This document shows, piece after piece, positions 1 to 64,000 of a stretch of DNA of 64,000 nt (position 1 is its first letter; each line of letters begins with the position of its first letter). The notes beneath the pieces were generated by a model. The model was given only the letters and a program-made list of their open reading frames with translations. It did no database searches and was not told the DNA's origin. Source of the DNA: Pleodorina starrii (Eukaryota > Chlorophyta > Chlorophyceae > Chlamydomonadales > Volvocaceae); contig BRXU01000003.1 in assembly GCA_030267565.1 (NCBI GenBank), positions 1,844,001 through 1,908,000 on the forward strand, given 5' to 3'. The position numbers and the translations under genes were made by a program.

Positions 1-498
1 TCGGGTGGGGTTCGGGCGAGACTACGAATTACGGAGTACGGAGTACGGACACAGCAGCAGCAAGGGGCCGGCCGGCCTGGGGCCTTGGCCCGGGGGCATG
101 TGCGCTGGGGGCTGGGCCCACAAGCCCCGCAATGTGCGTTGGGGGTGATGGTGGTGGTGATGGCTCGCCAGTTAGCCACCAGCGACCGGGCCCCCGGGTG
201 GGGTGGGGGTGGGGGTTCAGGGAGTGATATGCTCCTGGGGGTGGGGGGCAGGGGGGAGGGGACAGGGTAGAGCCAGCCAGCCGGCCTTTCCTGCCCTGCA
301 CTGCCCCGCACTGCCCCGCACTGCCCCGCGGCGGAGACGACCCACCTCCGGTCGGGAGACGATGAGGTGCAGCACACCACCCCGGGCCACACAGCAACGA
401 GCAAACCCGGGGGGAGACGGAAACACACACATAGATACACACACATACACGCACACACGCACACACACATACAAACATACATGCATACACCCCCGCAC
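1..498. other. Downstream part of monooxygenase gene, exons not resolved
   Basis: The monooxygenase open frame reaches a good splice donor just after position 499, so its C-terminal exon or exons should lie here or beyond the left edge. I could not place a convincing acceptor. Visible content: CA/TG-rich low complexity around 420-490, C- and G-runs, and one copy (214-236) of a motif that recurs at 2630-2652. Confidence 0.4.
214..236 (+). repeat. Short dispersed motif B, copy 1
   Basis: GGTTCAGGGAGTGATATGCT followed by CCT, embedded in G-runs. The same 23 bases recur at 2630-2652. Both lie in non-coding parts of the monooxygenase gene. Confidence 0.6.
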
Positions 499-3400
499 CT
501 GCAGGCACGCCACCAGCCACTTGGTCTGCAGGTAGCTCGTCAACGGGTTGTTGGTGCTGTTGGCCTGCGGTTGGCGGTTGGCAGTTGACGGTTGGAAGCT
601 TCAGCCCGAAAAGCTCGCAGAGGAGGAGGTGGTTCGGCAGAAGCGGCGGCCTCCCCGCCCATTCCAAGCCCATTGGCAGTCCGTCAGTCAGTCAGCCAGT
701 CAATCGGCCCCCGAGCCCGCCCCCCCGGCCAACCCCCCCCCCTCCCGGCCCACCACCCCCCCGGCCAAACCCCCCCCCCGGCCAACCCCCCCCCGGCCCA
801 ACCGGCTCCAAAACCCTAACACCCCAGCCAGCCAACACGCCCCTAGCCGGGCCCCCTGGTTGCTCCTCCCGGATACCGTATCCTCTCCACCCCCCCCCCC
901 CCCGGATCCAACGACCCATGCACTCCTTACGACCCACCCACCCCTTAACCCCGTTAGATCCCTCACAACATCCCTGCATCCATTGCTCCATCCAATCGTT
1001 CATTCCTTCGGTCAATAAGTCAGTCAGTCAGTCAGTCGATCAGTCGATCAGACGGTCATCTTTCGTCCGTGTGCCCCCCAACCCCCCATCCCCCCAACGA
1101 CCACCCACCCCACCCCCCCACCCCCAACCCTACACTCACCGCTCCCACGAAAGCGATGTTCCGCACCAGTGGTGGCAACACGTGGCGGTACAGGTACAGA
1201 CCGTCCCGCTGCACCCCCAGTTTGGACAGAATGTCAGAGTCGATGAAGGAATAGTCCTTCAGGTGTCCTTTGTGGGGGGGGGGGGAAGGAAGGGAGGGAG
1301 GGAGGGAGGGAGGGAGGGAGGGAGGGAGGGAGGGAGGGAGGGAGGGAGGGAGGGAGGGAGGGAGGGAGGGAGGGAGGGAGGGAGGGAGGGAGGGAGGGAG
1401 GGAGGGAGGGAGGGAGGGGGTGGAGAAGGGTACGGAAAAACACACACCGTCCGAGTCGAGTGGGTCGGCTGAGGCTGAGGCAGGCAGGCAGGCAGGTATG
1501 CGCGGGCGCGAGGGCGGGCGCGAGTCTGTGCTGGTTCGCGTTCGGTCTCACTCTCATAATCGGCCGCACTCCCGCATCTGGCCATTGCCTCCTGTCTCGC
1601 TGTGTCCCCCCCCCCCCCACACACACACACACGCATCCCCCCCACACATGCACACACGCACCCGTTGCCATGATGACCACATCCGCTGCAATGAACTCCC
1701 CCGAGCGGAGGATGAGGCCGCCAGGGGTGAGACGGAGAGGCTCGCCTGAAGGGGGGGAGGGGGAGCGGGGGAGAGGGGGGGGGAGAGGAGGTCGTACAGA
1801 TGAAAGCAGGGGCGGTTGTTGGGGATGGGGAGGGGAGAGCCTCGGAGCGTGGGGTCGGGGAGGCGCAAAGATGTGCGGGTCCCTCCCCTCCCGCCCCCCC
1901 ATCCCCTCCCCTTCCCCGCAGCCTCCTTCACAATCCCCGCTGTCACCCCGTACGGCAGCCATTATACGGCAACAAGGCTCACCCCGTACGGCATGTACGG
2001 CACCCTCCTCCAGGTACTGCCGCCACCTTCCGTCGTGCACCACCCCCCCGCTCAGCAAATCCTTGTCCAGCGGCATGGAGGGAAGCAGATCGCCGTACAG
2101 ATGCTGCTGCCGTACAAGCGACCGCTCGACGGTGCGCCAAAAGAGCCGCCGGAGGGGTCTGGAGTGCGGGGACGGTACGGCATGCGGGGTACGGACGGGT
2201 TTGGATCTTAGGATGGCGGTGGGGGGGTGGAAGGACAACAACAACCCAATGGTGGGGTTGGAAGCGGGAGTGGGGTTTTTTGTCAGTACGACGGAGCAGG
2301 AGGGGGGCTGAGCCCCTTACCCCCCCTACCCCCCCTCCACTTAACCCCCCCCCCCCCACTACCCCCCCCTACTTAAACCCCCCTACCCCCCCACTGAAAC
2401 CCCCCTCCCTCCCTTCCCCCCCCGCTAGCCTCACCTGCTGATCCCCCCCTTGACCCGGCCCCACAGCCCGGCATCGTAATATGGATTCAACATGGCGGCT
2501 GTCAGTCGGCTGTGAAGCAGCTGGGTGAAGTGCATTCCGCGGAGGGGGAAGCGGGGGATGAGCCAGTGGGCCTGTAGGGGGGGGGAGGGTAGGGGAGGGG
2601 GAGGGGAGGGGGAAGGGAGGGGGAAGGGGGGTTCAGGGAGTGATATGCTCCTTTATAAAATAATGAGTCACTGCGGACGTTGATGATCAAGCTGCGACAG
2701 CCGCTGAACCTCCGGAACTGTTAATGTTATCCCACCCATTCCCAAACTTTACCGACATTGCTGCTTGACCCGCGGTTGAACCGTCCCAGCATCTTGTCGG
2801 TGTCGGAAGTGTTGCAAGCCGCCTCGGACGAAGCCGCACCGCATTTTGTGCGGTGCGATGTTGTAGACATGTGTACCAATCGTAAAATTAGCGCCGTAGA
2901 AGTGTCCAAAAGCTGAAAAGCTGGTATGCGCGTGCTTGCTCTAAAAAAACCCGAAAATCCCACCCTCTAAGCTGTCAGAACTGGCAACAGCAACATCTAT
3001 CGGAACTGAGGATGCTTACCTGAGCGGCAGACCAGCGCGGTAGCGTTGCGATTCGTCGATGCGTAAGGGGCAAGGGCAACGTGGCGGCTTTGTGAGCATC
3101 GTTGAAGCATTTGCTGGGGGAGCATGGTATGATATGCGGTGCGATGGGGGGAGGGGGCAGCGGGGGGGGAGGGGAGGTGGGGGGAGGGCAGGGGATGGCC
3201 ACATTCCGACGCCCCAATGTGTGCAATGACTTCCCCATCCAGCGGCTTTCATTGGAAAGACTGCGACCTGCCTCTGACCCTGAGTACCTCCTCCTCCCTG
3301 CACCCCCCCCCAAAACACCCACCCACACACCCCGCACCCCCCCACCCCCACCCGCACATACACACCCGCACCCCCACCTGTCTAAACACCACAAATGTGT

Positions 3401-6271
3401 CCTCCGCCCCCGCCTCCACCAGCCGCGTCGCCGTGTCGACCGCAGTCTTGGTGCCACCCACCACCACCACCCGCCGACCACCAAACTGAGGGGGGGGAGG
3501 GGGAGATGGGGGAGTTGCTAAGGGGGGGGAACACATCATGCCACGCCGCACGACGGACGACGCCATGTTACCCGGGCGCAACCCGCACACAGATGCACAC
3601 ACACACAAACGAATAAACACACAGAGGGGACGTGAGGGCGTGCATCGAACTGTCACCGGCGGGTGGGCGGGGGCCTTAAATCAGCCCCCGCACCCCCCGT
3701 GCGCATCTGTACATCCATATCTGCATATGCACATCTGCATCTGCATCTGTGCGCATGTGCACATGTGTGTGCGTGTGTGCATTCGGGTAAAGGCGCCACC
3801 CCGAGTCACCCCACTTCGTTCCCTCGCAGCGTCATCCCGCATCCTCTTCCGGACCCCCACCCCCCCCGCCCCCCACACCCCCAGCCCACCCCTCCGGCCC
3901 TCCTCTGCGCTGCAATCACCCCTAGACCCCTAGACCCCGACCCCCAAACGTCCCCCTCTTACAAAAAAGCGCCCGAGCGTGAGACCCCTTCCACCCCCCT
4001 CCACCACAGCACCCACCGTCACCTGCCCCCCCAACCCAAAACACACACACACACCCCTCCCCACCCCCCCCCCCACCTGCTGGCCCAGCTCCAAGTCATT
4101 CGGGGGCAGATCTTGCACATGGAGAAGCCGCCCCCGGAACAAGTGCTGACCCTGGGGGGAAATGGGGGGCGGGTTGAAGAGTGAATTTACAAGAATGAAG
4201 AGGGGGGGGAAGGGGGGTTATCCACGTATAGGCCGGAGCCCGGAAAGGGGGGGGAACACGGGGAAGAGGGGAAAAATACGTCATGTGCGTGTGTGTGTGT
4301 GTGGGGGGGGAGATGGTGATGGTGGTGGGGGGTGGTGGGGGTCAAGGATCGCACCAAGTTCGTCGTAGGGAGCTGGGGGTTTCGGCGATTGGGTGGGGAC
4401 GGGGACGGGGATCTGGATCTGGATCTGGACTTGGGCGCAGGATCTGGATCTGGAGTTCCGCTTCCCGTCCTTTGGTTGCCCGAGACTGGATACCCCGCCC
4501 GGCCAGCCCCGCGGCAGCTTGTCCCCCCCCCCCTTCCCCCGGCACGAGCCACCCATCCCCCAGACTCAACTTCCCTGCGCAATGAGCGGAGGGGAGGAGG
4601 GGAGGGTGGGGGGAGGGGGTACAGAGGCCAGGGCGGCTTCTGGCCTCCTGCAGCTGCTGCTGCCCTGAGCGCCGTTGCCCCCCTCTCTGGCCCTCCTCCC
4701 CGCCCCTTCCCAGCCCGGCCCCCCCTCGAGTCCCTTGAGCCCCACATCAGACCACCCTACGCCCTCCCCGGCCCCTCTCAGCCCCCCTCCCTTCACCTCG
4801 TCTGTCTGTCCGCTGTCCGTCTGTCCGCTTGCGCCTCTGAACGCGGTCATACTCTATAACCCCTCTCCCTCCCCTCCTCCCCTCCCCTCCCCGTCCTCCG
4901 TGCCCCCCTCCTGTCTCCCCCTCCCCTCCCCCCTCCCCTCTTCTCCCCCTCCCCTCCCTCCCCCTCCTCACGTCAAGTACTGGCACATTGGGTGAGCTGT
5001 GCAGCCCCGTAGCCACCACCACATAATCCGCACTGATCCGCTGCTGCTGCTGCTGCTGCTGCTGGTGCCGCTGCGGGACCCCACACTGCTGGACCTCCCC
5101 CAAACCACCTCCTCCGCCTCTTGCGCCCCCCCCTCCTCCTCCTCCTCCTCCGCCTCCTGCTCCGCCTCCTGCTCCTCTCCCCCCGGTGGCCAGGTCGAAG
5201 AAGCACTGCCACTGGCCTCCCAGCCGGTGAAGGCGGGTGACGGTGGCCCGGAAGATGATGTGGCGGTAGAGGCCGTTGCGGTGGGCGTAGGCGATGACGT
5301 GGCGCAGCAGCGAGCGGCCGGTGGGGTATTCCTCTGGATCCAGATCCGGATCCGGATCGGGAGGGGGGGCGAAGTCGGGGAAGCAGAAGAACTCGCGGGG
5401 GACTGCGGGGGGAGGGAGAGGGGCGTAGGGGGAGGGGGAGGGGAGATCTGATCTGATTTGATCTGATCTGATCTGCTACATCGCGATATCACCGTATCGC
5501 CGACGTCATCACCCGACCCGACCCGACCCGACATGACACGACACGACCCAACGGGCCGCATCGGCCTGACGGCGCCGGTAAGTAAGGGTTTAGAGTTCAG
5601 AGCTCAGGGTTTGGTTCCGGAGCTGTTGCTGCCGCTGCTGCTGCTGCTGCTGCCGCGTCTCGTTTCGGGTGCAGGTGGAGCGAGCGCTCTCACTCCACCG
5701 GACCCCACCCCACCCCAGCCAACCGGTCAGGGAGCCTTCGTTATCGGCGTTCTAGGGTTGGGTTGGGGTGCGGCGGGATTGATGAGGGGGATTGGGGAGG
5801 GCAGCAGGGCGTCTGCTTGATGTTAGCGACATGGTCGGGGGAGGCGGATTTTAGGGTGGGCGGGGGGGCAAAGGTGGGCGGGCGGGCGGTCTGGGGTGCA
5901 CGCGGGGGGAGAAAGGGCTAGCCCGGCGCCTGTCCTTCGAAATCGGCGGTGCGATTGTCAGGACGCGAAAGAGGTCGGCGCTTTGTGGTGCAGGATTGGG
6001 GGTTTGACGCGGTCCGGTGTCGACCGGCGCAAATGCCCTGACATGCATATGTAGTAGACCGGTTTCGTGCGCCGCGCAACAAAGCGAGTCTCGCATTACA
6101 AGTAACCCATGTGCTCGTCGTACCGTGCGCATTAAACCCGGTGTATCGAAGCCATACGCCTCCCACGTCCTCTTCACGCTCGAGAATGGTTACAGTGTGA
6201 CCGAGCCGCAGGAATGCCGAGGCGCACTGCAAGCCACTGATACCGGCGCCGATTATTACTGTCGTCGGCAT
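499..6271 (-). CDS. Flavin-containing monooxygenase, 9 exons, 3' end beyond window
   Basis: FAD- and NADPH-dependent class B monooxygenase that would oxygenate soft nucleophiles such as N or S compounds. Exons on the minus strand: 6271-6124, 5402-4972, 4151-4077, 3485-3378, 2571-2435, 2158-1983, 1745-1662, 1267-1140, 564-499. All have AG/GT borders and their phases join into 451 codons. Landmarks: N-terminal FAD motif GAGISG (residues 8-13); GGVW..YTGF; VPREFFCFPDF; a first ATG motif in YVVVATGLHSSPNVP; the FMO fingerprint FRGRLLHVQDL (198-208), whose usual final Tyr/Phe is Leu; NADPH motif VVVVGGTKTAVD with Thr for the third Gly; AHWLIPRF; and a second ATG motif, MATGHLKDY, with His where Tyr is usual. 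Exon 2 carries a Gly-rich and Gln-rich insert. It starts 618 bp from the divergent RRM-U-box gene. The family call is firm; substrate and activity are unknown, and the fingerprint changes could matter. Confidence 0.88.
1286..1417 (+). repeat. GGGA tetranucleotide microsatellite
   Basis: A nearly pure (GGGA)n run of about 130 bp in an intron of the monooxygenase, just upstream of the exon at 1267-1140, so it forms the pyrimidine tract before that exon on the coding strand. Long purine/pyrimidine mirror repeats can form triplex DNA. Confidence 0.95.
2630..2652 (+). repeat. Short dispersed motif B, copy 2
   Basis: Identical to 214-236 over 23 bases and again preceded by a long G-rich tract. It lies in the intron between the fourth and fifth exons of the monooxygenase. 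It may be a remnant of a mobile sequence or an intronic element. Confidence 0.6.
4218..4240 (+). repeat. Dispersed motif A, copy 1
   Basis: TTATCCACGTATAGGCCGGA followed by GCC, after a G-run. Located in a monooxygenase intron. Six other copies lie in this window (8436, 13372, 17968, 22987, and reversed at 37926 and 38120). Confidence 0.75.
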
Positions 6272-6888
6272 TAGATTAGTGTCGGCGATAAAACGCTGCG
6301 CCTGCTGCTGTCAACCGCTCCTCGTGAGGGCCAGAAGTTCCCCAAACCAACATGCTAGCGGACAGACGCATCGGGGCATTATAATTATAACTATGACGTA
6401 AAAACAGGAACATCATCAGCGTGCAAAAAATGGTAGCTCTGAGGACGGAGGCGCAGGGGGCAGGGCCATGATTTCCCTTGCCTATAAAAAGCTCATAAAA
6501 TTAATAATTAAGCAAAGCAACACATACAGCATGTCATTCGCCAAGGGGCCACTGAAAGAAAGTAAGAAACCTTTCTCAAAAAGGGTGCACGACAAACCGT
6601 AAAAACGGTGCATGGGTGCATCAGTTATCATCAAGCGGTAGTCAGATATAATGGTTTTGTGTTTTGATCGTCCCTTACAAATATACACGGTTGCAACGCG
6701 CTGGTTGCTAAGTCTTATATGGGACCCGGCTTGGGACAAGCCTGACTCGTTTTGGCCCCTGTGAGACGCCAGGTTACGCGTTGTAATCGTAGAGGTTTAT
6801 CTAGAAGTACTCTTGCTTAGTGTCGCTGACAGGAACCCCGGACGCGCAAGCTTGTGCCCCTTGTCTGTGCCAGCCCTTTCGGAACGAA
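6272..6888. promoter_or_regulatory. Divergent promoter region, monooxygenase / RRM-U-box gene
   Basis: This 617-bp gap separates the start codons of two divergently transcribed genes and is visibly AT-richer than the flanking genes. A TATA-like TATAAAA lies at 6482-6488. No further elements could be assigned. Confidence 0.4.
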
Positions 6889-9800
6889 ATGGCCTCGCGG
6901 GAGCGAGAGTTTGGCACTGCCATCTCGCTGGAGCGGTATCTAAATCGCCAGGTCCTTTTCATTCAAGGGATTCCCGCAGATGTCCCCAAGGCGGAAGTAG
7001 TCCAGGTAGATCGGCTGGCGCCACGACCATTCTCTGTGTTTTCAAGGTCACACAGTCTTCCTTTTGCGTGCGATGTTTTCACCAATGCGAATCCGACGAT
7101 TGAATTGGGTGAACTGTTGTCTGTTGATAGGGCTATATGTAACTCTACCCAGATTTGGGGAACGACTTGTCCAACCAGCCAGCACTCAGGTCTGACTGAG
7201 CGAATACCCGTCTTTGATGTACCTGCTGCTAGGTCCTGTCGCAAGTAATGAAGCAGCCACAGCAAGGCCGCATCGACATTCTGACAACCAACGATGGGAA
7301 GATGCGCGGCACCGCCTTCTTAAACTTTCACATTCAGGAGGTGAGTCGTCGAAGGGCAGGGACAGGGAGTAGGAGGCACACGCGCGTCTTCTCCAAGCTC
7401 CTCGCCTCGAGAGGACGCAAACCCAAGTTTATTCGCCCGGGCCCTCGAAGCCCTCCCATCACCCCCCACCTCCCTTCTCCTCCCCTCCCATCACACACAC
7501 ACGCCCCTGCGCTCGCATTCTTTCCATGATTCACCCTTCCAGCGCCCCCTGGACGCAAACAGTCGGCATATGGGGGCATCAGGCGGATCAGGTTCCGAGC
7601 CTTCGTCCCATGTGGCCTGCAAGCCCGCTCATTATCACCACCCACGCCTGCCCGCCCGGCTCGGCCAACACGCGCCTTCCCGAGCGCGCGCCCCCCCACA
7701 CACACTCACCCGCCCCGCAATCCACGAACGAACGCCGCGACCCCATCCACGCACGAACGCTGTAACCTAACCGAGAGCTTCCATCGCCGTCTTCCTCACT
7801 CCCTGCTCCGCCTCCTCATCCCCTTCCACCCCCTTCCGCCTCATCCCCCTTCCACCCCTTTCCGCCGGTCCTCCTTGTTCGTGTCCCTTCCTCGGGCGGC
7901 TGCAGGAGGCCAAGGCGGCTCTGGACAAGTGGCGCTTCTGTTTGGAGCTGCGGGGCCGACCGCTGCGGATGCAGTACTCGTCAGACCGGGAGTTTAAAGA
8001 CATACTGCAGGGGCCGATGGTGGGTCAGGGTGGGGGGATCAGGGAGGGGGGTCAGGGAGGGGGGTCAGGGTGGTAGAAAATGATACCGCAGCGGAGACGG
8101 TGGGGGGGGTCAGGGGGGTGGGTTTTTAGGGTGGGTGGGGGGGGTTTAGGGTGGGTGGGGGGGTTTTAGGGTGGGTGGGTCAGGGTGGATGTGTGGGTCA
8201 GGGTGGGTGGGTGGATGGGTGGGTTGGTGGTAGGCAAGCTGACGGGCTGCAATGACGGGCTACCGTGCGAAGACGGAAGCAACCAAGGGTGTGTGTGGAG
8301 GTGGAGGTGGGTGTGGAGGTGAAGAGCAACGGGAATATAACGGGGGGTCGTTGGGGGTCGGCGGGGCGCCGTGTGACGCAGTCGAGGGTCTGGTGAGGTC
8401 GAGGGGGTGGGGGGTTGTTGTCGGGGTCGGGGGGCTTATCCACGTATAGGCCGGCGGGGGGGGGGTAAAACGGTTTCGGGTCGAGGGAGGGGTGGGATGT
8501 GTCGGCCGATGTATGGGGCGCGTCAAGTGCGAATCGATTCGTCAGGATCGGATCGGATCGGATCGGACCGGACGAGCGGGACGAGCAATGCGGGCGCAGC
8601 GCAGCACGCAACCTTTAAGCGACCCCAGGCGAGGGGGGACTCGTCCTCGTTGACGCAATCGGAAAGCACAGGGTGTGGGGGGGCCACAAGACGCAAAAAT
8701 ACATCGTCACACATCGTCACACATTGTCACACATTGTGACACATCGTCACACATCGTTCCTCTTTTTCTTCTTCTGCTCTTCTTCTCCTTCTTTTGTGCT
8801 GCTGCGATCCGAAACCGCCGATCGGCTCCGCGGCCGCTCGCGGTTCGGGTTTACGCATCTGGGTTGGAACGATCTGGTTACCGGAACCCCGCGGGTCTTG
8901 ATTTGGGATCTTGGATCCTGGATTTTGGTCTTGATCTTGCGGGACCCCCCCTTTGTTGTCCGGACTGCAGATGGCTCGGTTCAAGATCCTGATCCGGAAC
9001 CTGCCGGAGGAGATCACACAGGAGGCCCTGTACGAGATGTTTTCGCAGTACGGCGAGGTCATTCAGGTATAAGACATGCGTGTGTACAACCCTAAAACCC
9101 TAAAACAACCCTAAAACCGCTCCCGCCGCACCCCCCGTTTTCGTGTGTGTGGGAAGGGAGGGGGGGGCGGGGGGTTTGGGGTAGGGGGATGAGGGATACC
9201 GAGTGGCGGCTCCACACGTGGGACCAGACACCGAAACCCTGACACGGCGGCACCGGACCCCCCCTTCCTCACGGAGGAGATGTCCGAACCATCCGTCCCC
9301 ATCCGGGGAATATATCTTCACCCCCGGCCTCACACCCCGGCCTCACCCCAGCCTTACCCCCCAACTTCCCCCGGCCTCACCCCCCAACTCCCCCCACTAC
9401 TGCTGCTACTGCCCATTGCCACTTCCCGGTTCAGGTCCACAGCAACTGCGACCACTACGGCCAACACTACGCCATTGTGCAATACCTGGATGTGTCCTCA
9501 GTGCAGTCCGCCATACGAAACGCGCACCGACAGAAAGGTGACAAATGGGGGGGCGTGCGTGTGTATGTGTGTGTGTGGGGGGGGGGTGGCGGGGGAGGGG
9601 AGGGGCGTGTTTTGGGGGGAGGAGGAGGGAGGTGGGAAGGGGCGCTTACGGGCGTGCGGGTTACGTCTCCTACCTTCATCCAACCCCCTTGCGCGATGTG
9701 GGCGTGTGCCTCGACCATCTTGCATCCCCCGTCGCCGCCGAAACTACCCTCATACTGCCCGTGTACGACAGTTTTGAGCCACGTGCTTCTGGTAGAGTCG

Positions 9801-12338
9801 TACAAGCCCAACCAGACGTACGGCGTGCTGCCGCGGAACATCAACCAACTGACGCAGCCGCCGCCGCAGGCGGCGGCGGCGCCGGCGGCGCCGCCGCCGC
9901 CGGCAGGCGCCGCCAACGGCGGCGGCGCCGCCGCCGCCGCCGCGAGTCTCCCCGGCACCACCTACGCCGCCCTGCAGCAACAGGAGCAGCGTGAGCTTGA
10001 GGAGGCGGAGCGGCAGGCGGCGGCAGCGGCGGCGGCGGCGGCGGAGCGCTACCCCGGGAGCAGCGGCGGCGGCGGCGGAGCGGTTGGTACGAGCAACGGC
10101 GGCGCCATGGCGGCGGCGGCGGCGCCGGACGCGGCGGCGAGTATGGCCATGCCGAGCTTTTACGCGGCGGCGGCGGCGGCGGGCAGCTCTCTGGCGGGGC
10201 CCACCGCGCCCGGTAGCTTGGCGCACTTGCTGGCTAGCGCCCTGCGTGAGTGGTTGGTGCGCCGTCTGGGGCGATGGGTTCGCTGTCGCTGTGTCTGTCT
10301 CCGTCTCTGTCCGGGGAGTGGGGGGCTGTGGGTCTATGGGGCTCCGGGGTCTCCATAGTCTCTGCGCTGCGTTGGGTTGTGGGCGTTGTTGAGGTGGTTG
10401 TGATTGTGGTTGTGCCGGCGCCAGTCGCTTGGTGGCGGTAGTGGGTGGTGGTGGTGGTGGTGGTGGTGGCTTGGGTCGTTGGGGGAGTGGCCCTGGCCAA
10501 AGTAATGGTGATGATGATGATAATGGTGGTGGTGGTGGTGGTGGTGATGGTGGTGGTGGTGGCAGCAGTAGTAGTATAGGAGTCGTTGTTGGGGTGGGCT
10601 CGGAAGTTTGGGCCACAGCGGACCACTCGGTCAGTCACTCCGGATTGAAACCCTAAAAACCCAACCCTAAATACCCAAAACCCTAAAACAACCTTATGTT
10701 GAGTTTCTTGTGTTTCTTCCCCCCCTCCCACTCCCACTCCCTTCCCCCCTCCCCCCCTCTCCCCCGCAGGTCACGCCCAGGCGCTTGAGGAGCACCTGTG
10801 CTGCCCCATCACGCAGGAGCCGCTGAGAGACCCGGTGGTGGCGGCGGACGGTGAGGGGCGGGGGGATGAGGGTCGATGTGTATGTGTATTGTATGTGTAT
10901 TGTATGTGTATGTGTATGTGTTTTGGCCCTACCTTGCCTTACGTTGCCCCCTGCCACCTCCCGCTGCGTCCTATATGTTGGGCAGTAGGCAATCCCACCC
11001 GACCCAAACCCAAACCCAAACCCAAACCAAACCCAAACCCAAACCCAAACCCAAACCAAACCAAACCAACCCAAACCAAACCAACCCGACCCAACCCATC
11101 AGGCAACACGTACGAGCGGTTGGCGATCGAGGCCTGGCTGCAGCAGCACGACACCTCGCCCATGACTAACGAGGTACGGCAGGGTGTGGGCGTGGGAGGG
11201 ATGGAAGGAGGGAGGGGCGTGTGGGTGTGGGTGTGGGAGGGGCGTGTGGGAGGATGAGGGGGAAATGCAGTGCTGGTGCGCGCGCGGGCGTGTGTATTGG
11301 TGTGCGTGTGCGCGTGTATGTTTGTGTGTCTGGAGGGAGTCTGGAAGGGCTGGGAGGCCTCTGCCTGCTACCTACCCTAAAACCCTAAAACCCTTCAACC
11401 CACCCACCCACCTACTTGGTGGCAGGGGGTGGGCAGCGGATGGCAATGAGGGCTCCGAACTCGGTCGAGAATCGTCAACCCCTCCCTCGTCTTGGTACCT
11501 GACGGCTCGGCTCCTTTCCCATAGTTGCAACCAACTCCAATTCCTCGCCTCATTGCGGTCTGCACTGTTTGCCCGCGTCCAAGCGCCCCCCCCTCCAAGC
11601 CCCCTCGTCCCCGCTCCGCCTTCTTTGCTGCCTGCCCCGGGCTGCCTCCCCGGGCCGGCCCGTGACGCCATGCCCCATCACCGGCCCCCGGCCCCCGGCC
11701 GACCTGCTTCCCTCCCCGGCCCCCCCTCCTCCGCCCAGATCCTCCCCCATAAGGCCCTGACCCCCAACAACCTGATCCGGAAAATCGCCGAGGAGATCCT
11801 CAAGGGTGGAGCCAACACACCGGACAACAACGACGCAGGCGCCGCCGCCGCCTCCGCGACGGCGCCGCTGTCGGCGCCGACGGAGCTGATGGAGCCGCCG
11901 CCGGCCGCCGCGGCGGCGGCAGTGGACGGGCCCGCCGCCGCGGCGGCGGTGCCGGTCCCGGTGCCGGTCCCGGTCCCCACGCCGGCGCCGCCGCCGCACC
12001 GCCCCCAACCGCATTCCTATCAGCAGCCGCAGCAGCCGCAACTCGTCTCGACCTCCCAACCTCAGCAGCAGCAGCCGCAAACCTACCACCACCACCACCA
12101 GCAGCACCAGCAGCAGCCGCAGCAGCAGCAGTACGCCGACTACGGCCACCACCACCACCACGCGCCGCCGCCGCCGCCACAGCACCAGCACCAGGTGCAC
12201 CAGCAGCCGCAAGTATTGGGGGGCCCGCAGCTGGTTGCTGCTCCGCTCACCTTTGTGCACACTCTGCAGCCGCAGCAGCCGCACTTCCAGATGCAAGGCA
12301 CCACCTACTACACCACCTACCGACCCATGGGTCTGTAG
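6889..12338 (+). CDS. RRM-RRM-U-box protein, copy 1 (9 exons)
   Basis: Predicted 587-residue protein. Exons: 6889-7005, 7233-7340, 7906-8019, 8971-9066, 9435-9537, 9772-10245, 10770-10850, 11103-11173, 11739-12338. All have GT/AG borders and phases that join. RRM1 spans about residues 20-100, with RNP2 VLFIQG (22-27) and RNP1 MRGTAFLNF (63-71). RRM2 spans about 116-195, with ILIRNL (119-124) and a loose RNP1 GQHYAIVQY. An Ala/Gly-rich linker follows. The U-box spans about 346-408 (CCPITQEPLRDPVVAADG, NTYERLAIEAWLQQ, then LTPNNLIRKIAEEI). The tail is rich in Gln, Pro and His. RRMs bind RNA; U-boxes recruit E2 enzymes, so an RNA-binding ubiquitin ligase is inferred. The start ATG is the first in frame before the RRM. 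A second copy lies at 16779-21895. Confidence 0.85.
8072..8100 (-). mobile_element. Fragment of Penelope-like 3' end in intron
   Basis: On the minus strand this reads GTCTCCGCTGCGGTATCATT then TTCTACC, matching the 3' terminus of the elements at 27967-27993 and 42000-42025. It lies 52 bp inside intron 3 of RRM-U-box copy 1, antisense to the gene, and is absent at the same place in copy 2 (near 17680). Confidence 0.5.
8436..8455 (+). repeat. Dispersed motif A, copy 2
   Basis: TTATCCACGTATAGGCCGGC after a G-run, in intron 3 of RRM-U-box copy 1. The paralogous position in copy 2 (17968) has it too, so it predates the duplication. Confidence 0.7.
9087..9118 (+). repeat. Interstitial telomere-type repeat
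   Basis: CCCTAAAA units (Chlamydomonas-type telomere sequence) directly after the exon 4 donor of the RRM-U-box gene. A shorter form is at 18595-18616 in copy 2. Confidence 0.7.
10651..10691 (+). repeat. Degenerate telomere-type repeat
   Basis: CCCTAAAAA/CCCTAAATA-like units in intron 6 of RRM-U-box copy 1. The paralogous intron in copy 2 has a longer, different array at 20071-20183. Confidence 0.6.
11372..11398 (+). repeat. Telomere-type repeat in intron 8
   Basis: ACCCTAAAACCCTAAAACCC run in intron 8 of RRM-U-box copy 1, with a matching longer run at 20881-20926 in copy 2. Confidence 0.6.
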
Positions 12339-14340
12339 GGGCCCCGGGGGCGGTGGGAGGGGGCTCGCCGTCGCAGGCGGCGGAGGCTGGCAGGCAGGCA
12401 GGCAGGCGGAGGGGAACACTGCAGGCCGGCGCGGAGGCGGGCGCGGAGGGGAGCACTGATGAGACGGAGCGCCTTCGCAGGGGGGGGGGCGGAGGCGCTG
12501 GGGTGCCGCCCACGCCGGGCGCTGCGCCCGCCCCTCCCCCTCCCCCTTGGGCTGCGGCTGCAGCTGCGGCGGGGAGCTCCGGGCAATGGGAAATGGGGGC
12601 CTGAGGCGGGGGTGGGGGTGGGGGTTGGAGTGGGAGGGGAGCCGCGACGGAGCGAAGTGACGGATCGCGCTCAGTATTCCGGGTCGGGTGGAGGAGTCGA
12701 TTGGAGTTCGTTGGAGTCGGGCGTTGTGCGGTCGGGTGTGGTCGGGTGGGTGACGGGAAGGGCTGCAGCTCGTTGCTTGGAGGGGAGGGGTGAGGGGAGG
12801 GGGCGGAGGGGGAGCCCCGGGAGGAAGAGGGGGAGGGAGTCACGGGGGGTATCGCAGCCCGGTGCCAGGATCCGGATCCGGTTTGTTGCGGTCGGAGCCG
12901 CAGAGCAGCAGCACCGTGGGACCGCACACGTGGGGAGTTGGGTTTCGGAGCTTGTGTGAATCGGAGCGGAGCCTGTGGGAGGGGTAAATTGCGACCCGGG
13001 AGGGAGATGGGGGTGGGGCCCGAGGCTGGCGGGTCGCCGCTGAATACACATGCGCGCACATACGGTACACACACACGCCCTGTAGGGAGGTCTCTGAGAT
13101 GAGGCGCCGAGGAGACGGGAGGAGGAGGGGAGGGGAGGGCGTGTGTGTGACAGCGCTGAAGACTGGTCCGCGGAGAGTGAACGGAACAGACGGGTCGGCC
13201 TGTTCCCCTGGGCGCCCGGTTTTCATCAGAGGCGTGGCGCGGCGTGGCGTGGCGTAGCAGCCTGAATTGGGGATGGTGGCAGGATCTGTGTTGCGTGTGG
13301 TGGTGGTGGTGGTGGTGATGGCCGAAGGCGAGGACCGATCTGCGCAAGAGAGCAGGGGGCACAAGCGGGGGTTATCCACGTATGCGCCGGAGCCCCCGTG
13401 GGGGGATGGGGGGCAAGACGCAGCACGCAGGGGTTGATTGCGGCAGGAGGAGCGGTGCCGGGAGGGGGCTAAAGCTGGTGGCTTGGAGGCTGTACATGCG
13501 CTGGGGGGTGGGGCAGCAACCGCCAGGGTGGGGTGGCGCCAACGTCGCAACGTCCCAACCACCACCGACAATGGCACTTAGGAAGAACGTGGCGGTGGCG
13601 GGGGGGGAGGGGTGTTGGTGTTGGTGGTGGTGGCGCGGGGGAGGGTGCTCCGGAAAAGCAGCTCGCAGAACGACGCAGCGTTGGCGCGGAAGGGGCTTTA
13701 CTTATTTTTAGGCTTGGCCTGCCGTGACCTCTCGTGCGGTTGCACAGCCGTCCAGGTCTGTCAACGCGCCAACGATGTGGCAACGGCAGCTCCTGGGCTA
13801 CGACTCTCACTCTCAGCTGCTCTCCTCATAAACACGGGTTTGAAAAAAGAACGGGTTTGGAACGGGACGTGCAGCGACCAAGAGCGGTCGACCTGATGGC
13901 AGCCATCAGACGATAAACGGAGCAGGAAACCATTCACGCTGACTAGCCGCCCTGCTGACTAATTTGCCGAGCTCAGTCATTGAGCGCAGCGTGTTTACGG
14001 AGAGTTGAGGAGGAGAATACTTTTTGTGGGTGACTACCTGCATCTTGTTTCATCCTGCATCGAAACGGGAAGAAGCCCACCAAAATTGTCTTTAGCTCCT
14101 CACGATAATCCTTCACATGCCACGCCGTATGGTGTCCTGTCTCCACATGTCGCAGGCGCAGGCTTTGATTTGGAACCGGGCAGGGCGGGGCCCAGCGGCC
14201 ATGCATGGAATCGCTGAACGGGGACTACTTTTCCACGTTGGCTTTGGAAGGCTTTGGAAAGGATCGTGGAACCAGCAAACCACCATGCCAGTACGGCAGT
14301 ACGCTGTACGCAGGGCTATTTTAGCGCTTTGCTTGCACAT
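12339..14340. other. 3' flank of RRM-U-box copy 1
   Basis: GC-rich 3' flank, including the presumed 3' UTR, with no further gene that I can support. Long open frames on both strands here are products of GC richness. Most of it matches 21896-24211. It holds motif A at 13372 and becomes more AT-rich after about 13850. Confidence 0.6.
13372..13394 (+). repeat. Dispersed motif A, copy 3
   Basis: TTATCCACGTATGCGCCGGA plus GCC after a G-run; a two-base variant of the motif. Paralogous to 22987-23009. Confidence 0.7.
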
Positions 14341-14479
14341 ACGTGTTTGTTTGACGTCTGTCCATTGAATGCTACTGCGTTATCATTACGTCACATTTAT
14401 CATAGCATCCGCCCAACGCCAGCGAACTGCTCAACTATGTCCAAGCCCACTTCAGCCCGAAGTGGCTGAAGTGTCCACA

Positions 14480-14486
14480 TATAAAG
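14480..14486 (+). promoter_or_regulatory. TATA-like box
   Basis: TATAAAG lies 121 bp upstream of the start codon at 14601. It is followed by two direct copies of a GTTTAGGACC unit at about 14534-14558. Assigned by position and sequence only. Confidence 0.4.
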
Positions 14487-14600
14487 TGATTCGGATTATT
14501 TTAGCTGAATTGGATTTTATGTGAACAGACCCTACCGTTTAGGACCGTTTAGGACCGTCTGAACAGTCTTCTGTTCTTCAAACGGCACGACAAAACCACC

Positions 14601-15500
14601 ATGAAGACCGCCAGCTGTTCTGTGTACAGCTTGCGTCAAGACAAGTTGGGCTCTGTAACGGTGAAAAGGGGCTGTAATGGCGACGCCATCTGGCCTATGG
14701 TGCAAGAACTTGCGGCCAAGAAGCTAAAGTTGGAGAAATCGGAGGTCGACATTCTTGGTGTCAAAGGGAAGGATGGAGAGTCCCTGGACATGGAGAGTGC
14801 TTCAAAGATGACAGTGAACGAGGTGCGCTCAAGGCTCGGTGGGACCTGTGCACGGCCAACATCCAATTGCGTCCTCAGGACTTGTAGTTATTATTGATAT
14901 TGCAAGGCTTCACACGACTTTGCCTTGTCTAGATAAAGGGAAGAAGAACCTCCTGGCTTGGCCCGCACGGTTTTGGTTGCATATGTTTTTCAACTGTACA
15001 TATAATCTTACAAAACTTTCCAATTGCATATGCAGTTAGCGGACAAGGAAGCAATTGTGCGCGTGGCCCTGCCGGAGAGCGCCGAGTCGCAGAGAGACCG
15101 CAAGATCCAGGCGCTGGAGATGCAAGTGAGCAACCTGAAGGCGGCCGTGGTGTTGCAACAGAAGTTGGCTCTGCGGAAGCTGCTCGACGACGTGCGGAGC
15201 GAGCTCATCGGGCGCGAGCTAACAAAGGAGGAGCGCGGGGAAACGTGGAATTCGCGGCTGCAGGAGATGAAAGATTTCAAGGGTCTCAAGCGTGAGGCAG
15301 CCATGCTGACGCAGTTCGGCCGTGGCACGCAGCAGTGGCATAGCAATAAGGCTGCCCACGAAGTTGACGTGCCTGTGATTGCGCAAGCCGTGACGGCAGC
15401 ACCGAAGAAGCACGCGGCGCTGTACCGGGAGCTGTTCCGGTTCGCATACAAGCTTGATGCAGATGAGGTGGTTTTCGATGTGCTGGATGAGGATGAGTGA
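14601..15500 (+). CDS. Unrecognised 228-residue protein between the two duplicates
   Basis: Two exons, 14601-14822 and 15036-15500, with donor AG|GTGCGC, acceptor TATGCAG| and phase 0. ATG context CCACCATGA is good, and a TATA-like box lies 121 bp upstream. The N-terminal 75 residues (MKTASCSVYSLRQDKLGSVT onward) are compact and look like a ubiquitin-like beta-grasp domain, with a loose resemblance to Crinkler-type header domains. The rest is mostly helical and charged (RKLLDDVRSELIGRELTKEE) and ends in the acidic tail DVLDEDE. It lacks the Ala/Gly runs typical of its neighbours. It lies in the 2.4 kb that separates the tandem duplicates and has no copy next to unit 2. I do not recognise the family with certainty; the coding call rests on the clean spliced frame. 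Confidence 0.65.
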
Positions 15501-16740
15501 GGGGGGGCTCTCTTAAACAGGCAGTGCACGGTGGGAGTGCCTGCAGGAGCTAACCGTGTGGCTTCAGGAAGTAGCAGCAGCAGCTGTGGTCTCAGCTGCA
15601 GATATTGTCATGTGTCATTACGTGCATGTAGGGTACTTGCGATTGCGGTAGGTTGCGCAATCTTATCACTGGCACTACTGGTTGTGGGATATGGTCGGAC
15701 GTTTGATAGGCTGTCAAAACCCATATCTTCGGTGATGGTACACCTTGGGGACCGCTGGTGTCTAGTTCAGCGGATTTTGGGTATGCATTCGCCCTGGATG
15801 TCCCAGGCTGTGTCCATCGGAGGTGCCCAACTACGCGCGTGGCTTTGTTACTTTGTGGCTACGTGGCTTTCAGGTTAGTGTAGACTGAGTAGCATGTTTG
15901 TTGTGCTGAGTCCATGACATTGTCCGCATGTTTGGTCGTTGCAAGACAACCGCCGGCGCGGCGAGCTCCGGAAATCATGATGAACACACCGATTTGAGTA
16001 TCACTAGCTACACGTGGAGAGCAGCAGCGCTAACACACGGAATCAGCTGTCGTTCGGTATGGAGATGGGTGGGGTTGGGTAACCGTGTCGTCAACGATGA
16101 CAAAAAACCAAAGTTCGGGTCGTTGGTTTGCCCTGCTGCTTGCTGTATTTGTTTCAGTGCGTGTCCACTTGATTCGGACGTACACGTTTAGTTTGCTTTT
16201 TTGCCCAACTTTGTGAGACTTCTTGCCAAGTATCTGTGGGGTGGCTGGTATTTAAGTTACTGTGGGGATAGACAAGGTGTCATAGTTGCACTTGTGCGGG
16301 CCCCCCAGCCGCGGGCCAGTCTGAGGATGAACCGTCCGGGTGGTGTTCCGTAGCAATTTTTTGCGGGTCGCTGGTTAGTGGTGATAGCCTCCCGCTTTCT
16401 GTGGTGGGGCGTGCTGCGTGTTTCTGCCATGCTGGTTTTGTTGGTGCCCGTGGGATGTCTAGCTACAAGTGCCTGTGGCGCCTTGTGGGTGGCTTTAATG
16501 GGGGTCCTGGGGGGGGCCGAAGCCCCCCTCCCCAGCGCCTCACAGCTAAGGAATGAGATTTTATTTACCCCGAAAGTTCATTCCTTGGTTCGGAATAGAT
16601 AATTCCCTGGGATTTGTGAAAAAACGCTTGTCCCCTCCACCGCCTTGAGTGCGTTGCTGGCCGCCTCCTCCTTCGCCTCCGCGTCGCGCGGCTGCTCCCG
16701 CCTCCGCCTCCCGCGCCGCCTCCACCTCCCGCCGCGCCTG
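15501..16740. other. Spacer between the tandem duplicates
   Basis: Sequence of lower GC than the flanking genes, with no exon I can support; the start holds the 3' UTR of the gene at 14601-15500. I looked here for a first exon for the second RRM-U-box copy and found nothing like the exon at 6889-7005. Confidence 0.6.
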
Positions 16741-16778
16741 ACAGAGTGAATACCCGTCATTGATGCACCTGCTGCTAG

Positions 16779-19700
16779 GTCCTGTCGCAAGTAATGAAGC
16801 AGCCACAGCAGGGCCGCATCGACATTCCTACCACCAACGATGGGAAAATGCGCGGCACCGCCTTCTTAAACTTTCACATTCAGGAGGTGAGTCGTTGAAG
16901 GGCAGGGACAGGGAGTAGGAGGCACGTGCGCTCCTACTAGCCCCTCGCCTCGAGAGGACGTGAACCCACTTCGTTCGCCCGTGCCCTCGAAGCCCTCTCA
17001 TCACCCCCCACCTCCCTTGTCCTCTCCTCCCCTCCCCTCACACACGCCCCTGCGCTCGCATTCTATCCGTGATTCACTCATCCATCACCCCTTGCACAAA
17101 AGGAACCGGCATCGTTGGGATCAGGCGGAGCAGGTTCCGAGCCCTAGTCGCGGGCACCACCCGCGCCTGCACGCCCACTCATTGTCGCCACCCACGCCTG
17201 CCCGCCCGGCTCGCTCAACACGCGCCTTACAGAGCGCGCGCCCCCCCTCCCTCCCTCCTTCCCTCCCTCCCTCCCTCCCTCCCTCGCTCCCTCCCTCCCT
17301 CCCTCCCTCCCTCGCAAAACACAACCACCCCACCCACCCACCCGCCCCGCAATCCACGAACGAACGCCGCGACCCCATCCACGCACGAATGCCCTAACCA
17401 TCACCGGGCTCCTCCCATCGCCGTCTTCCCCACTCCCTACTTCACCGCCTCACCCCCTTCCACCCCCATTTCCGCCGGTCCTCCTTGTTCGTGTTCCTTC
17501 CTCGGGCGGCTGCAGGAGGCCAAAGCGGCTCTGGACAAGTGGCGCTTCTGTCTGGAACTGAGGGGCCGACCGCTGAGGATGCAGTACTCGTCAGACCGGG
17601 AGTTTAAAGACATACTGCAGGGGCCGATGGTGGGTCGGGGGGGTCGGGGAGGGGGGGTCAGGGTGGGTTTTAGGGTGGGTGGGTCAGGCTGGGTCAGGGT
17701 CAGGGGGGGTCAGGGGTGGGTGGGTGGGTGGGTGTTAGGGAGGGTGGGTCAGGGAGGATGGGTCGGAGTGGGTGGGTGGGTGGTAGGCAAGCTGACGGGC
17801 TGCAATGACAGGCTGACATGCGAAGACGGAAGCAACCAAGGGTGTGGAGGTGGAGGTGGAGGGCAACGAGAATATAACGGGGGGTCGTTGGGGGTCGGCG
17901 GGGCGCCGTGTGACGCAGTCGAGGTTTTGGCGAGGCCGGGGGGGGGATGTTGTCGGGGTCGGGGGGTTTATCCACGTATAGGCCGGCGGGGGGGGTCAAA
18001 AGGTTTCGGGTCGAGGTAGGGGTGGGATGTGTCGGCCGATGTATGGGGCGCGTCAAGTGCGAATCGATCCTTCAGGACCGGATCGGACCGGACCGGGCGA
18101 GCTGGACGAGCAATGCGGCGCAGCGCAGCACGCAACCTTTAAGCGACCCCAGGCGAGGGGGGACTCGCCCTCGTTGACGCAATCGGAAAGCACAGGGGGG
18201 GAGGGGGGGCCACAAGACGCAAAAATACATCGTCACATCGTGACACATCGTTCTTCTTTTTCTTCTTCTGCTCATCTTCTCCTTCTTTTGTGCTGCTGCG
18301 ATTCGAAGACCGCCGATCGGCTCCGCGGCCGCTCGCGGTTCGGGTTTACGCATCTGGGTTGGAACGATTTGGTTACCGGAACCCCGCGGATCTTGATTTG
18401 GGATTTTGGATCCTGGATTTTGGTCTGGATCTCGATCTGGATCTTGCGGGGCGCCCCCCTTTGTTATCCGGACTGCAGATGGCTCGGTTCAAGATCCTGA
18501 TCCGGAACCTGCCGGAGGAGATCACACAGGAGGCCCTGTACGAGATGTTTTCGCAGTACGGCGAGGTCATTCAGGTATAAGACATGCGTGTGTACAACCC
18601 TAAAACCCTAAAACCGCTCCCGCCGCACCCCCCGTTTTCGTGTGTGTGGGAAGGGAGGGGGGGGCGGGGGGTTTGGGGTAGGGGGATGAGGGATACCGAG
18701 TGGCGGCTCCACACGTGGGACCAGACACCGAAACCCTGACACGGCGGCACCGGACCCCCCCCCTCACGGAGGAGATGTCCGAACCATCCGTCCCCATCCG
18801 GGGAATATATCTTCACCCCCGGCCTCACCCCAGCCTTACCCCCCAACTCCCCCCGGCCTCACCCCCCAACTCCCCCCACTACTGCTGCTACTGCCCATTG
18901 CCACTTCCTGGTTCAGGTCCACAGCAACTGCGACCACTACGGCCAACACTACGCCATTGTGCAATACCTGGATGTGTCCTCAGTGCAGCCCGCCATACGA
19001 AACGCGCACCGACAGAAAGGTGACATTTGGGGGGGGGCGTGCGTGTGTATGTGTGTGTGTGTGGGGGGGGGGGAGGGGAGGGGCGTGTTTTGGGGGGAGG
19101 AGGAGGGAGGTGGGAAGGGGCGCTTACGCGCGTGCGGGTTACGTCCCCTACCTTTATCCAACCCCCCTGCGCGATGTGGGTGCTTCGACCAACTTGCACC
19201 CCCGTCGCCGCTTAACCTACCGCCCCCCCCCCCCACACACACGCACACACTCATACACACACTCATACCGCCTCCACACACCGCCTCCGCACCGTCGTAC
19301 GGTACCCGTATACGACAGTCTTGAGCCACGTGCTGCTGGTGGAGTCGTACAAGCCCAACCAGACGTACGGCGTGCTGCCGCGGAACATCAACCAACTGAC
19401 GCAGCCACCGCCGCAGCTGGCGGCGGCGCCGGCGGCGGCGGCGCCGCCGGCAGGCGCCGCCAACGGCGGCGGCGGCGCCGCCGCCGCCGCCGCGAGCCTC
19501 CCCGGCACCACGTACGCCGCCCTGCAGCAACAGGAGCAGCGAGAACTGGAAGAGGCGGAGCGGCAGGCGGTGGCAGCGGCGGCGGCGGCGGCGGAGCGCT
19601 ACCCCGGGAGCTGCAGCGGCGGCGGCGGCGGCGCGGTTGGGACGAGCAACGGCGGCGCCATGGCGGCGGCGGCGGCGGCGCCGGACGCGGCGGCGAGTAT

Positions 19701-21895
19701 GGCCGTGCCGAGCTTTTACGCAGCGGCGGCGGCGGCGGGCAGCTCCCTGGCGGGTCCCACCGCGCCCGGCAGTTTGGCGCACTTGGGTAGCGCCCTGCGT
19801 GAGTGGTTGGTGCGCCGTCTAATGTCGCTGTCGCTGTGTCTGGGTCTGTCTCTGCCCGGGGGGGCTGTGGGGCTATGGGGCTCCGGGGTCTCTGCGTTGC
19901 GTTGGGTTGTGGGCGTTATTGTTGTTGTAGTATTAGTAGTAGTCGTTGTTGGTGTGGGCTCGGAAGGGCTCTCGGAGGTGTGGGCCACAGCGAACCACTC
20001 GGTCAGTCAGGCAGTCCGTCCGGATAAAAACAGTTTCTCTGGACTGCCTGACTGATGCAGTGGTCCGCTGTGGACCAAACCCTACCCTACACCCTACCCT
20101 ACCCTACCCTACAAACCTAACCCTACACCCTACCCTAACCCTAACACCCCTACAACCCTACATCCCTACAACCCTAAAACAAACTTATGTTCGTGTTTTG
20201 TGTGTTCATGGGTTTCCGTGTTCCCCCCCCCTCCCACTCCCTTCCCCCCTCCCCACCTCTCTCCCCCCCCTCCCGACACTCGCAGGTCACGCCCAGGCGC
20301 TAGAGGAGCACCTGTGCTGCCCCATCACTCAGGAGCCGCTGAGAGACCCGGTGGTGGCGGCGGACGGTGAGATGGGGGGGGATGAGGGTCGATGTGTATG
20401 TGTGTCTGTGTGTATGTGTCTGTGTATGTGTATGTGTTTTGGCCCTACCTTGCCTTACGTTGCCCCCCGCCACCTCCCGCTGCGTCCTATCTGTTGGGCA
20501 GTCGGCAATCCCACCCAACCCAAACCAAACCCAAACCCAAACTAACCCGACCAAACCCAACCCAAACCAAACCAACTCAACCCGACCCGACCCAACAGGC
20601 AACACGTACGAGCGGTTGGCGATTGAGGCCTGGCTGCAGCAGCACGACACCTCGCCCATGACTAACGAGGTACGGCAGGGTGTGGGTGTGGGAGGGAGGG
20701 GGTGTGGGAGGGAGGGAGGGAGGGAGGGAGGGAGGGAGGGCGTGTGGGAGGGGCGTGGGAGGATGAGGGGGAAATGCAGTGCTGGTGCGCGCGCGGGCGT
20801 GTGTATTGGTGTGCGTGTGCGCGTGTATGTGTGTGTGTCTGGAGGGAGTCTGGGAGGGCTGGGAGGCCTCTGCCTGCTACTACCCTAAACCCCTAAAACC
20901 CTAAACCCTAAACCCCTAAAACCCACCCACCCACCTACCTGGTGGCAGGGGGTGGCGAACGGATGGCAATGAGGGCTTCGAACTCGGTCGAGGATCGTTA
21001 AACCCCTCCCTCGTCTTGGTCCCTGACGGCTCGGCTCCTTTCCCATATTTGCAACCAACTCCAACGGTCGCCTCAGTGTGATTTGCAGTGTTTGCCCGCG
21101 TCCAAGCGCCCAACCCCCCTCAAGCTCCCTCAAGCCCCCTCGTCCCCGCTCCGCCTTCCTTGCTGCCTGCCCCGGGCTGCCTCCCCGGGCCGGCCGTGAC
21201 GCCTTGCCGCATCGTACTCTGGAAAAAAACCCTAAAACCCCAACCCCAACCCCCGGCCCCCGGCCCCCGGCCGACCTGCTTCCCTCCCCGGCCCCCCCTC
21301 CTCCGCCCAGATCCTCCCCCATAAGGCCCTGACCCCCAACAACCTGATCCGGAAAATCGCCGAGGAGATCCTCAAGGGTGGAGCTAACACACCGGACAAC
21401 AACGACGCAGGCGCCGCCGCCGCCGCCGCGACGGCGCCGACGGAGCTGATGGAGCCGCCGCCGGCCGCCGCTGCGGCGGCGGCGGCACTGGACGGGGCCG
21501 CCGCCGCCGCGGCGGTGCCGGTCCCGGTGCCGGTCCCGGTCCCCACGCCGGCGCCGCCGCCGCCCCGCCCCCAACCGCATTCCTATCAGCAGCCGCAGCC
21601 GCAGCAGCCGCAACTCGTCTCGACCTCCCAATCTCAGCAGCCGCAGCAGCCGCAAACCTACCACCACCACCACCAGCACCAGCAGCAGCCGCAGCAGTAC
21701 GCCGATTACGGCCACCACCACCACCACGCGCCGCCGCCGCCGCCACAGCACCAGCACCAGCAGCCGCAAGTATTGGGTGGCCCGCAGCTGGTTGCTGCTC
21801 CGCTCACCTTTGTGCACACACTCCAGCCGCAGCAGCCGCACTTCCAGATGCAAGGCACCACCTACTACACCACCTACCGACCCATGGGTCTGTAG
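16779..21895 (+). CDS. RRM-U-box protein, copy 2, missing exon 1
   Basis: Exons 16779-16886, 17516-17629, 18479-18574, 18917-19019, 19319-19798, 20286-20366, 20599-20669 and 21311-21895 match exons 2-9 of copy 1. All splice sites and phases are kept and the frame is open to the stop. The first exon, which encodes the N-terminus and beta-1/alpha-1 of RRM1 (including RNP2 VLFIQG), has no counterpart upstream. The first in-frame ATG is at 16794 and would give about 540 residues with a broken RRM1 but an intact RRM2, U-box and Gln/Pro/His tail. It has 2 extra codons in the Ala/Gly linker exon and 5 fewer in the last exon. It could be a truncated gene, use an unseen exon, or be a decaying copy; the open frame suggests selection or recent origin. 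Confidence 0.75.
17968..17987 (+). repeat. Dispersed motif A, copy 4
   Basis: TTATCCACGTATAGGCCGGC after a G-run, in intron 3 of RRM-U-box copy 2; duplicate of the site at 8436. Confidence 0.7.
20071..20183 (+). repeat. Interstitial CCCTA-type array
   Basis: About 110 bp of ACCCTACCCTA, CCCTAACCCTAA and ACCCTAAAAC units in intron 6 of copy 2. The unit composition differs from the shorter array at 10651-10691 in copy 1, so the array has changed since the duplication. Confidence 0.75.
20703..20740 (+). repeat. GGGA microsatellite
   Basis: Short (GGGA)n run after the exon 8 donor of RRM-U-box copy 2; only a brief GGGA-like stretch is present in copy 1. Confidence 0.8.
20881..20926 (+). repeat. 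Telomere-type repeat in intron 8 of copy 2
   Basis: CCCTAAACCCCTAAAACCCT units, longer than the matching run in copy 1 at 11372-11398. Confidence 0.65.
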
Positions 21896-24211
21896 GGGCC
21901 CCGGGGGCGGCGGTGGGAGGCCTCGCCGTCGCAGGCGGCGGAGGCTGGCAGGCAGGCAGGCAGAGGGGCGGAGGGGAACGCTGCAGGGAGGCGCGGAGGC
22001 TGGCGCGCGGAGGCAGGCGAGGAGGGGAGCACTTTGAGACGGGTCGCCTTTGCAAGGGGGGCGGAGGCGCTGGGGTGCCGCCCACGCCGGGCGCTGCGCC
22101 CGCCCCTCCCCTCCTCCCCCTTCCCCTCCCCCTGGGCTGCGGCTGCAGCGGGCTCCGGGCAATGGGAAATGGGGGCCTGAGGCGGGGGTGGGGTTGGGGG
22201 TTGGGGTGGGAGGGGAGCCGCGACGGAGCGAAGTGACGGATCGCGCTCAGTATTCCGGGTCGGGTGGAGGAGTCGATTGGAGTTCGTTGGAGTCGGGTGT
22301 TGTGCGGTCGGGTGTGGTCGGGTGGGTGACGGGAAGGGCTGCAGCTCGTTGCTTGGAGGGGAGGGGTGAGGGGAGGGGGCGGAGGGGGAGCCCCGGGAGG
22401 AAGAGGGGGAGGGAGTCACGGGGGGTATCGCAGCCCGGTGCCAGGATCCGGATCCGGATCCGGTTTGTTGCGGTCGGAGCCGCAGAGCAGAGCAGCAGCA
22501 CCGCGGGACCGCACACGTGGGGAGTTGGGTTTCGGAGCTTGTGTGGATCGGAGCGGAGCCTGTGGGAGGGGTAAATTGCGACCCGGGAGGGAGATGGGGG
22601 TGGGGCCCGAGGCTGGCGGGTCGCCGCTGAATACACATGCGCGCACATACACACACACGCCCTGTAGGGAGGTCTCTGAGATGAGGCGCCGAGGAGACGG
22701 GAGGAGGAGGGGAGGGGAGGGTGTGTGTGTGTGACAGCGCTGAAGACTGGTCCGCGGAGAGTGAACGGAACAGACGGGTCGGCCTGTTCCCCTGGGCGCC
22801 CGGTTTTCATCAGAGGCGTGGCGCGGCGTGGCGTGGCGTAGCAGCCTGAATTGGGGATGGTGGCAGGATCTGTTGTGTCTTGTGTGGTGGTGGTGGTGGT
22901 GGTGGTGGTGGTGGTGGCGGCCGAAGGCGAGGACCGCTCTGCGTCGGCTCTGCACAGCGCCAGAGAGCAGGGGGCCACAAGGGGGGTTATCCACGTATAG
23001 GCCGGAGCCCGGGGGAGGGGATGGGGGGCAAGACGCAGCACGCAGGTGTTGATTGCGGCAGGAGGAGCGGTGCCGGGGGGTTAAAGCTGGTGGCTTGGGG
23101 GCTGTACATGCGCTGGGGGGTGGGGCAGCAGCCATCAGGATGGGGTGGCGCCAACGTTTCAACGGCCGCCGACCTCAGAGAACGGCACTTTGGAAGAACG
23201 GGGCGGGGGGAGGGGGAAGGGGCGGTGGTGGTGGCGCGGGTGGCCGGGGTGGCGGGCTCGCAGAACGACGCGGCGCTGGCGCGGAATGGGCTTTATTTTT
23301 CGGCTTGGCTTGCCGTGACCTCTCCTGCGGTTGCACAGCCGTCCGTGGCGTGTCCATTTTTGAGGCTGGAAAGAGCGGTTTCGGAGCAGCGGGACGGGGT
23401 TTGCGCGGCACCGGATTCGGAGCGGCGGGTGTGGGGTGGCGCCGGGGAGCCCATGCGGGTGGGGCGGGGTTGGGGGGGAGGATGAGGGGGGCCGGACGCG
23501 AGCAGGTGCCGGGTGTGTGGTGGTGGTGCGGGAGCGGCAGGTGTGGGTAGGTGGGGTGCGGCAGGCCTCAGGGTTTGTCACCTCACCGCATTTTCGTTGG
23601 AAAGGTTTGGAAAACGCACTCCTGGTCTGTCAACGCGCCAACGATGTGGATACGGCAGCTCCTGGGATACGACTCTCACTCTCATCAGCTGCTCTCGACT
23701 TCACAAACACGGGTTTGGAACGGGACGTGCAGCGACCAAGAGCGGTCGAATGGCAACGACCAGACGACACGGCAGGAACCTCAGACTACGGTACTTGGCC
23801 CGCTCAGCGCCGCAAGAGCCAAGAGGGTTGTTGGGCGGCCGCGAATGCCGCATTTGCACAAGGCGCAGAGGATCGGAAGATGTCACAGGCTCACAGCCCT
23901 CTGCGCGCCGACGCGAAGAATGCAAACTAGATGAAAGGATCCCCTGCCGTGTTGCCGAAGGATTAATTGTTGGTAGTGTTACGACCAAGCCGACTGAGCG
24001 CGGCTGCCCCCTGCAGGGCAGGCGAGGGCGCGAAATGGAAAGCCGCTCCAGAACCTGTTCCGGAAACCATTCACGCTGACTAATTTGTCGAGCTCAGTCT
24101 TTTATCGCAACGTTTTTACGGAGAATTGAGGAGGAGAATACTACTTGTGCGAGACTAGTTGCATCTTGTTTCATCCTGCGTCGAGACGGCTGCTTTAGTG
24201 CTTTTGCTTGC
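21896..24211. other. 3' flank of RRM-U-box copy 2 and 5' flank of kinase gene
   Basis: Duplicate of 12339-14340 with indels and motif A at 22987. No gene can be supported. The last few hundred bases are AT-richer and presumably include the kinase promoter. Confidence 0.6.
22987..23009 (+). repeat. Dispersed motif A, copy 5
   Basis: TTATCCACGTATAGGCCGGA plus GCC after a G-run, duplicate of the site at 13372. Confidence 0.75.
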
Positions 24212-26660
24212 ATGAGCCACCCACAGCTGCTGATACTGGTTAAGGCAAGTCCAACGATATCTTACAATATCATCTCTTGGCTATTTTGTAAAACAAAAGC
24301 GTCGGACCTGTCCTGACTGCTCTGTCGACGACGTTGACCCACTTCGCCCCCGCCCACCCGTGAACGGCTGCAACCCATCATCTGCCATCATGCCTGCTGT
24401 CCTCCTCCTCCTCCTCCTCCCCTTCCTCCTCCTCCTCCCCTTCCGCAACAGGCTTTCCTCAACCACGCTCCCTTAAACACTCCCTCAACCTCTCAATGAG
24501 CCTCACGACATCACGAGCATCCACGTCCCCGAACAACCCAGAACAACAATATATCGGAAACACCGAAGAAAAAATATCCCGATCGCCCACTCCCTTCCCT
24601 CCCGCTCCCTCCCGCCCAAACCCAACTTCCAACCCTACCTCCCCCCCCCCCAATCCACACCCACACAAACCCACACCCCACACAGGGTCTGCCCGGATGT
24701 GGAAAGTCAACGCTCGCCGCTGCACTTGCTCGAGCCCTGGCGTGTCCGTTAGCGGACAAGGATGACGCGCGCGACTGCTTCCAGCCCCTGACGGCCGCGG
24801 CGCCGCAACTCGACTGGAACGCGCTGTCGTACGCCGTCATGTTCCGTACGACCGAGCGACAGCTGTCGCTGGGGCTTTCAGTTGTGGTGGACTGTCCTTT
24901 CGCCCGGCGGCAACTGTACGACGAGGCGTGCGAGATAGCCCGCAGGGTGAGAGCCCGCAGGGTGGTGGCTGCCGTACTGCACGGCACTGTACTGCGTACT
25001 GCAGGGACGGTCTTTCGCCGCGCCTTCCCTCACGCCTCGAAACCCCCATACCGCGACGCGACACGACGCCCCACGCGCCAAAAGGCGGGTGGGACGACTT
25101 TCCTCGGCAGGATGGGATGTCCCGGGGGGAGGGGGATGAGCTCCCATGACACATGTCATGTCATATGACACGTCATGTCATGTCTCGTCATGTGCGATCT
25201 GGGACCCTTCCGTCCCCCCCCCCTAGGTGGCTTCCACCACCACCACCACCACCACCACCACCACCACCACCACCAACAGCGGCAGCCATCCAACGGAGGC
25301 GGGGCCCGGGCTGGAAGTGGAGGTGGAGGCCGCCGATGGTCCGTTGGAAGCCCAGCGGGGCGACGCATCGGAGGCCGCAACAGCGCCGGACACCGCGACC
25401 GGGGCGGCGGCCCGGAGCGGCGCGGCGACCGTTGCGGCAGCAGCAGCAGCGGCACCGGTACGACAGCTGGATTCGCGGCCCGCGGCAGAGCAAAGGTGCG
25501 GAGCAACAACAGCCGGGGAGGCGGTGGCGGCGGCGGCAGCGGCGGCGGCGACGGCGGCGGCGGCGGCGGCGGCGGCGGCCGCAGGCGGGACCTCGGCAGC
25601 GGGAGTCTCAGCGGCAACGGGAGCCGCAGCGACGGTCGTCGAGTTCGAAGCGGAGGCAGAGGCAGCGGCAGTAGCGGCAGTCGGGCCGATGGCGGTGACT
25701 GCGGTCTCGGAACCCTCGGCGCCGCTGCCGCAGCCGCCGCAGCCGCTGCCGCAGCCGCCGCTGCTGCCGCCGGCGGCTGGTGGGTCCATCCCGGTGGTGT
25801 TGGTGGATGTGGAGTGCGGCGATGAGGCGGTTTGGCGGCGGCGAGTGGAGGCCCGGGGGGCGGCGGACCGGGGCACGGAGCGGGGGCACAAGCCGGGAAG
25901 CTGGGGGGAGCTGCGGGAGCTGATGGACAGGTGGGGATGGGTAGGTGGGTGGGTGGGTGGGTGAAGGTAGGTGGGTGGGCGGGCGTCGGGGTGGGTGGGT
26001 GTGAAGGGCGAGGAGAGACGGCAGCAGCTGGTGGGGCGTGTGGGGAGGGGGAATGGGAGGCGAGGCGGGGCTAGAGACACACATGGCGGGGGGGGGGCCC
26101 GAGGGGTGGGGGATCGGTTCCCGCAGCAAGGCCGGGGCCTGCGCGGTTCCCGCAGCGGAGTCGCAACCCGGGGGGGGGGGTCTTTGTGCGACTTTGCACC
26201 ACCTTGCAGTGACACAGTCTACACTCGACCGGTATCCTGCTGTGTCCTGCATGTGTGTGTGTGTGTGTGTTGGGTGGGGGTGGTCTCTGCCGTCGTTTCT
26301 CAGCTGCCACCGGCCCACAAGTGCTGGCCCCTGCTGGGACACTGCTGCTGGGGCTGGGCATGTCGGGAGGGCTCTTTCCCGAGAGACACGTCTCGGGTCG
26401 CAGCGTGTTTGCCGCAGCACACACGGCAACAGCGACAGCTTTGCGCACGCAAAGCGCGTGCCCGGGCGGTGATGATCCCCGGTGCTGAACCCCGTCGCTC
26501 CACGCCACGGCGGTACGGCAGGTACGGCGGCAGCTGGACTTGGAGCACCGACGGCAGCGTGGCGGTGCCGTACCACGTGCGCGTGTGTACGGCTTCGAGC
26601 AGCACACAGCAGTGCGTGCATAGGTTGCTCGACTTCCTGGCCGCACGGGGGCTGCGGTGA
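24212..26660 (+). CDS. Plant-type P-loop kinase (AAA_33-like), 4 exons
   Basis: Predicted 376 residues from exons 24212-24238, 24686-24946, 25227-25930 and 26522-26660, with consistent phases. The 9-residue first exon (MSHPQLLIL) completes the strand before the Walker A motif GLPGCGKST at 10-18. LDWNALSYAVMFRTTERQLS and SVVVDCPFARRQLYDEA follow, the latter matching the 'SVVVDSPL' region of plant homologues. The core resumes with VVLVDVECGDEAVWRRRVEA, GHKPGSWGELRELMDRYG and a C-terminal helix, LLDFLAARGLR. Between the two halves lies an insertion of about 170 residues of low complexity that begins with about 13 Thr (ACC repeats) and continues in Ala/Gly/Glu. Members of this family are ATP-dependent kinases of uncertain substrate. 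The weakest part is exon 1: its donor is CTG|GTTAAG. The start codon lies exactly at the right edge of the tandem duplication. Confidence 0.8.
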
Positions 26661-27294
26661 GGGGGGCTGCGGCTGCGGTGAGGGGGGCTGCGGCTGCGGT
26701 GGACACATAGGAGACGTGTAGGTATGTGTGTGTGGTGCTGTGGGGTTGCGGCATTGCGCACTGCCTTTGTTCGCCGCCGACGTTCGCCGCCGCCGATTGG
26801 TCCATCGTTGGTCCAGCCACGCTCTTGAGCCGTGTGATGGTGGTGGTGGTGGTGGTGATGGTACTGCACAGCGGTGTTGTGGAGGTGCGGCGGGGGCGCC
26901 GCCGCAAAACCACCTCTGGCAAGCACGGTGCCGTCGTGCGTCCTTTCACTAAGGCATTAGGCATCTACATGTCGTACACTGGCTGCCGTACCCCAGTAGC
27001 AGTACCACGTGTCCCCATCACACGGGGGAAGGGGGAAAGGGCGCACATAAATCGCAAGTCATGTGGAAACTACCGGTATTCCCGCGGTACCGGTATATCT
27101 GTTCAGGGCCCTCTTATAAGTATCTGCGCCCTCCTCCGCGCTATGCCGTACATGCCCCTTTACTTCCCTGCCGCATCCGAGCGGAGGAGGGAGGAGGGGG
27201 GGGGAGGGGGGGTGGAGAACCGCACAACACAGAATATGCCCCCCCCCAGAATATGCCCCCCCCCACAACACAGAATATGCCCCCCCCCACCCGG
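26661..27294. other. Non-coding stretch after kinase gene
   Basis: Kinase 3' flank with a short GGGGCTGCGGCTGCGGTGA tandem repeat near 26655-26700. No gene seen. The sequence around 27070-27110 is rich in CCGGTA/TACCGG palindromes. Confidence 0.5.
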
Positions 27295-27993
27295 CCCCTC
27301 CTGCACTTCGCACCTTCCCGCGCCCCGCATCGTCTTCCCGCGCCCCGCTGCCTCCACCCTTTCCGCCCGCCCTGCCGTCCTTCTCCCCTTCTCCTCGTCC
27401 TTGCTCTTGCCCTCGTGCCCCCTCGCCCCGCCCCGCCCCGCCTTCCGTCCCTCCCAGCCTCGTCTTCCTTCTGCTGTTCTCCTTCCCTTTGCCGTTCTCC
27501 TTGCCATTCTCTTTTCCTTTGCCCTTTCTCCTCTGCCTTACGCCTCCTCGCCGTCGTACGTTTTGCCCATCCGTATCCCTTTCTTCTCTGCCCCGCCGCC
27601 CCTTCCTGCCCTCTTTTGCGCCGCGTCGCCGCCCCAGCTCCTTCGTGGGTTTATGTGTGTATTGCCTTGCTTGCCTGCCTGCTCGCTCCTTCCTTCGCTG
27701 CCATTGCCGTTGCCCATTGCCGTTACTCACGCCCTTTTTCCTTCGAAATCTTCCCGCTTCGCTTCCTCCATTGAGCGCAGGTGAGTCTACAATATGTCGG
27801 GTTGTTCTGTCCGGGCGTTCGTGCCGTTCTTGTGCTGTCGCGTGTAATCGTCCGTCTGGGTTGGTCTGGCGGCGACGCGGTCGCAGCGTATTTTCAGCTC
27901 GGTAAGGTTACAGGTATGTTCGGTAAGTATTACTGGGTTCTGGGTCCGTTCGCTAACGCCGTCTCCGTCTCCGCTGCGGTATCACTTCTTACC
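27295..27993 (+). mobile_element. 5'-truncated Penelope-like element, 3' UTR only
   Basis: About 700 bp closely matching 41355-42025, the 3' non-coding end of the reverse-transcriptase element. The match includes the CCTTGCTTGCCTG tract, the ATTGAGCGCAGGTGAGTCTA segment, the GGTAAGTATTACTGGGTT segment and the end motif CTCCGCTGCGGTATCA...TTACC. No coding part is present, as expected for a 5'-truncated insertion. Confidence 0.75.
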
Positions 27994-30900
27994 CCACGAC
28001 GACGACGACCCGCTTCCAACGACCCCCGCTTTCCGATTTCCCACTACCGTATTTCGGGTGAGGCACCTTCCGACCTTCCAGATGCCGTACACAAGATGCA
28101 AATTCCAGCCGGTAACACCCGACGAGCGAACGAGCGGCGGGAGGACAGAAAATTCCATTCCGCGGAAAGATCCAATCGGCCCAATCTCCGGCGCCTCACC
28201 TCGTCTTTGGAAGACACACATACACACACACCTACACATACACACACATACACGAGCTGTTCGAGTTCCACCGCAAATACGGTACCCCAAACGACCCCGA
28301 CGAGGCAAGATGGCTGCTTGCAAGCGGTCAAGGACTCAAGCTCCGCTCCGCCCCGGCGCGAGAAGCTCCCTGACTTCCGACTTCCGCAGTCTTCCGCCAC
28401 CACCTCCTTCACCACCGCCGGGTACTCGGTACTCCAAACACGCAACCGACAGCCCGCAGCAGCAGCGGCAGCATCCCACCGAGGGGCCCTAGCTCCCTAC
28501 CCGGAGGACTGTCCTGCCGTACCCATGTTGCACGGCACATGCAGGGGACGTGGGCAACACCACGCGAGAGAGGAGGAGGAGGTGTCCAAATCCCCCCCCG
28601 GTGGGCGCCACAACGTGGCCCGACGTGACCTGCCATGTCACCCGAATCCACCCGCAGGCACAGCACAGCACAGATCCAGCCGGGATACCGTAGGGAAAAA
28701 GGGAAAAGGGTTTATTAGGGTGCGGCTTCGAGCCGAGCCTCCCTCCGAAAGAAAGCACACGGGGAGGGGGGCGGGGGAGATAAGACAATGATAACAACAA
28801 CAACATACAATCACGATGATCGCTGCCATACCGGTACGTCGAGATCGACCGCAGAATCGCAGTTCGGCAAAAGGCCCAATTCGAAGAGGCAGTTCTATCG
28901 AAGGCAGTTTTATCGAAGGCCACCTCCCCTCCTGCCACCCTTCCCGCCCACGGGGCCACCCCGGGGGGTCCTTCCACCCCACACCGGTCCCAACCCCCAC
29001 GCAGCGCAGCGCAGCGCCCCCAAACGGGCGGCGCCCGCTTCGGGGAACTGTGCGGGGGGGGAGCAAGAAGGGTCGGTGGGTCAGCGCCCACCGCTCCGGG
29101 GCCGCAGCAGGGAGCTTATTACCAGGGACCATACACGCACACACATACGACCACACGACCACACACACACACGAGAGGGCTGACGCCGGGTTCCGGTGGC
29201 GCTGCAGCTCTCCATGAGCCACCACATGAATAACCATGTACGATGTACCTGCTTGCTGCATGAAGCATGATGCCGCTTCATCGCTCCATGCCCGCAGCGC
29301 TCCGCCCTCCTTCCTTCCCTCCCTCCCTCCATTCTTTTAGGAGACGATACGATACGAGACGAGCGCAACGAGCCTAAGTATAAACGCAAGCCTGTCCGTC
29401 CTCCCTCCCTCCCTTCCGTCCTTCCGTGACACTCCCTCCGCGACTCACATCGTACACTCCGCCCGCCCACCCGTCCGTCCGTCGGTGGGTCGGCCGGTGC
29501 TGACAGAGCCGAGCCGAGCCGAGCCGAGCAGAGTCGTCCCGCGGCCGTTCACCCGATACAGCTCCTTCACCCGATACAGCAGTGATGCAGCGAGGCAACC
29601 AACCGGGGAGGAGAGAGGAGAGAGAGGAGAGGTTCATCAGAGCTCCCCTCCACCTGGTCCAATGCGTTCAATCCAACGCCGCCGCATCTGCGACACCACA
29701 CCCGGAGGGACAAAGACCAAGCCGGAGGGACCTACGAGGCCAGCCAGCTGCCGACTTGGTTGTCCTCCCACCAGCGCCGAGTAACAAATACTCCAATCGG
29801 GACAGATCTATCTGCTGCACAGGGTACGGTACACCGTACCCTGCTGTGCTTGCATCCAATACAGGCGGCCTGCAGCACCATTACGACCTTTACAAGTACG
29901 CCTATGCTCCACAATCGGCAGACGGCAGACCTCAAGACTGCAAGTACACCGCCGCCACACGGCCGCCAGACATGGCCGCCAAAAGCGAGAGCCTGCGCGC
30001 GAGTGCGCGCGCCGCCGCTGCCAGAAACAGCGGCAGCCGCAGCCGCCGAAGTCGCGGCGCGGCGCGGCGCGCGCCGCCAGGGCGTCTTCGTTGTTTATAA
30101 AGCAAGTACAACCCCCAAATAAACGGCCGACGAAACGCCGGGTGGGGGGAGGGTGAATTAAGCATATTGTTTTAGGGTTTGCAAATTCTCTTAAAGCGGC
30201 GGAGTGCGCCTGCCAGCCCCCGCCTGGGGGAGAGATCACACCTCTCTCTCCCTCTCTCAAGAGGATGCCGGGGAAGGGCCGGCCGCGTTTCCAGTTTCCA
30301 CACAGCCAAAAACACCGTTACGCAGCAGCGTCAATGTCGCCTGCTCAACATCCTGGTCGTCACCACCACCATCACCACCACCACACCGCCTTCTTTTGTC
30401 AAGGTTGTTACCGACACGGTAAACACAGGCCCGCGTCGCACCACATACAGCACGGAACACGGAACACGCAGCGGGGGGGGGGCGAGATTCCTGCTCTTTA
30501 AGAGCTGCAGTGTTCTATTTTCGTGTTGCCTGGACTGATGTTGCCTGGACTGACGAAGAAAAAATGTGTCTTTCCATACACACATCACCCGCGCCGTCAC
30601 CGGCGCCCAACCTGCTTGAGTTGAGCAGTGCTCCATTCAAAACCCAGCCCAGCAGAGAGCCAACAGCGAGCGGACGCACGGACGTACGGATGTACGCGCA
30701 GCAGCGCGGCAAAAACCACGTTCTATGTTTTTTTGGGGGGGGGGGCCAGAAGCGCGCACGCACGGGGAGAGAGAGAATGAAATGGCAATCAAATAATGCA
30801 GAGCGTTAAACGAACCCGCGGCATACATACATACAAACAAACATGTACCGGTACGCGCGCGTCGCAAAGGCATCTTGCGTTGTCAGACCCACGAACGAAT

Positions 30901-32573
30901 AATCGCCACACATAGCTCTATGCCATCCAGGGCCCACCCGCCCAAAATGCTTCAAAAAAGGCACCATTCCCCCCTTGTCGACAGGGGTCAGTCAAGGCGT
31001 TCACGGGCACACAACACACACACGCACACACACCACTCGAACGCGGCGGGTAAAAGCGGCCACCCACCACACCGCAGCAAAGGAAAAAAACCCCACCCAT
31101 CAGCAGGCAAACAAAGGAGCCCCGTGGGGGAATACGGTAGCAAAGTGCAGTTGATTGAACAAAAAGGAATGGGGAAAGAATTTGGCCGGCCGCCACCTCC
31201 CTTCCCTTCCCGCCCTTCACCATCAGGGCAGTAAGGGCCCAAGAGACGCACAAGCAAGCGAGAGGCACCGGCACCACAAGAGAGGCCGCTCCTCCGCCGA
31301 CCGACCGACCGACCCGCGGGAGGGACGCAGCCAGCCCAGCGGAAGCAGCCAGCCCAGCGGATGGAGCCAGGCACACATCGCATGAGCCACGCGGCGCATC
31401 AACGACCAACGACCTGCAATAAACGAATACCCGCCCACGCGAATAGAGAGGCGAACCCATCCAGCAGCTGAGGGTTGCAGCTTGCAATGCAACTGCAGGA
31501 CATACAATCAAGGTCCATCGATCGCGCATGCACACCCCCTCCCCTCCCCTCCCCTCCCCACACACAATCCGTTAAGTCAGCACCCATACTTCACAGCAAC
31601 CACCAAAGCGGCGCTACCACGCCCAAAACGGCAGTACTGCGACCTGTCCGGCCCAGCCCGGCCCGCGCGGCCCGGACCTTGACCGGTGGCTGCTTCACTG
31701 CCCTTCGGCAGATGCAGATGCTGCTGCTGATGATGATGATGACGAACGGCGAAATGGACGACACCTACCGAAGCCCAACAACGGGCCCAGGTGCCTCTCT
31801 GGCCCGCTCGGCCGTCCGTTCCGCCATACCGGTACCACAAACCGTTCCGACAGGCGGGCGCTGCAAAATCGACAAACACAATTATTATGACGATGACGAT
31901 TATGCTGCTGATTATGCTGATGCTGATGATGCACCTTTAGGGCGAGCGGGTGGCTCGGGTGCGCCGATAGGTACCTCAATACCTCCCGTACTATTAGACA
32001 CCCACCTCGCCACGCACTCACGCACGCACGCACGCGGGACCACGTCCAGACAAAAAAGACATCCAGACAAATCAAGGGACGCAAAAATAGACACATCCGT
32101 GTGATCACTTCATTCCAGAGTGGCACTTGGGGCAAGAAGCAGCAAACAGCGGCAAGCCGCGGCAAGCCGCGGCAACAGCAGCGTTCGTTGCGAAGTGGCA
32201 GCGAGTGATGCTCCAGCAGCGATGCTGTCAACAGAGCCCAGTACAGGCGAGACAGCAGACGCCGCCGCGCGAGACATGCGCACCACCCTCGTGCGCACCA
32301 CTCATCATCATCAATGCGACATGACTCATCCTCATCATCACTGTCCGGCCAAATGCCCTCGTTCTTTTCATTTTTCGTCTCCTCCTCCCCTCTCCTTTCA
32401 TATCCGTGTTTCCCGTTTCTGAGCCCGCCTCTCCCCACCCACCCACCCACCCTCCCTCCCGCCACCCATCCACCCACCAACCCCGCAGGCAGCGTCCCGT
32501 CCCCCCGTGGGCCCCGCACCACCGACTGGGCAGGACTGGGCACGACACCGCGAGCCCCGCACCGCACATGCCT
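27994..32573. other. Gene-poor stretch rich in GTACGG/CCGTAC
   Basis: No exon I can support in 4.6 kb. Visible content: many GTACGG/CCGTAC words, a perfect 11-bp inverted repeat at 29820-29843, an 18-bp imperfect tandem repeat (GAAGGCAGTT..TCGAAG) near 28890-28920, CA runs near 28215-28255 and 29120-29175, and a short tandem repeat of CAGCCAGCCCAGCGG at about 31328-31365. The 3' UTR of the gene ending at 32574 should occupy its right edge. Confidence 0.5.
29820..29843. repeat. Perfect 11-bp palindrome arms
   Basis: CAGGGTACGGT at 29820-29830 and its exact reverse complement at 29833-29843, separated by two bases; able to form a cruciform. Confidence 0.85.
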
Positions 32574-33836
32574 TCAGGCACGCAGCATGGGGGCGACGGG
32601 CAGGCAAGAAGGATAGGTATCGCTGCCGCCGCTGTCCAGGAGGCTGCTGCTGCTGCTGCGGGTGCTGGATCGGCCACTCAGGCTGCTGCTGCTGCTGCTG
32701 CTGCCAAAGCTGTTGTTCTTCTTCTGCTGCTGGTGATGGTGATGGCAGATGGGGTCGCACCGACTGCCGACCCTGTCGCCGCACTCGGGCGCCGAAAGCC
32801 GCCCCGGCAGGAAAGGAACCGGGCAGTCGGACCTGCGGCCAGGGCGGCCGCCGACGGCGGCCTCGCGGAAGCAGCGCGACGCCGACGCCGACGACAGCGA
32901 TACGGCGGCGGCGCGGCCCGCTGACGGCGGCGGCTGCGCCGCCGCCGCCACCGCTCCGCCGCATCCCGTCAGCAGCTCCAGAATGACTTGCAGCACGTCG
33001 TCGGGAGAACCGCGGCCCGGGTTGACGTACCGCCGTACGGCCTGCTTGACGAGCGAGTGCAGGGCGCGGTGCTGGATGGCGCGGGCAGCCGCCATGGCCG
33101 TGTCGTACAGCGGCTCGGCGGCCTCCAGGAGCGCCTCACGGCGGCGGCGCGGGTCGTCTGCGGCTGTCGGCCCGGCGGTGCCCCACATGTGGTCGTGGAT
33201 TTGGGCTGCCAGCTGCAGCGCCTGAAGCGCCAGCCGCACATCGTCACCGTCCATGAGTTGCACCAGGTGGCCGGCGCGCGACTGCTGCGGTGGGCGCTGT
33301 GGCTGTGCAAAATGGCTGTCCAAACGCATTTGTTTGCTTTTCGCGCTCGTTCCAATGTTTCCAAGGACGCTGCCGCTGGCATTCCAGTTGTGCTCATGAG
33401 TAGCAGCTGTGCTATCCCGGCGCTTAGGCGTGTCGGCGGCGGACGCGGCGGCCAAGGCCTTACCGGCATTGACCGCCTTCCCGCTGTCCTCTCCGCTGTG
33501 TATGTGGCGGCCGTGTTGTCCGCGTCCATGTTGGGCGTGTAATATCCGGTTGATGAGCCTTGAAGTTGCGGAAGCAATGCTGGAAACGGCGCCGGCCGCG
33601 AGTTGCGACAGCCGACGGTCTCTAGATCCACGGTGGATGGCCGAGCTGCCCTCTTGATCCTCAGTCATGGTGGCCAAACCATCGTCCATAGCAGCTTCGC
33701 GCCCCAGATCCTGCTGAGGCTCGTTGCCGCTCACGGTCGTGGCATCGTTTAGCTCCTCTTCTTCCTCCTCCCGAATCGTTGTTGAAATAAGCATAGAAGC
33801 GCCATATTTTGTGTTATATGGGTTTGTCATCCGCAA
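32574..33836 (-). CDS. Uncharacterised protein, paralogue of the one at 43490
   Basis: Open frame of 420 codons starting at the ATG at 33836; a second ATG at residue 15 gives MLISTTIREEEEEE, which matches the start of the paralogue (MLLSTTIKEEDEED). Order of parts: acidic N-terminus; a basic helix (SIASATSRLINRILHAQHGR); a linker; then a conserved block of about 120 residues with LVQLMDGDDVRLALQALQLA, QIHDHMWGTAGPTA, LYDTAMAAARAIQHRALHSL and SPDDVLQVILELLTGC; then a Ser/Gln/His-rich tail. The conserved block is nearly identical at base level to 42364-42859. I do not recognise a family. The single long frame could hide short introns in the low-complexity tail. Confidence 0.6.
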   Translation of the reverse strand: MRMTNPYNTKYGASMLISTTIREEEEEELNDATTVSGNEPQQDLGREAAMDDGLATMTEDQEGSSAIHRGSRDRRLSQLAAGAVSSIASATSRLINRILHAQHGRGQHGRHIHSGEDSGKAVNAGKALAAASAADTPKRRDSTAATHEHNWNASGSVLGNIGTSAKSKQMRLDSHFAQPQRPPQQSRAGHLVQLMDGDDVRLALQALQLAAQIHDHMWGTAGPTAADDPRRRREALLEAAEPLYDTAMAAARAIQHRALHSLVKQAVRRYVNPGRGSPDDVLQVILELLTGCGGAVAAAAQPPPSAGRAAAVSLSSASASRCFREAAVGGRPGRRSDCPVPFLPGRLSAPECGDRVGSRCDPICHHHHQQQKKNNSFGSSSSSSSLSGRSSTRSSSSSLLDSGGSDTYPSCLPVAPMLRA

Positions 33837-33913
33837 ACGAGTTCAGCCCCTCAAAAGCCAGCAAAGTAAACGTAAAGTGAGAAGGGACGCTTAAGGTTCA
33901 GGTAAAAAACCTA

Positions 33914-34261
33914 ATGGAGTGTGATGTATCTAACTTTAAGTTGTTAATGGCGAAGCGCTTGGTCCAACGTGCTTTGGTGGATGTGTCAACTCGGCGCTGT
34001 TTCACGTGGGAAGAGCGCCAGCCGGGAGTTTTACCCGCCAAGGTTGCAAATTTGCAAAATGTGCGTATCGATAAACTAATCAATACACATTGTTACCACA
34101 ACGCCGCAGGGTTTATATATGTAATAGTGCGAATGCCGGCATGCGCAGTGACAGGACGGACAACCGAAGCCGTAGTCACCGAGCAAGGATTGCTGAAAAG
34201 CGTTACGGTGGAGGCCACTATAGCATATGAAGTCGTGGATAACCTTCACAATTTATCATAA
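33914..34261 (+). CDS. Possible small protein, 115 codons
   Basis: ATG-to-stop frame with no homopolymer runs, in a lower-GC stretch just upstream of, and divergent from, the gene at 33836-32574. Segments such as KLLMAKRLVQRALVDVSTRR and GLLKSVTVEATIAYEVVDNL look protein-like, but I recognise no family and see no splice or promoter support. It may be chance. Confidence 0.2.
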   Translation: MECDVSNFKLLMAKRLVQRALVDVSTRRCFTWEERQPGVLPAKVANLQNVRIDKLINTHCYHNAAGFIYVIVRMPACAVTGRTTEAVVTEQGLLKSVTVEATIAYEVVDNLHNLS

Positions 34262-37200
34262 CCCATGATGGAGGTGCTTGTCCTGCGAGGCCAGGGTTTC
34301 GTAACCGAACCAGTTCAGCAACTGCAGACGAGGACGCCCCTATTCTGTGGAGGCTTAACCCCTTCGGAAATACCCATCTTGATGATTTTAAATTGTACTG
34401 CGTGCAAGTTCGAGTCAGCGATGACTGTGCCTGTGCCTTTTGCAGGTAGCTTGGCGTCAGCGATGGCGTGGTATCGCGTGATCAAGTCATTCTAAGTTTC
34501 TCACAGCACCGTCGCCATGCGCTTCTTGGCGCATTTGCCGCCTGGCGGTAGGGTTTTCGGAGTTCGTATCATGGTTGCAGACAAGCAAGTCCTGCAGACG
34601 GCAACCTCATCACCGGCTCTTCGTCACTGCAGCAGGTTATTTGGAGGGATAACAAAACTATCATGGAAACTATCTCCAACGCGTCCTCCCGCGAAATGGT
34701 TGAAATCCCGTGATGTCACGGAGCGCGTGCACCGATATCAACGGCCATGGCGAGATATGCGGTCATAGACACAGGCAAATGGTTATGCTGGCGTCGACAT
34801 GGTCACGATAGTTTCAGTTATTTAGTGCACTAATACGCTGGCCATGTTCGCGTTGTGTTACGGTAGTCGAACACGCGGGCACTGTACTGTAGCCCCTTGT
34901 AGCCTGCCGAATGAACAACTTGCCTGCCCATTGACTTGCTCCCGGTATTCTCGTGCCCGTCATTTCCCCTTTTGTGTCGCCTCGTTACCCCCTCATCACC
35001 CGCGGGCGCCGTCGGCACCTTTCCCTCCGTTAGCTGGTCCGTCCCAGCAGGGTAGGTCCCAGCCTGCTGCGGCGGCCTCGGAATGAAGAGGCTGCTGATT
35101 CCCCCACCTCAGCTGTCCACACCGACGAAACGGTTCTTCGATTACCACACATACAGTGGATATATCCGGCGCATGCATGCACACACCGCACCCGACTCCA
35201 CACTCCGCTCTGTTCGAATTACCAGTGTTGACCCTCGAACTGCACTGCTGATGCGCGCCCACAAGGGTCCTGAACAGTCCCTTGGCCAAATCGGTACTCG
35301 GTAGCGGGTTTTTTTTGGGCGGGGCCCCAGCGCGAAGCGCCCAGGGGGGCCCCGCCCTGTAGGATTGCCCATGTCCGTGTCTGGGTTCTGGGTTCTGGGT
35401 TCTGGGTAATTGGACAAGTGTAGACTTTCGGCCAACGGAAAGGCTGCATAAATAAAAGATTACATTCTTTATTGCACGGTAAATTTATTATTGGAACCCA
35501 ACATCGCATGAGTACAAACCAGTTTGGCAGTCTCCATGGACCGCGGCCGAGGTCAAACCAACACCTCTCGGCCTATAATTAATTCCAGAAGATTCATCGT
35601 TCCTTCAAGTGGAATTCTGACGAGACGGCGTGAAATGAATCTTCGTTTCGGAAACAAACTATGTTTGCATTGCGAACATTCTTCCCGCGACCACACCACA
35701 GCAGCTCTGCTTGCCGGTCCGATCGTCTTGACGCATATTACTATTACAAAGGTTGCAAGGAGCAAACCATGAGGGGCCAACTGCTGGTTGTTGGACGCCA
35801 AGCCGCCGATGCACGCACGATTCATCTGCGGGCCGCCCAACAAGTCCAGCCGGCAACCTAGGGGACTTCTACATTCCCTGTCCTAATGTTAAAGTTTTCA
35901 AGCCTCCTCTACGACGAATACCCCGGTAGCGAAGCCTGTGCACCCTCGTCGGCAACTGCACGTCATCATCGCGACCCTCTCAAACAGTTCCGCTGTCCTT
36001 CTATTGGCAAGTCAGCCTGCGTGATGTGTGAATGATACACTGCATGTCTACTGTCAAGTAACTTCAGCCAATGCACTGGTCGGAAGAGTTGCACAGTGCC
36101 GAGACGGCGGGCGATGCTAAACATGGGGCGGATTGCTGAAAGCTCTGGCTGTCTATCAGCAGGAATGTTGACACTCTCACACTTCACGTCCTCGCCGCCC
36201 TAGCCCTTCAACTCCACCCGTACGGATTGAACGGGGCCCCGCCCTTTTTCCGGCTTCAAGGAAGCCGACACCAACCCCTTGTCTTTCTTGTTGTTGAAAC
36301 CAGGGAGGGGGCTTGGACAAGGGGTTCCGAAGTCCAGATGGTCCAGGGGACTTTCGGTAGGACCTACACGGTGGGCTGGCATATGAGCTCATCATGCAGC
36401 GCGCCCCGTGCGGCTCTGCGGACCACACTTGAATGCTGATGTGGTCGCCACTACTGTAGCCATGCTGTAGCTGGCGACAGGGTTGCTACAGCGTGTTGCC
36501 ACGTTGCGGCGGCGCTGGCGACCTCGCTCACCGGCAGCGACCACAGCGTGTGGCCACAACGGACAACGCGTGTGGCCACAACAGTAGAGCGGCGCCGGTC
36601 GTCTCCGATTGTCTCCGATACAGCGCACGGCCCGCTGGCCCGCTGGCTCAGCTCTTCCCGAGTCTGGACGCGTGGACGCAGCCCCCACTGTCACTGTCAC
36701 AAGCTCACAACCACAGCCACCGCATGTACACGGGTTGGGGTTGGCTACACACTGACTGGTCACCACACGGCGCAGCTGTGCGTTTCCCCACCGACGGACG
36801 GAAATTCCGTCCGGGGGTGTGGCTGGGGGGGCCACAACGACACATGAAGCCATGGTGCCATGGTGCCTGTGCCACGAGCCACGTGTGTTTGTGGGAGGTG
36901 CGCCAGGGAGGGCACCTTCGCACCTACCTCCCACATGCACTCATGGGGCTCATGGGGCTCCCGCACGCAGCTGAACCTGAACCCGCGCTGCACACCACTG
37001 CTCCGAGCTCTGTCGCCGTCCCCCAACGCCCCAAGCAGGCTTGGCCACCTGCCTGCCTGCCTGGATACGGTAACAAGAGAGAAGACACACATCTGGCCCA
37101 CTGGCTCTGCCCTCTCTTTCGAGCCCACCAGCTTTCTGCTGGAGCCAGCTTTGTTAGGCACCACCAACCACCAACAACAACAACAGCCACCACCACCACC

Positions 37201-37886
37201 ACCACCATCACAACAACAACAAAATCCAAACGTGGCGGTTAAAGCCTAAAGCGGCCCTTTCCATCCCTTCCCTTCCCTTCCAACCAACGCTATTGGGCGG
37301 AAAGCTGTGGTTTGAGTTTTCCAAGCGAGGTGGCAGCACTTTGGGGGTTGACAGCCCCCCCAGCGCGGCCCCTTTATTACCCTTTCTTAGTATCATATCA
37401 TTTGCTGAGGCATCGCCAAACCCATCAGGTGAGGTGAGGTTAGGTGAGGTGAGGCCAACCGCGTGCCGGCTTGCGAGGGAGGCTTGCGAGGCACACATAC
37501 ATACACGCATGCGCACACCGTGCAACGGCCCCAAATACGGTACATTGTTTTCCTGCTGCCCGCCGCAACACACGGCCACCAACGGCGGGGGCAGCTGGCT
37601 GGCTTGAAGCGCTGGGAGCGAGCGCACCCAAATGCCCACGTCAACGCCGCCCACGTCACCGACGGCAACATCCACGCCCATTTTCCTGCACACCAACAGT
37701 TTTTCAGATCTGGGGTGACGCGCTGACGAAAGTACGGTAGATACGGCGGCAAGCGCCGCCGCTACTAGGCCGCGATAGCGGTATTTGGGTTATTATTGAT
37801 GACCGCACGGACTTCCTCCAGAGGTGCCGTGCGCTGCCCACGTTGATGGGCATAATCATATGAAACAACCCTCTTCCCCCCCCCAC
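34262..37886. other. Gene-poor stretch, partly AT-richer
   Basis: No gene I can support. Content: a strong GC hairpin at 35317-35357; a triple TGGGTTCTGGGTTCTGGGT repeat near 35380-35406; repeats of TGTGGCCACAAC near 36540-36590; CAA/CCA-rich tracts near 37170-37220. Open frames here are short and overlap on both strands. Confidence 0.5.
35317..35357. repeat. GC-rich hairpin
   Basis: GGGCGGGGCCCC at 35317-35328 and its exact reverse complement at 35346-35357, with further inner pairing of CGC/GCG around a GAA centre. It could be a mobile-element end or a transcribed structure. Confidence 0.75.
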
Positions 37887-38142
37887 GTCTCCGCTGCGGT
37901 ATCATTTTTTTACCCCCCACGTATAGGCTCCGGCCTATACGTGGATAAACCCCCACAGCCCACACACAGAGCCTGGCATCCCCGGTGATCCTTGCATCCA
38001 CCGATCTGGTCTCGATGAGGACACTTCGGCCCGGCGGCGGCTCGACCGCGCTCTGTCCCACCGGGCGTGCCGGCACGCCGGCCCCCGGAAGGATTTTTTC
38101 TGATTTGGTACCGTGAACGGGCTCCGGCCTATACGTGGATAA
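37887..38142 (-). repeat. Penelope-end motif plus two reversed motif A copies
   Basis: 37887-37913 reads GTCTCCGCTGCGGTATCATT then TTTTTACC on the plus strand, the Penelope 3' end. It is followed at once by a palindrome at 37917-37944 (CCACGTATAGG .. CCTATACGTGG) formed by motif A and a partial reverse copy (full reversed copy 37926-37948). A second reversed copy lies at 38120-38142. The two frame a segment of about 170 bp. This is the only place where motif A touches the Penelope end. Confidence 0.65.
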
Positions 38143-39369
38143 CCCTTCCCCCCGGAAAAAAAACTCTTCGGTCATGACAACAGCTGATTGGTTCCACAGG
38201 CACACATCATCGTTCCCCCACAACGCCAGGTTACTGCGTTGCGTTCCCTCGCCCCGGGCCGTTCTTATTCCCCCACAACGCCTGCTGCACGTACGGCATC
38301 TCGCCGTCGTATCTTGCCGTTGTAATGTCGAAACATCAATCAATGAATCCGCCCTCGGACCCCTCGGACCCGACTGCGCCCACGGCCCCTCTCGAATACC
38401 ACGAAGAGGCGGCGCGCCAGCAGCAACCCACGATCCGAGCACACAGAAAGCAAACCCTGCGGGGCCCTGCGGGTCCGTCCGCCGCCCCCTTGCACCCCAC
38501 AGCACACAGCGGGTTACCTCTCGCAGGCGGTCTTGGTCCTAGCACCCGCCCTCCGATCGCACTTCATCGCGCACTTCATCGCACACCTCATCGCAGAAGC
38601 AAACTACTCCAAATAATGTCAACCACTGCCAAACACCCTAAGCACCGACTCACACGGTGTGCCTCCTCGTATACGGTATGGTAGTAAGGTATTTAGATTC
38701 CGACATGGCCCGTTCGGCGTGTTTGACAACGCGTGCGTGTTTTCCAGGCTGCGCTGCCCTGCCGCCAATGAGTGCCGTCAAGCCATGCTTCGGCTCGGCC
38801 CAACGGCCCAACGGCCGCATAACTCCCCCACTGCAGCAGCACAATCAAGCAGGCGATGCAATGCACGTAAATATATCCCCCCCAATGCACTCATAAATCC
38901 CCCCGACGCGCGCGTGCCGCGCGCTTAGCCGCATAACGGGCCAATGTTGCGGCCATTCATTTGTTGGCCATTTGGTGAATATGAAGCCGCGATTGGGCGG
39001 GTGCCGGACATCCCGGGCCGGGGGGCGACGGGCGCAGTGCCTTCCAGCACGGCGCGCCACGGCAGGGTTTCACATGCATACATGTATGGCGGCCCGGGTG
39101 TCCGCACAGCGCACACAGCATACACGTGCGAAATAGGTTTTATTAGGGTTTGGGTAATCAATTTGGGTAAGCAGTAGCGGGGGGCAGCGACCGTTCGGAC
39201 CGCTGGATGGGACATGGGAGGCTCGACACATCCATCAAATGTAAAAGAGAGAGACAATGGAAAGACACTAAAAGAGCGACAATGGAAAGACAACACCTTC
39301 TGTGACGTAGTAGCCCGCGCGAACGAACACGCGGGGGCTCAGGCTCGCGGGAAAAGCTGAAGGACCTAA
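38143..39369. other. Sequence left of the Penelope-like element
   Basis: No gene supported. It contains a repeated GACAATGGAAAGACA unit near 39251-39292. No GIY-YIG endonuclease coding part was found just upstream of the reverse transcriptase frame. Confidence 0.45.
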
Positions 39370-40929
39370 CTCACAACGTCACCAGCCCTGACGACCGAAA
39401 AGGCGCACGAGCACGTGTCCTCGTCTGCCGCCGCCGCCGCTGCTGCTGCCACCACCACCGCCGCCAGTGCCGGCACCCCCGCCCCTCCACCCCCTCCCCC
39501 TCCTCCCCCCGCGCCCCCTGCCCCCGCCGCCCCGCCTGCACCTGTCTACTACCAGCCCTGCACCCACGCCGCCATGCACCAACACCTTACTGCCGAAAAC
39601 GCCCGTCTCGCCCCCTGGCAGCTCTCCTACCACCTCGCCCTCCCACCCGCCTACTACGCCGGCACCCTCAAGATGCACAAGACCCCGCCCTCCATGCGCT
39701 ACCTTGCCTGCTCTCACAAGTGCCCCTCCACCACCATCAGCGACCTTGTTACCGCTGTCCTCCGCGCTGTCGTCCCCGTCTTCACCACCCTCTGGCGTGA
39801 GCGCCTGCCAGGCTTTGAGCCATGGTTCTGCCTCTCTTCCCGGGCCGCCACTCAGCTCATCGCCGCGTACAACGCCTGCTCCTACTCCCACGCCCGTGCC
39901 GCTGCACCCCACGCCTGGGATTTCGAACGCCTCTACACCAACCTCCCCCACCACCTCCTCCTCTCCACCTTTACCGCCCTCCTCACCCGGTGCCTTGGCT
40001 CCACCCCCTACATCCGCGTCGTCACCACCGCCCCCAACCCCACCCGCCCTCGTGACAAGCCCACCCATCGCGTTACCTTCCACACCCTTCGCCCAGGGCC
40101 CCCCTGCTCCGGCAGCGCCGACGGCCGCACCACTACCCGTGTCCTCCACGTTCAAGAATTCCTCGAACTCCTCGCCTCCCTCCTCTCCTCCACCTTCATC
40201 GCGTTCGGTCCTGCCCTGGTCCGCCAAGTCTGCGGCATCCCCATGGGCATCTCCGCCGCCCCCTTCATCGCCAATCTCTTCCTCGCCTGGTTCGAGTTCG
40301 AATTCCTGGACCAACGCAACCGCACCTCCCCGCCCGCCTCCCCCGCTGCCAAGCGCACACTCACCCGCTGCCGCCACTCCTGCCGCTTCCTGGACGACCT
40401 CCTTTCCCTCAACAACCCCGACCTTCCCCGCCTCCTCTACACCAACCAAACCCTCCACGGCATTCATGGCATCTACCCCCCGGAGCTCGGGCTCACCCCC
40501 CAGCACCACCCCCACCTCCCCGCCGGCTCTGTCCCCTTCCTTGACCTCCTCCTCGTCCCCGCCCCCCGCCACGGGGCCAGCTGGTTCATCACGCGCCTGT
40601 ACGACAAGCGGGAACAGCCTGCCTTCGCTGGTGTCCGCCTCTCCCGCTTCGTCGCCCGCGACTCAAACGTCAATGAGGCCTGCAAACGAAACATCTTCAC
40701 CGGCCAGTTCCATCGGCTCCGGCGGGTCATCACCGACGCTGACAACTTCTGCGGGGAACTCGCAGCCCTCATCCGTGCCCTCACCGCCCAAGCCTACCCC
40801 AAAGCCGGCCTCCTCAGTCAACTCGTCCGCCTCCTTGCCGCCTGCCCCCACGCCTTCTACTTCGAGCGCCACTCCACCCACCGGGACATGCTCGGCATCG
40901 TCCACCAACATCTCCGTAACCCACCCTAG
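39370..40929 (+). CDS. Reverse transcriptase of Penelope-like element
   Basis: Open frame from just after a stop at 39367 to a TAG at 40929, about 519 codons. A poly-Ala/Pro N-terminal segment is followed by reverse-transcriptase blocks in order: KMHKTPPSMRYLACSHKCPS (the K.HK..P and R.. block of Penelope-like enzymes); WDFERLYTNLPHH (catalytic Asp, block A); QVCGIPMGISAAPFIANLFL (block B); CRFLDDLLSLNN (catalytic Asp pair, FLDD instead of YxDD); then VPFLDLLLVP and a thumb-like helical part ending HRDMLGIVHQHLRNPP. The residues needed for polymerisation are present. These enzymes copy their own RNA at a chromosomal nick. No endonuclease domain (GIY-YIG) is visible on either side, so this copy is either endonuclease-less or incomplete. 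The start codon is not certain; the first ATG in frame encodes MHQHLTAENARL. Confidence 0.8.
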   Translation, partial: LTTSPALTTEKAHEHVSSSAAAAAAAATTTAASAGTPAPPPPPPPPPAPPAPAAPPAPVYYQPCTHAAMHQHLTAENARLAPWQLSYHLALPPAYYAGTLKMHKTPPSMRYLACSHKCPSTTISDLVTAVLRAVVPVFTTLWRERLPGFEPWFCLSSRAATQLIAAYNACSYSHARAAAPHAWDFERLYTNLPHHLLLSTFTALLTRCLGSTPYIRVVTTAPNPTRPRDKPTHRVTFHTLRPGPPCSGSADGRTTTRVLHVQEFLELLASLLSSTFIAFGPALVRQVCGIPMGISAAPFIANLFLAWFEFEFLDQRNRTSPPASPAAKRTLTRCRHSCRFLDDLLSLNNPDLPRLLYTNQTLHGIHGIYPPELGLTPQHHPHLPAGSVPFLDLLLVPAPRHGASWFITRLYDKREQPAFAGVRLSRFVARDSNVNEACKRNIFTGQFHRLRRVITDADNFCGELAALIRALTAQAYPKAGLLSQLVRLLAACPHAFYFERHSTHRDMLGIVHQHLRNPP

Positions 40930-42025
40930 CCACCCAGCTTGCCCCCACTAGCCGCCCTGCCCCCGGCTACCCCACTCGCTCCCAACTCCACGGGGATGCC
41001 GAGTCATGAGGCTTGGCAGCCGACCCCTCCGGGGGCCCGGCAGCCTGTGCGGAGCCCGGCATCCTCACTCCTCCTCCTCCCCCCTGCCCGCCCCCTTGTC
41101 TGCTCGCCCGCCTTCCCTACCATACCGGCCCCCTTTTTTTTCCCCCCTATCCCCCTCTCTCCCGCCCCCTATCACCCTCACCCCCCCCCCCACCACCACA
41201 CCCCCCACCCACCCACCCACCCCCACCCAGCCCACCCCAGCCCACCCCAGCCCTCCCACCCCCTGGGCCGCATTACCCCTGACCCAGGCCCCTCATGCAT
41301 GGTGGCCTGCGCGCTCGGCCGGTGTGGTGGGGAGCCGACTCTTCACGGTCCGCCACCCGGCCCCTCCTGCGCATCGTCTCCCCGCGCCCCGCTGCCTCTG
41401 CCCTTTCCCCTTTCCAGCCGTCGTTCTTCCCGTCTCCTCGTCCCTGCCCTTGCCCTCGTACCCCTCCCCCTGCCGTTGCGTCCTTCCACACTCGTCTGTC
41501 TTCTGCCCTTGTCTTTCCCACTGCCATTTGCCTTGCCTTTCTCTCTTTTCCTCTGCCCCATCTCCTCTGCCTTCCGCCCCCTGCTCGTCGTACATTTTGC
41601 CCTTCCGTATCCCTTTCTTCTATGCCCAGCTGCCCCTTCTTGCCCTCTTTTGCACCGCGTCGCCGCCACAGCTCGTTCGTGGGTTTCTGTGTGTCTTGCC
41701 TTGCTTGCTTGCCTTCTCGCTCCTTCCTTCGCTGCCAATGCCGTTGCCCATTGCCATTACTCACGCCCTTTTTCCTTCGTATCTTCCCACTTCGCTTCCT
41801 CCATTGAGCGCAGGTGAGTCTACAATTTGTCGGGTTGTCTTGTCCGGGCGTTCGTGCCGTTCTTGTGCTGTCGCGCGTAATTGTCCGTCCGGGTTGGTCT
41901 GGCGGCGACGCGGTCGCAGCGTCTCTTCAGCTCGGTAAGGTTACAGGTATGTTCGGTAAGTATTACTGGGTTCCGGGTCCGTTCGCTAACGCCGTCCTCG
42001 TCTCCGCTGCGGTATCCTTTTCTAC
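39370..42025 (+). mobile_element. Penelope-like retroelement with reverse transcriptase
   Basis: The unit consists of the reverse transcriptase frame (39370-40929) and about 1.1 kb of 3' UTR, ending in CTCCGCTGCGGTATCCTTTT then CTACC. The last 0.7 kb recurs at 27295-27993 and the end motif recurs at 8072, 37887 and 61695. The left boundary is not defined. The frame has no ATG before residue 50 or so, which suggests 5' truncation or an upstream exon. The right end lies inside the frame of the protein at 43490-41820. Confidence 0.75.
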
Positions 42026-43490
42026 CCCCGGCACAGCCCACGCCGCCGCCGCCGTCGCCGCCGCTGCTGCTGCTGCCGGACTTGAAGGAATCCCAACCCG
42101 GGATGGACAGAGAGCCGCTCCAGCTGCCCGCGTTGCTGCCGCCGCCGCTGCCAGCGCCCAAGCTGCTGCTGCTGTTGCTGCTGCTGACACCCGAGCTACT
42201 AAGGCGACCTCCACCGGCACTGATGCTGCCGCCGCCAGCGCTGCCGCAGCTGCTGCCGCTGCTCTCGACGCTGCCATCCGCCGTCGGGCGCTGTACATCC
42301 GGGCCACGCCACGCGCGGCCAGCGCAGGCTGCCGTCGCGGCGGCGGCGGCGGCGGCGGCGCTGCGGCCGGGGCGGCCGCCGGCGGCGCCCTCGCGGAAGC
42401 AGCGCGACGTCGACGCCGCCGCCGACGCCGACAGCGACGCGGCGGCGGCGGCGCGGCCCGCTGACGGCGGTGGCTGCGCCGCCGCCGCTTCCACCGCTCC
42501 GCCGCATCCCGTGAGCAGCTCCAGAATGACTTGCAGCACGTCGTCGGGAGAACCGCGGCCCGGGTTGACGTACCGCCGTACAGCCTGCTTGACGAGCGAG
42601 TGCAGGGCGCGGTGCTGGATGGCGCGGGCGGCCGCCATGGCCGTGTCGTACAGCGGCTCGGCGGCCTCCAGGCGCACCTCGCGGCGGCGGCGCGGGTCGT
42701 CGTCTTCGTCCGGTCGGTCTGCGGCTGTCGGCCCGGCGGTGCCCCACATGTGGTCGTGGATTTGGGCTGCCAGCTGCAGCGCCTGAAGCGCCAGCCGCAC
42801 ATCGTCACCGTCCATGAGTTGCACCAGGTGGCCGGCGCGCGACTGCTGCGGTGGGCGCTGACGGAGGTGATGCCTCTGGTGTTGTGGGTGCTGCTGTGGC
42901 TGCTGCTGCTGCTCCTGTTGCCGTAGGTGGCGCTGCTGCTCCTGTTGCCGTAGGTGGCGCTGCGCGTGTTGCTGGTGGTGGTGCTGCTGCTGGTGTGACA
43001 GCGGTTGCGGCATTGGGCGCGAATCTGGGCGCGGTCGGATGGTGGCATCTGGGCGGAGCGCTGGCTTGAGTTCAGCGGCCCATGGGGGCGGTCGGCTGAC
43101 AACACGGGGCGCCAGCTGGGTAGTTAGGGGGGTGGCGGTGGCGGGAGCTGCCGAGGGGATGAGGGACGCTGTGGCTGATCTGTGGGCCTTAAGCATGGGG
43201 CTGGAGGCGGCGGTGGCATCCCTACACGGGCTGTGCGCGCTGTGATTGCGCCTGCGGCGGCCGCTGCGCAGCAGCCGGCGCAGCAGCTTCGATGTTGCGG
43301 CAACCACGCTGGAGACCGCGGATCGAGCTGCGTTCCGATCGAGAGTGACTCCGTGTCGGCCTTCATCCGCGTCCAGAATGCGGCTCGACGTGGCATCGGG
43401 ATGCAGAACCGCTGATGGCGAGCGCCTAGGCGACGAGAGCTCGACCAAGTCTTCTTCGTCTTCCTCTTTTATTGTAGTGGATAGAAGCAT
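41820..43490 (-). CDS. Paralogue of 33836 protein, C-terminus replaced by retroelement
   Basis: Open frame of 556 codons from an ATG at 43490. It begins MLLSTTIKEEDEEDLVELSS and continues with a basic helix (SSVVAATSKLLRRLLRSGRR), a Gln/His-rich linker and the conserved block also found at 33300-32838. That block (SRAGHLVQLMDGDDVRLALQ, QIHDHMWGTAGPTA, SPDDVLQVILELLTGC) carries a 6-residue acidic insert, RPDEDD. Then come Ala-, Gly- and Ser-rich stretches. From about residue 488 onward (below 42025) the frame is antisense to the 3' UTR of the Penelope-like element, so the last 70 residues or so are not native. Function unknown. The insertion may have inactivated the gene or given it a new C-terminus. 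Confidence 0.5.
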   Translation of the reverse strand: MLLSTTIKEEDEEDLVELSSPRRSPSAVLHPDATSSRILDADEGRHGVTLDRNAARSAVSSVVAATSKLLRRLLRSGRRRRNHSAHSPCRDATAASSPMLKAHRSATASLIPSAAPATATPLTTQLAPRVVSRPPPWAAELKPALRPDATIRPRPDSRPMPQPLSHQQQHHHQQHAQRHLRQQEQQRHLRQQEQQQQPQQHPQHQRHHLRQRPPQQSRAGHLVQLMDGDDVRLALQALQLAAQIHDHMWGTAGPTAADRPDEDDDPRRRREVRLEAAEPLYDTAMAAARAIQHRALHSLVKQAVRRYVNPGRGSPDDVLQVILELLTGCGGAVEAAAAQPPPSAGRAAAAASLSASAAASTSRCFREGAAGGRPGRSAAAAAAAATAACAGRAWRGPDVQRPTADGSVESSGSSCGSAGGGSISAGGGRLSSSGVSSSNSSSSLGAGSGGGSNAGSWSGSLSIPGWDSFKSGSSSSGGDGGGGVGCAGGRKGYRSGDEDGVSERTRNPVILTEHTCNLTELKRRCDRVAARPTRTDNYARQHKNGTNARTRQPDKL

Positions 43491-46373
43491 CAGTGGGATT
43501 TCGTTCCGGGAACGAGAGTTGGCCTGTCGGGTAGGGTAGGGTCAAGGATTCGGTTGCCGTGTGGCCGAGAGGCCAGTGTGAAGCCACGACACGGCGAACG
43601 AATAACTCGAAATGGTATGGGCCCTGCAATCCATCCGACGCAGGCCCCGCAGCGAGAATGCAGACGCGGAATTGAGCAGTTGAGGCAGACTGATAAGTAG
43701 CGCCAAGGGCGGCAAAGACCCTCTACCGCAGAACAGGAAGGTAAAGGTATGCATACGTCGGCGTTCTGTACTGAAAGAAATTGTCAGCTAATGCAACGAG
43801 AGCTTTCGGCACATCGGCAGTCCTGTACGTTGTACCCACGCCAGCCGCCCGCGAACGCCCTTCTGTTCCTCACCGCTCCGAAAGAGACGCACTGTCCACG
43901 CATGGCCATTCTTTGCGAGGTCGCATTAACAATAACCGTGTCGTCCATGATGGCACAAGGGGAAAAGTTCCGGGAAGTTTGCGTTGAAGCTGGCGGAGTC
44001 AAAGCTCACGCAATTGTCATCCGGGCTGCGTCTGCGTGGATTATGACAATATTTTACCGCATACTACAGTTCTATAGCTAAATAGAAGGTCAAAGGCCAG
44101 ACACAGTTTAGCGGTTACCCTGGTTTGCTAATTGCCAAGCAACCATGCCAGCTTGACGGCCGGAAACTGCCTTGTAAGGACAATGAATTAAGCCGTTCAG
44201 GGCTCATGTGCCTTAATAGAACACAATCTGTGAGCCTGTACGGCAAATCCACGATAGCCACTGGCTTGGGCCGTTGGGCGCTTGCCCAAGAGACAGAGAG
44301 AGATAGACTGGCTTGTCTTTTGTAAAGGCTGTCGACAGCCCGTCCATGTCCTACTGTTGGACAAATGACATGGAAGGGTTCAGAAGTGTTGCAACGCGTG
44401 TCATATTGCTTTCACTAGGTCTACTCGTCTATCGCCCACTCAACGTGAGCCCGGCCCAAGGAACACTTCGCCCAAGCATTTGTAATTTTACCTACAGGGC
44501 TCCAGTCCACTAGATGCATCCAGTCCCTCGAACCCGTGGGTGTCTCCGTCCGGCAGCGGGCCAGACATGCTGGGTGCGGCGGGTGCTGCTGCCGTGGGAG
44601 AGCGACTCACCTACCTTTCCGCGCGTCGGACTCCTGGCCAATAAAGTCTGCGCGCTTGGCTGCCGATCAGGACAGAAGACCGCAACCCGTCATCTACCGT
44701 ACTGGGTTGCTGGATGGCGTTCTCCGCCCCAAAGCTGCCGCGTTGGGCTGCGGCGAGGCGAACAAGTCCCGTCCCCGCCGCGTGCTTTCACTTCACCCAA
44801 TGCAACCCGCCGTTTCCGTAGCGCCGCGTATGTCGTGACTAGCGGGTTCTGCCGCCCCAGAGCTGAGACGTCGACAGACTGAACACTGCCAGCGCCGCGA
44901 GCCTGCGGGTGCGTGTCCCAAACGCAGCTAGCGAGGAAGCCGGCCACCGCCCTACCTACCTATGGATGGGGCCCCTGCTTCACCCCCATAATGGTGCGCA
45001 TGCATGGCGCGGGGACCTTGGCAGCCCATCTCACCAGCGGTCGCATCTCGGATCGGTTGCCGTCTTGGAATTTCCGCGATCAGGAGCCGCCAGGTCTCGA
45101 ACGAAGGAAGCCGCCGTAGGGGAGGTCGTTGCAGGTGGTTGCAGTCGGATGGATTTCGCGCTGAACTTGTTCATACCACAAGCTTGTCACTTTGGTAAAC
45201 GTCAGTCTCCTGCATGCCAGTCATTTGCATTCTAGCTGTGCTGAAATCCACCAGCAGTACTCGTAGTGCGTCGATCGCTGCTCCTGCTGGCCTGCCGGTG
45301 GCAAGCCCTGGCAAGCAAAGCTCATTCCCGTCTCCTACTGCGAGCTGCTTTTGTTTATAACAGCGAACGACGTGAGTCAGGTTTGCTGCCAAGAATGCTT
45401 ATTACGGGCAGGCCGACAGACGTCGGTGCCGCTTCCGTGCTTCTCCTTGTTGGCATGCATTAGGCGCATTAAGGGCGATCAGGATTCGCCCTAGCTTGGT
45501 TTCTATTTCTTCATTTCGCAGTTGGCGACCTATTTATTCGTCAACGCTGTCAGGCGCTGTCCCACAGGCACCCGCTGCAGTTTGCTTAACCCGCGTTCAA
45601 GCGCCGGCGGCGCGCCCCAGCAGCGACACCTACCGGTGCCTCTATCCTCAATCCTCCTTCCTTGATACCTCATGACATAGAGCTAATCTGCCAAGCACTC
45701 TCAGCAGGTGAGCCCGACTGGACGCATTTATTTGCTGGACGTCTTTCGAGACGCTGTAATTTTGATAACCGCCGACGCGGCCGCCGACGCGATTACCAAA
45801 ATTACAGTTAACCGCGTCGGCGCGCGGCCGTGTGCGCGCGCTTACTTGCAATGCCCGCAGCAGTACGTAGGACGTCGTCACAGCGATGTCACGACACACG
45901 ACGTAAACAGCTCGTTGGGTGAGCCTCGCGCTGACTCCCCCCCCAGCTGAAACGCCAGAGAAAGCTGCTCGGCTCGTACCAACACGCAAAAACACAACAC
46001 GCAGCACCGGCGGTGTCTACACGCACGGGGTTCAGATAGCACATCGCGGAGAAAGCAGCGCTTCACGGGAAGTCGCTCAACGCAACGCGGCCACGCGACG
46101 GATCCGCTGGAAAAATGCAGTGCTTGGCGGCCTAAATGACAGGTCCGCAACTACATGCTGCTGGGTTCAGCGTTCGTGAAACAAACCATGCTACGGGCAA
46201 AGGCCCTCAGCTGACGCAGTCCTGACGGTCTGCAGGCGGTTCGCCATGACGGGTTGAGACCCTCGAAAAAGACAAATGTCGCTGCAACGGATGGAACGCA
46301 GGTTGCCCCCCCTGCTCGAAGATCCTACCCTTCGCCTAAACCAACTGACTGGCTCGTAACCTCCCCGACATCA
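43491..46373. other. Gene-poor stretch, AT-richer
   Basis: No gene I can support. It contains the hairpin at 45754-45807 and, near 45880-45905, a CGTCACAGCGATGTCACGAC sequence that is similar in reverse to 48779-48800. Confidence 0.45.
45754..45807. repeat. 54-bp imperfect palindrome (MITE-like hairpin)
   Basis: Begins CTGTAATTTTGATAACCGCC and ends with the near reverse complement (..GATTACCAAAATTACAG); arms of 27 bases with six or seven mismatches. Another CCGCGTCGG run follows. The AT-rich outer arms suggest a very short inverted-repeat transposon remnant. Confidence 0.55.
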
Positions 46374-48284
46374 CTACACCATCACCCACGGGCCATTCGC
46401 CTGGCCCTTGGCCCGCAGCAGCTGATCCCGAAGCCCCCGACTCGCGAAAACCACCAACCACACACACCTGCGGCCCCAGACCCCTTTCGGCAAGCCTAGA
46501 ATCAGCGCCAACCGGCCCGCCTCCGTCAGGCTCCGCAGATAGCGACGGCGCGCCTCATGCGCGTCGGTGACGTAGTGCGCCGCCACATGCATGGCGACTA
46601 TGGGCGCGAACCTGGCAGCCAGCGGTAAGGCCAGATCAACCGCTGCCGCCCACGGCGAGGACACCACCGCGTCGTAATGCCAGACATCTTGAACTCGCCG
46701 GTAGAATTCCGGCTGCAGAGGGTCCTCGTGGCGGTCGGCGACGTGACCGTCGAACGGATCGTTGCTCAACACCCGGTACCCCCGCTGCTGCAACGCCCAA
46801 ACCACCGTCCCCTTGCCCGCCCACGGATCCAGCACCCCCGCACACAGCCCGAAATCCACCGCTCGCACCAACGCCTCCACCTCATTGCCGTGCGCCAGGC
46901 GCGGCTCCGGGGTGAGCTCACCCGCCCGGGTGCTGCGCCGCAAGTGCGCCAAGCCTCGAGGTAGGAAGTTGACAAACTTGGCCACTTGGCCGTCGGGGTA
47001 CGCTGCTGCCGGAACGAGCTGATCAAAAGCCGCTCGAGCTCCGGTCAGGCTGCCAAAGTCCCAAACGTCCGGTAGTACGCTGGTGCTGCCTGCAAGGCTG
47101 GTGCGCCGCCGTCGTGACGATGGTGACCCAGCACTCGACTCCGGAACGAGGTGCTTGCGAAGTGTCGCCATGGTCATGCGCTCCACAGCGCCGTTGTCGT
47201 ACGTGACCTCGTACTGCTGAGCACCGCTCCCTGGACCCAGGTAGCGGGCGACACCCTCGCAAACGGCCGCAGAGAGAGTGACGGGATCCTTGACCCGTCG
47301 ACGCACGGCCCGCCCGTCCAGGGCTGCCGCCGCGGCTTGGCGGCGGCGCTGCTGCGCGTTGGGGAAGATGTTGGGCTGGGCCTCCGGCGCCGCTGGCACC
47401 GGCTTTGCGTCAATCTGCTCCACAGTGATTCCTGCCGCCGCACAGTCGGGGCAGACCCAAGTGCCACTGGGCACCTGGGTGAGCTGCGGCCGCAAGCAGT
47501 GCATGTGCCAGCCCATGCCACAGCCGTCACACAGCAGCATGACCTCCTCCTGATCCGGGAACCCACACACCTCACACGCCAGATCCGCCGGCGGCACCGC
47601 CAGGCGCGGGTCCACGATGGGGTCGAGGTCCGGCAGGTGGCACGGCCTGAGCTGGCTGACATGCTCCTTGCGCTCCGTGCCGCAGCGACCGCGCAGCGTG
47701 ACGACACCGGCGGGGCTGACCTGGACGACGCGCAGGACACTGTCCCGCGTCGGCGGCTGCAGGGTACTGCTGCGATTGCGAGCCAGCACATACACGTAGT
47801 CGCCCGGCTCAAAGCGCTCGATGCGAGGCTGATAACCCCCAGCCCTGACCCGCGCGTACCGCTGCGTGTCCCGGTGCTGAGCGATGAGCAAGTTGCCAGC
47901 GGCCTCCGGCATCAGCCGCTGGAAGAGCTCTGCCCGACGCGTCAGGTGGTCATAGAATTGCGTCTCGTTGGCAGGGTCCAGAGGCTCCGTCACACGCTCG
48001 CGGATAGCAGGCGGGATGACCGGCTGCGCGCCGTACAGCAGCAGGTACGGCGAGTGCCCCGTTGAGGCCTGTGGGGAGCAGTTGTAGCCCAGTTGCAGCC
48101 ACGGCAGGTAGTCGTCCCAATCCGCCGCGCTCCGCTGCTCCGCACAGGCCTCAACGGGGCACTCGCCGTACCTGGCGATGAGTTGACGGCGCCCAGAACT
48201 GGGGACACGCGCTGAACGGCGCGCGTCCCGGATGGCGCACTCCCTAGCTGATCGCGCTCGCGGACTGCGAGCGCCCAGGGGCAA
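46374..48284 (-). CDS. Ty3/Gypsy-like polyprotein fragment: integrase C-half, PHD finger, methyltransferase-like domain
   Basis: Open frame of 636 codons. Residues about 54-215 match the C-terminal half of retrotransposon integrases (DWDDYLPWLQLGYNCSPQAS, TGHSPYLLLYGAQP, then RFEPGDYVYVLARN and the small beta-barrel). Residues 238-281 form a C4HC3 PHD finger (CEVCG, LLCDGCGMGWHMHC, WVCPDC). About 342-382 is a Tudor/chromo-like barrel (ARYLGPGSGAQQYEVTYDNG). Residues about 466-616 resemble a Rossmann methyltransferase, with motif I LDPWAGKGT (485-493), acidic SNDP (507-510) and a motif IV candidate VVSSPW (540-545). Reverse transcriptase, RNase H, integrase core and gag are missing upstream; integrase similarity starts abruptly next to a 32-bp inverted repeat at 48042-48174. 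The 5' part is therefore lost. Whether the methyltransferase acts on DNA is inference. Confidence 0.75.
   Translation of the reverse strand: MPLGARSPRARSARECAIRDARRSARVPSSGRRQLIARYGECPVEACAEQRSAADWDDYLPWLQLGYNCSPQASTGHSPYLLLYGAQPVIPPAIRERVTEPLDPANETQFYDHLTRRAELFQRLMPEAAGNLLIAQHRDTQRYARVRAGGYQPRIERFEPGDYVYVLARNRSSTLQPPTRDSVLRVVQVSPAGVVTLRGRCGTERKEHVSQLRPCHLPDLDPIVDPRLAVPPADLACEVCGFPDQEEVMLLCDGCGMGWHMHCLRPQLTQVPSGTWVCPDCAAAGITVEQIDAKPVPAAPEAQPNIFPNAQQRRRQAAAAALDGRAVRRRVKDPVTLSAAVCEGVARYLGPGSGAQQYEVTYDNGAVERMTMATLRKHLVPESSAGSPSSRRRRTSLAGSTSVLPDVWDFGSLTGARAAFDQLVPAAAYPDGQVAKFVNFLPRGLAHLRRSTRAGELTPEPRLAHGNEVEALVRAVDFGLCAGVLDPWAGKGTVVWALQQRGYRVLSNDPFDGHVADRHEDPLQPEFYRRVQDVWHYDAVVSSPWAAAVDLALPLAARFAPIVAMHVAAHYVTDAHEARRRYLRSLTEAGRLALILGLPKGVWGRRCVWLVVFASRGLRDQLLRAKGQANGPWVMV
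48042..48174. repeat. 32-bp perfect inverted repeat at integrase truncation point
   Basis: 48042-48073 (CAGGTACGGCGAGTGCCCCG..) and 48143-48174 are exact reverse complements with a 69-bp spacer. One arm encodes integrase residues 71-81 in sense; the other lies where integrase similarity ends, which suggests a fold-back or template-switch event. Confidence 0.85.
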
Positions 48285-48928
48285 TAGGGGCGACTGTGGC
48301 TGAAGGCGAGAGAAAGCTATTGAGGTTACAAGGATGAATGTTGTTGCGGTGGTCTAGGTGGACACGAAGCGCAGGCTATTCCTTTGCTCGTTCTCACGGT
48401 CCACAACCAGTTGACGACTGGCCAGCGACTGCTGTTGTTTAGACTATTTTCACCGCTGCTCGCACAAGCGGGAGCAGCGGCTCAAAGCCGGGACTGCGGG
48501 GCCCGAGCAAGGGACCCACCCTGGAGCCTACGTATCCATATCCGCATACGAAGTCCTCCGACAAGCAGGCGCTGTTGCCCGATACCGCACGGCAAAAAGC
48601 ACGTAATACAACATAATGACTATAACAACTCTAATCAATACGGGCTGAAAGCGCCCTGGGTCGGTCGCGCGATCACGTTCCGGCGTGCTAACCGCCCAAC
48701 TAACCGTAACTGACAAAATTGCCCGAAAGTGGCAAGAACAGCAAAACTAGCGAGATAGACGCGCTGTGTCAATAACGCAGTGTGTCGTGACAGCGACGTC
48801 ACAGATTTGCTCGCTCCCATCTCGCTCGCGGGCTCCATCCAACTGCTCTCCCGTTCGCGCCAACCCTTTTTGCCGCGCGCAGAACGCGCCGGACGGAAGC
48901 AACACGCACGCACGCAACACCGGCCAAA
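48285..48928. other. Flank between retroelement fragment and secreted protein gene
   Basis: No gene and no recognisable LTR. The segment just before 48929 presumably holds the promoter of the next gene. Confidence 0.45.
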
Positions 48929-49987
48929 ATGGTGTCGGCCCGTCGTTTCTTCTGGATCGCGGCTTTCGCGCTTGGAGTTACGGCAGGCAAGTGCCGATGC
49001 GCCGCCTCGTGGCAAGTAAGCCAGCAAGCCAGCGAGCCAGCAAGCAAGCGAAGAATTATTATTCGTTCATGCCGTGATTCATGCAGCTGTATGTGCCGGC
49101 GGCGGCCCAGGTCGGAAGAATCAGCAGAGGCCTGCCACACACAGGGGCTCACAGGGGCCACTCTCGGACGCCTGCGTACCATGCAGCAGCTGCCGAGGGC
49201 CTCTGCCGCACCTCTCATCAGGGTCATTGTGACTTTGGGAGCCCCCGTTAGTTAGCCTCCGTGGTACCGGTATCCGCCTGCGCCTGCGACACCACCTATA
49301 ATGTGCGCGCACAGCAGGCTGCTGTCTACTAGCAGTACAGTACACACGCGGCTTGTTTCCATGCAGCGGCTGGCAGCGGTGGCTTCATTCGGTCCGGAAG
49401 CAACACCGAGCGCGTGCCCGCAGCAGTCCGCGCCCCCGTCGTTCCTGCTGCTAAACCATGCTGCGTGTGACGTTAGAACCACGCACCCTGCTGCCTGTCT
49501 ATCTCACAGACGTACTCCTTTTGACTCACGTTCCGAGCCGCCCCTTGTCGTTTGTCCTGCTGCGTGCTAAGCTGCTGCTGCTGCTGCTGCTCTCCCCCTG
49601 CGCTCCATTCCGTCTCCTGCCACTCGCTGCGTGCTGCTGCGTCGTGGTGGCCCATACTTTCCAGTGGGGAGGGCCGGCGCGCAGTGCCCCCCTGGCTTCG
49701 CGCCCGCCGCCGCCGCCGCCGTAGGCAGCAGCAGCGCCGGCCAGTCTGCTGCCGCTCCCGCTGCCGCTGCTGCCGACGGCGGCGGCGGCGGCGGCGGCGG
49801 CGTGGAGTGCTGCCCCGTCTGCGCAATGGACCTGCTGTACGGCACCAACAGGCCCTGCTGCCAGTACCCGGGCGGGGACACGAGCCACGACTACCGATGC
49901 TGCCTGTGGAACAGCATCTTCTCCAGCGGCTATTTCGAGTGTGTTGATTGCGCGGTGCCGGGCAGCTGCGGCCAGTGCGCCGGTTAG
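48929..49987 (+). CDS. Small secreted Cys-rich protein, 2 exons
   Basis: Exon 1 48929-49015 encodes a classic signal peptide (MVSARRFFWIAAFALGVTAG) plus KCRCAASWQ and ends at a GTAAGC donor. Exon 2 49685-49987 begins after GCGCGCAG in the same phase and encodes CPPGF, an Ala/Gly-rich spacer and a Cys-dense C-terminus (VECCPVCAMDLLYGTNRPCC, DYRCCLWNSIFSSGYFECVD, CAVPGSCGQCAG). The predicted precursor has 129 residues, with about 17 Cys after cleavage, so an extracellular disulphide-rich protein, perhaps in the cell wall or matrix, is inferred. The 669-bp intron contains the (CTG)n tract. I recognise no family, and another small exon inside the intron cannot be excluded. Confidence 0.55.
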
Positions 49988-52900
49988 GTGCGTGTATCGA
50001 TCGGGGGTCGGTGTGGTGAATGCGTGTATCGATTGGGCGGGGGTCGGTGTCTTGATTGGCAGCAGCTAGCTGGCTGGCTGGCAGCAGCTACCGGTATAGC
50101 GCAGCGCAGCGCGCTACTGGCTTGCTTGGCTTTGCGAGAGAGGCGTACCATGTACGGTATGTACGACAGCGTGCGTGCGCCCGCCGCATCATGGATCGCT
50201 TGGTGAATGGATGGGGGTTGACGACGGAGGTAGAAATATCGGTAACGCAGCACTGCTGGGAGAGCCGTCGGCTTCCACGCAGGAAATGGAGGATTCGCAA
50301 GTTGTCAACCTTTTTACCTGCACTGCTGCACTACTGCTGCGTGACGGATTTCGGTGTTGCTTGAGGTGTACCTAGCGGTAGCTTCACGATAGGTTTAGTG
50401 GTGCGGCGAAATTTTTTTCAGTGGAAGTACGACGTCGTTGATTGTGGATGTACGGCAATGCATGGATCTGTGGACTCGCAGGGACACACGCGTCATACGC
50501 ATACTTCAACCGCTAGGATAGCTAGATCCGTTATAGCGCTATTTGCAACTAATAAAACGAGTGCGCTTTCGGTGCGTCGACAGCAAGCAGCGTTTCCCAA
50601 ATGCAGAAGGGAGCGTACCTTGGCAGCATGGCAGGGCACTCAGGGCCCTCCCTGCCCTTTGCTCCAGACTCGGTAAGAGAAGAGCCATGGTAGCGAGGAC
50701 CAGCTGGCCCTTCCTGCACTCCACCAGCAGCAGCCCAGCCAACCCAGCAATCCAGCGGTGCCGGCCGTATCGCCGATGCCGCCGCCGCTGCAGAGGAGGC
50801 CGCGTCCCACTCCCTCTCTAAATACCTCAACTCCCCCCGTTGCGTGTGGCGCAACAGCGCGAAAGAAGCCCTCTCGGCTTCATGTACAAAAACAGGAACA
50901 AGGTAGCCGGTAGCGGTCCGGCGGAAGCCCGCTTCCCCAACACGGCCTTCGCCCCCTCAGCCTTCACGCCCTCAACCCTCACCTCTCCACAGGATGCTGC
51001 CGACACAGATCGCCCGCCGTGCCGCCGCCAGGGATCCATTCCCCACCGCCCCACCGCAGAGACTCGCGCGCCGTCTGTCCCTATGCGTCTGTCAAACCCT
51101 TCGTCAGTCAGTCAGCCAGTCAGGCAGGCAGTCAGGCAGCGAGGCAGGCAGTCAACTCAGTCAGGCAGTCGGTCGGCCTGTGGCGGGCACGCCAGCAAGC
51201 AGTCAACTCAGGAAACCAGGCAGGCCGGGACCTCAGAACTCTCCACCCGCCGGCCCACCCAAGCGGCTCTGAACCGCACTATCAGCTCATCCCTCGCCTC
51301 ACCCCTCCTTTATCGCTCCATCCATTCCCCCATCCAAAGCATCATGAAGTCAACCATGCTACACCCGGGCTCCCCAATTTCACCAGCGGTACCAACAGCA
51401 GCAGCAACAGCAGCAGCGGACGCAAGCCGCCACGGCGCCGCCGGGTCAGGAATCGGGGACCAAAAGTATAAATACAAAAGGCCGTTAGGATGCACCTCCG
51501 AACCAAAAGATTCGGACGAGCATCTGCGGCGCAAAGGATGCACTACGCGGCGGATGCTGGGCCCATCCCCCTGCTTAAAAACGAAACGCGCGCACCCACG
51601 TCCGCCGTCCGGCGTCCGTGCGTCCGTCCGTCCGTCCGTGTGTCAGTCGATTGGTTGCACGCAACACCGCTTTATCCGGCTCCCCAACCAATCAAGGGCG
51701 CCCCCACTCCTCCTCCTCCTCCTCCTCCTCCGCGCTCAAAGCACCTCCTCCTCAGCGCTCAATGCAGAATGTCGGGAATGATGAGATGGTGTCTGTGCGA
51801 CGCACGGCACCTCTACGGATCCAATACGGCAGCAGGAGGGAAGGATGCCGGGATACCGGGTATTCGGTGGATGCACGAACGCAGGGGATCGCAAATAAAG
51901 GCCGGGTGGGTGGGATACCGTAGCGGATACCGGTGGTTGGATCTAGAGATGTGAAGGTGGCGCGAGCGTTTGCCTCCTCGGCAAGTACTACCTATCGCAT
52001 CGTATCACATCCTTTACGGACTTATGGCATCATCATCATCATCTTGTGAATACCCGTCCGTCCGCATTTCCTACTTCCTTCGTAAGTCGCATTCCGCGTT
52101 CCGTTAGCTCCTGCCTGTCCAGACGAGCAAACCAGCCACGCCGCGGAGGCCCTCTCTTGCGTTGGGTCGGTCACGAGCTCATGATATGATATGACATGAC
52201 ATGCAACCACCCATGCACAGCTGGAGGTGTTAAGAACGAACCGAACCGAAACGACATTGTGCGCAGCTCCGCGCACCTCGCCGCCGCAAAGCCGCTGACG
52301 CCTCCGTGCCCTGTTATACCGCTTCTGTCAGGTGTCGCTGTACGAAACCGTACGGCACTGTGCATTCGAGCTAGCCACCGCAGCCAAGCCAAGCCAAGCT
52401 CAGGCAGGGAGTCCCAAGTCGCAACGAAATGCATCGGGGGAACCGGCCACTCCGCCCACACCCCAGCAGGGGGCGTTCGGCACAAAATAATCTTCCTTTC
52501 CTTTCCTCGCCTCCCCCCACCGCGCCAATACCGTACACATGCACGGTGTCACACACACACGCACACAGGGTCACGCACACAGCATACAGTGCAGACAAGC
52601 AACACATGTGCTGCCGCCGCCGCCGCCGCCGCCGCCGCGCCAACAAATCACCGCAGCGGTCGACGCGCCCATTAGCGGCCCATCACGTGCAAAAACCCAC
52701 ATTCAAAAGAAGTCCTAAAACCCTAAAACCCCAAAACCAGCACACGTAAGACAGGAGAGGGACAATCGCGCATCGCGCAGCAAATCGCGCAAGACGCCTG
52801 CACGTCTACAGCCCGAGGGAGAGAAGACCAGCGCTCACTCACTAAAGCCCATTCAAGGCATTCACGCAACCCTCACAACCACCAACCATAAACCCTAACA

Positions 52901-53558
52901 ACCCACAAACAACCTCCTCCGCGCTCCGCGCCTGCCACCGGGGGCCGCGGCTCCCCCCGCCGCGCTGCTGACGTGCCCCAGATCCGGATCCGAATCCGAA
53001 TCCGAACCGATGCTGCGCACGACGGTGGGCGGACAGCGACCGGCAGCGGCGCGGGCGGGAGCAGGCGCGCCGGCCGCCGCGATGCAACCGTCAACAGCCA
53101 ACCGACAAACGGAACCAACGGAGCGGAGCGGCGGGCCAGAGGGCAAAGCGAGTGAGGGTACAAAGCCTCTCCAGGTGTCTCTCCCGCATCACCGGTGGCT
53201 CACCCGTGGGTACCTCAAAAACGAAGGCAACGGAATCAAAGGTCAAGGTCCTGACTCTGGTCCCTTGGGCCCGCTTCCCGCGCGCCCTGAGGTTTGGCCA
53301 CAGCAGTGTCAGGTGTGGTAGGCACCGGTTATCTGTTTGGATCCACTGTACTACGATTCAATCGTTATGATGAAAAAAGTAGTACAGTACGGCATGTGGC
53401 CCTAGTTGCGTACATGCGCCACTGCCCGCCCCGCTCGGGCCCGCGGGGCCAGTGGGGGCGAGGCACACGCCGCGCCGCGCTGCGGTCCTCCCTCCCCCAC
53501 CCCCCCTTTGGAGCAGTACGACGGTCGCCGCCAGCCAACCAAAAATCAGCCCGCCGCC
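49988..53558. other. Gene-poor stretch with simple repeats
   Basis: No gene supported. Long open frames (for example 50840-51781) consist of low-complexity sequence. Content: CAGT/CAGG tandem repeats at 51105-51175, GTCCGTCCGT near 51620-51640, CCTAAAACCCTAAAACCCC at 52714-52733, a GCCGCC run at 52612-52640, and GGATCC/GAATCC repeats at 52981-53008. Confidence 0.5.
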
Positions 53559-56500
53559 TCATCGCGCCGTCGCCGCCGTGCGCAGCAACGCCGTCGCCTC
53601 AACCGATTGGATGGCGCCGCCGACGGACGAGCCCGACAGCGAACCCCGCGCCGCCGGGGGCACGCCAACAGCCCCGCAGCGGCCCACGCCGGGCCCGACC
53701 TCCCACGGCCCTTTCCCGAGGTCAGTTCGACCCGTGGGTCGCTCTGACAGCGCTCGATACGCCCCAGCTCCTACCGCCGGCGACTGGTCTCTCGACGCCG
53801 GCGCCGCCGCCGCCGCCGCCGCCGACAGACGGTGTGGAAACGCCTCCGCCACCGCCTCCGCCACTGCCGCAGCGCCACAGCCGTCATCGGAATGCGTGAC
53901 ACGCGGCGACGGCCCACGGGGCGAAACACACGTGCCGGGGACCGCCCACGGCGGCGCCTGCGATGCGGTGTACGACAACGGTCTGGAAGCCGCGAACGCC
54001 GTGGCTGCGACGGCGGCCTCCGCCGCCGCCTCCGCCGCCGCCGCGGAGAGCGAGGGCTGCCCGCCTGCTTCGTCAGGGGCGACCGTTTGTCGTACAAGGT
54101 CGAAGCTGTCAGGCGCCGTCCGGAGCAGCAACGTCGCCGCCGCCGCCGGAGCCGACGGGGTGCGTGGTTGCGGCGGCAGCGCCGACGCCAGGAAGATGCC
54201 GTCGCCGGTCTCGCTTCTGGTCCGCGCGGCCGCCGCCGCCACACCGAAATGGACGCCGCCGCCGTCACCCTCGCCGACATCGGATGGTCGGCAGCGCCGC
54301 CGGCGGCGGCCGCCGAGTATGCGCGACATCAGGCGCGACGTGGCGGCGGCCATGGCGCTCGCTGCAGCGCTCAATGGCGACGCCGGTGACGGCGGCGCCG
54401 CCGCCGCGGCGGCGCCGCTAGGAGACGGCGGCGCGCAATCGGAGATATGGCGCGTCACCGGCGGCTTGGTCGCGGCGGGGAAGCTGCCGGGCCGCAAACC
54501 CAACGCGTTCTCGCCGGCGCTGCCGCTGGCGCGCCAGCGGCCGATGCCACCACCGCCGCCGCCGACGGCGGCGGTCTCATGGCTCGGCGGTGACGTCAGG
54601 CTCTGGAGCATCGCCGCCGCGGCGGACGAATCGACGCCGCCAGCCACCAGGCCGGGCCTTCCAGCCCCTTCCGGAGAGGCCGGAGTCGTGTCCCAGGCCA
54701 TCCGCCGGCCCACGAGCGGCGACGGCGGCGTCGCCGCCGCCGCTTCACAGCTGCTGAGGCTGGGGCGGCCGCTGCCGCCGCTCGACTCCGAGGCGGCAGA
54801 CAGCGCCGCCGGCGGCGAGGAAAGGGATTGAGACTGGGACGAGGCGGTGGAGGCGGAGCAGGTGGTGCCCGCGGAGCTCCGGCCGGCGGATGGCGGGCCC
54901 GCCGGCGGCGACGGCAGCGGCGGCGGCGGCGGCGGCGGCGCAGCCGGCGATTGCTCGGCTGCTTCGGGCTCGACGTCGTCCTCGGGCCACTCCGCACCCA
55001 CCTCCAAGAGTGGCAGCTCCGGAATGGGTGGAAGCGGCGACGCCGAGGCGCCGGCGGAGATGGGCCCGGCCGGCTGCTGCTGACGCTGTTGCAACGCCGC
55101 GGCCTGTCCGTCGGCTCGCCGCCCCCGCCCCCGCGCCCTCGCCCGCCCCTGCTCCTTCTCCTGCGCCGGCGGCGGCGGCGGCGGCGCGGGGCAGTGCCGC
55201 TGCGCCTGCCGCATCGTCAGCTGCGCGTGGAGTGCCTGCATCATTGGACTGGGCTGCAGCCGCGAGTGCAGCAGCCCCAGCCGCCGCAGCCCGTACGGCA
55301 CCGACGCCTCCGCCAGCAGCCCCGTCACGACCGTCGCCAGACAGTCAAGCACGTCGTCGTACTTGCCGTACTCTTTGCGGTACGGCTGGCACTCGATGAC
55401 CTGCTCCGCCAGGCTCCCGCCGCCGCCAAAGAGGGACCGGTCAACGGTCGCCGCCACCAGCAGCGCCGACGGGCGCTCGCCCAGAGCCGCCGGGAGGGCG
55501 CTGAGGTCCCTGGCGCGTGCGGGAAAGAGCGACGACGATGAAGAAGATGGCGACGGCGGTGGCTCGCCCGCCGCGGGGCTTGCAGACGCCGAGGCCTTTG
55601 CTGCTGCTGCCGCCGCCGCCGTGGATGACGGTGCCGCCGTACACGCAGCAGCCGCCTCGCCGCCGCCGCCGCCGCCGCTGGGGCACGACGCCCGTGTGGG
55701 CTTGGGGTGCGCTGTGCGCGGCCGGAGGACCTGCTCCTGGACGAGTACGATCCTGTACGGCACGGCAAGTACGGCAGCGCGCGGATGGGGCCAGGCTCAA
55801 GGAAGATCGGGACACGTGATCAGATCATGGCAGTACGGCCCCCCCCTGCCGGGCCCCGCTACAACCAGCTGTTCAGCGCTTTTGTCACGCTAAGGACAGA
55901 CTGCCTTCCCCACCCTCCAGGCCCTCCAGGGACCGCAAAACTCACCTTTGGCCGAAAAAATGGCCATCTGGGTCGATGGCAGGGAGCGCCGCTGCGAGCA
56001 GTGCTGCGCTGCAGCCCCCCACATCCTGAGCCCAATCGCCGCGGTCAGCGGCCGCCCCAGACACGGCACCGCTGCTGCCGCTGAGGCCGTCGCTTAAGGC
56101 GCAGCTGCGGTGGCTGCCGTCCGCGCTGCAGCTGCGGGGAGCACCGCCGCTGCCGCTGTTGCAGCAGCACCGCTGCCGGGCGCCGCAGCGGCGCCGCACG
56201 AGGAGTACAGTCTTGAAGTGGGGATGGACCGCGAGCAGGAAGCGCCTGACGCCGGGCCGAAGCCAGACGTGACACATCAAGGAACTTTCGTCTGATGATT
56301 GCTGAGAAAACGAATCGCTCGAGGTGACGGCTGTTGTATGCCTTGCTGCGGGCGATGCTGGCCCGGATGTCGACGACGGCCGCGCGCCCAGGGTGTAACT
56401 GAAGCTGGGTTCCGGCCCGAGCGTTCCACATGCATCCCCGTTAGATGAGCCGCTGCAGAGATGAATATCAGGAAGGGATGCGCTTGGTAATAGCGTGGGC

Positions 56501-56704
56501 GCCAGAACGGAACAGTCATGGTCTGTCACAAACTCGTCTCGTCGCGTCATAAAGGTTTCAGCACCGTTACAAAAGCCATTCTGTATACTTTTGGGGATTT
56601 GTTGTGGGTAGGGCATGAGGCGAATCTTACCCTGCAAGGCCAAGGTCCAGCAGAAGGTCCAGGTCCACTGCCAACATAAGACGTTGCGCCATGGGCGCGG
56701 ACAT
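53559..56704 (-). CDS. FCP1/SCP-like HAD phosphatase homologue, probably degenerate active site
   Basis: Exons on the minus strand: 56704-56631, 56452-55946, 55752-53559, with good splice borders and matching phases (924 codons if the last exon is unbroken). The HAD motif I candidate is LAVDLDLLLDL (D14xD16), with Leu where the family has Thr/Val. WLRPGVRRFLLAVHPHFKTV (about 87-106) matches the RPG..FL strand-helix of FCP1/SCP enzymes. ALPAIDPDGHFFGQR (about 180-194) matches the 'LDP.G.hF..R' segment. ARDLSALPAALGERPSALLV (about 273-292) matches 'KDL..LGRdl..viivD', but the Asp-Asp pair of the family reads AATVD. KYDDVLDCLATVV matches the closing helix. A long Ala/Ser/Pro/Gly-rich tail follows. 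The family normally dephosphorylates serines such as those of the RNA polymerase II CTD. The start may lie further upstream, since the frame is open to about 56870. Confidence 0.5.
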
Positions 56705-57875
56705 CCGCAAACTTGACCGAGCGCCGCGCAATCTAATAATTTCGTAGATGAGCCTATCCGGTTGTTTGTGCGTGCGGCGTTGAGCCGTTGGACCTGGAGG
56801 ACGTTCTTCCCCGCAGCTCCGACAACGGATGTCCACGGCGTTCGTCAAGCTCTCAGAGAAGCTAGCCGCGATCAATCACCACCTGAGTACAGTTGCGCCA
56901 AGTACGTTCATCGGGTTTGGGTATTGAGACCCTACCCTCAACACCTTACCCGTCAAAATGAGAATCTCACCTTTCGGTTATGCCTAGGCTCTCCTTATCA
57001 ATCCAAAATGCCTGATGCGCCAGCTATGATGCCAAAAGAATGAAATCGCAAAGCGTGAGTCAACATCCCATTGCGCACCGCGAGCCGCTAAGGGTGGATA
57101 ATATGTCACGTTCTGGCAAGTTGCATGCTGCGTGGTGATAAGAGCGCCACGAGGCAGCCTTCCGCTGCCGGCTAGGTAGGTAGCGCAGTGAGACAGTCGT
57201 TGTTGGAAGCGAAAGTATGTACCTATGAAGAACGTCTGCAAATCCTTGCATATGTGCTTTTATTCTGTGTGCGCGCGCTTGCCTCCTTCTGAGGAAAATA
57301 GGTATTAACATGCACACTGGTTGTACTGCGGGGTGCGGGCCGGCTGCTGCTGACGGTCCGGCCGATTGCCCTTTGTCCATAAATCCCGTCAGATAGTGAC
57401 CAGTGATATGTTTACGCTTATAGGTTTCAGACAAAAAAAAGTGCTACGCGCTCCTCCACTGGCTCCATGCCTCACTAATCGTTTGCGGTGACGCAAACGC
57501 AAAGTCTACTCGCGCCGCCAATCACGGTGGCCTTTCATGTTACTGCATATTGTGGATTGTTGTCGGACATGTCAGGCTCCACCCCCCTGAAACATTACCC
57601 TCGACGCATTTCTACGAAAGAGACCTACTCGACACCTTCGCGATCACCCGCAACATTCTGCAGGGACCTACCCCACCCATGAAAACAAAATGTTGGAGTA
57701 GACCGAATTTTTATCCTTCCCATAAGGTTCTATCCACGTTCGCGTTTCACCGTTTTTGCCGGCTACTCATGTTGCAGAGCCCAGCTGGCGATCATTGAAT
57801 CACTCCCTTTGTCCCCACGGTTCGATTAAACACCACAAAAACGCCTGTTAAAAAACAGACGAGGTGCAGGCTTCC
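56705..57875. other. Intergenic, AT-richer
   Basis: Presumed 5' region of the phosphatase-like gene and 3' UTR of the gene ending at 57876. A frame from 56870 to 56704 (containing LIYEIIRLRGARSSLRM) could be an N-terminal extension of the phosphatase-like protein. Nothing else recognised. Confidence 0.45.
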
Positions 57876-59694
57876 TCAAAAATCCTCAGCAGTCATGTCC
57901 GTGTCCATAAAGCGCGGCGGTGGCAGTTTCGAGGGCGTTGGCAAACCAACCCTGCAAGCATACAAGAACACAAGGAAAGGGATCTTTATTAAAAACCAAG
58001 TGAGAAAGTCGGGAAGGATAAAATAAGTGTTGGAATCACTGGGCTGCAGGGCTGGCTGGCAGCTGAAGGGCTCAGTCCAGGGATTCGGACTCGGCAAGTC
58101 AACTCGGTAAGGTCCCGCCACGACTTGTTGCATCGGATCAAGGTTGGTTGCGTCATGGCAGTGCGCTCTTAGCATTCTCCCTTTGACGCCGCGCGGCGCT
58201 GTCTTTGGGCCGCACTTGGACACCGGGACACCGTCAACTCGGTTAACTCCCAGCTCACATCCCCCCACCAGCCCCGGGCCCTCTTTCAGCCCCTGACCCG
58301 TACAGTACGGCACCCGCGCGCGCAAACCCCGTACGTCACTCACGGCCTCAGCTTCTGCGGCGTCGTCCCATCTGCGCCTCGGAGCGCGTCCCGCGCGGCG
58401 AAGCTGAACGAGTCAAGACCCGGCGGGCCCTCCGCCGCTAGCTGCCGCGCCGCCGGCAGACCCGCGGGTCGCCCCGCGGCGCCGCCGGCGCCGCCGCTGC
58501 CGCCGGCCGTCTCGGCGCCCAAGCCGAACTCCTCCTCCACGTCTTCGATTTCGCCCACGGGCTCTGATGTACGGCAAATTGCATGGTGTTTGCCGTGGAG
58601 CGGGAATCGGAAGTGGGGGGTTCAGGAAGCGGTGCGTTAGGAGCAGCTTGGAACGGGGAGTGGCGAACCACAACCAATGTGCGACCATGCCGTCATTTTC
58701 GTGGGATGCCCGTCTCCCGCAGCAGGAGGAGCAGCAGGCCGCCTACGCCGCCACCTCCACCGCCGCCGCCGCCGCAGCAGCAGCAGCATCAGGCGCAGTT
58801 GCCGTCGCTTCTCCACCGCGGAAAAGGGGGGACACCTTGGCGCCACGTCGCTTTCCCCCTGGGGATCTGCTCCAACCCCATCTCCCACGACGCGCCGTGT
58901 CGCGTGCGCTTCCTCTTCCGAGACTTCGGACAGCTTTGCGGTTGTTATGATTCAAACGGTGCTAGTCCGCGGCTTATTTAAGCGCGTCAGTGTCCTCCTC
59001 CCCCACGTCCCCTACGTGCAGCAGGCACCTGCCCGCGTCCGTACCAAACCACCAAACAAATCAAACCACCGCGACCCATCGCGAACACTTGGCAGCAGTA
59101 GCGTGTGCCTTACGGCAGAGTACGGCAAGCGGCGCCCGGCGATCCAACTCACCGTCGAGGCTCGGCTGGCGCTGGATTTGAATCCGCCGGGGTCCAGACC
59201 CTCCCTGGATCTCGGACCGCGGCGGCGGCGGCCGCCGCGCCGGTGGCGCGAATCCCAGCCGCTGCTCCGCCGCCGCCGCTGTCGCCTCCAGCGGCTCCGC
59301 AGGCAGGTCGTTGGGGTCGTTGGTGTCGTACGACATCGTTACAGATCCGCGCAGCAGGCCGGATCCGCGGGAGCCGCTGAGGGTCCGCGGCGGCGGCGGA
59401 GGGAGCGCCGCCGGCCGCGGCAGCGGCGGCGGCGCCGCTACCGCGGCCTCCGCCTCCGCCACGTCAGCACCCAGGCCGAACTGGTTATCGCCGAGCGCGT
59501 TGGCGGCAATACGGCGGCCGGGTGCCGCCGCCGTCATCAGTGGCGGCGGCCGGGGCGGCGGGCCTGCCACCTCGGTGTCGAGGCCGTACCCGTCGTCGTC
59601 GAAGGGCGCCAAGGGCGGCGGCAGTGGTGCGGCGGCGGGGGGCAGCGGCGGTGGCAGCGGCGCCGGAGGTGCGCCGATGCCGCCGGCAGGGTAG

Positions 59695-59730
<36 letters not shown>

Positions 59731-60758
59731 AAAGGGCCCGGAAAGCCTTGCTGCAGCCCCGGGCCACCGCCGGGATAAGCAGGACCCGGCAGCCGGCCGT
59801 CCGCCGTCGTGCCGTACGTGCCGTACCCGCCATACGAAGCGGGAGCTTGCTGGCCACCGTAAGGCTGCTGCTGTGGTTGCTGCTGCAGCGGCAGCTGGCT
59901 CGAAGAGCCGTATGATTGCTGCAGCTGCGGCTGCAGCTGCTGCGGGTATGGCTGATACGGGCTGGCGGGTGAAGCGGGGGGCGCGCCTACAAGCGGCGCC
60001 GGCTGCGCGCCCTGCTGTTGAAGCTGGGGCTGGGGCTGCGGCTGCAGCCGCCCATAGGGAGACGCCATGCCCGGCGCTGGACCCTGCAGCACCGGCTGCG
60101 GCTGTATCCCTTGCGACTGCGGCAACTGGGGCGGCTGCGGCTGCATGCCGGGGTGGAGCTGTGGGTTGATCTGAGGAGGCGGCTGCGGGCCCGGGTAGTG
60201 CGGCTGGGGCTGCGGCTGGGGCTGGGGCTGCGTCCCGATTTGCTGCGGGCCGAATTGCTGCTGGCTGCCCGGGTACTGCGGCTGCGGCTGCACACCTTGC
60301 ACACCACCAACCTGACCGGGCTGTGGGAATTGCTGCTGTTGCTGTTGCTGTGCGGTGGCGGCCGCCGCGTCGGCCGGCGGCGCCGCTCCAGCCGCTGATC
60401 CGCCGCGCCGCCACATGCGCTTGTACCAGGGCCCTGCGGCCGCCCCCTCTGTGCCTGGCACCTGCTGCAGCTGCTGCTGCTGCTGCGGCGGCGTCGGCGG
60501 CAGCTGGCCCTGTTGCTGTGGATACAGCTGTTGGCCCGGCGGCGGCAGCTGGCCCTGTTGCTGCGGATACAGCTGTTGGCCCGGCGGCGGCAGCTGGCCC
60601 TGTTGCTGTGGATACAGCTGTTGGCCCGGCGGCGGCAGCTGGCCCTGTTGCTGCGGATACAGCTGTTGGCCCGGCGGCGGCAGCGGCGGCGGGCTCTGGG
60701 CGCCAGCGCGGCCCTTGAAGGGGCTGATCGCCCGGAAGAAGCCCTGAGAATGACCCAT
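57876..60758 (-). CDS. Gln/Pro-rich protein with four 15-residue repeats, 3 exons
   Basis: Exons 60758-59153, 58563-58344 and 57951-57876 join in phase to 633 residues, ending LPPPRFMDTDMTAEDF. The start MGHSQGFFRAISPFKGRAGA is preferred; an in-frame ATG lies 20 codons upstream after a CGCGA tandem repeat. Gly2 makes N-myristoylation possible. Order of parts: four exact LPPPGQQLYPQQQGQ repeats (60501-60680, 45 bp each); Gln-rich tract with WYKRMWRRGG; long PQ-rich region; an acidic/aromatic motif seen three times (GYGLDTEVAG, QFGLGADVAE, EFGLGAETAG), the last copy in exon 2; C-terminal acidic end. No catalytic domain is seen. Such proteins are often scaffolds or coat/actin-associated adaptors, but that is only analogy. 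I do not recognise the family. Confidence 0.6.
60501..60680 (-). repeat. Four 45-bp coding tandem repeats
   Basis: Units at 60501, 60546, 60591 and 60636. They alternate between CTGTGGATAC and CTGCGGATAC variants, so the array probably grew by doubling a two-unit block. Confidence 0.95.
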
Positions 60759-61282
60759 GGGACGGCCGTGTGATGGCGGCGGCGACGCGACGCGACGCGA
60801 CGCGACGCGACGGGGCATGGCATAAGTTGCTCAGTAAGACGACGATGGATGTATGAATTTGTGAAACGCGTCAGGTGCTTCGCAGGCGAGCAAGAACAGC
60901 AAGGTAGGCGTGGGGCGGGGCGTGTGTGCGGGGCCCCTTGCATGCACGGGGGGCCATACATGGGGGGCCAGGCCCCCGACCCTTCCCAAGTCCGTTTCCG
61001 GTGGAACTGGGCCCTCTCCGGTCGCTGCCCGGGGCCCGGTGCCGGAGAGCATCAGTCGGGGGCCCCCCCTGGACCACCGCCCGTATGCGTCACCGTACGC
61101 GTTCAGGGGTTTCCGAATTCCGACGTGCGTGAAGTTCACTGCGCCTGCAGACGAAGAGCTGCCGAATGGGGCCCCAGCCGGAGGATCAAGAAAGACGAAC
61201 GGCCGGGGGAGGAAGGGCCGCCCAACCGACCACACGGCCTCCAGGCAAATCCTAAAAACCAAAACCCAAAACCCCGAGCCCA

Positions 61283-61285
<3 letters not shown>

Positions 61286-61324
<39 letters not shown>
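61286..61324 (+). repeat. CAG trinucleotide run (13 units)
   Basis: Uninterrupted CAG x13, outside any exon I can support; on the minus strand it would be CTG. Confidence 0.95.
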
Positions 61325-61326
<2 letters not shown>

Positions 61327-61589
61327 CTCGCTCTCAGCGGACCAAGACCAAAGGAAATATGCCAGGGGCGGGTTTGGGGCGTTGCCCTGGGGTGCCCCGG
61401 GGTGCGGTGCGGCGGAACAGCCTCGTTCCTCGTTCGTTTGTTTCGCTTCCTCCCGCAGTCCCGCAGGCTGCCCCCTCGCGCTTTCGCCACGCCTATTGTG
61501 TTCGGGTTGCGAGGCTTTGCGACTGCATCGTCCTGCCAAGTGCCCCCCAGAACCCCCCCAGCGCCGTTACCTATTCACTGAACCCACCC

Positions 61590-61720
61590 CCCACGGCTGG
61601 TCGAGTATTACCCAAGTACTGCTGGGTCAGTTAACCAACGTCGGCCCTTTGCCGCGACTCATCGTTCGTCACTCCCTGAGCCGGCTGTCCCCCTTCTCCG
61701 CTGCGGTTTTTCTTTTTACC
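61590..61720 (+). mobile_element. Diverged Penelope-like 3' end next to a splice donor
   Basis: A GTATTACCCAAGTACTGCTG segment and CTCCGCTGCGGTTTTTCTTT then TTACC parallel the 3' ends at 27993 and 42025. It stops 12 bp before the splice donor of the exon 61937-61734 (minus strand gene), antisense to that gene. Confidence 0.5.
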
Positions 61721-61733
61721 ACACAAGGCTTAC

Positions 61734-61816
61734 CGCAACTTTGCCGGGCGGTGGTGCTGGTGGTGCTTGGGCCTGGCCCGGCGCTGCACCAGCCGCGGAA
61801 TGCGGACGGGACCATC

Positions 61817-61850
<34 letters not shown>

Positions 61851-63658
61851 TTGGCGGGCGATGATGACGCTGAGGGGCGGCGGCAGGCCGCCCGGCTGGG
61901 CCTGCAGCGCCAGGTCTTGGGACGGCTGGGTGCCGGGCTGCAGCGGCGGGGTGTGTGTGGGGGGGATCAGTGGGGGGGGGTTGAGCTCATTGCGATGTGG
62001 GTCGGGTGCGGAGGCGAGCGGAGGGTATGGGTAGAATGGTTAGAATGGGCGCAAGTGCCGCCAGGATCGATCTCACAGCCTGACTCGCAGGTGATGTGGG
62101 TCGGGGCTCGGGGAGGGAAACGGGAGAGCGGAAAGCGGAGGCGCGCGTTTCGTCAGTTGGGTCTCGCTCCCGTGAACACAGGGCAGGGAAGGGACCCGCT
62201 GCATGCCGCACCCCTAGATAGAGAGCGCAGGCCCCGAGGCGTGCTGCCCTCGATGGCCCTTCCCTCCCGCTCCTCCACCTTGCCTACCCCTTGGGATCTA
62301 GCTAGGCCTGTACATGGGCAACCGCCCTTGTCACCATCGCCTCTGAAGCGCACAAACGCAGTCGCCGCAGCCACAGCCACAAACACATTGCAGCCACACC
62401 CCACCGGAAGCACACCCCACCCCACCCCACCCCACCTGGGAAAGCCGCATGTTGACTCCCATCTGATGCATTCGCTGCGTGCCCGACGGCCCCGGCGGCG
62501 CCGTGCCCGGGCGGCCGCCTACACCCACTCCCAGCAGCCCCGGCGGCCCCGGCTGCTGCTGCTGCTGCTTGCGCCGTCGGCCGCCGCCGCCCGCCGCCGC
62601 CATTTGGTACTGCCGTATCGTCGCCAGTTGGTGCAGCACCATGTCGGCTGTGGGCCGCGGGTCGCGGGCGGGCGGCTTGGGGTGCATGCTGAAGACCGCG
62701 TCCACGATCTTCTTCTCGCGCACCATGCTGCGCCTGCGCGGGTGAGGGGGGGGATGGAGGCAGGGGGGTGAGGAAGGAGGGGTGGGAGGGGCATGGGGAA
62801 AGAGCGGCGGGGGAGGGCGCAGGTGCGCGGGTCGCGCGTAGAAGCAGGGCGAAGGAGGGAGGGAGGTGCGGGCCCTGGTAGGTTGGACAGGTATTTGGAG
62901 GAGAGGATTGGGGATGGGGGAGGAGACGGAGGCTGCTTGACAAATGACGAGCTGGAGGGGAGCGAAGGGAGGCTGTAATGTGTACGGCGGGTATCAGGGC
63001 TTCCGGGACTGAAAACGCAGGGGCCCCGCTTACCTTGTGTTCATGATGGCGCGAGCCGTATCGTCAGGTAGGTTGATAAACCATTGCTGTGCCGAACGCG
63101 TGTGCAGTGGGTTGGGCACCTCAACCTGCGGTTCGGAAATTCACGCCGCATGCGCCGTGGCGCCGAAGTGGCAGCCGGGCACACGGTAGGTTTACGCGCG
63201 CCGTTATACAGAATTACATAGAAGCATAAGTGGCTGGTTTCCTGCAAGGCTTCATACCCTGCCGGAAGACATGCCGAAAAGATAGCAGTAGCAATTGAGA
63301 GTTTACCGCACAGAACTGTGCAAACAGAAGCATGATTAGCCAAGCCAAGTGCATTACTCGCCGTGGTAGCTGGAAGCAACGGCCTTGCGTATGATGGCCC
63401 CAGAATAAGGGGCACATCGTCGCCAGTCACCAGCCGTTTCCACTCCAACGTCCGCGGGTACCGCCAGTCGTCATGGTCGCGCAGTTCTGCGCAGATTTAT
63501 CCAAAGCATAAATGGGTTTCCTTATAAACGCAATTCTTTGCTGGCTCATTTCACGTACCGTCAGGCGGTCCACAGCACGCCATTTTGCGTATGCTGATTG
63601 TGTAATTTTACAAGCATCATATGTTATCTTCAGGGCAGCTTCAACGTGGTTCGAACAG
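61734..63658 (-). CDS. Unidentified multi-exon gene, partial
   Basis: Exons I can join in phase on the minus strand: 63486-63431 (LRDHDDWRYPRTLEWKRL), 63125-63034 (VEVPNPLHTRSAQQWFINLP, DDTARAIMNT), 62733-62436 (RSMVREKKIVDAVFSMHPKP, TADMVLHQLATIRQYQM, then a Gln/Gly-rich part ending MHQMGVNMRLSQ) and 61937-61734 (poly-Gln and Pro-rich, ending APPPGKVA). A further exon upstream, ending at 63559 or 63555, reads NHVEAALKITYDACKITQSA. The ordered, charged composition of the first exons argues for a real globular protein, and the later part is low complexity. Both ends are open: 5' exons probably lie toward the right edge and 3' exons toward 61 kb. I recognise no family. Confidence 0.5.
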
Positions 63659-64000
63659 CAGCTGCTTTTGGATTAACCGACGGTTAGTGTTGTACGTCAG
63701 TTTCACTTCGGGGCAGAACCCGGCCAGAACGACTCTGCGTAGCATGTAAAGCCAATAGTATGATCCGGGGTAGTTTGTGGGCGCAGTTACCGTGGGACAC
63801 AGGATCATCGTGCCCGCGCCACCCCACGGGTCGGCCATCGGCCATCGGCCGCGGAGGAACTGGCTTTCTTGCTTAGGCAGTCAATACCCACCTTGTTCAT
63901 GCTTGTACACAGTTTCTTGCCTATGAAAGGGCCATGCAAAGGAGGAGCCACCAGTGCTTGTGTTGTGTTGTGCGTGCACAGCGCGCTGTACTCGTTTCTC
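63659..64000. other. Right edge, unresolved
   Basis: Probably 5' region or exons of the gene at 61734-63658. A minus-strand frame at 63838-63720 reads MADPWGGAGTMILCPTVTAP, which faintly recalls a methyltransferase motif I, but splice sites are unclear and I make no gene call. Confidence 0.3.

Follow-up and report, generated by a model that had tools for sequence, protein, structure and literature searches.

We analysed a stretch of 64,000 nucleotides from the green alga Pleodorina starrii (hereafter the window; C3:1844001-1908000), in which a frame of 659 codons runs from stop to stop on the minus strand at 46374-48353, open throughout as a sequence-only reading of the locus had stated. This frame lies within a defective retroelement copy that occupies 45887-48792 on the minus strand, as delimited by its terminal inverted repeats, its flanks and the limits of homology. 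The termini of the copy at 45887 and 48792 are inverted relative to each other (TGTCACGACACAC ... GTGTGTCGTGACA), and the 4-bp target-site duplication GCGA stands on both sides (45883-45886 on the left, 48793-48796 on the right). Positions 46377-48147(-) hold the 3' end of a Pol gene from a green-algal Ty3/gypsy retrotransposon. The copy is dead: it is internally deleted, and the integrase core has gone together with all upstream parts. Because its integrase core is deleted, the window copy is unable to integrate, and the earlier suggestion that the element could target and modify chromatin fails for this copy.

On the minus strand, the copy opens with a long terminal repeat (LTR) of 620 bp (48173-48792, minus strand), 95-97% identical to the LTRs of other copies, with the LTR match spanning 48173-48794; counting direct LTRs in the window copy gave one. 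At the LTR junction lies an inverted near-copy of window positions 48044-48080 (36 of 37 bases identical; 48136-48172, plus strand), whose portion at 48148-48172 (25 bases) is not collinear with other copies. Since this 25-base scrap sits between the LTR and the integrase, the open frame passes from LTR through scrap into mid-integrase. Residues 1-69 (48148-48353) have no protein origin, consisting of the inverted integrase scrap and then LTR DNA, which is the source of the frame's chance first part. Protein homology spans residues ~70-659. It begins with the end of the integrase core and the integrase C-terminal part (residues ~70-255; 47589-48147, minus strand), assigned by aligning it with relatives that carry PF00665 and PF17921. 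The DDE residues are missing, their place being upstream of the homology start as judged by eye, and Pfam detects no integrase domain in the window copy. The integrase C-terminal half described by the sequence-only reading is thus present as core end and C-terminal part, with no more of the core.

Behind the integrase follow a PHD finger (residues 260-304; 47442-47576, minus strand), a linker with a possible Tudor-like barrel (residues 311-427; 47073-47423, minus strand) and a C-terminal domain that resembles a methyltransferase fold and carries Dam-type SAM motifs (residues 428-659; 46377-47072, minus strand). The Pol stop codon TAG (46374-46376, minus strand) is common to all eight copies examined, and the 3' non-coding part after it (45887-46373, minus strand) belongs to stretches that align collinearly with other copies (95-98% identity), the match reaching down to 45874.

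Does this tail belong to the element? We searched the whole genome (136 Mb, 95 contigs) and found at least 68 protein matches, 18 of those rows, the window included, at 91% identity or more. The whole of 46374-48147 was matched at 11 other places with 95-99% DNA identity, and among the copies matching residues 39-659 the longest open frames reach up to 3,293 codons. One could in principle suppose a host gene with PHD finger and C-terminal domain that was hit by a retrotransposon fragment, given the fragmentary state of the window copy and the name PHD and RING finger protein that one source gives to a similar piece (P0004). This reading has a virtually nil probability, for the same 3' end is repeated at the 11 other places, metagenomic and other algal relatives keep integrase, PHD finger and C-terminal domain in one protein, and PF02086 (the D12 class N6 adenine methyltransferase family) has no match in the host genome, a model that the element's own domain likewise misses. 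Repeated copies with an upstream reverse transcriptase rule it out. Because 11 other places match and relatives carry reverse transcriptase (RT), RNase H and integrase upstream, the arrangement is not a host-gene fusion, and the PHD finger and C-terminal domain are parts of the element, as the earlier reading had them.

In fuller relatives the domain order is protease (weak), RT, RNase H, a degenerate C5-methyltransferase-like segment, integrase, PHD finger, possible Tudor and C-terminal domain. We read two of them, L009 and L015, in overlapping stretches that were each translated separately. L009, which lies on C9, shares 95% protein identity and has a frame of 3,151 codons, matches Pfam models for RT (E 2.4e-20), RNase H (3.5e-27), the H2C2 integrase zinc domain (3.1e-16), the integrase core (3.3e-9) and the PHD finger (5.5e-10); its upstream part (L017) shows an aspartyl protease match at E 7.6e-4, below the cut-off. 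L015 belongs to a family with 42% identity and repeats this order from RT onward; its RNase H, zinc domain and PHD finger score above the cut-off and its integrase core slightly under it (29.6 bits vs 32.6), and its upstream part (L020) gave no Pfam match and hence no protease. Both therefore show the RT, RNase H, integrase order of a Ty3/gypsy Pol. At E 0.05 no tyrosine recombinase appeared in the four Pol stretches scanned, and a DDE-type integrase is present. The sequence-only reading had called the locus a Ty3-type retrotransposon polyprotein and had proposed a search for fuller elements: relatives with RT, RNase H and integrase upstream of the PHD finger in one frame, one of them with a weak protease, exist in the alga's own genome.

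Homologues were also found elsewhere. A first search returned 17 proteins (best E 3e-191), some assigned by source name to Volvox and Tetrabaena, the others metagenomic or without a named source; the integrase core (PF00665) and a PHD finger occur together in one protein in 10 of these 17. When P0003's C-terminal part served as query, a second search returned 19 proteins (18 beyond the query itself, 17 of them new), one of which is labelled Chrzof1 and was taken for Chromochloris. In both searches scoring was confined to the 8000 candidates with the most words in common, and the Pfam scan of homologues covered 10 of the 34 proteins. The first homologues had an integrase and a PHD finger but no RT, which led us to consider a cut-and-paste DNA transposon like Ginger, with a gypsy-type integrase, a C-terminal PHD finger, inverted termini and 4-bp duplications. 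Ginger1 transposases combine a gypsy-like integrase with further domains at the C-terminus, a PHD finger among them in one of the elements listed; the elements have terminal inverted repeats and are flanked by 4-bp duplications of CCGG or CCGT (PMC2836005). Inverted termini and 4-bp duplications are also seen here. Ginger1 is, however, described as lacking an RT, and its C-terminal enzymes are OTU or Ulp1 proteases (PMC2836005), whereas the present elements encode RT and RNase H in frame, as two families show, and have direct LTR pairs that are 99% identical. A DNA transposon is accordingly extremely improbable, the in-frame RT and RNase H ruling it out.

The LTR pairs of C31 (630 bp, 99.68% identical) and C10 (626 bp, 99.04% identical) are direct and that of C4 is inverted; none was found for C26, C9 and C6 within the stretches examined. 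Four copies have 4-bp target-site duplications, a length within the 4- to 6-bp range of Ty3/gypsy elements, namely GCGA (window), TCTG (C31), GGCA (C4) and AACG (C9), the last three identified by eye, and the outer ends of C10, C26, C36 and C6 could not be paired within the stretches examined. Inspection by eye revealed nothing obvious beside the repeats in the way of a tRNA primer site or polypurine tract. Taking a 623-bp repeat for a complete LTR with ordinary ends proved right only in part, the repeat organisation being more complex.

What lies between RNase H and integrase? In L009 and L015 this interval holds ~600 residues that match, by blastp, the N-terminal part of P0028 (E 1e-17 and 1e-26), P0012 (3e-11 and 1e-30) and P0009 (3e-7 and 6e-17). 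The metagenomic protein P0009 contains a C5 cytosine methylase domain (PF00145, E 5.1e-10) upstream of integrase and PHD finger; in P0012 (0.0019) and P0028 (0.072) the same model stays below the cut-off. PF00145 has no match in four C5-like segments from the own genome, and Pro-Cys-Gln is absent from these segments at P0009's position, by eye and where inspected. Judged by its sequence, the C5-like segment in the own genome is decayed. Searching the whole genome for PF00145 gave a single place at E 0.0093, again below the cut-off; since this search proceeded exon by exon, absence of the enzyme from the host does not follow from the single weak match. The C5-like segment was invisible to the sequence-only reading because it is deleted in the window copy.

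The PHD finger is certain from its sequence. PF00628 matches residues 260-304 at E 2.4e-10 (40.7 bits vs a cut-off of 24), and from CEVCG at residue 260 onward all eight ligands of the C4HC3 set are in place (C260, C263, C275, C278, H283, C286, C301 and C304), in agreement with the complete finger reported earlier. It is the sole Pfam domain above the cut-off in the frame. PHD chains in the PDB match down to 1.7e-13 (BAZ2B), with Lid, CHD4, ATXR5, KDM5A and WSTF among the closest, and several of these six proteins bind histone H3 with unmethylated lysine 4. The Tudor or chromo-like barrel postulated behind the finger is hinted at by the Tudor model PF21743 in relatives, below the cut-off each time (P0009 8e-4, P0028 0.076, L015 0.006, P0037 0.072), and the window sequence itself gives no PF21743 support.

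Is the C-terminal domain a methyltransferase? Taken alone, the window's domain matched no known enzyme family in Pfam, phrog and NCBIfam scans. Family members did: PF02086 was matched by 10 of 21 (best E 4.9e-5, in a single-member scan that accepted E up to 1), phrog_799, a phage DNA methyltransferase, by 10 of 21 (best 2.6e-7) and phrog_11619 by 10 of 21, the window member matching neither PF02086 nor phrog_799. NCBIfam matches were weak and scattered, several of them to methyltransferases. Comparison by hhalign with T4 Dam alone was weak (P 0.033, vs 0.43 and 0.40 for two unrelated T4 proteins), and we therefore built a phage Dam-type alignment of eight sequences (7 of 20 listed rows plus T4). 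The domain aligned with it at a probability of 82.6 and a score of 44.4 over 40 columns, in which motif I and ND each align with their counterparts; 60 column-shuffled controls scored at most 18.4 and the reversed profile 15.2. The match covers motifs I and II in its ~40 columns, the catalytic motif lying outside. When the domain profile was run against PDB sequences with hmmsearch, no methyltransferase came below E 0.65 and the best match was a ribosomal protein (E 0.0038). We conclude that the C-terminal domain very probably has a SAM-binding methyltransferase fold, the evidence coming from its SAM-binding half. The Rossmann-type methyltransferase of the earlier reading finds support in that its motifs stand at residues 508, 530 and 563 and the family profile matches; it is invisible from the window sequence alone, and SAM motif I with an acidic motif II in a matching profile was found for the family and not for the window member by itself.

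The motifs bear directly on catalysis. Among 24 aligned rows, motif I ([DE]P[WF]xGxG) is present in 17, ND in 18, S-P-x-F in 21 and a distal P-G-H in 20. The window row reads LDPWAGKGT (motif I, residues 508-516; 46806-46832, minus strand), SNDP (acidic motif II, residues 530-533; 46755-46766, minus strand), SSPWAA and HVAAHY. Its motif IV, VVSSPW (residues 563-568; 46650-46667, minus strand), precedes an A, at a position occupied by F in 21 of the 24 rows. Known amino-methyltransferases have Pro at the third position of motif IV. Here 18 of 24 rows have Trp at that position, S-P-[W/F]-F occurs in 18 of 24, and the canonical [DNS]PP[YFW] in one (P0032, S-P-P-F); the window's S-P-W-A departs from it. 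The earlier assignment of SSPW to an amino-methyltransferase therefore keeps the Dam-type profile of the family on its side and loses the motif, which reads S-P-W-A when aligned in register. S-P-x-F is kept in 21 of the 23 rows from outside the own genome, and S-P-W-A is found in all eight window-family copies examined. Other families in the own genome, each represented by one copy, have gone further: (i) L015 (42%) keeps motif I and has CPEM as motif IV; (ii) L033 (39%) has lost both motifs; (iii) L034 lacks the C-terminal domain after the Tudor-like part; and (iv) L035 (41%) keeps only the domain's tail. Two row sets were defined, A2 with 21 of the 24 domain rows (leaving out P0018, P0020 and P0034) and A3 with 31 of 35 sequences (leaving out P0008, P0014, P0015 and P0016).

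With S-P-W-A in place of the S-P-[W/F]-F of the family, activity in the window family is doubtful. An active amino-methyltransferase seems plausible in relatives and unlikely in the window family, whose tail has probably lost catalysis. The opposite reading is that the domain is an active N6-adenine or N4-cytosine DNA methyltransferase, window family included, which would methylate the cDNA or the insertion site so that a fresh insertion would be taken for host DNA or would gain a chosen chromatin state. The frequency of motif I and S-P-x-F among the rows, the Dam-type profile match and strong purifying selection (see below) would suit it, and there is precedent in DIRS elements with Dam-like enzymes and in retrotransposons with an active Dnmt3 (PMC5890265). 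We nevertheless consider it rather unlikely, because the canonical motif survives in P0032 alone, the aromatic residue is lost in every window-family copy examined, and the other own-genome families examined show one CPEM, two degenerate domains and one missing domain.

Motifs of the Asn/Asp/Ser-Pro-Pro-aromatic type also occur in HemK-type protein methyltransferases and in RNA guanine-N2 enzymes. The fold might thus act on protein or RNA, for example a histone or a ribonucleoprotein, as would suit a domain fused to a histone reader, and single members match such families weakly. The recurrent matches (PF02086, phrog_799 and phrog_11619) are to DNA methyltransferases, however, and a target other than DNA appears improbable.

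Has the tail been maintained as protein? Between eight copies (28 pairs), dN/dS was 0.133 in the C-terminal domain, 0.143 in the integrase C-terminal part, 0.092 in the PHD finger and 0.265 in the linker; these copies were the loci that the search returned, from 15 matching rows reaching residue 659. Between six copies, upstream parts gave 0.038 (RT), 0.054 (RNase H), 0.088 (the stretch before the C5-like segment) and 0.200 (C5-like), and downstream parts 0.104 (integrase), 0.242 (PHD finger), 0.343 (linker) and 0.139 (C-terminal domain). The pairs are non-independent, and the PHD finger is short, its value shifting from 0.092 to 0.242 between the copy sets. The C-terminal domain is under purifying selection, with dN/dS ~0.13, which fits an active enzyme equally well. 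Both methyltransferase-like parts are preserved as protein despite the loss of catalytic motifs, and their selection in spite of this loss suggests a structural job in integration. Furthermore, distances in the C-terminal domain correlated with those in the integrase part (r 0.638, reached in 0 of 2000 permutations) across 21 proteins, the 21 of 24 rows that covered enough of both parts. This correlated divergence argues that the C-terminal domain has long travelled together with the integrase.

From the domain order, the repetition in many copies, the 4-bp duplications in four of them and the purifying selection, we favour, with some reserve, the reading that the locus is a dead Ty3/gypsy copy whose lineage has an integrase with a chromatin-targeting and DNA-handling tail, here most likely non-catalytic. 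We infer the full fold, the histone mark, the substrate and the loss of catalysis. In such a mechanism, the PHD finger would dock the integration complex on the nucleosomal H3 tail, probably with unmethylated lysine 4, and thereby may steer insertions away from active promoters, while the C-terminal domain would hold either the freshly made cDNA or the DNA being targeted. Where relatives retain motif IV intact, the domain may methylate the cDNA or the insertion site; in the window family, it most likely would act without catalysis through a retained methyltransferase fold. More tentatively, these elements could form a long-lived chlorophyte Ty3/gypsy lineage that set its integrase between a C5-type and an amino-type methyltransferase fold and added an H3-reading PHD finger, both enzymes writing the element's own DNA marks at integration in some hosts and persisting as selected non-catalytic DNA-handling modules in others. 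If true, this would mean a repeated conversion of methyltransferases into integrase parts.

DIRS elements use a tyrosine recombinase and, to our knowledge, make no target duplication, unlike the window lineage with its DDE-type integrase and 4-bp duplications. They resemble it as retroelements with an adenine-methyltransferase-type domain, Dam-like enzymes being cited in DIRS elements (PMC5890265, PMC6338049), and gypsy and DIRS elements encoding DAM and DCM are described from green algae in general (Morozov and colleagues, PMC6338049). KnitGypsy-Dnmt3 of Klebsormidium nitens has a Dnmt3 inside the gypsy Pol frame, a DIRS-like repeat arrangement and Ka/Ks below 0.2 (De Mendoza and colleagues, PMC5890265). 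The window lineage is alike in joining a C5 methyltransferase to a gypsy Pol under purifying selection, and its complex repeat ends recall the KnitGypsy repeats; compared by description, the two differ in that the methyltransferase there is said to keep its key residues, whereas the C5-like segment here is decayed (PMC5890265). The passages on that element mention neither a PHD finger nor a second, amino-type domain (PMC5890265). Chromoviruses, the chromodomain gypsy elements (e.g. PMC3350952), also place a chromatin reader behind the integrase, theirs being a chromodomain and that of the window lineage a PHD finger, perhaps a Tudor, with the extra methyltransferase-like domain. Gypsy elements of Phalaenopsis have likewise captured a nucleic-acid methylation enzyme, an AlkB m6A RNA demethylase in an additional open reading frame, which, unlike the domain considered here, removes RNA methylation (PMC9289625).

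Chromatin-reading retroelements are known, and so are retroelements that write DNA methylation; the window lineage joins PHD finger, Dam-like and C5-like parts around one integrase, and in the open-licence literature we found no description of a green-algal gypsy element with PHD and methyltransferase domains. A reader combined with a methyltransferase-like domain could let an element choose and mark its landing sites, and algae now offer a setting for testing whether an element is able to do the one and then the other.

Where the C-terminal domain came from was approached in two ways. Two viral-contig scans for a viral origin yielded no relative. A profile search for a stand-alone host or bacterial source, which takes only proteins of ~130-410 residues, returned 16 proteins, four of which bear Pfam names, three of these with a PHD finger. 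The fourth, P0049, is an odd chimera. The remaining 12 carry no Pfam name, and one of them is a hypothetical protein of Volvox africanus.

The methyltransferase-fold-like C-terminal domain of Pol (window 46377–47072, minus strand) stands apart from the remainder of the polyprotein in its synonymous divergence, which reached 0.12 versus 0.03–0.08 in the seven other Pol parts measured, a ratio of approximately 1.6 to 4. In the eight-copy set (28 pairs), synonymous divergence of this domain was likewise about twofold or more that of neighbouring parts. Judged from these sequence comparisons, it looks as if the C-terminal domain had been swapped between element lineages.

Further upstream in Pol, approximately 1,100 residues separate the weakly matched protease from the RT in the copy on contig C9 (L017:3–4472, minus strand). 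This interval is in part low-complexity and proline-rich, and no Pfam match was found within it at an E-value threshold of 0.05. Matches to the degenerate C5-methyltransferase-like segment of Pol cluster on contig C5 of the same genome (G000, ~2.03–2.10 Mb), where 13 of 18 short matches contain internal stops; they surround a single element whose open frame is long.

A 483-bp repeat (L030:1960–2442, L023:640–1122 and L026:81–563) carries 13-bp ends identical to those of the element. Genome-wide, the 13-bp end gave 239+335 exact matches versus 3+2 for the reversed pattern. The repeat adjoins element copies and also occurs in tandem, with a palindromic GC joint between units that resembles a two-LTR circle junction.

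Two copies are rearranged: one on contig C26 has an inverted internal segment (L018/L025), and one on contig C4 has inverted LTRs (L028:1504–4100). The C4 copy shows a 4-base overlap at the break, which would be expected if the element had inserted into its own DNA. The copy on contig C10 is bordered on either side by a 139-bp tandem satellite (L021:1–1452 and L022:6580–7955).
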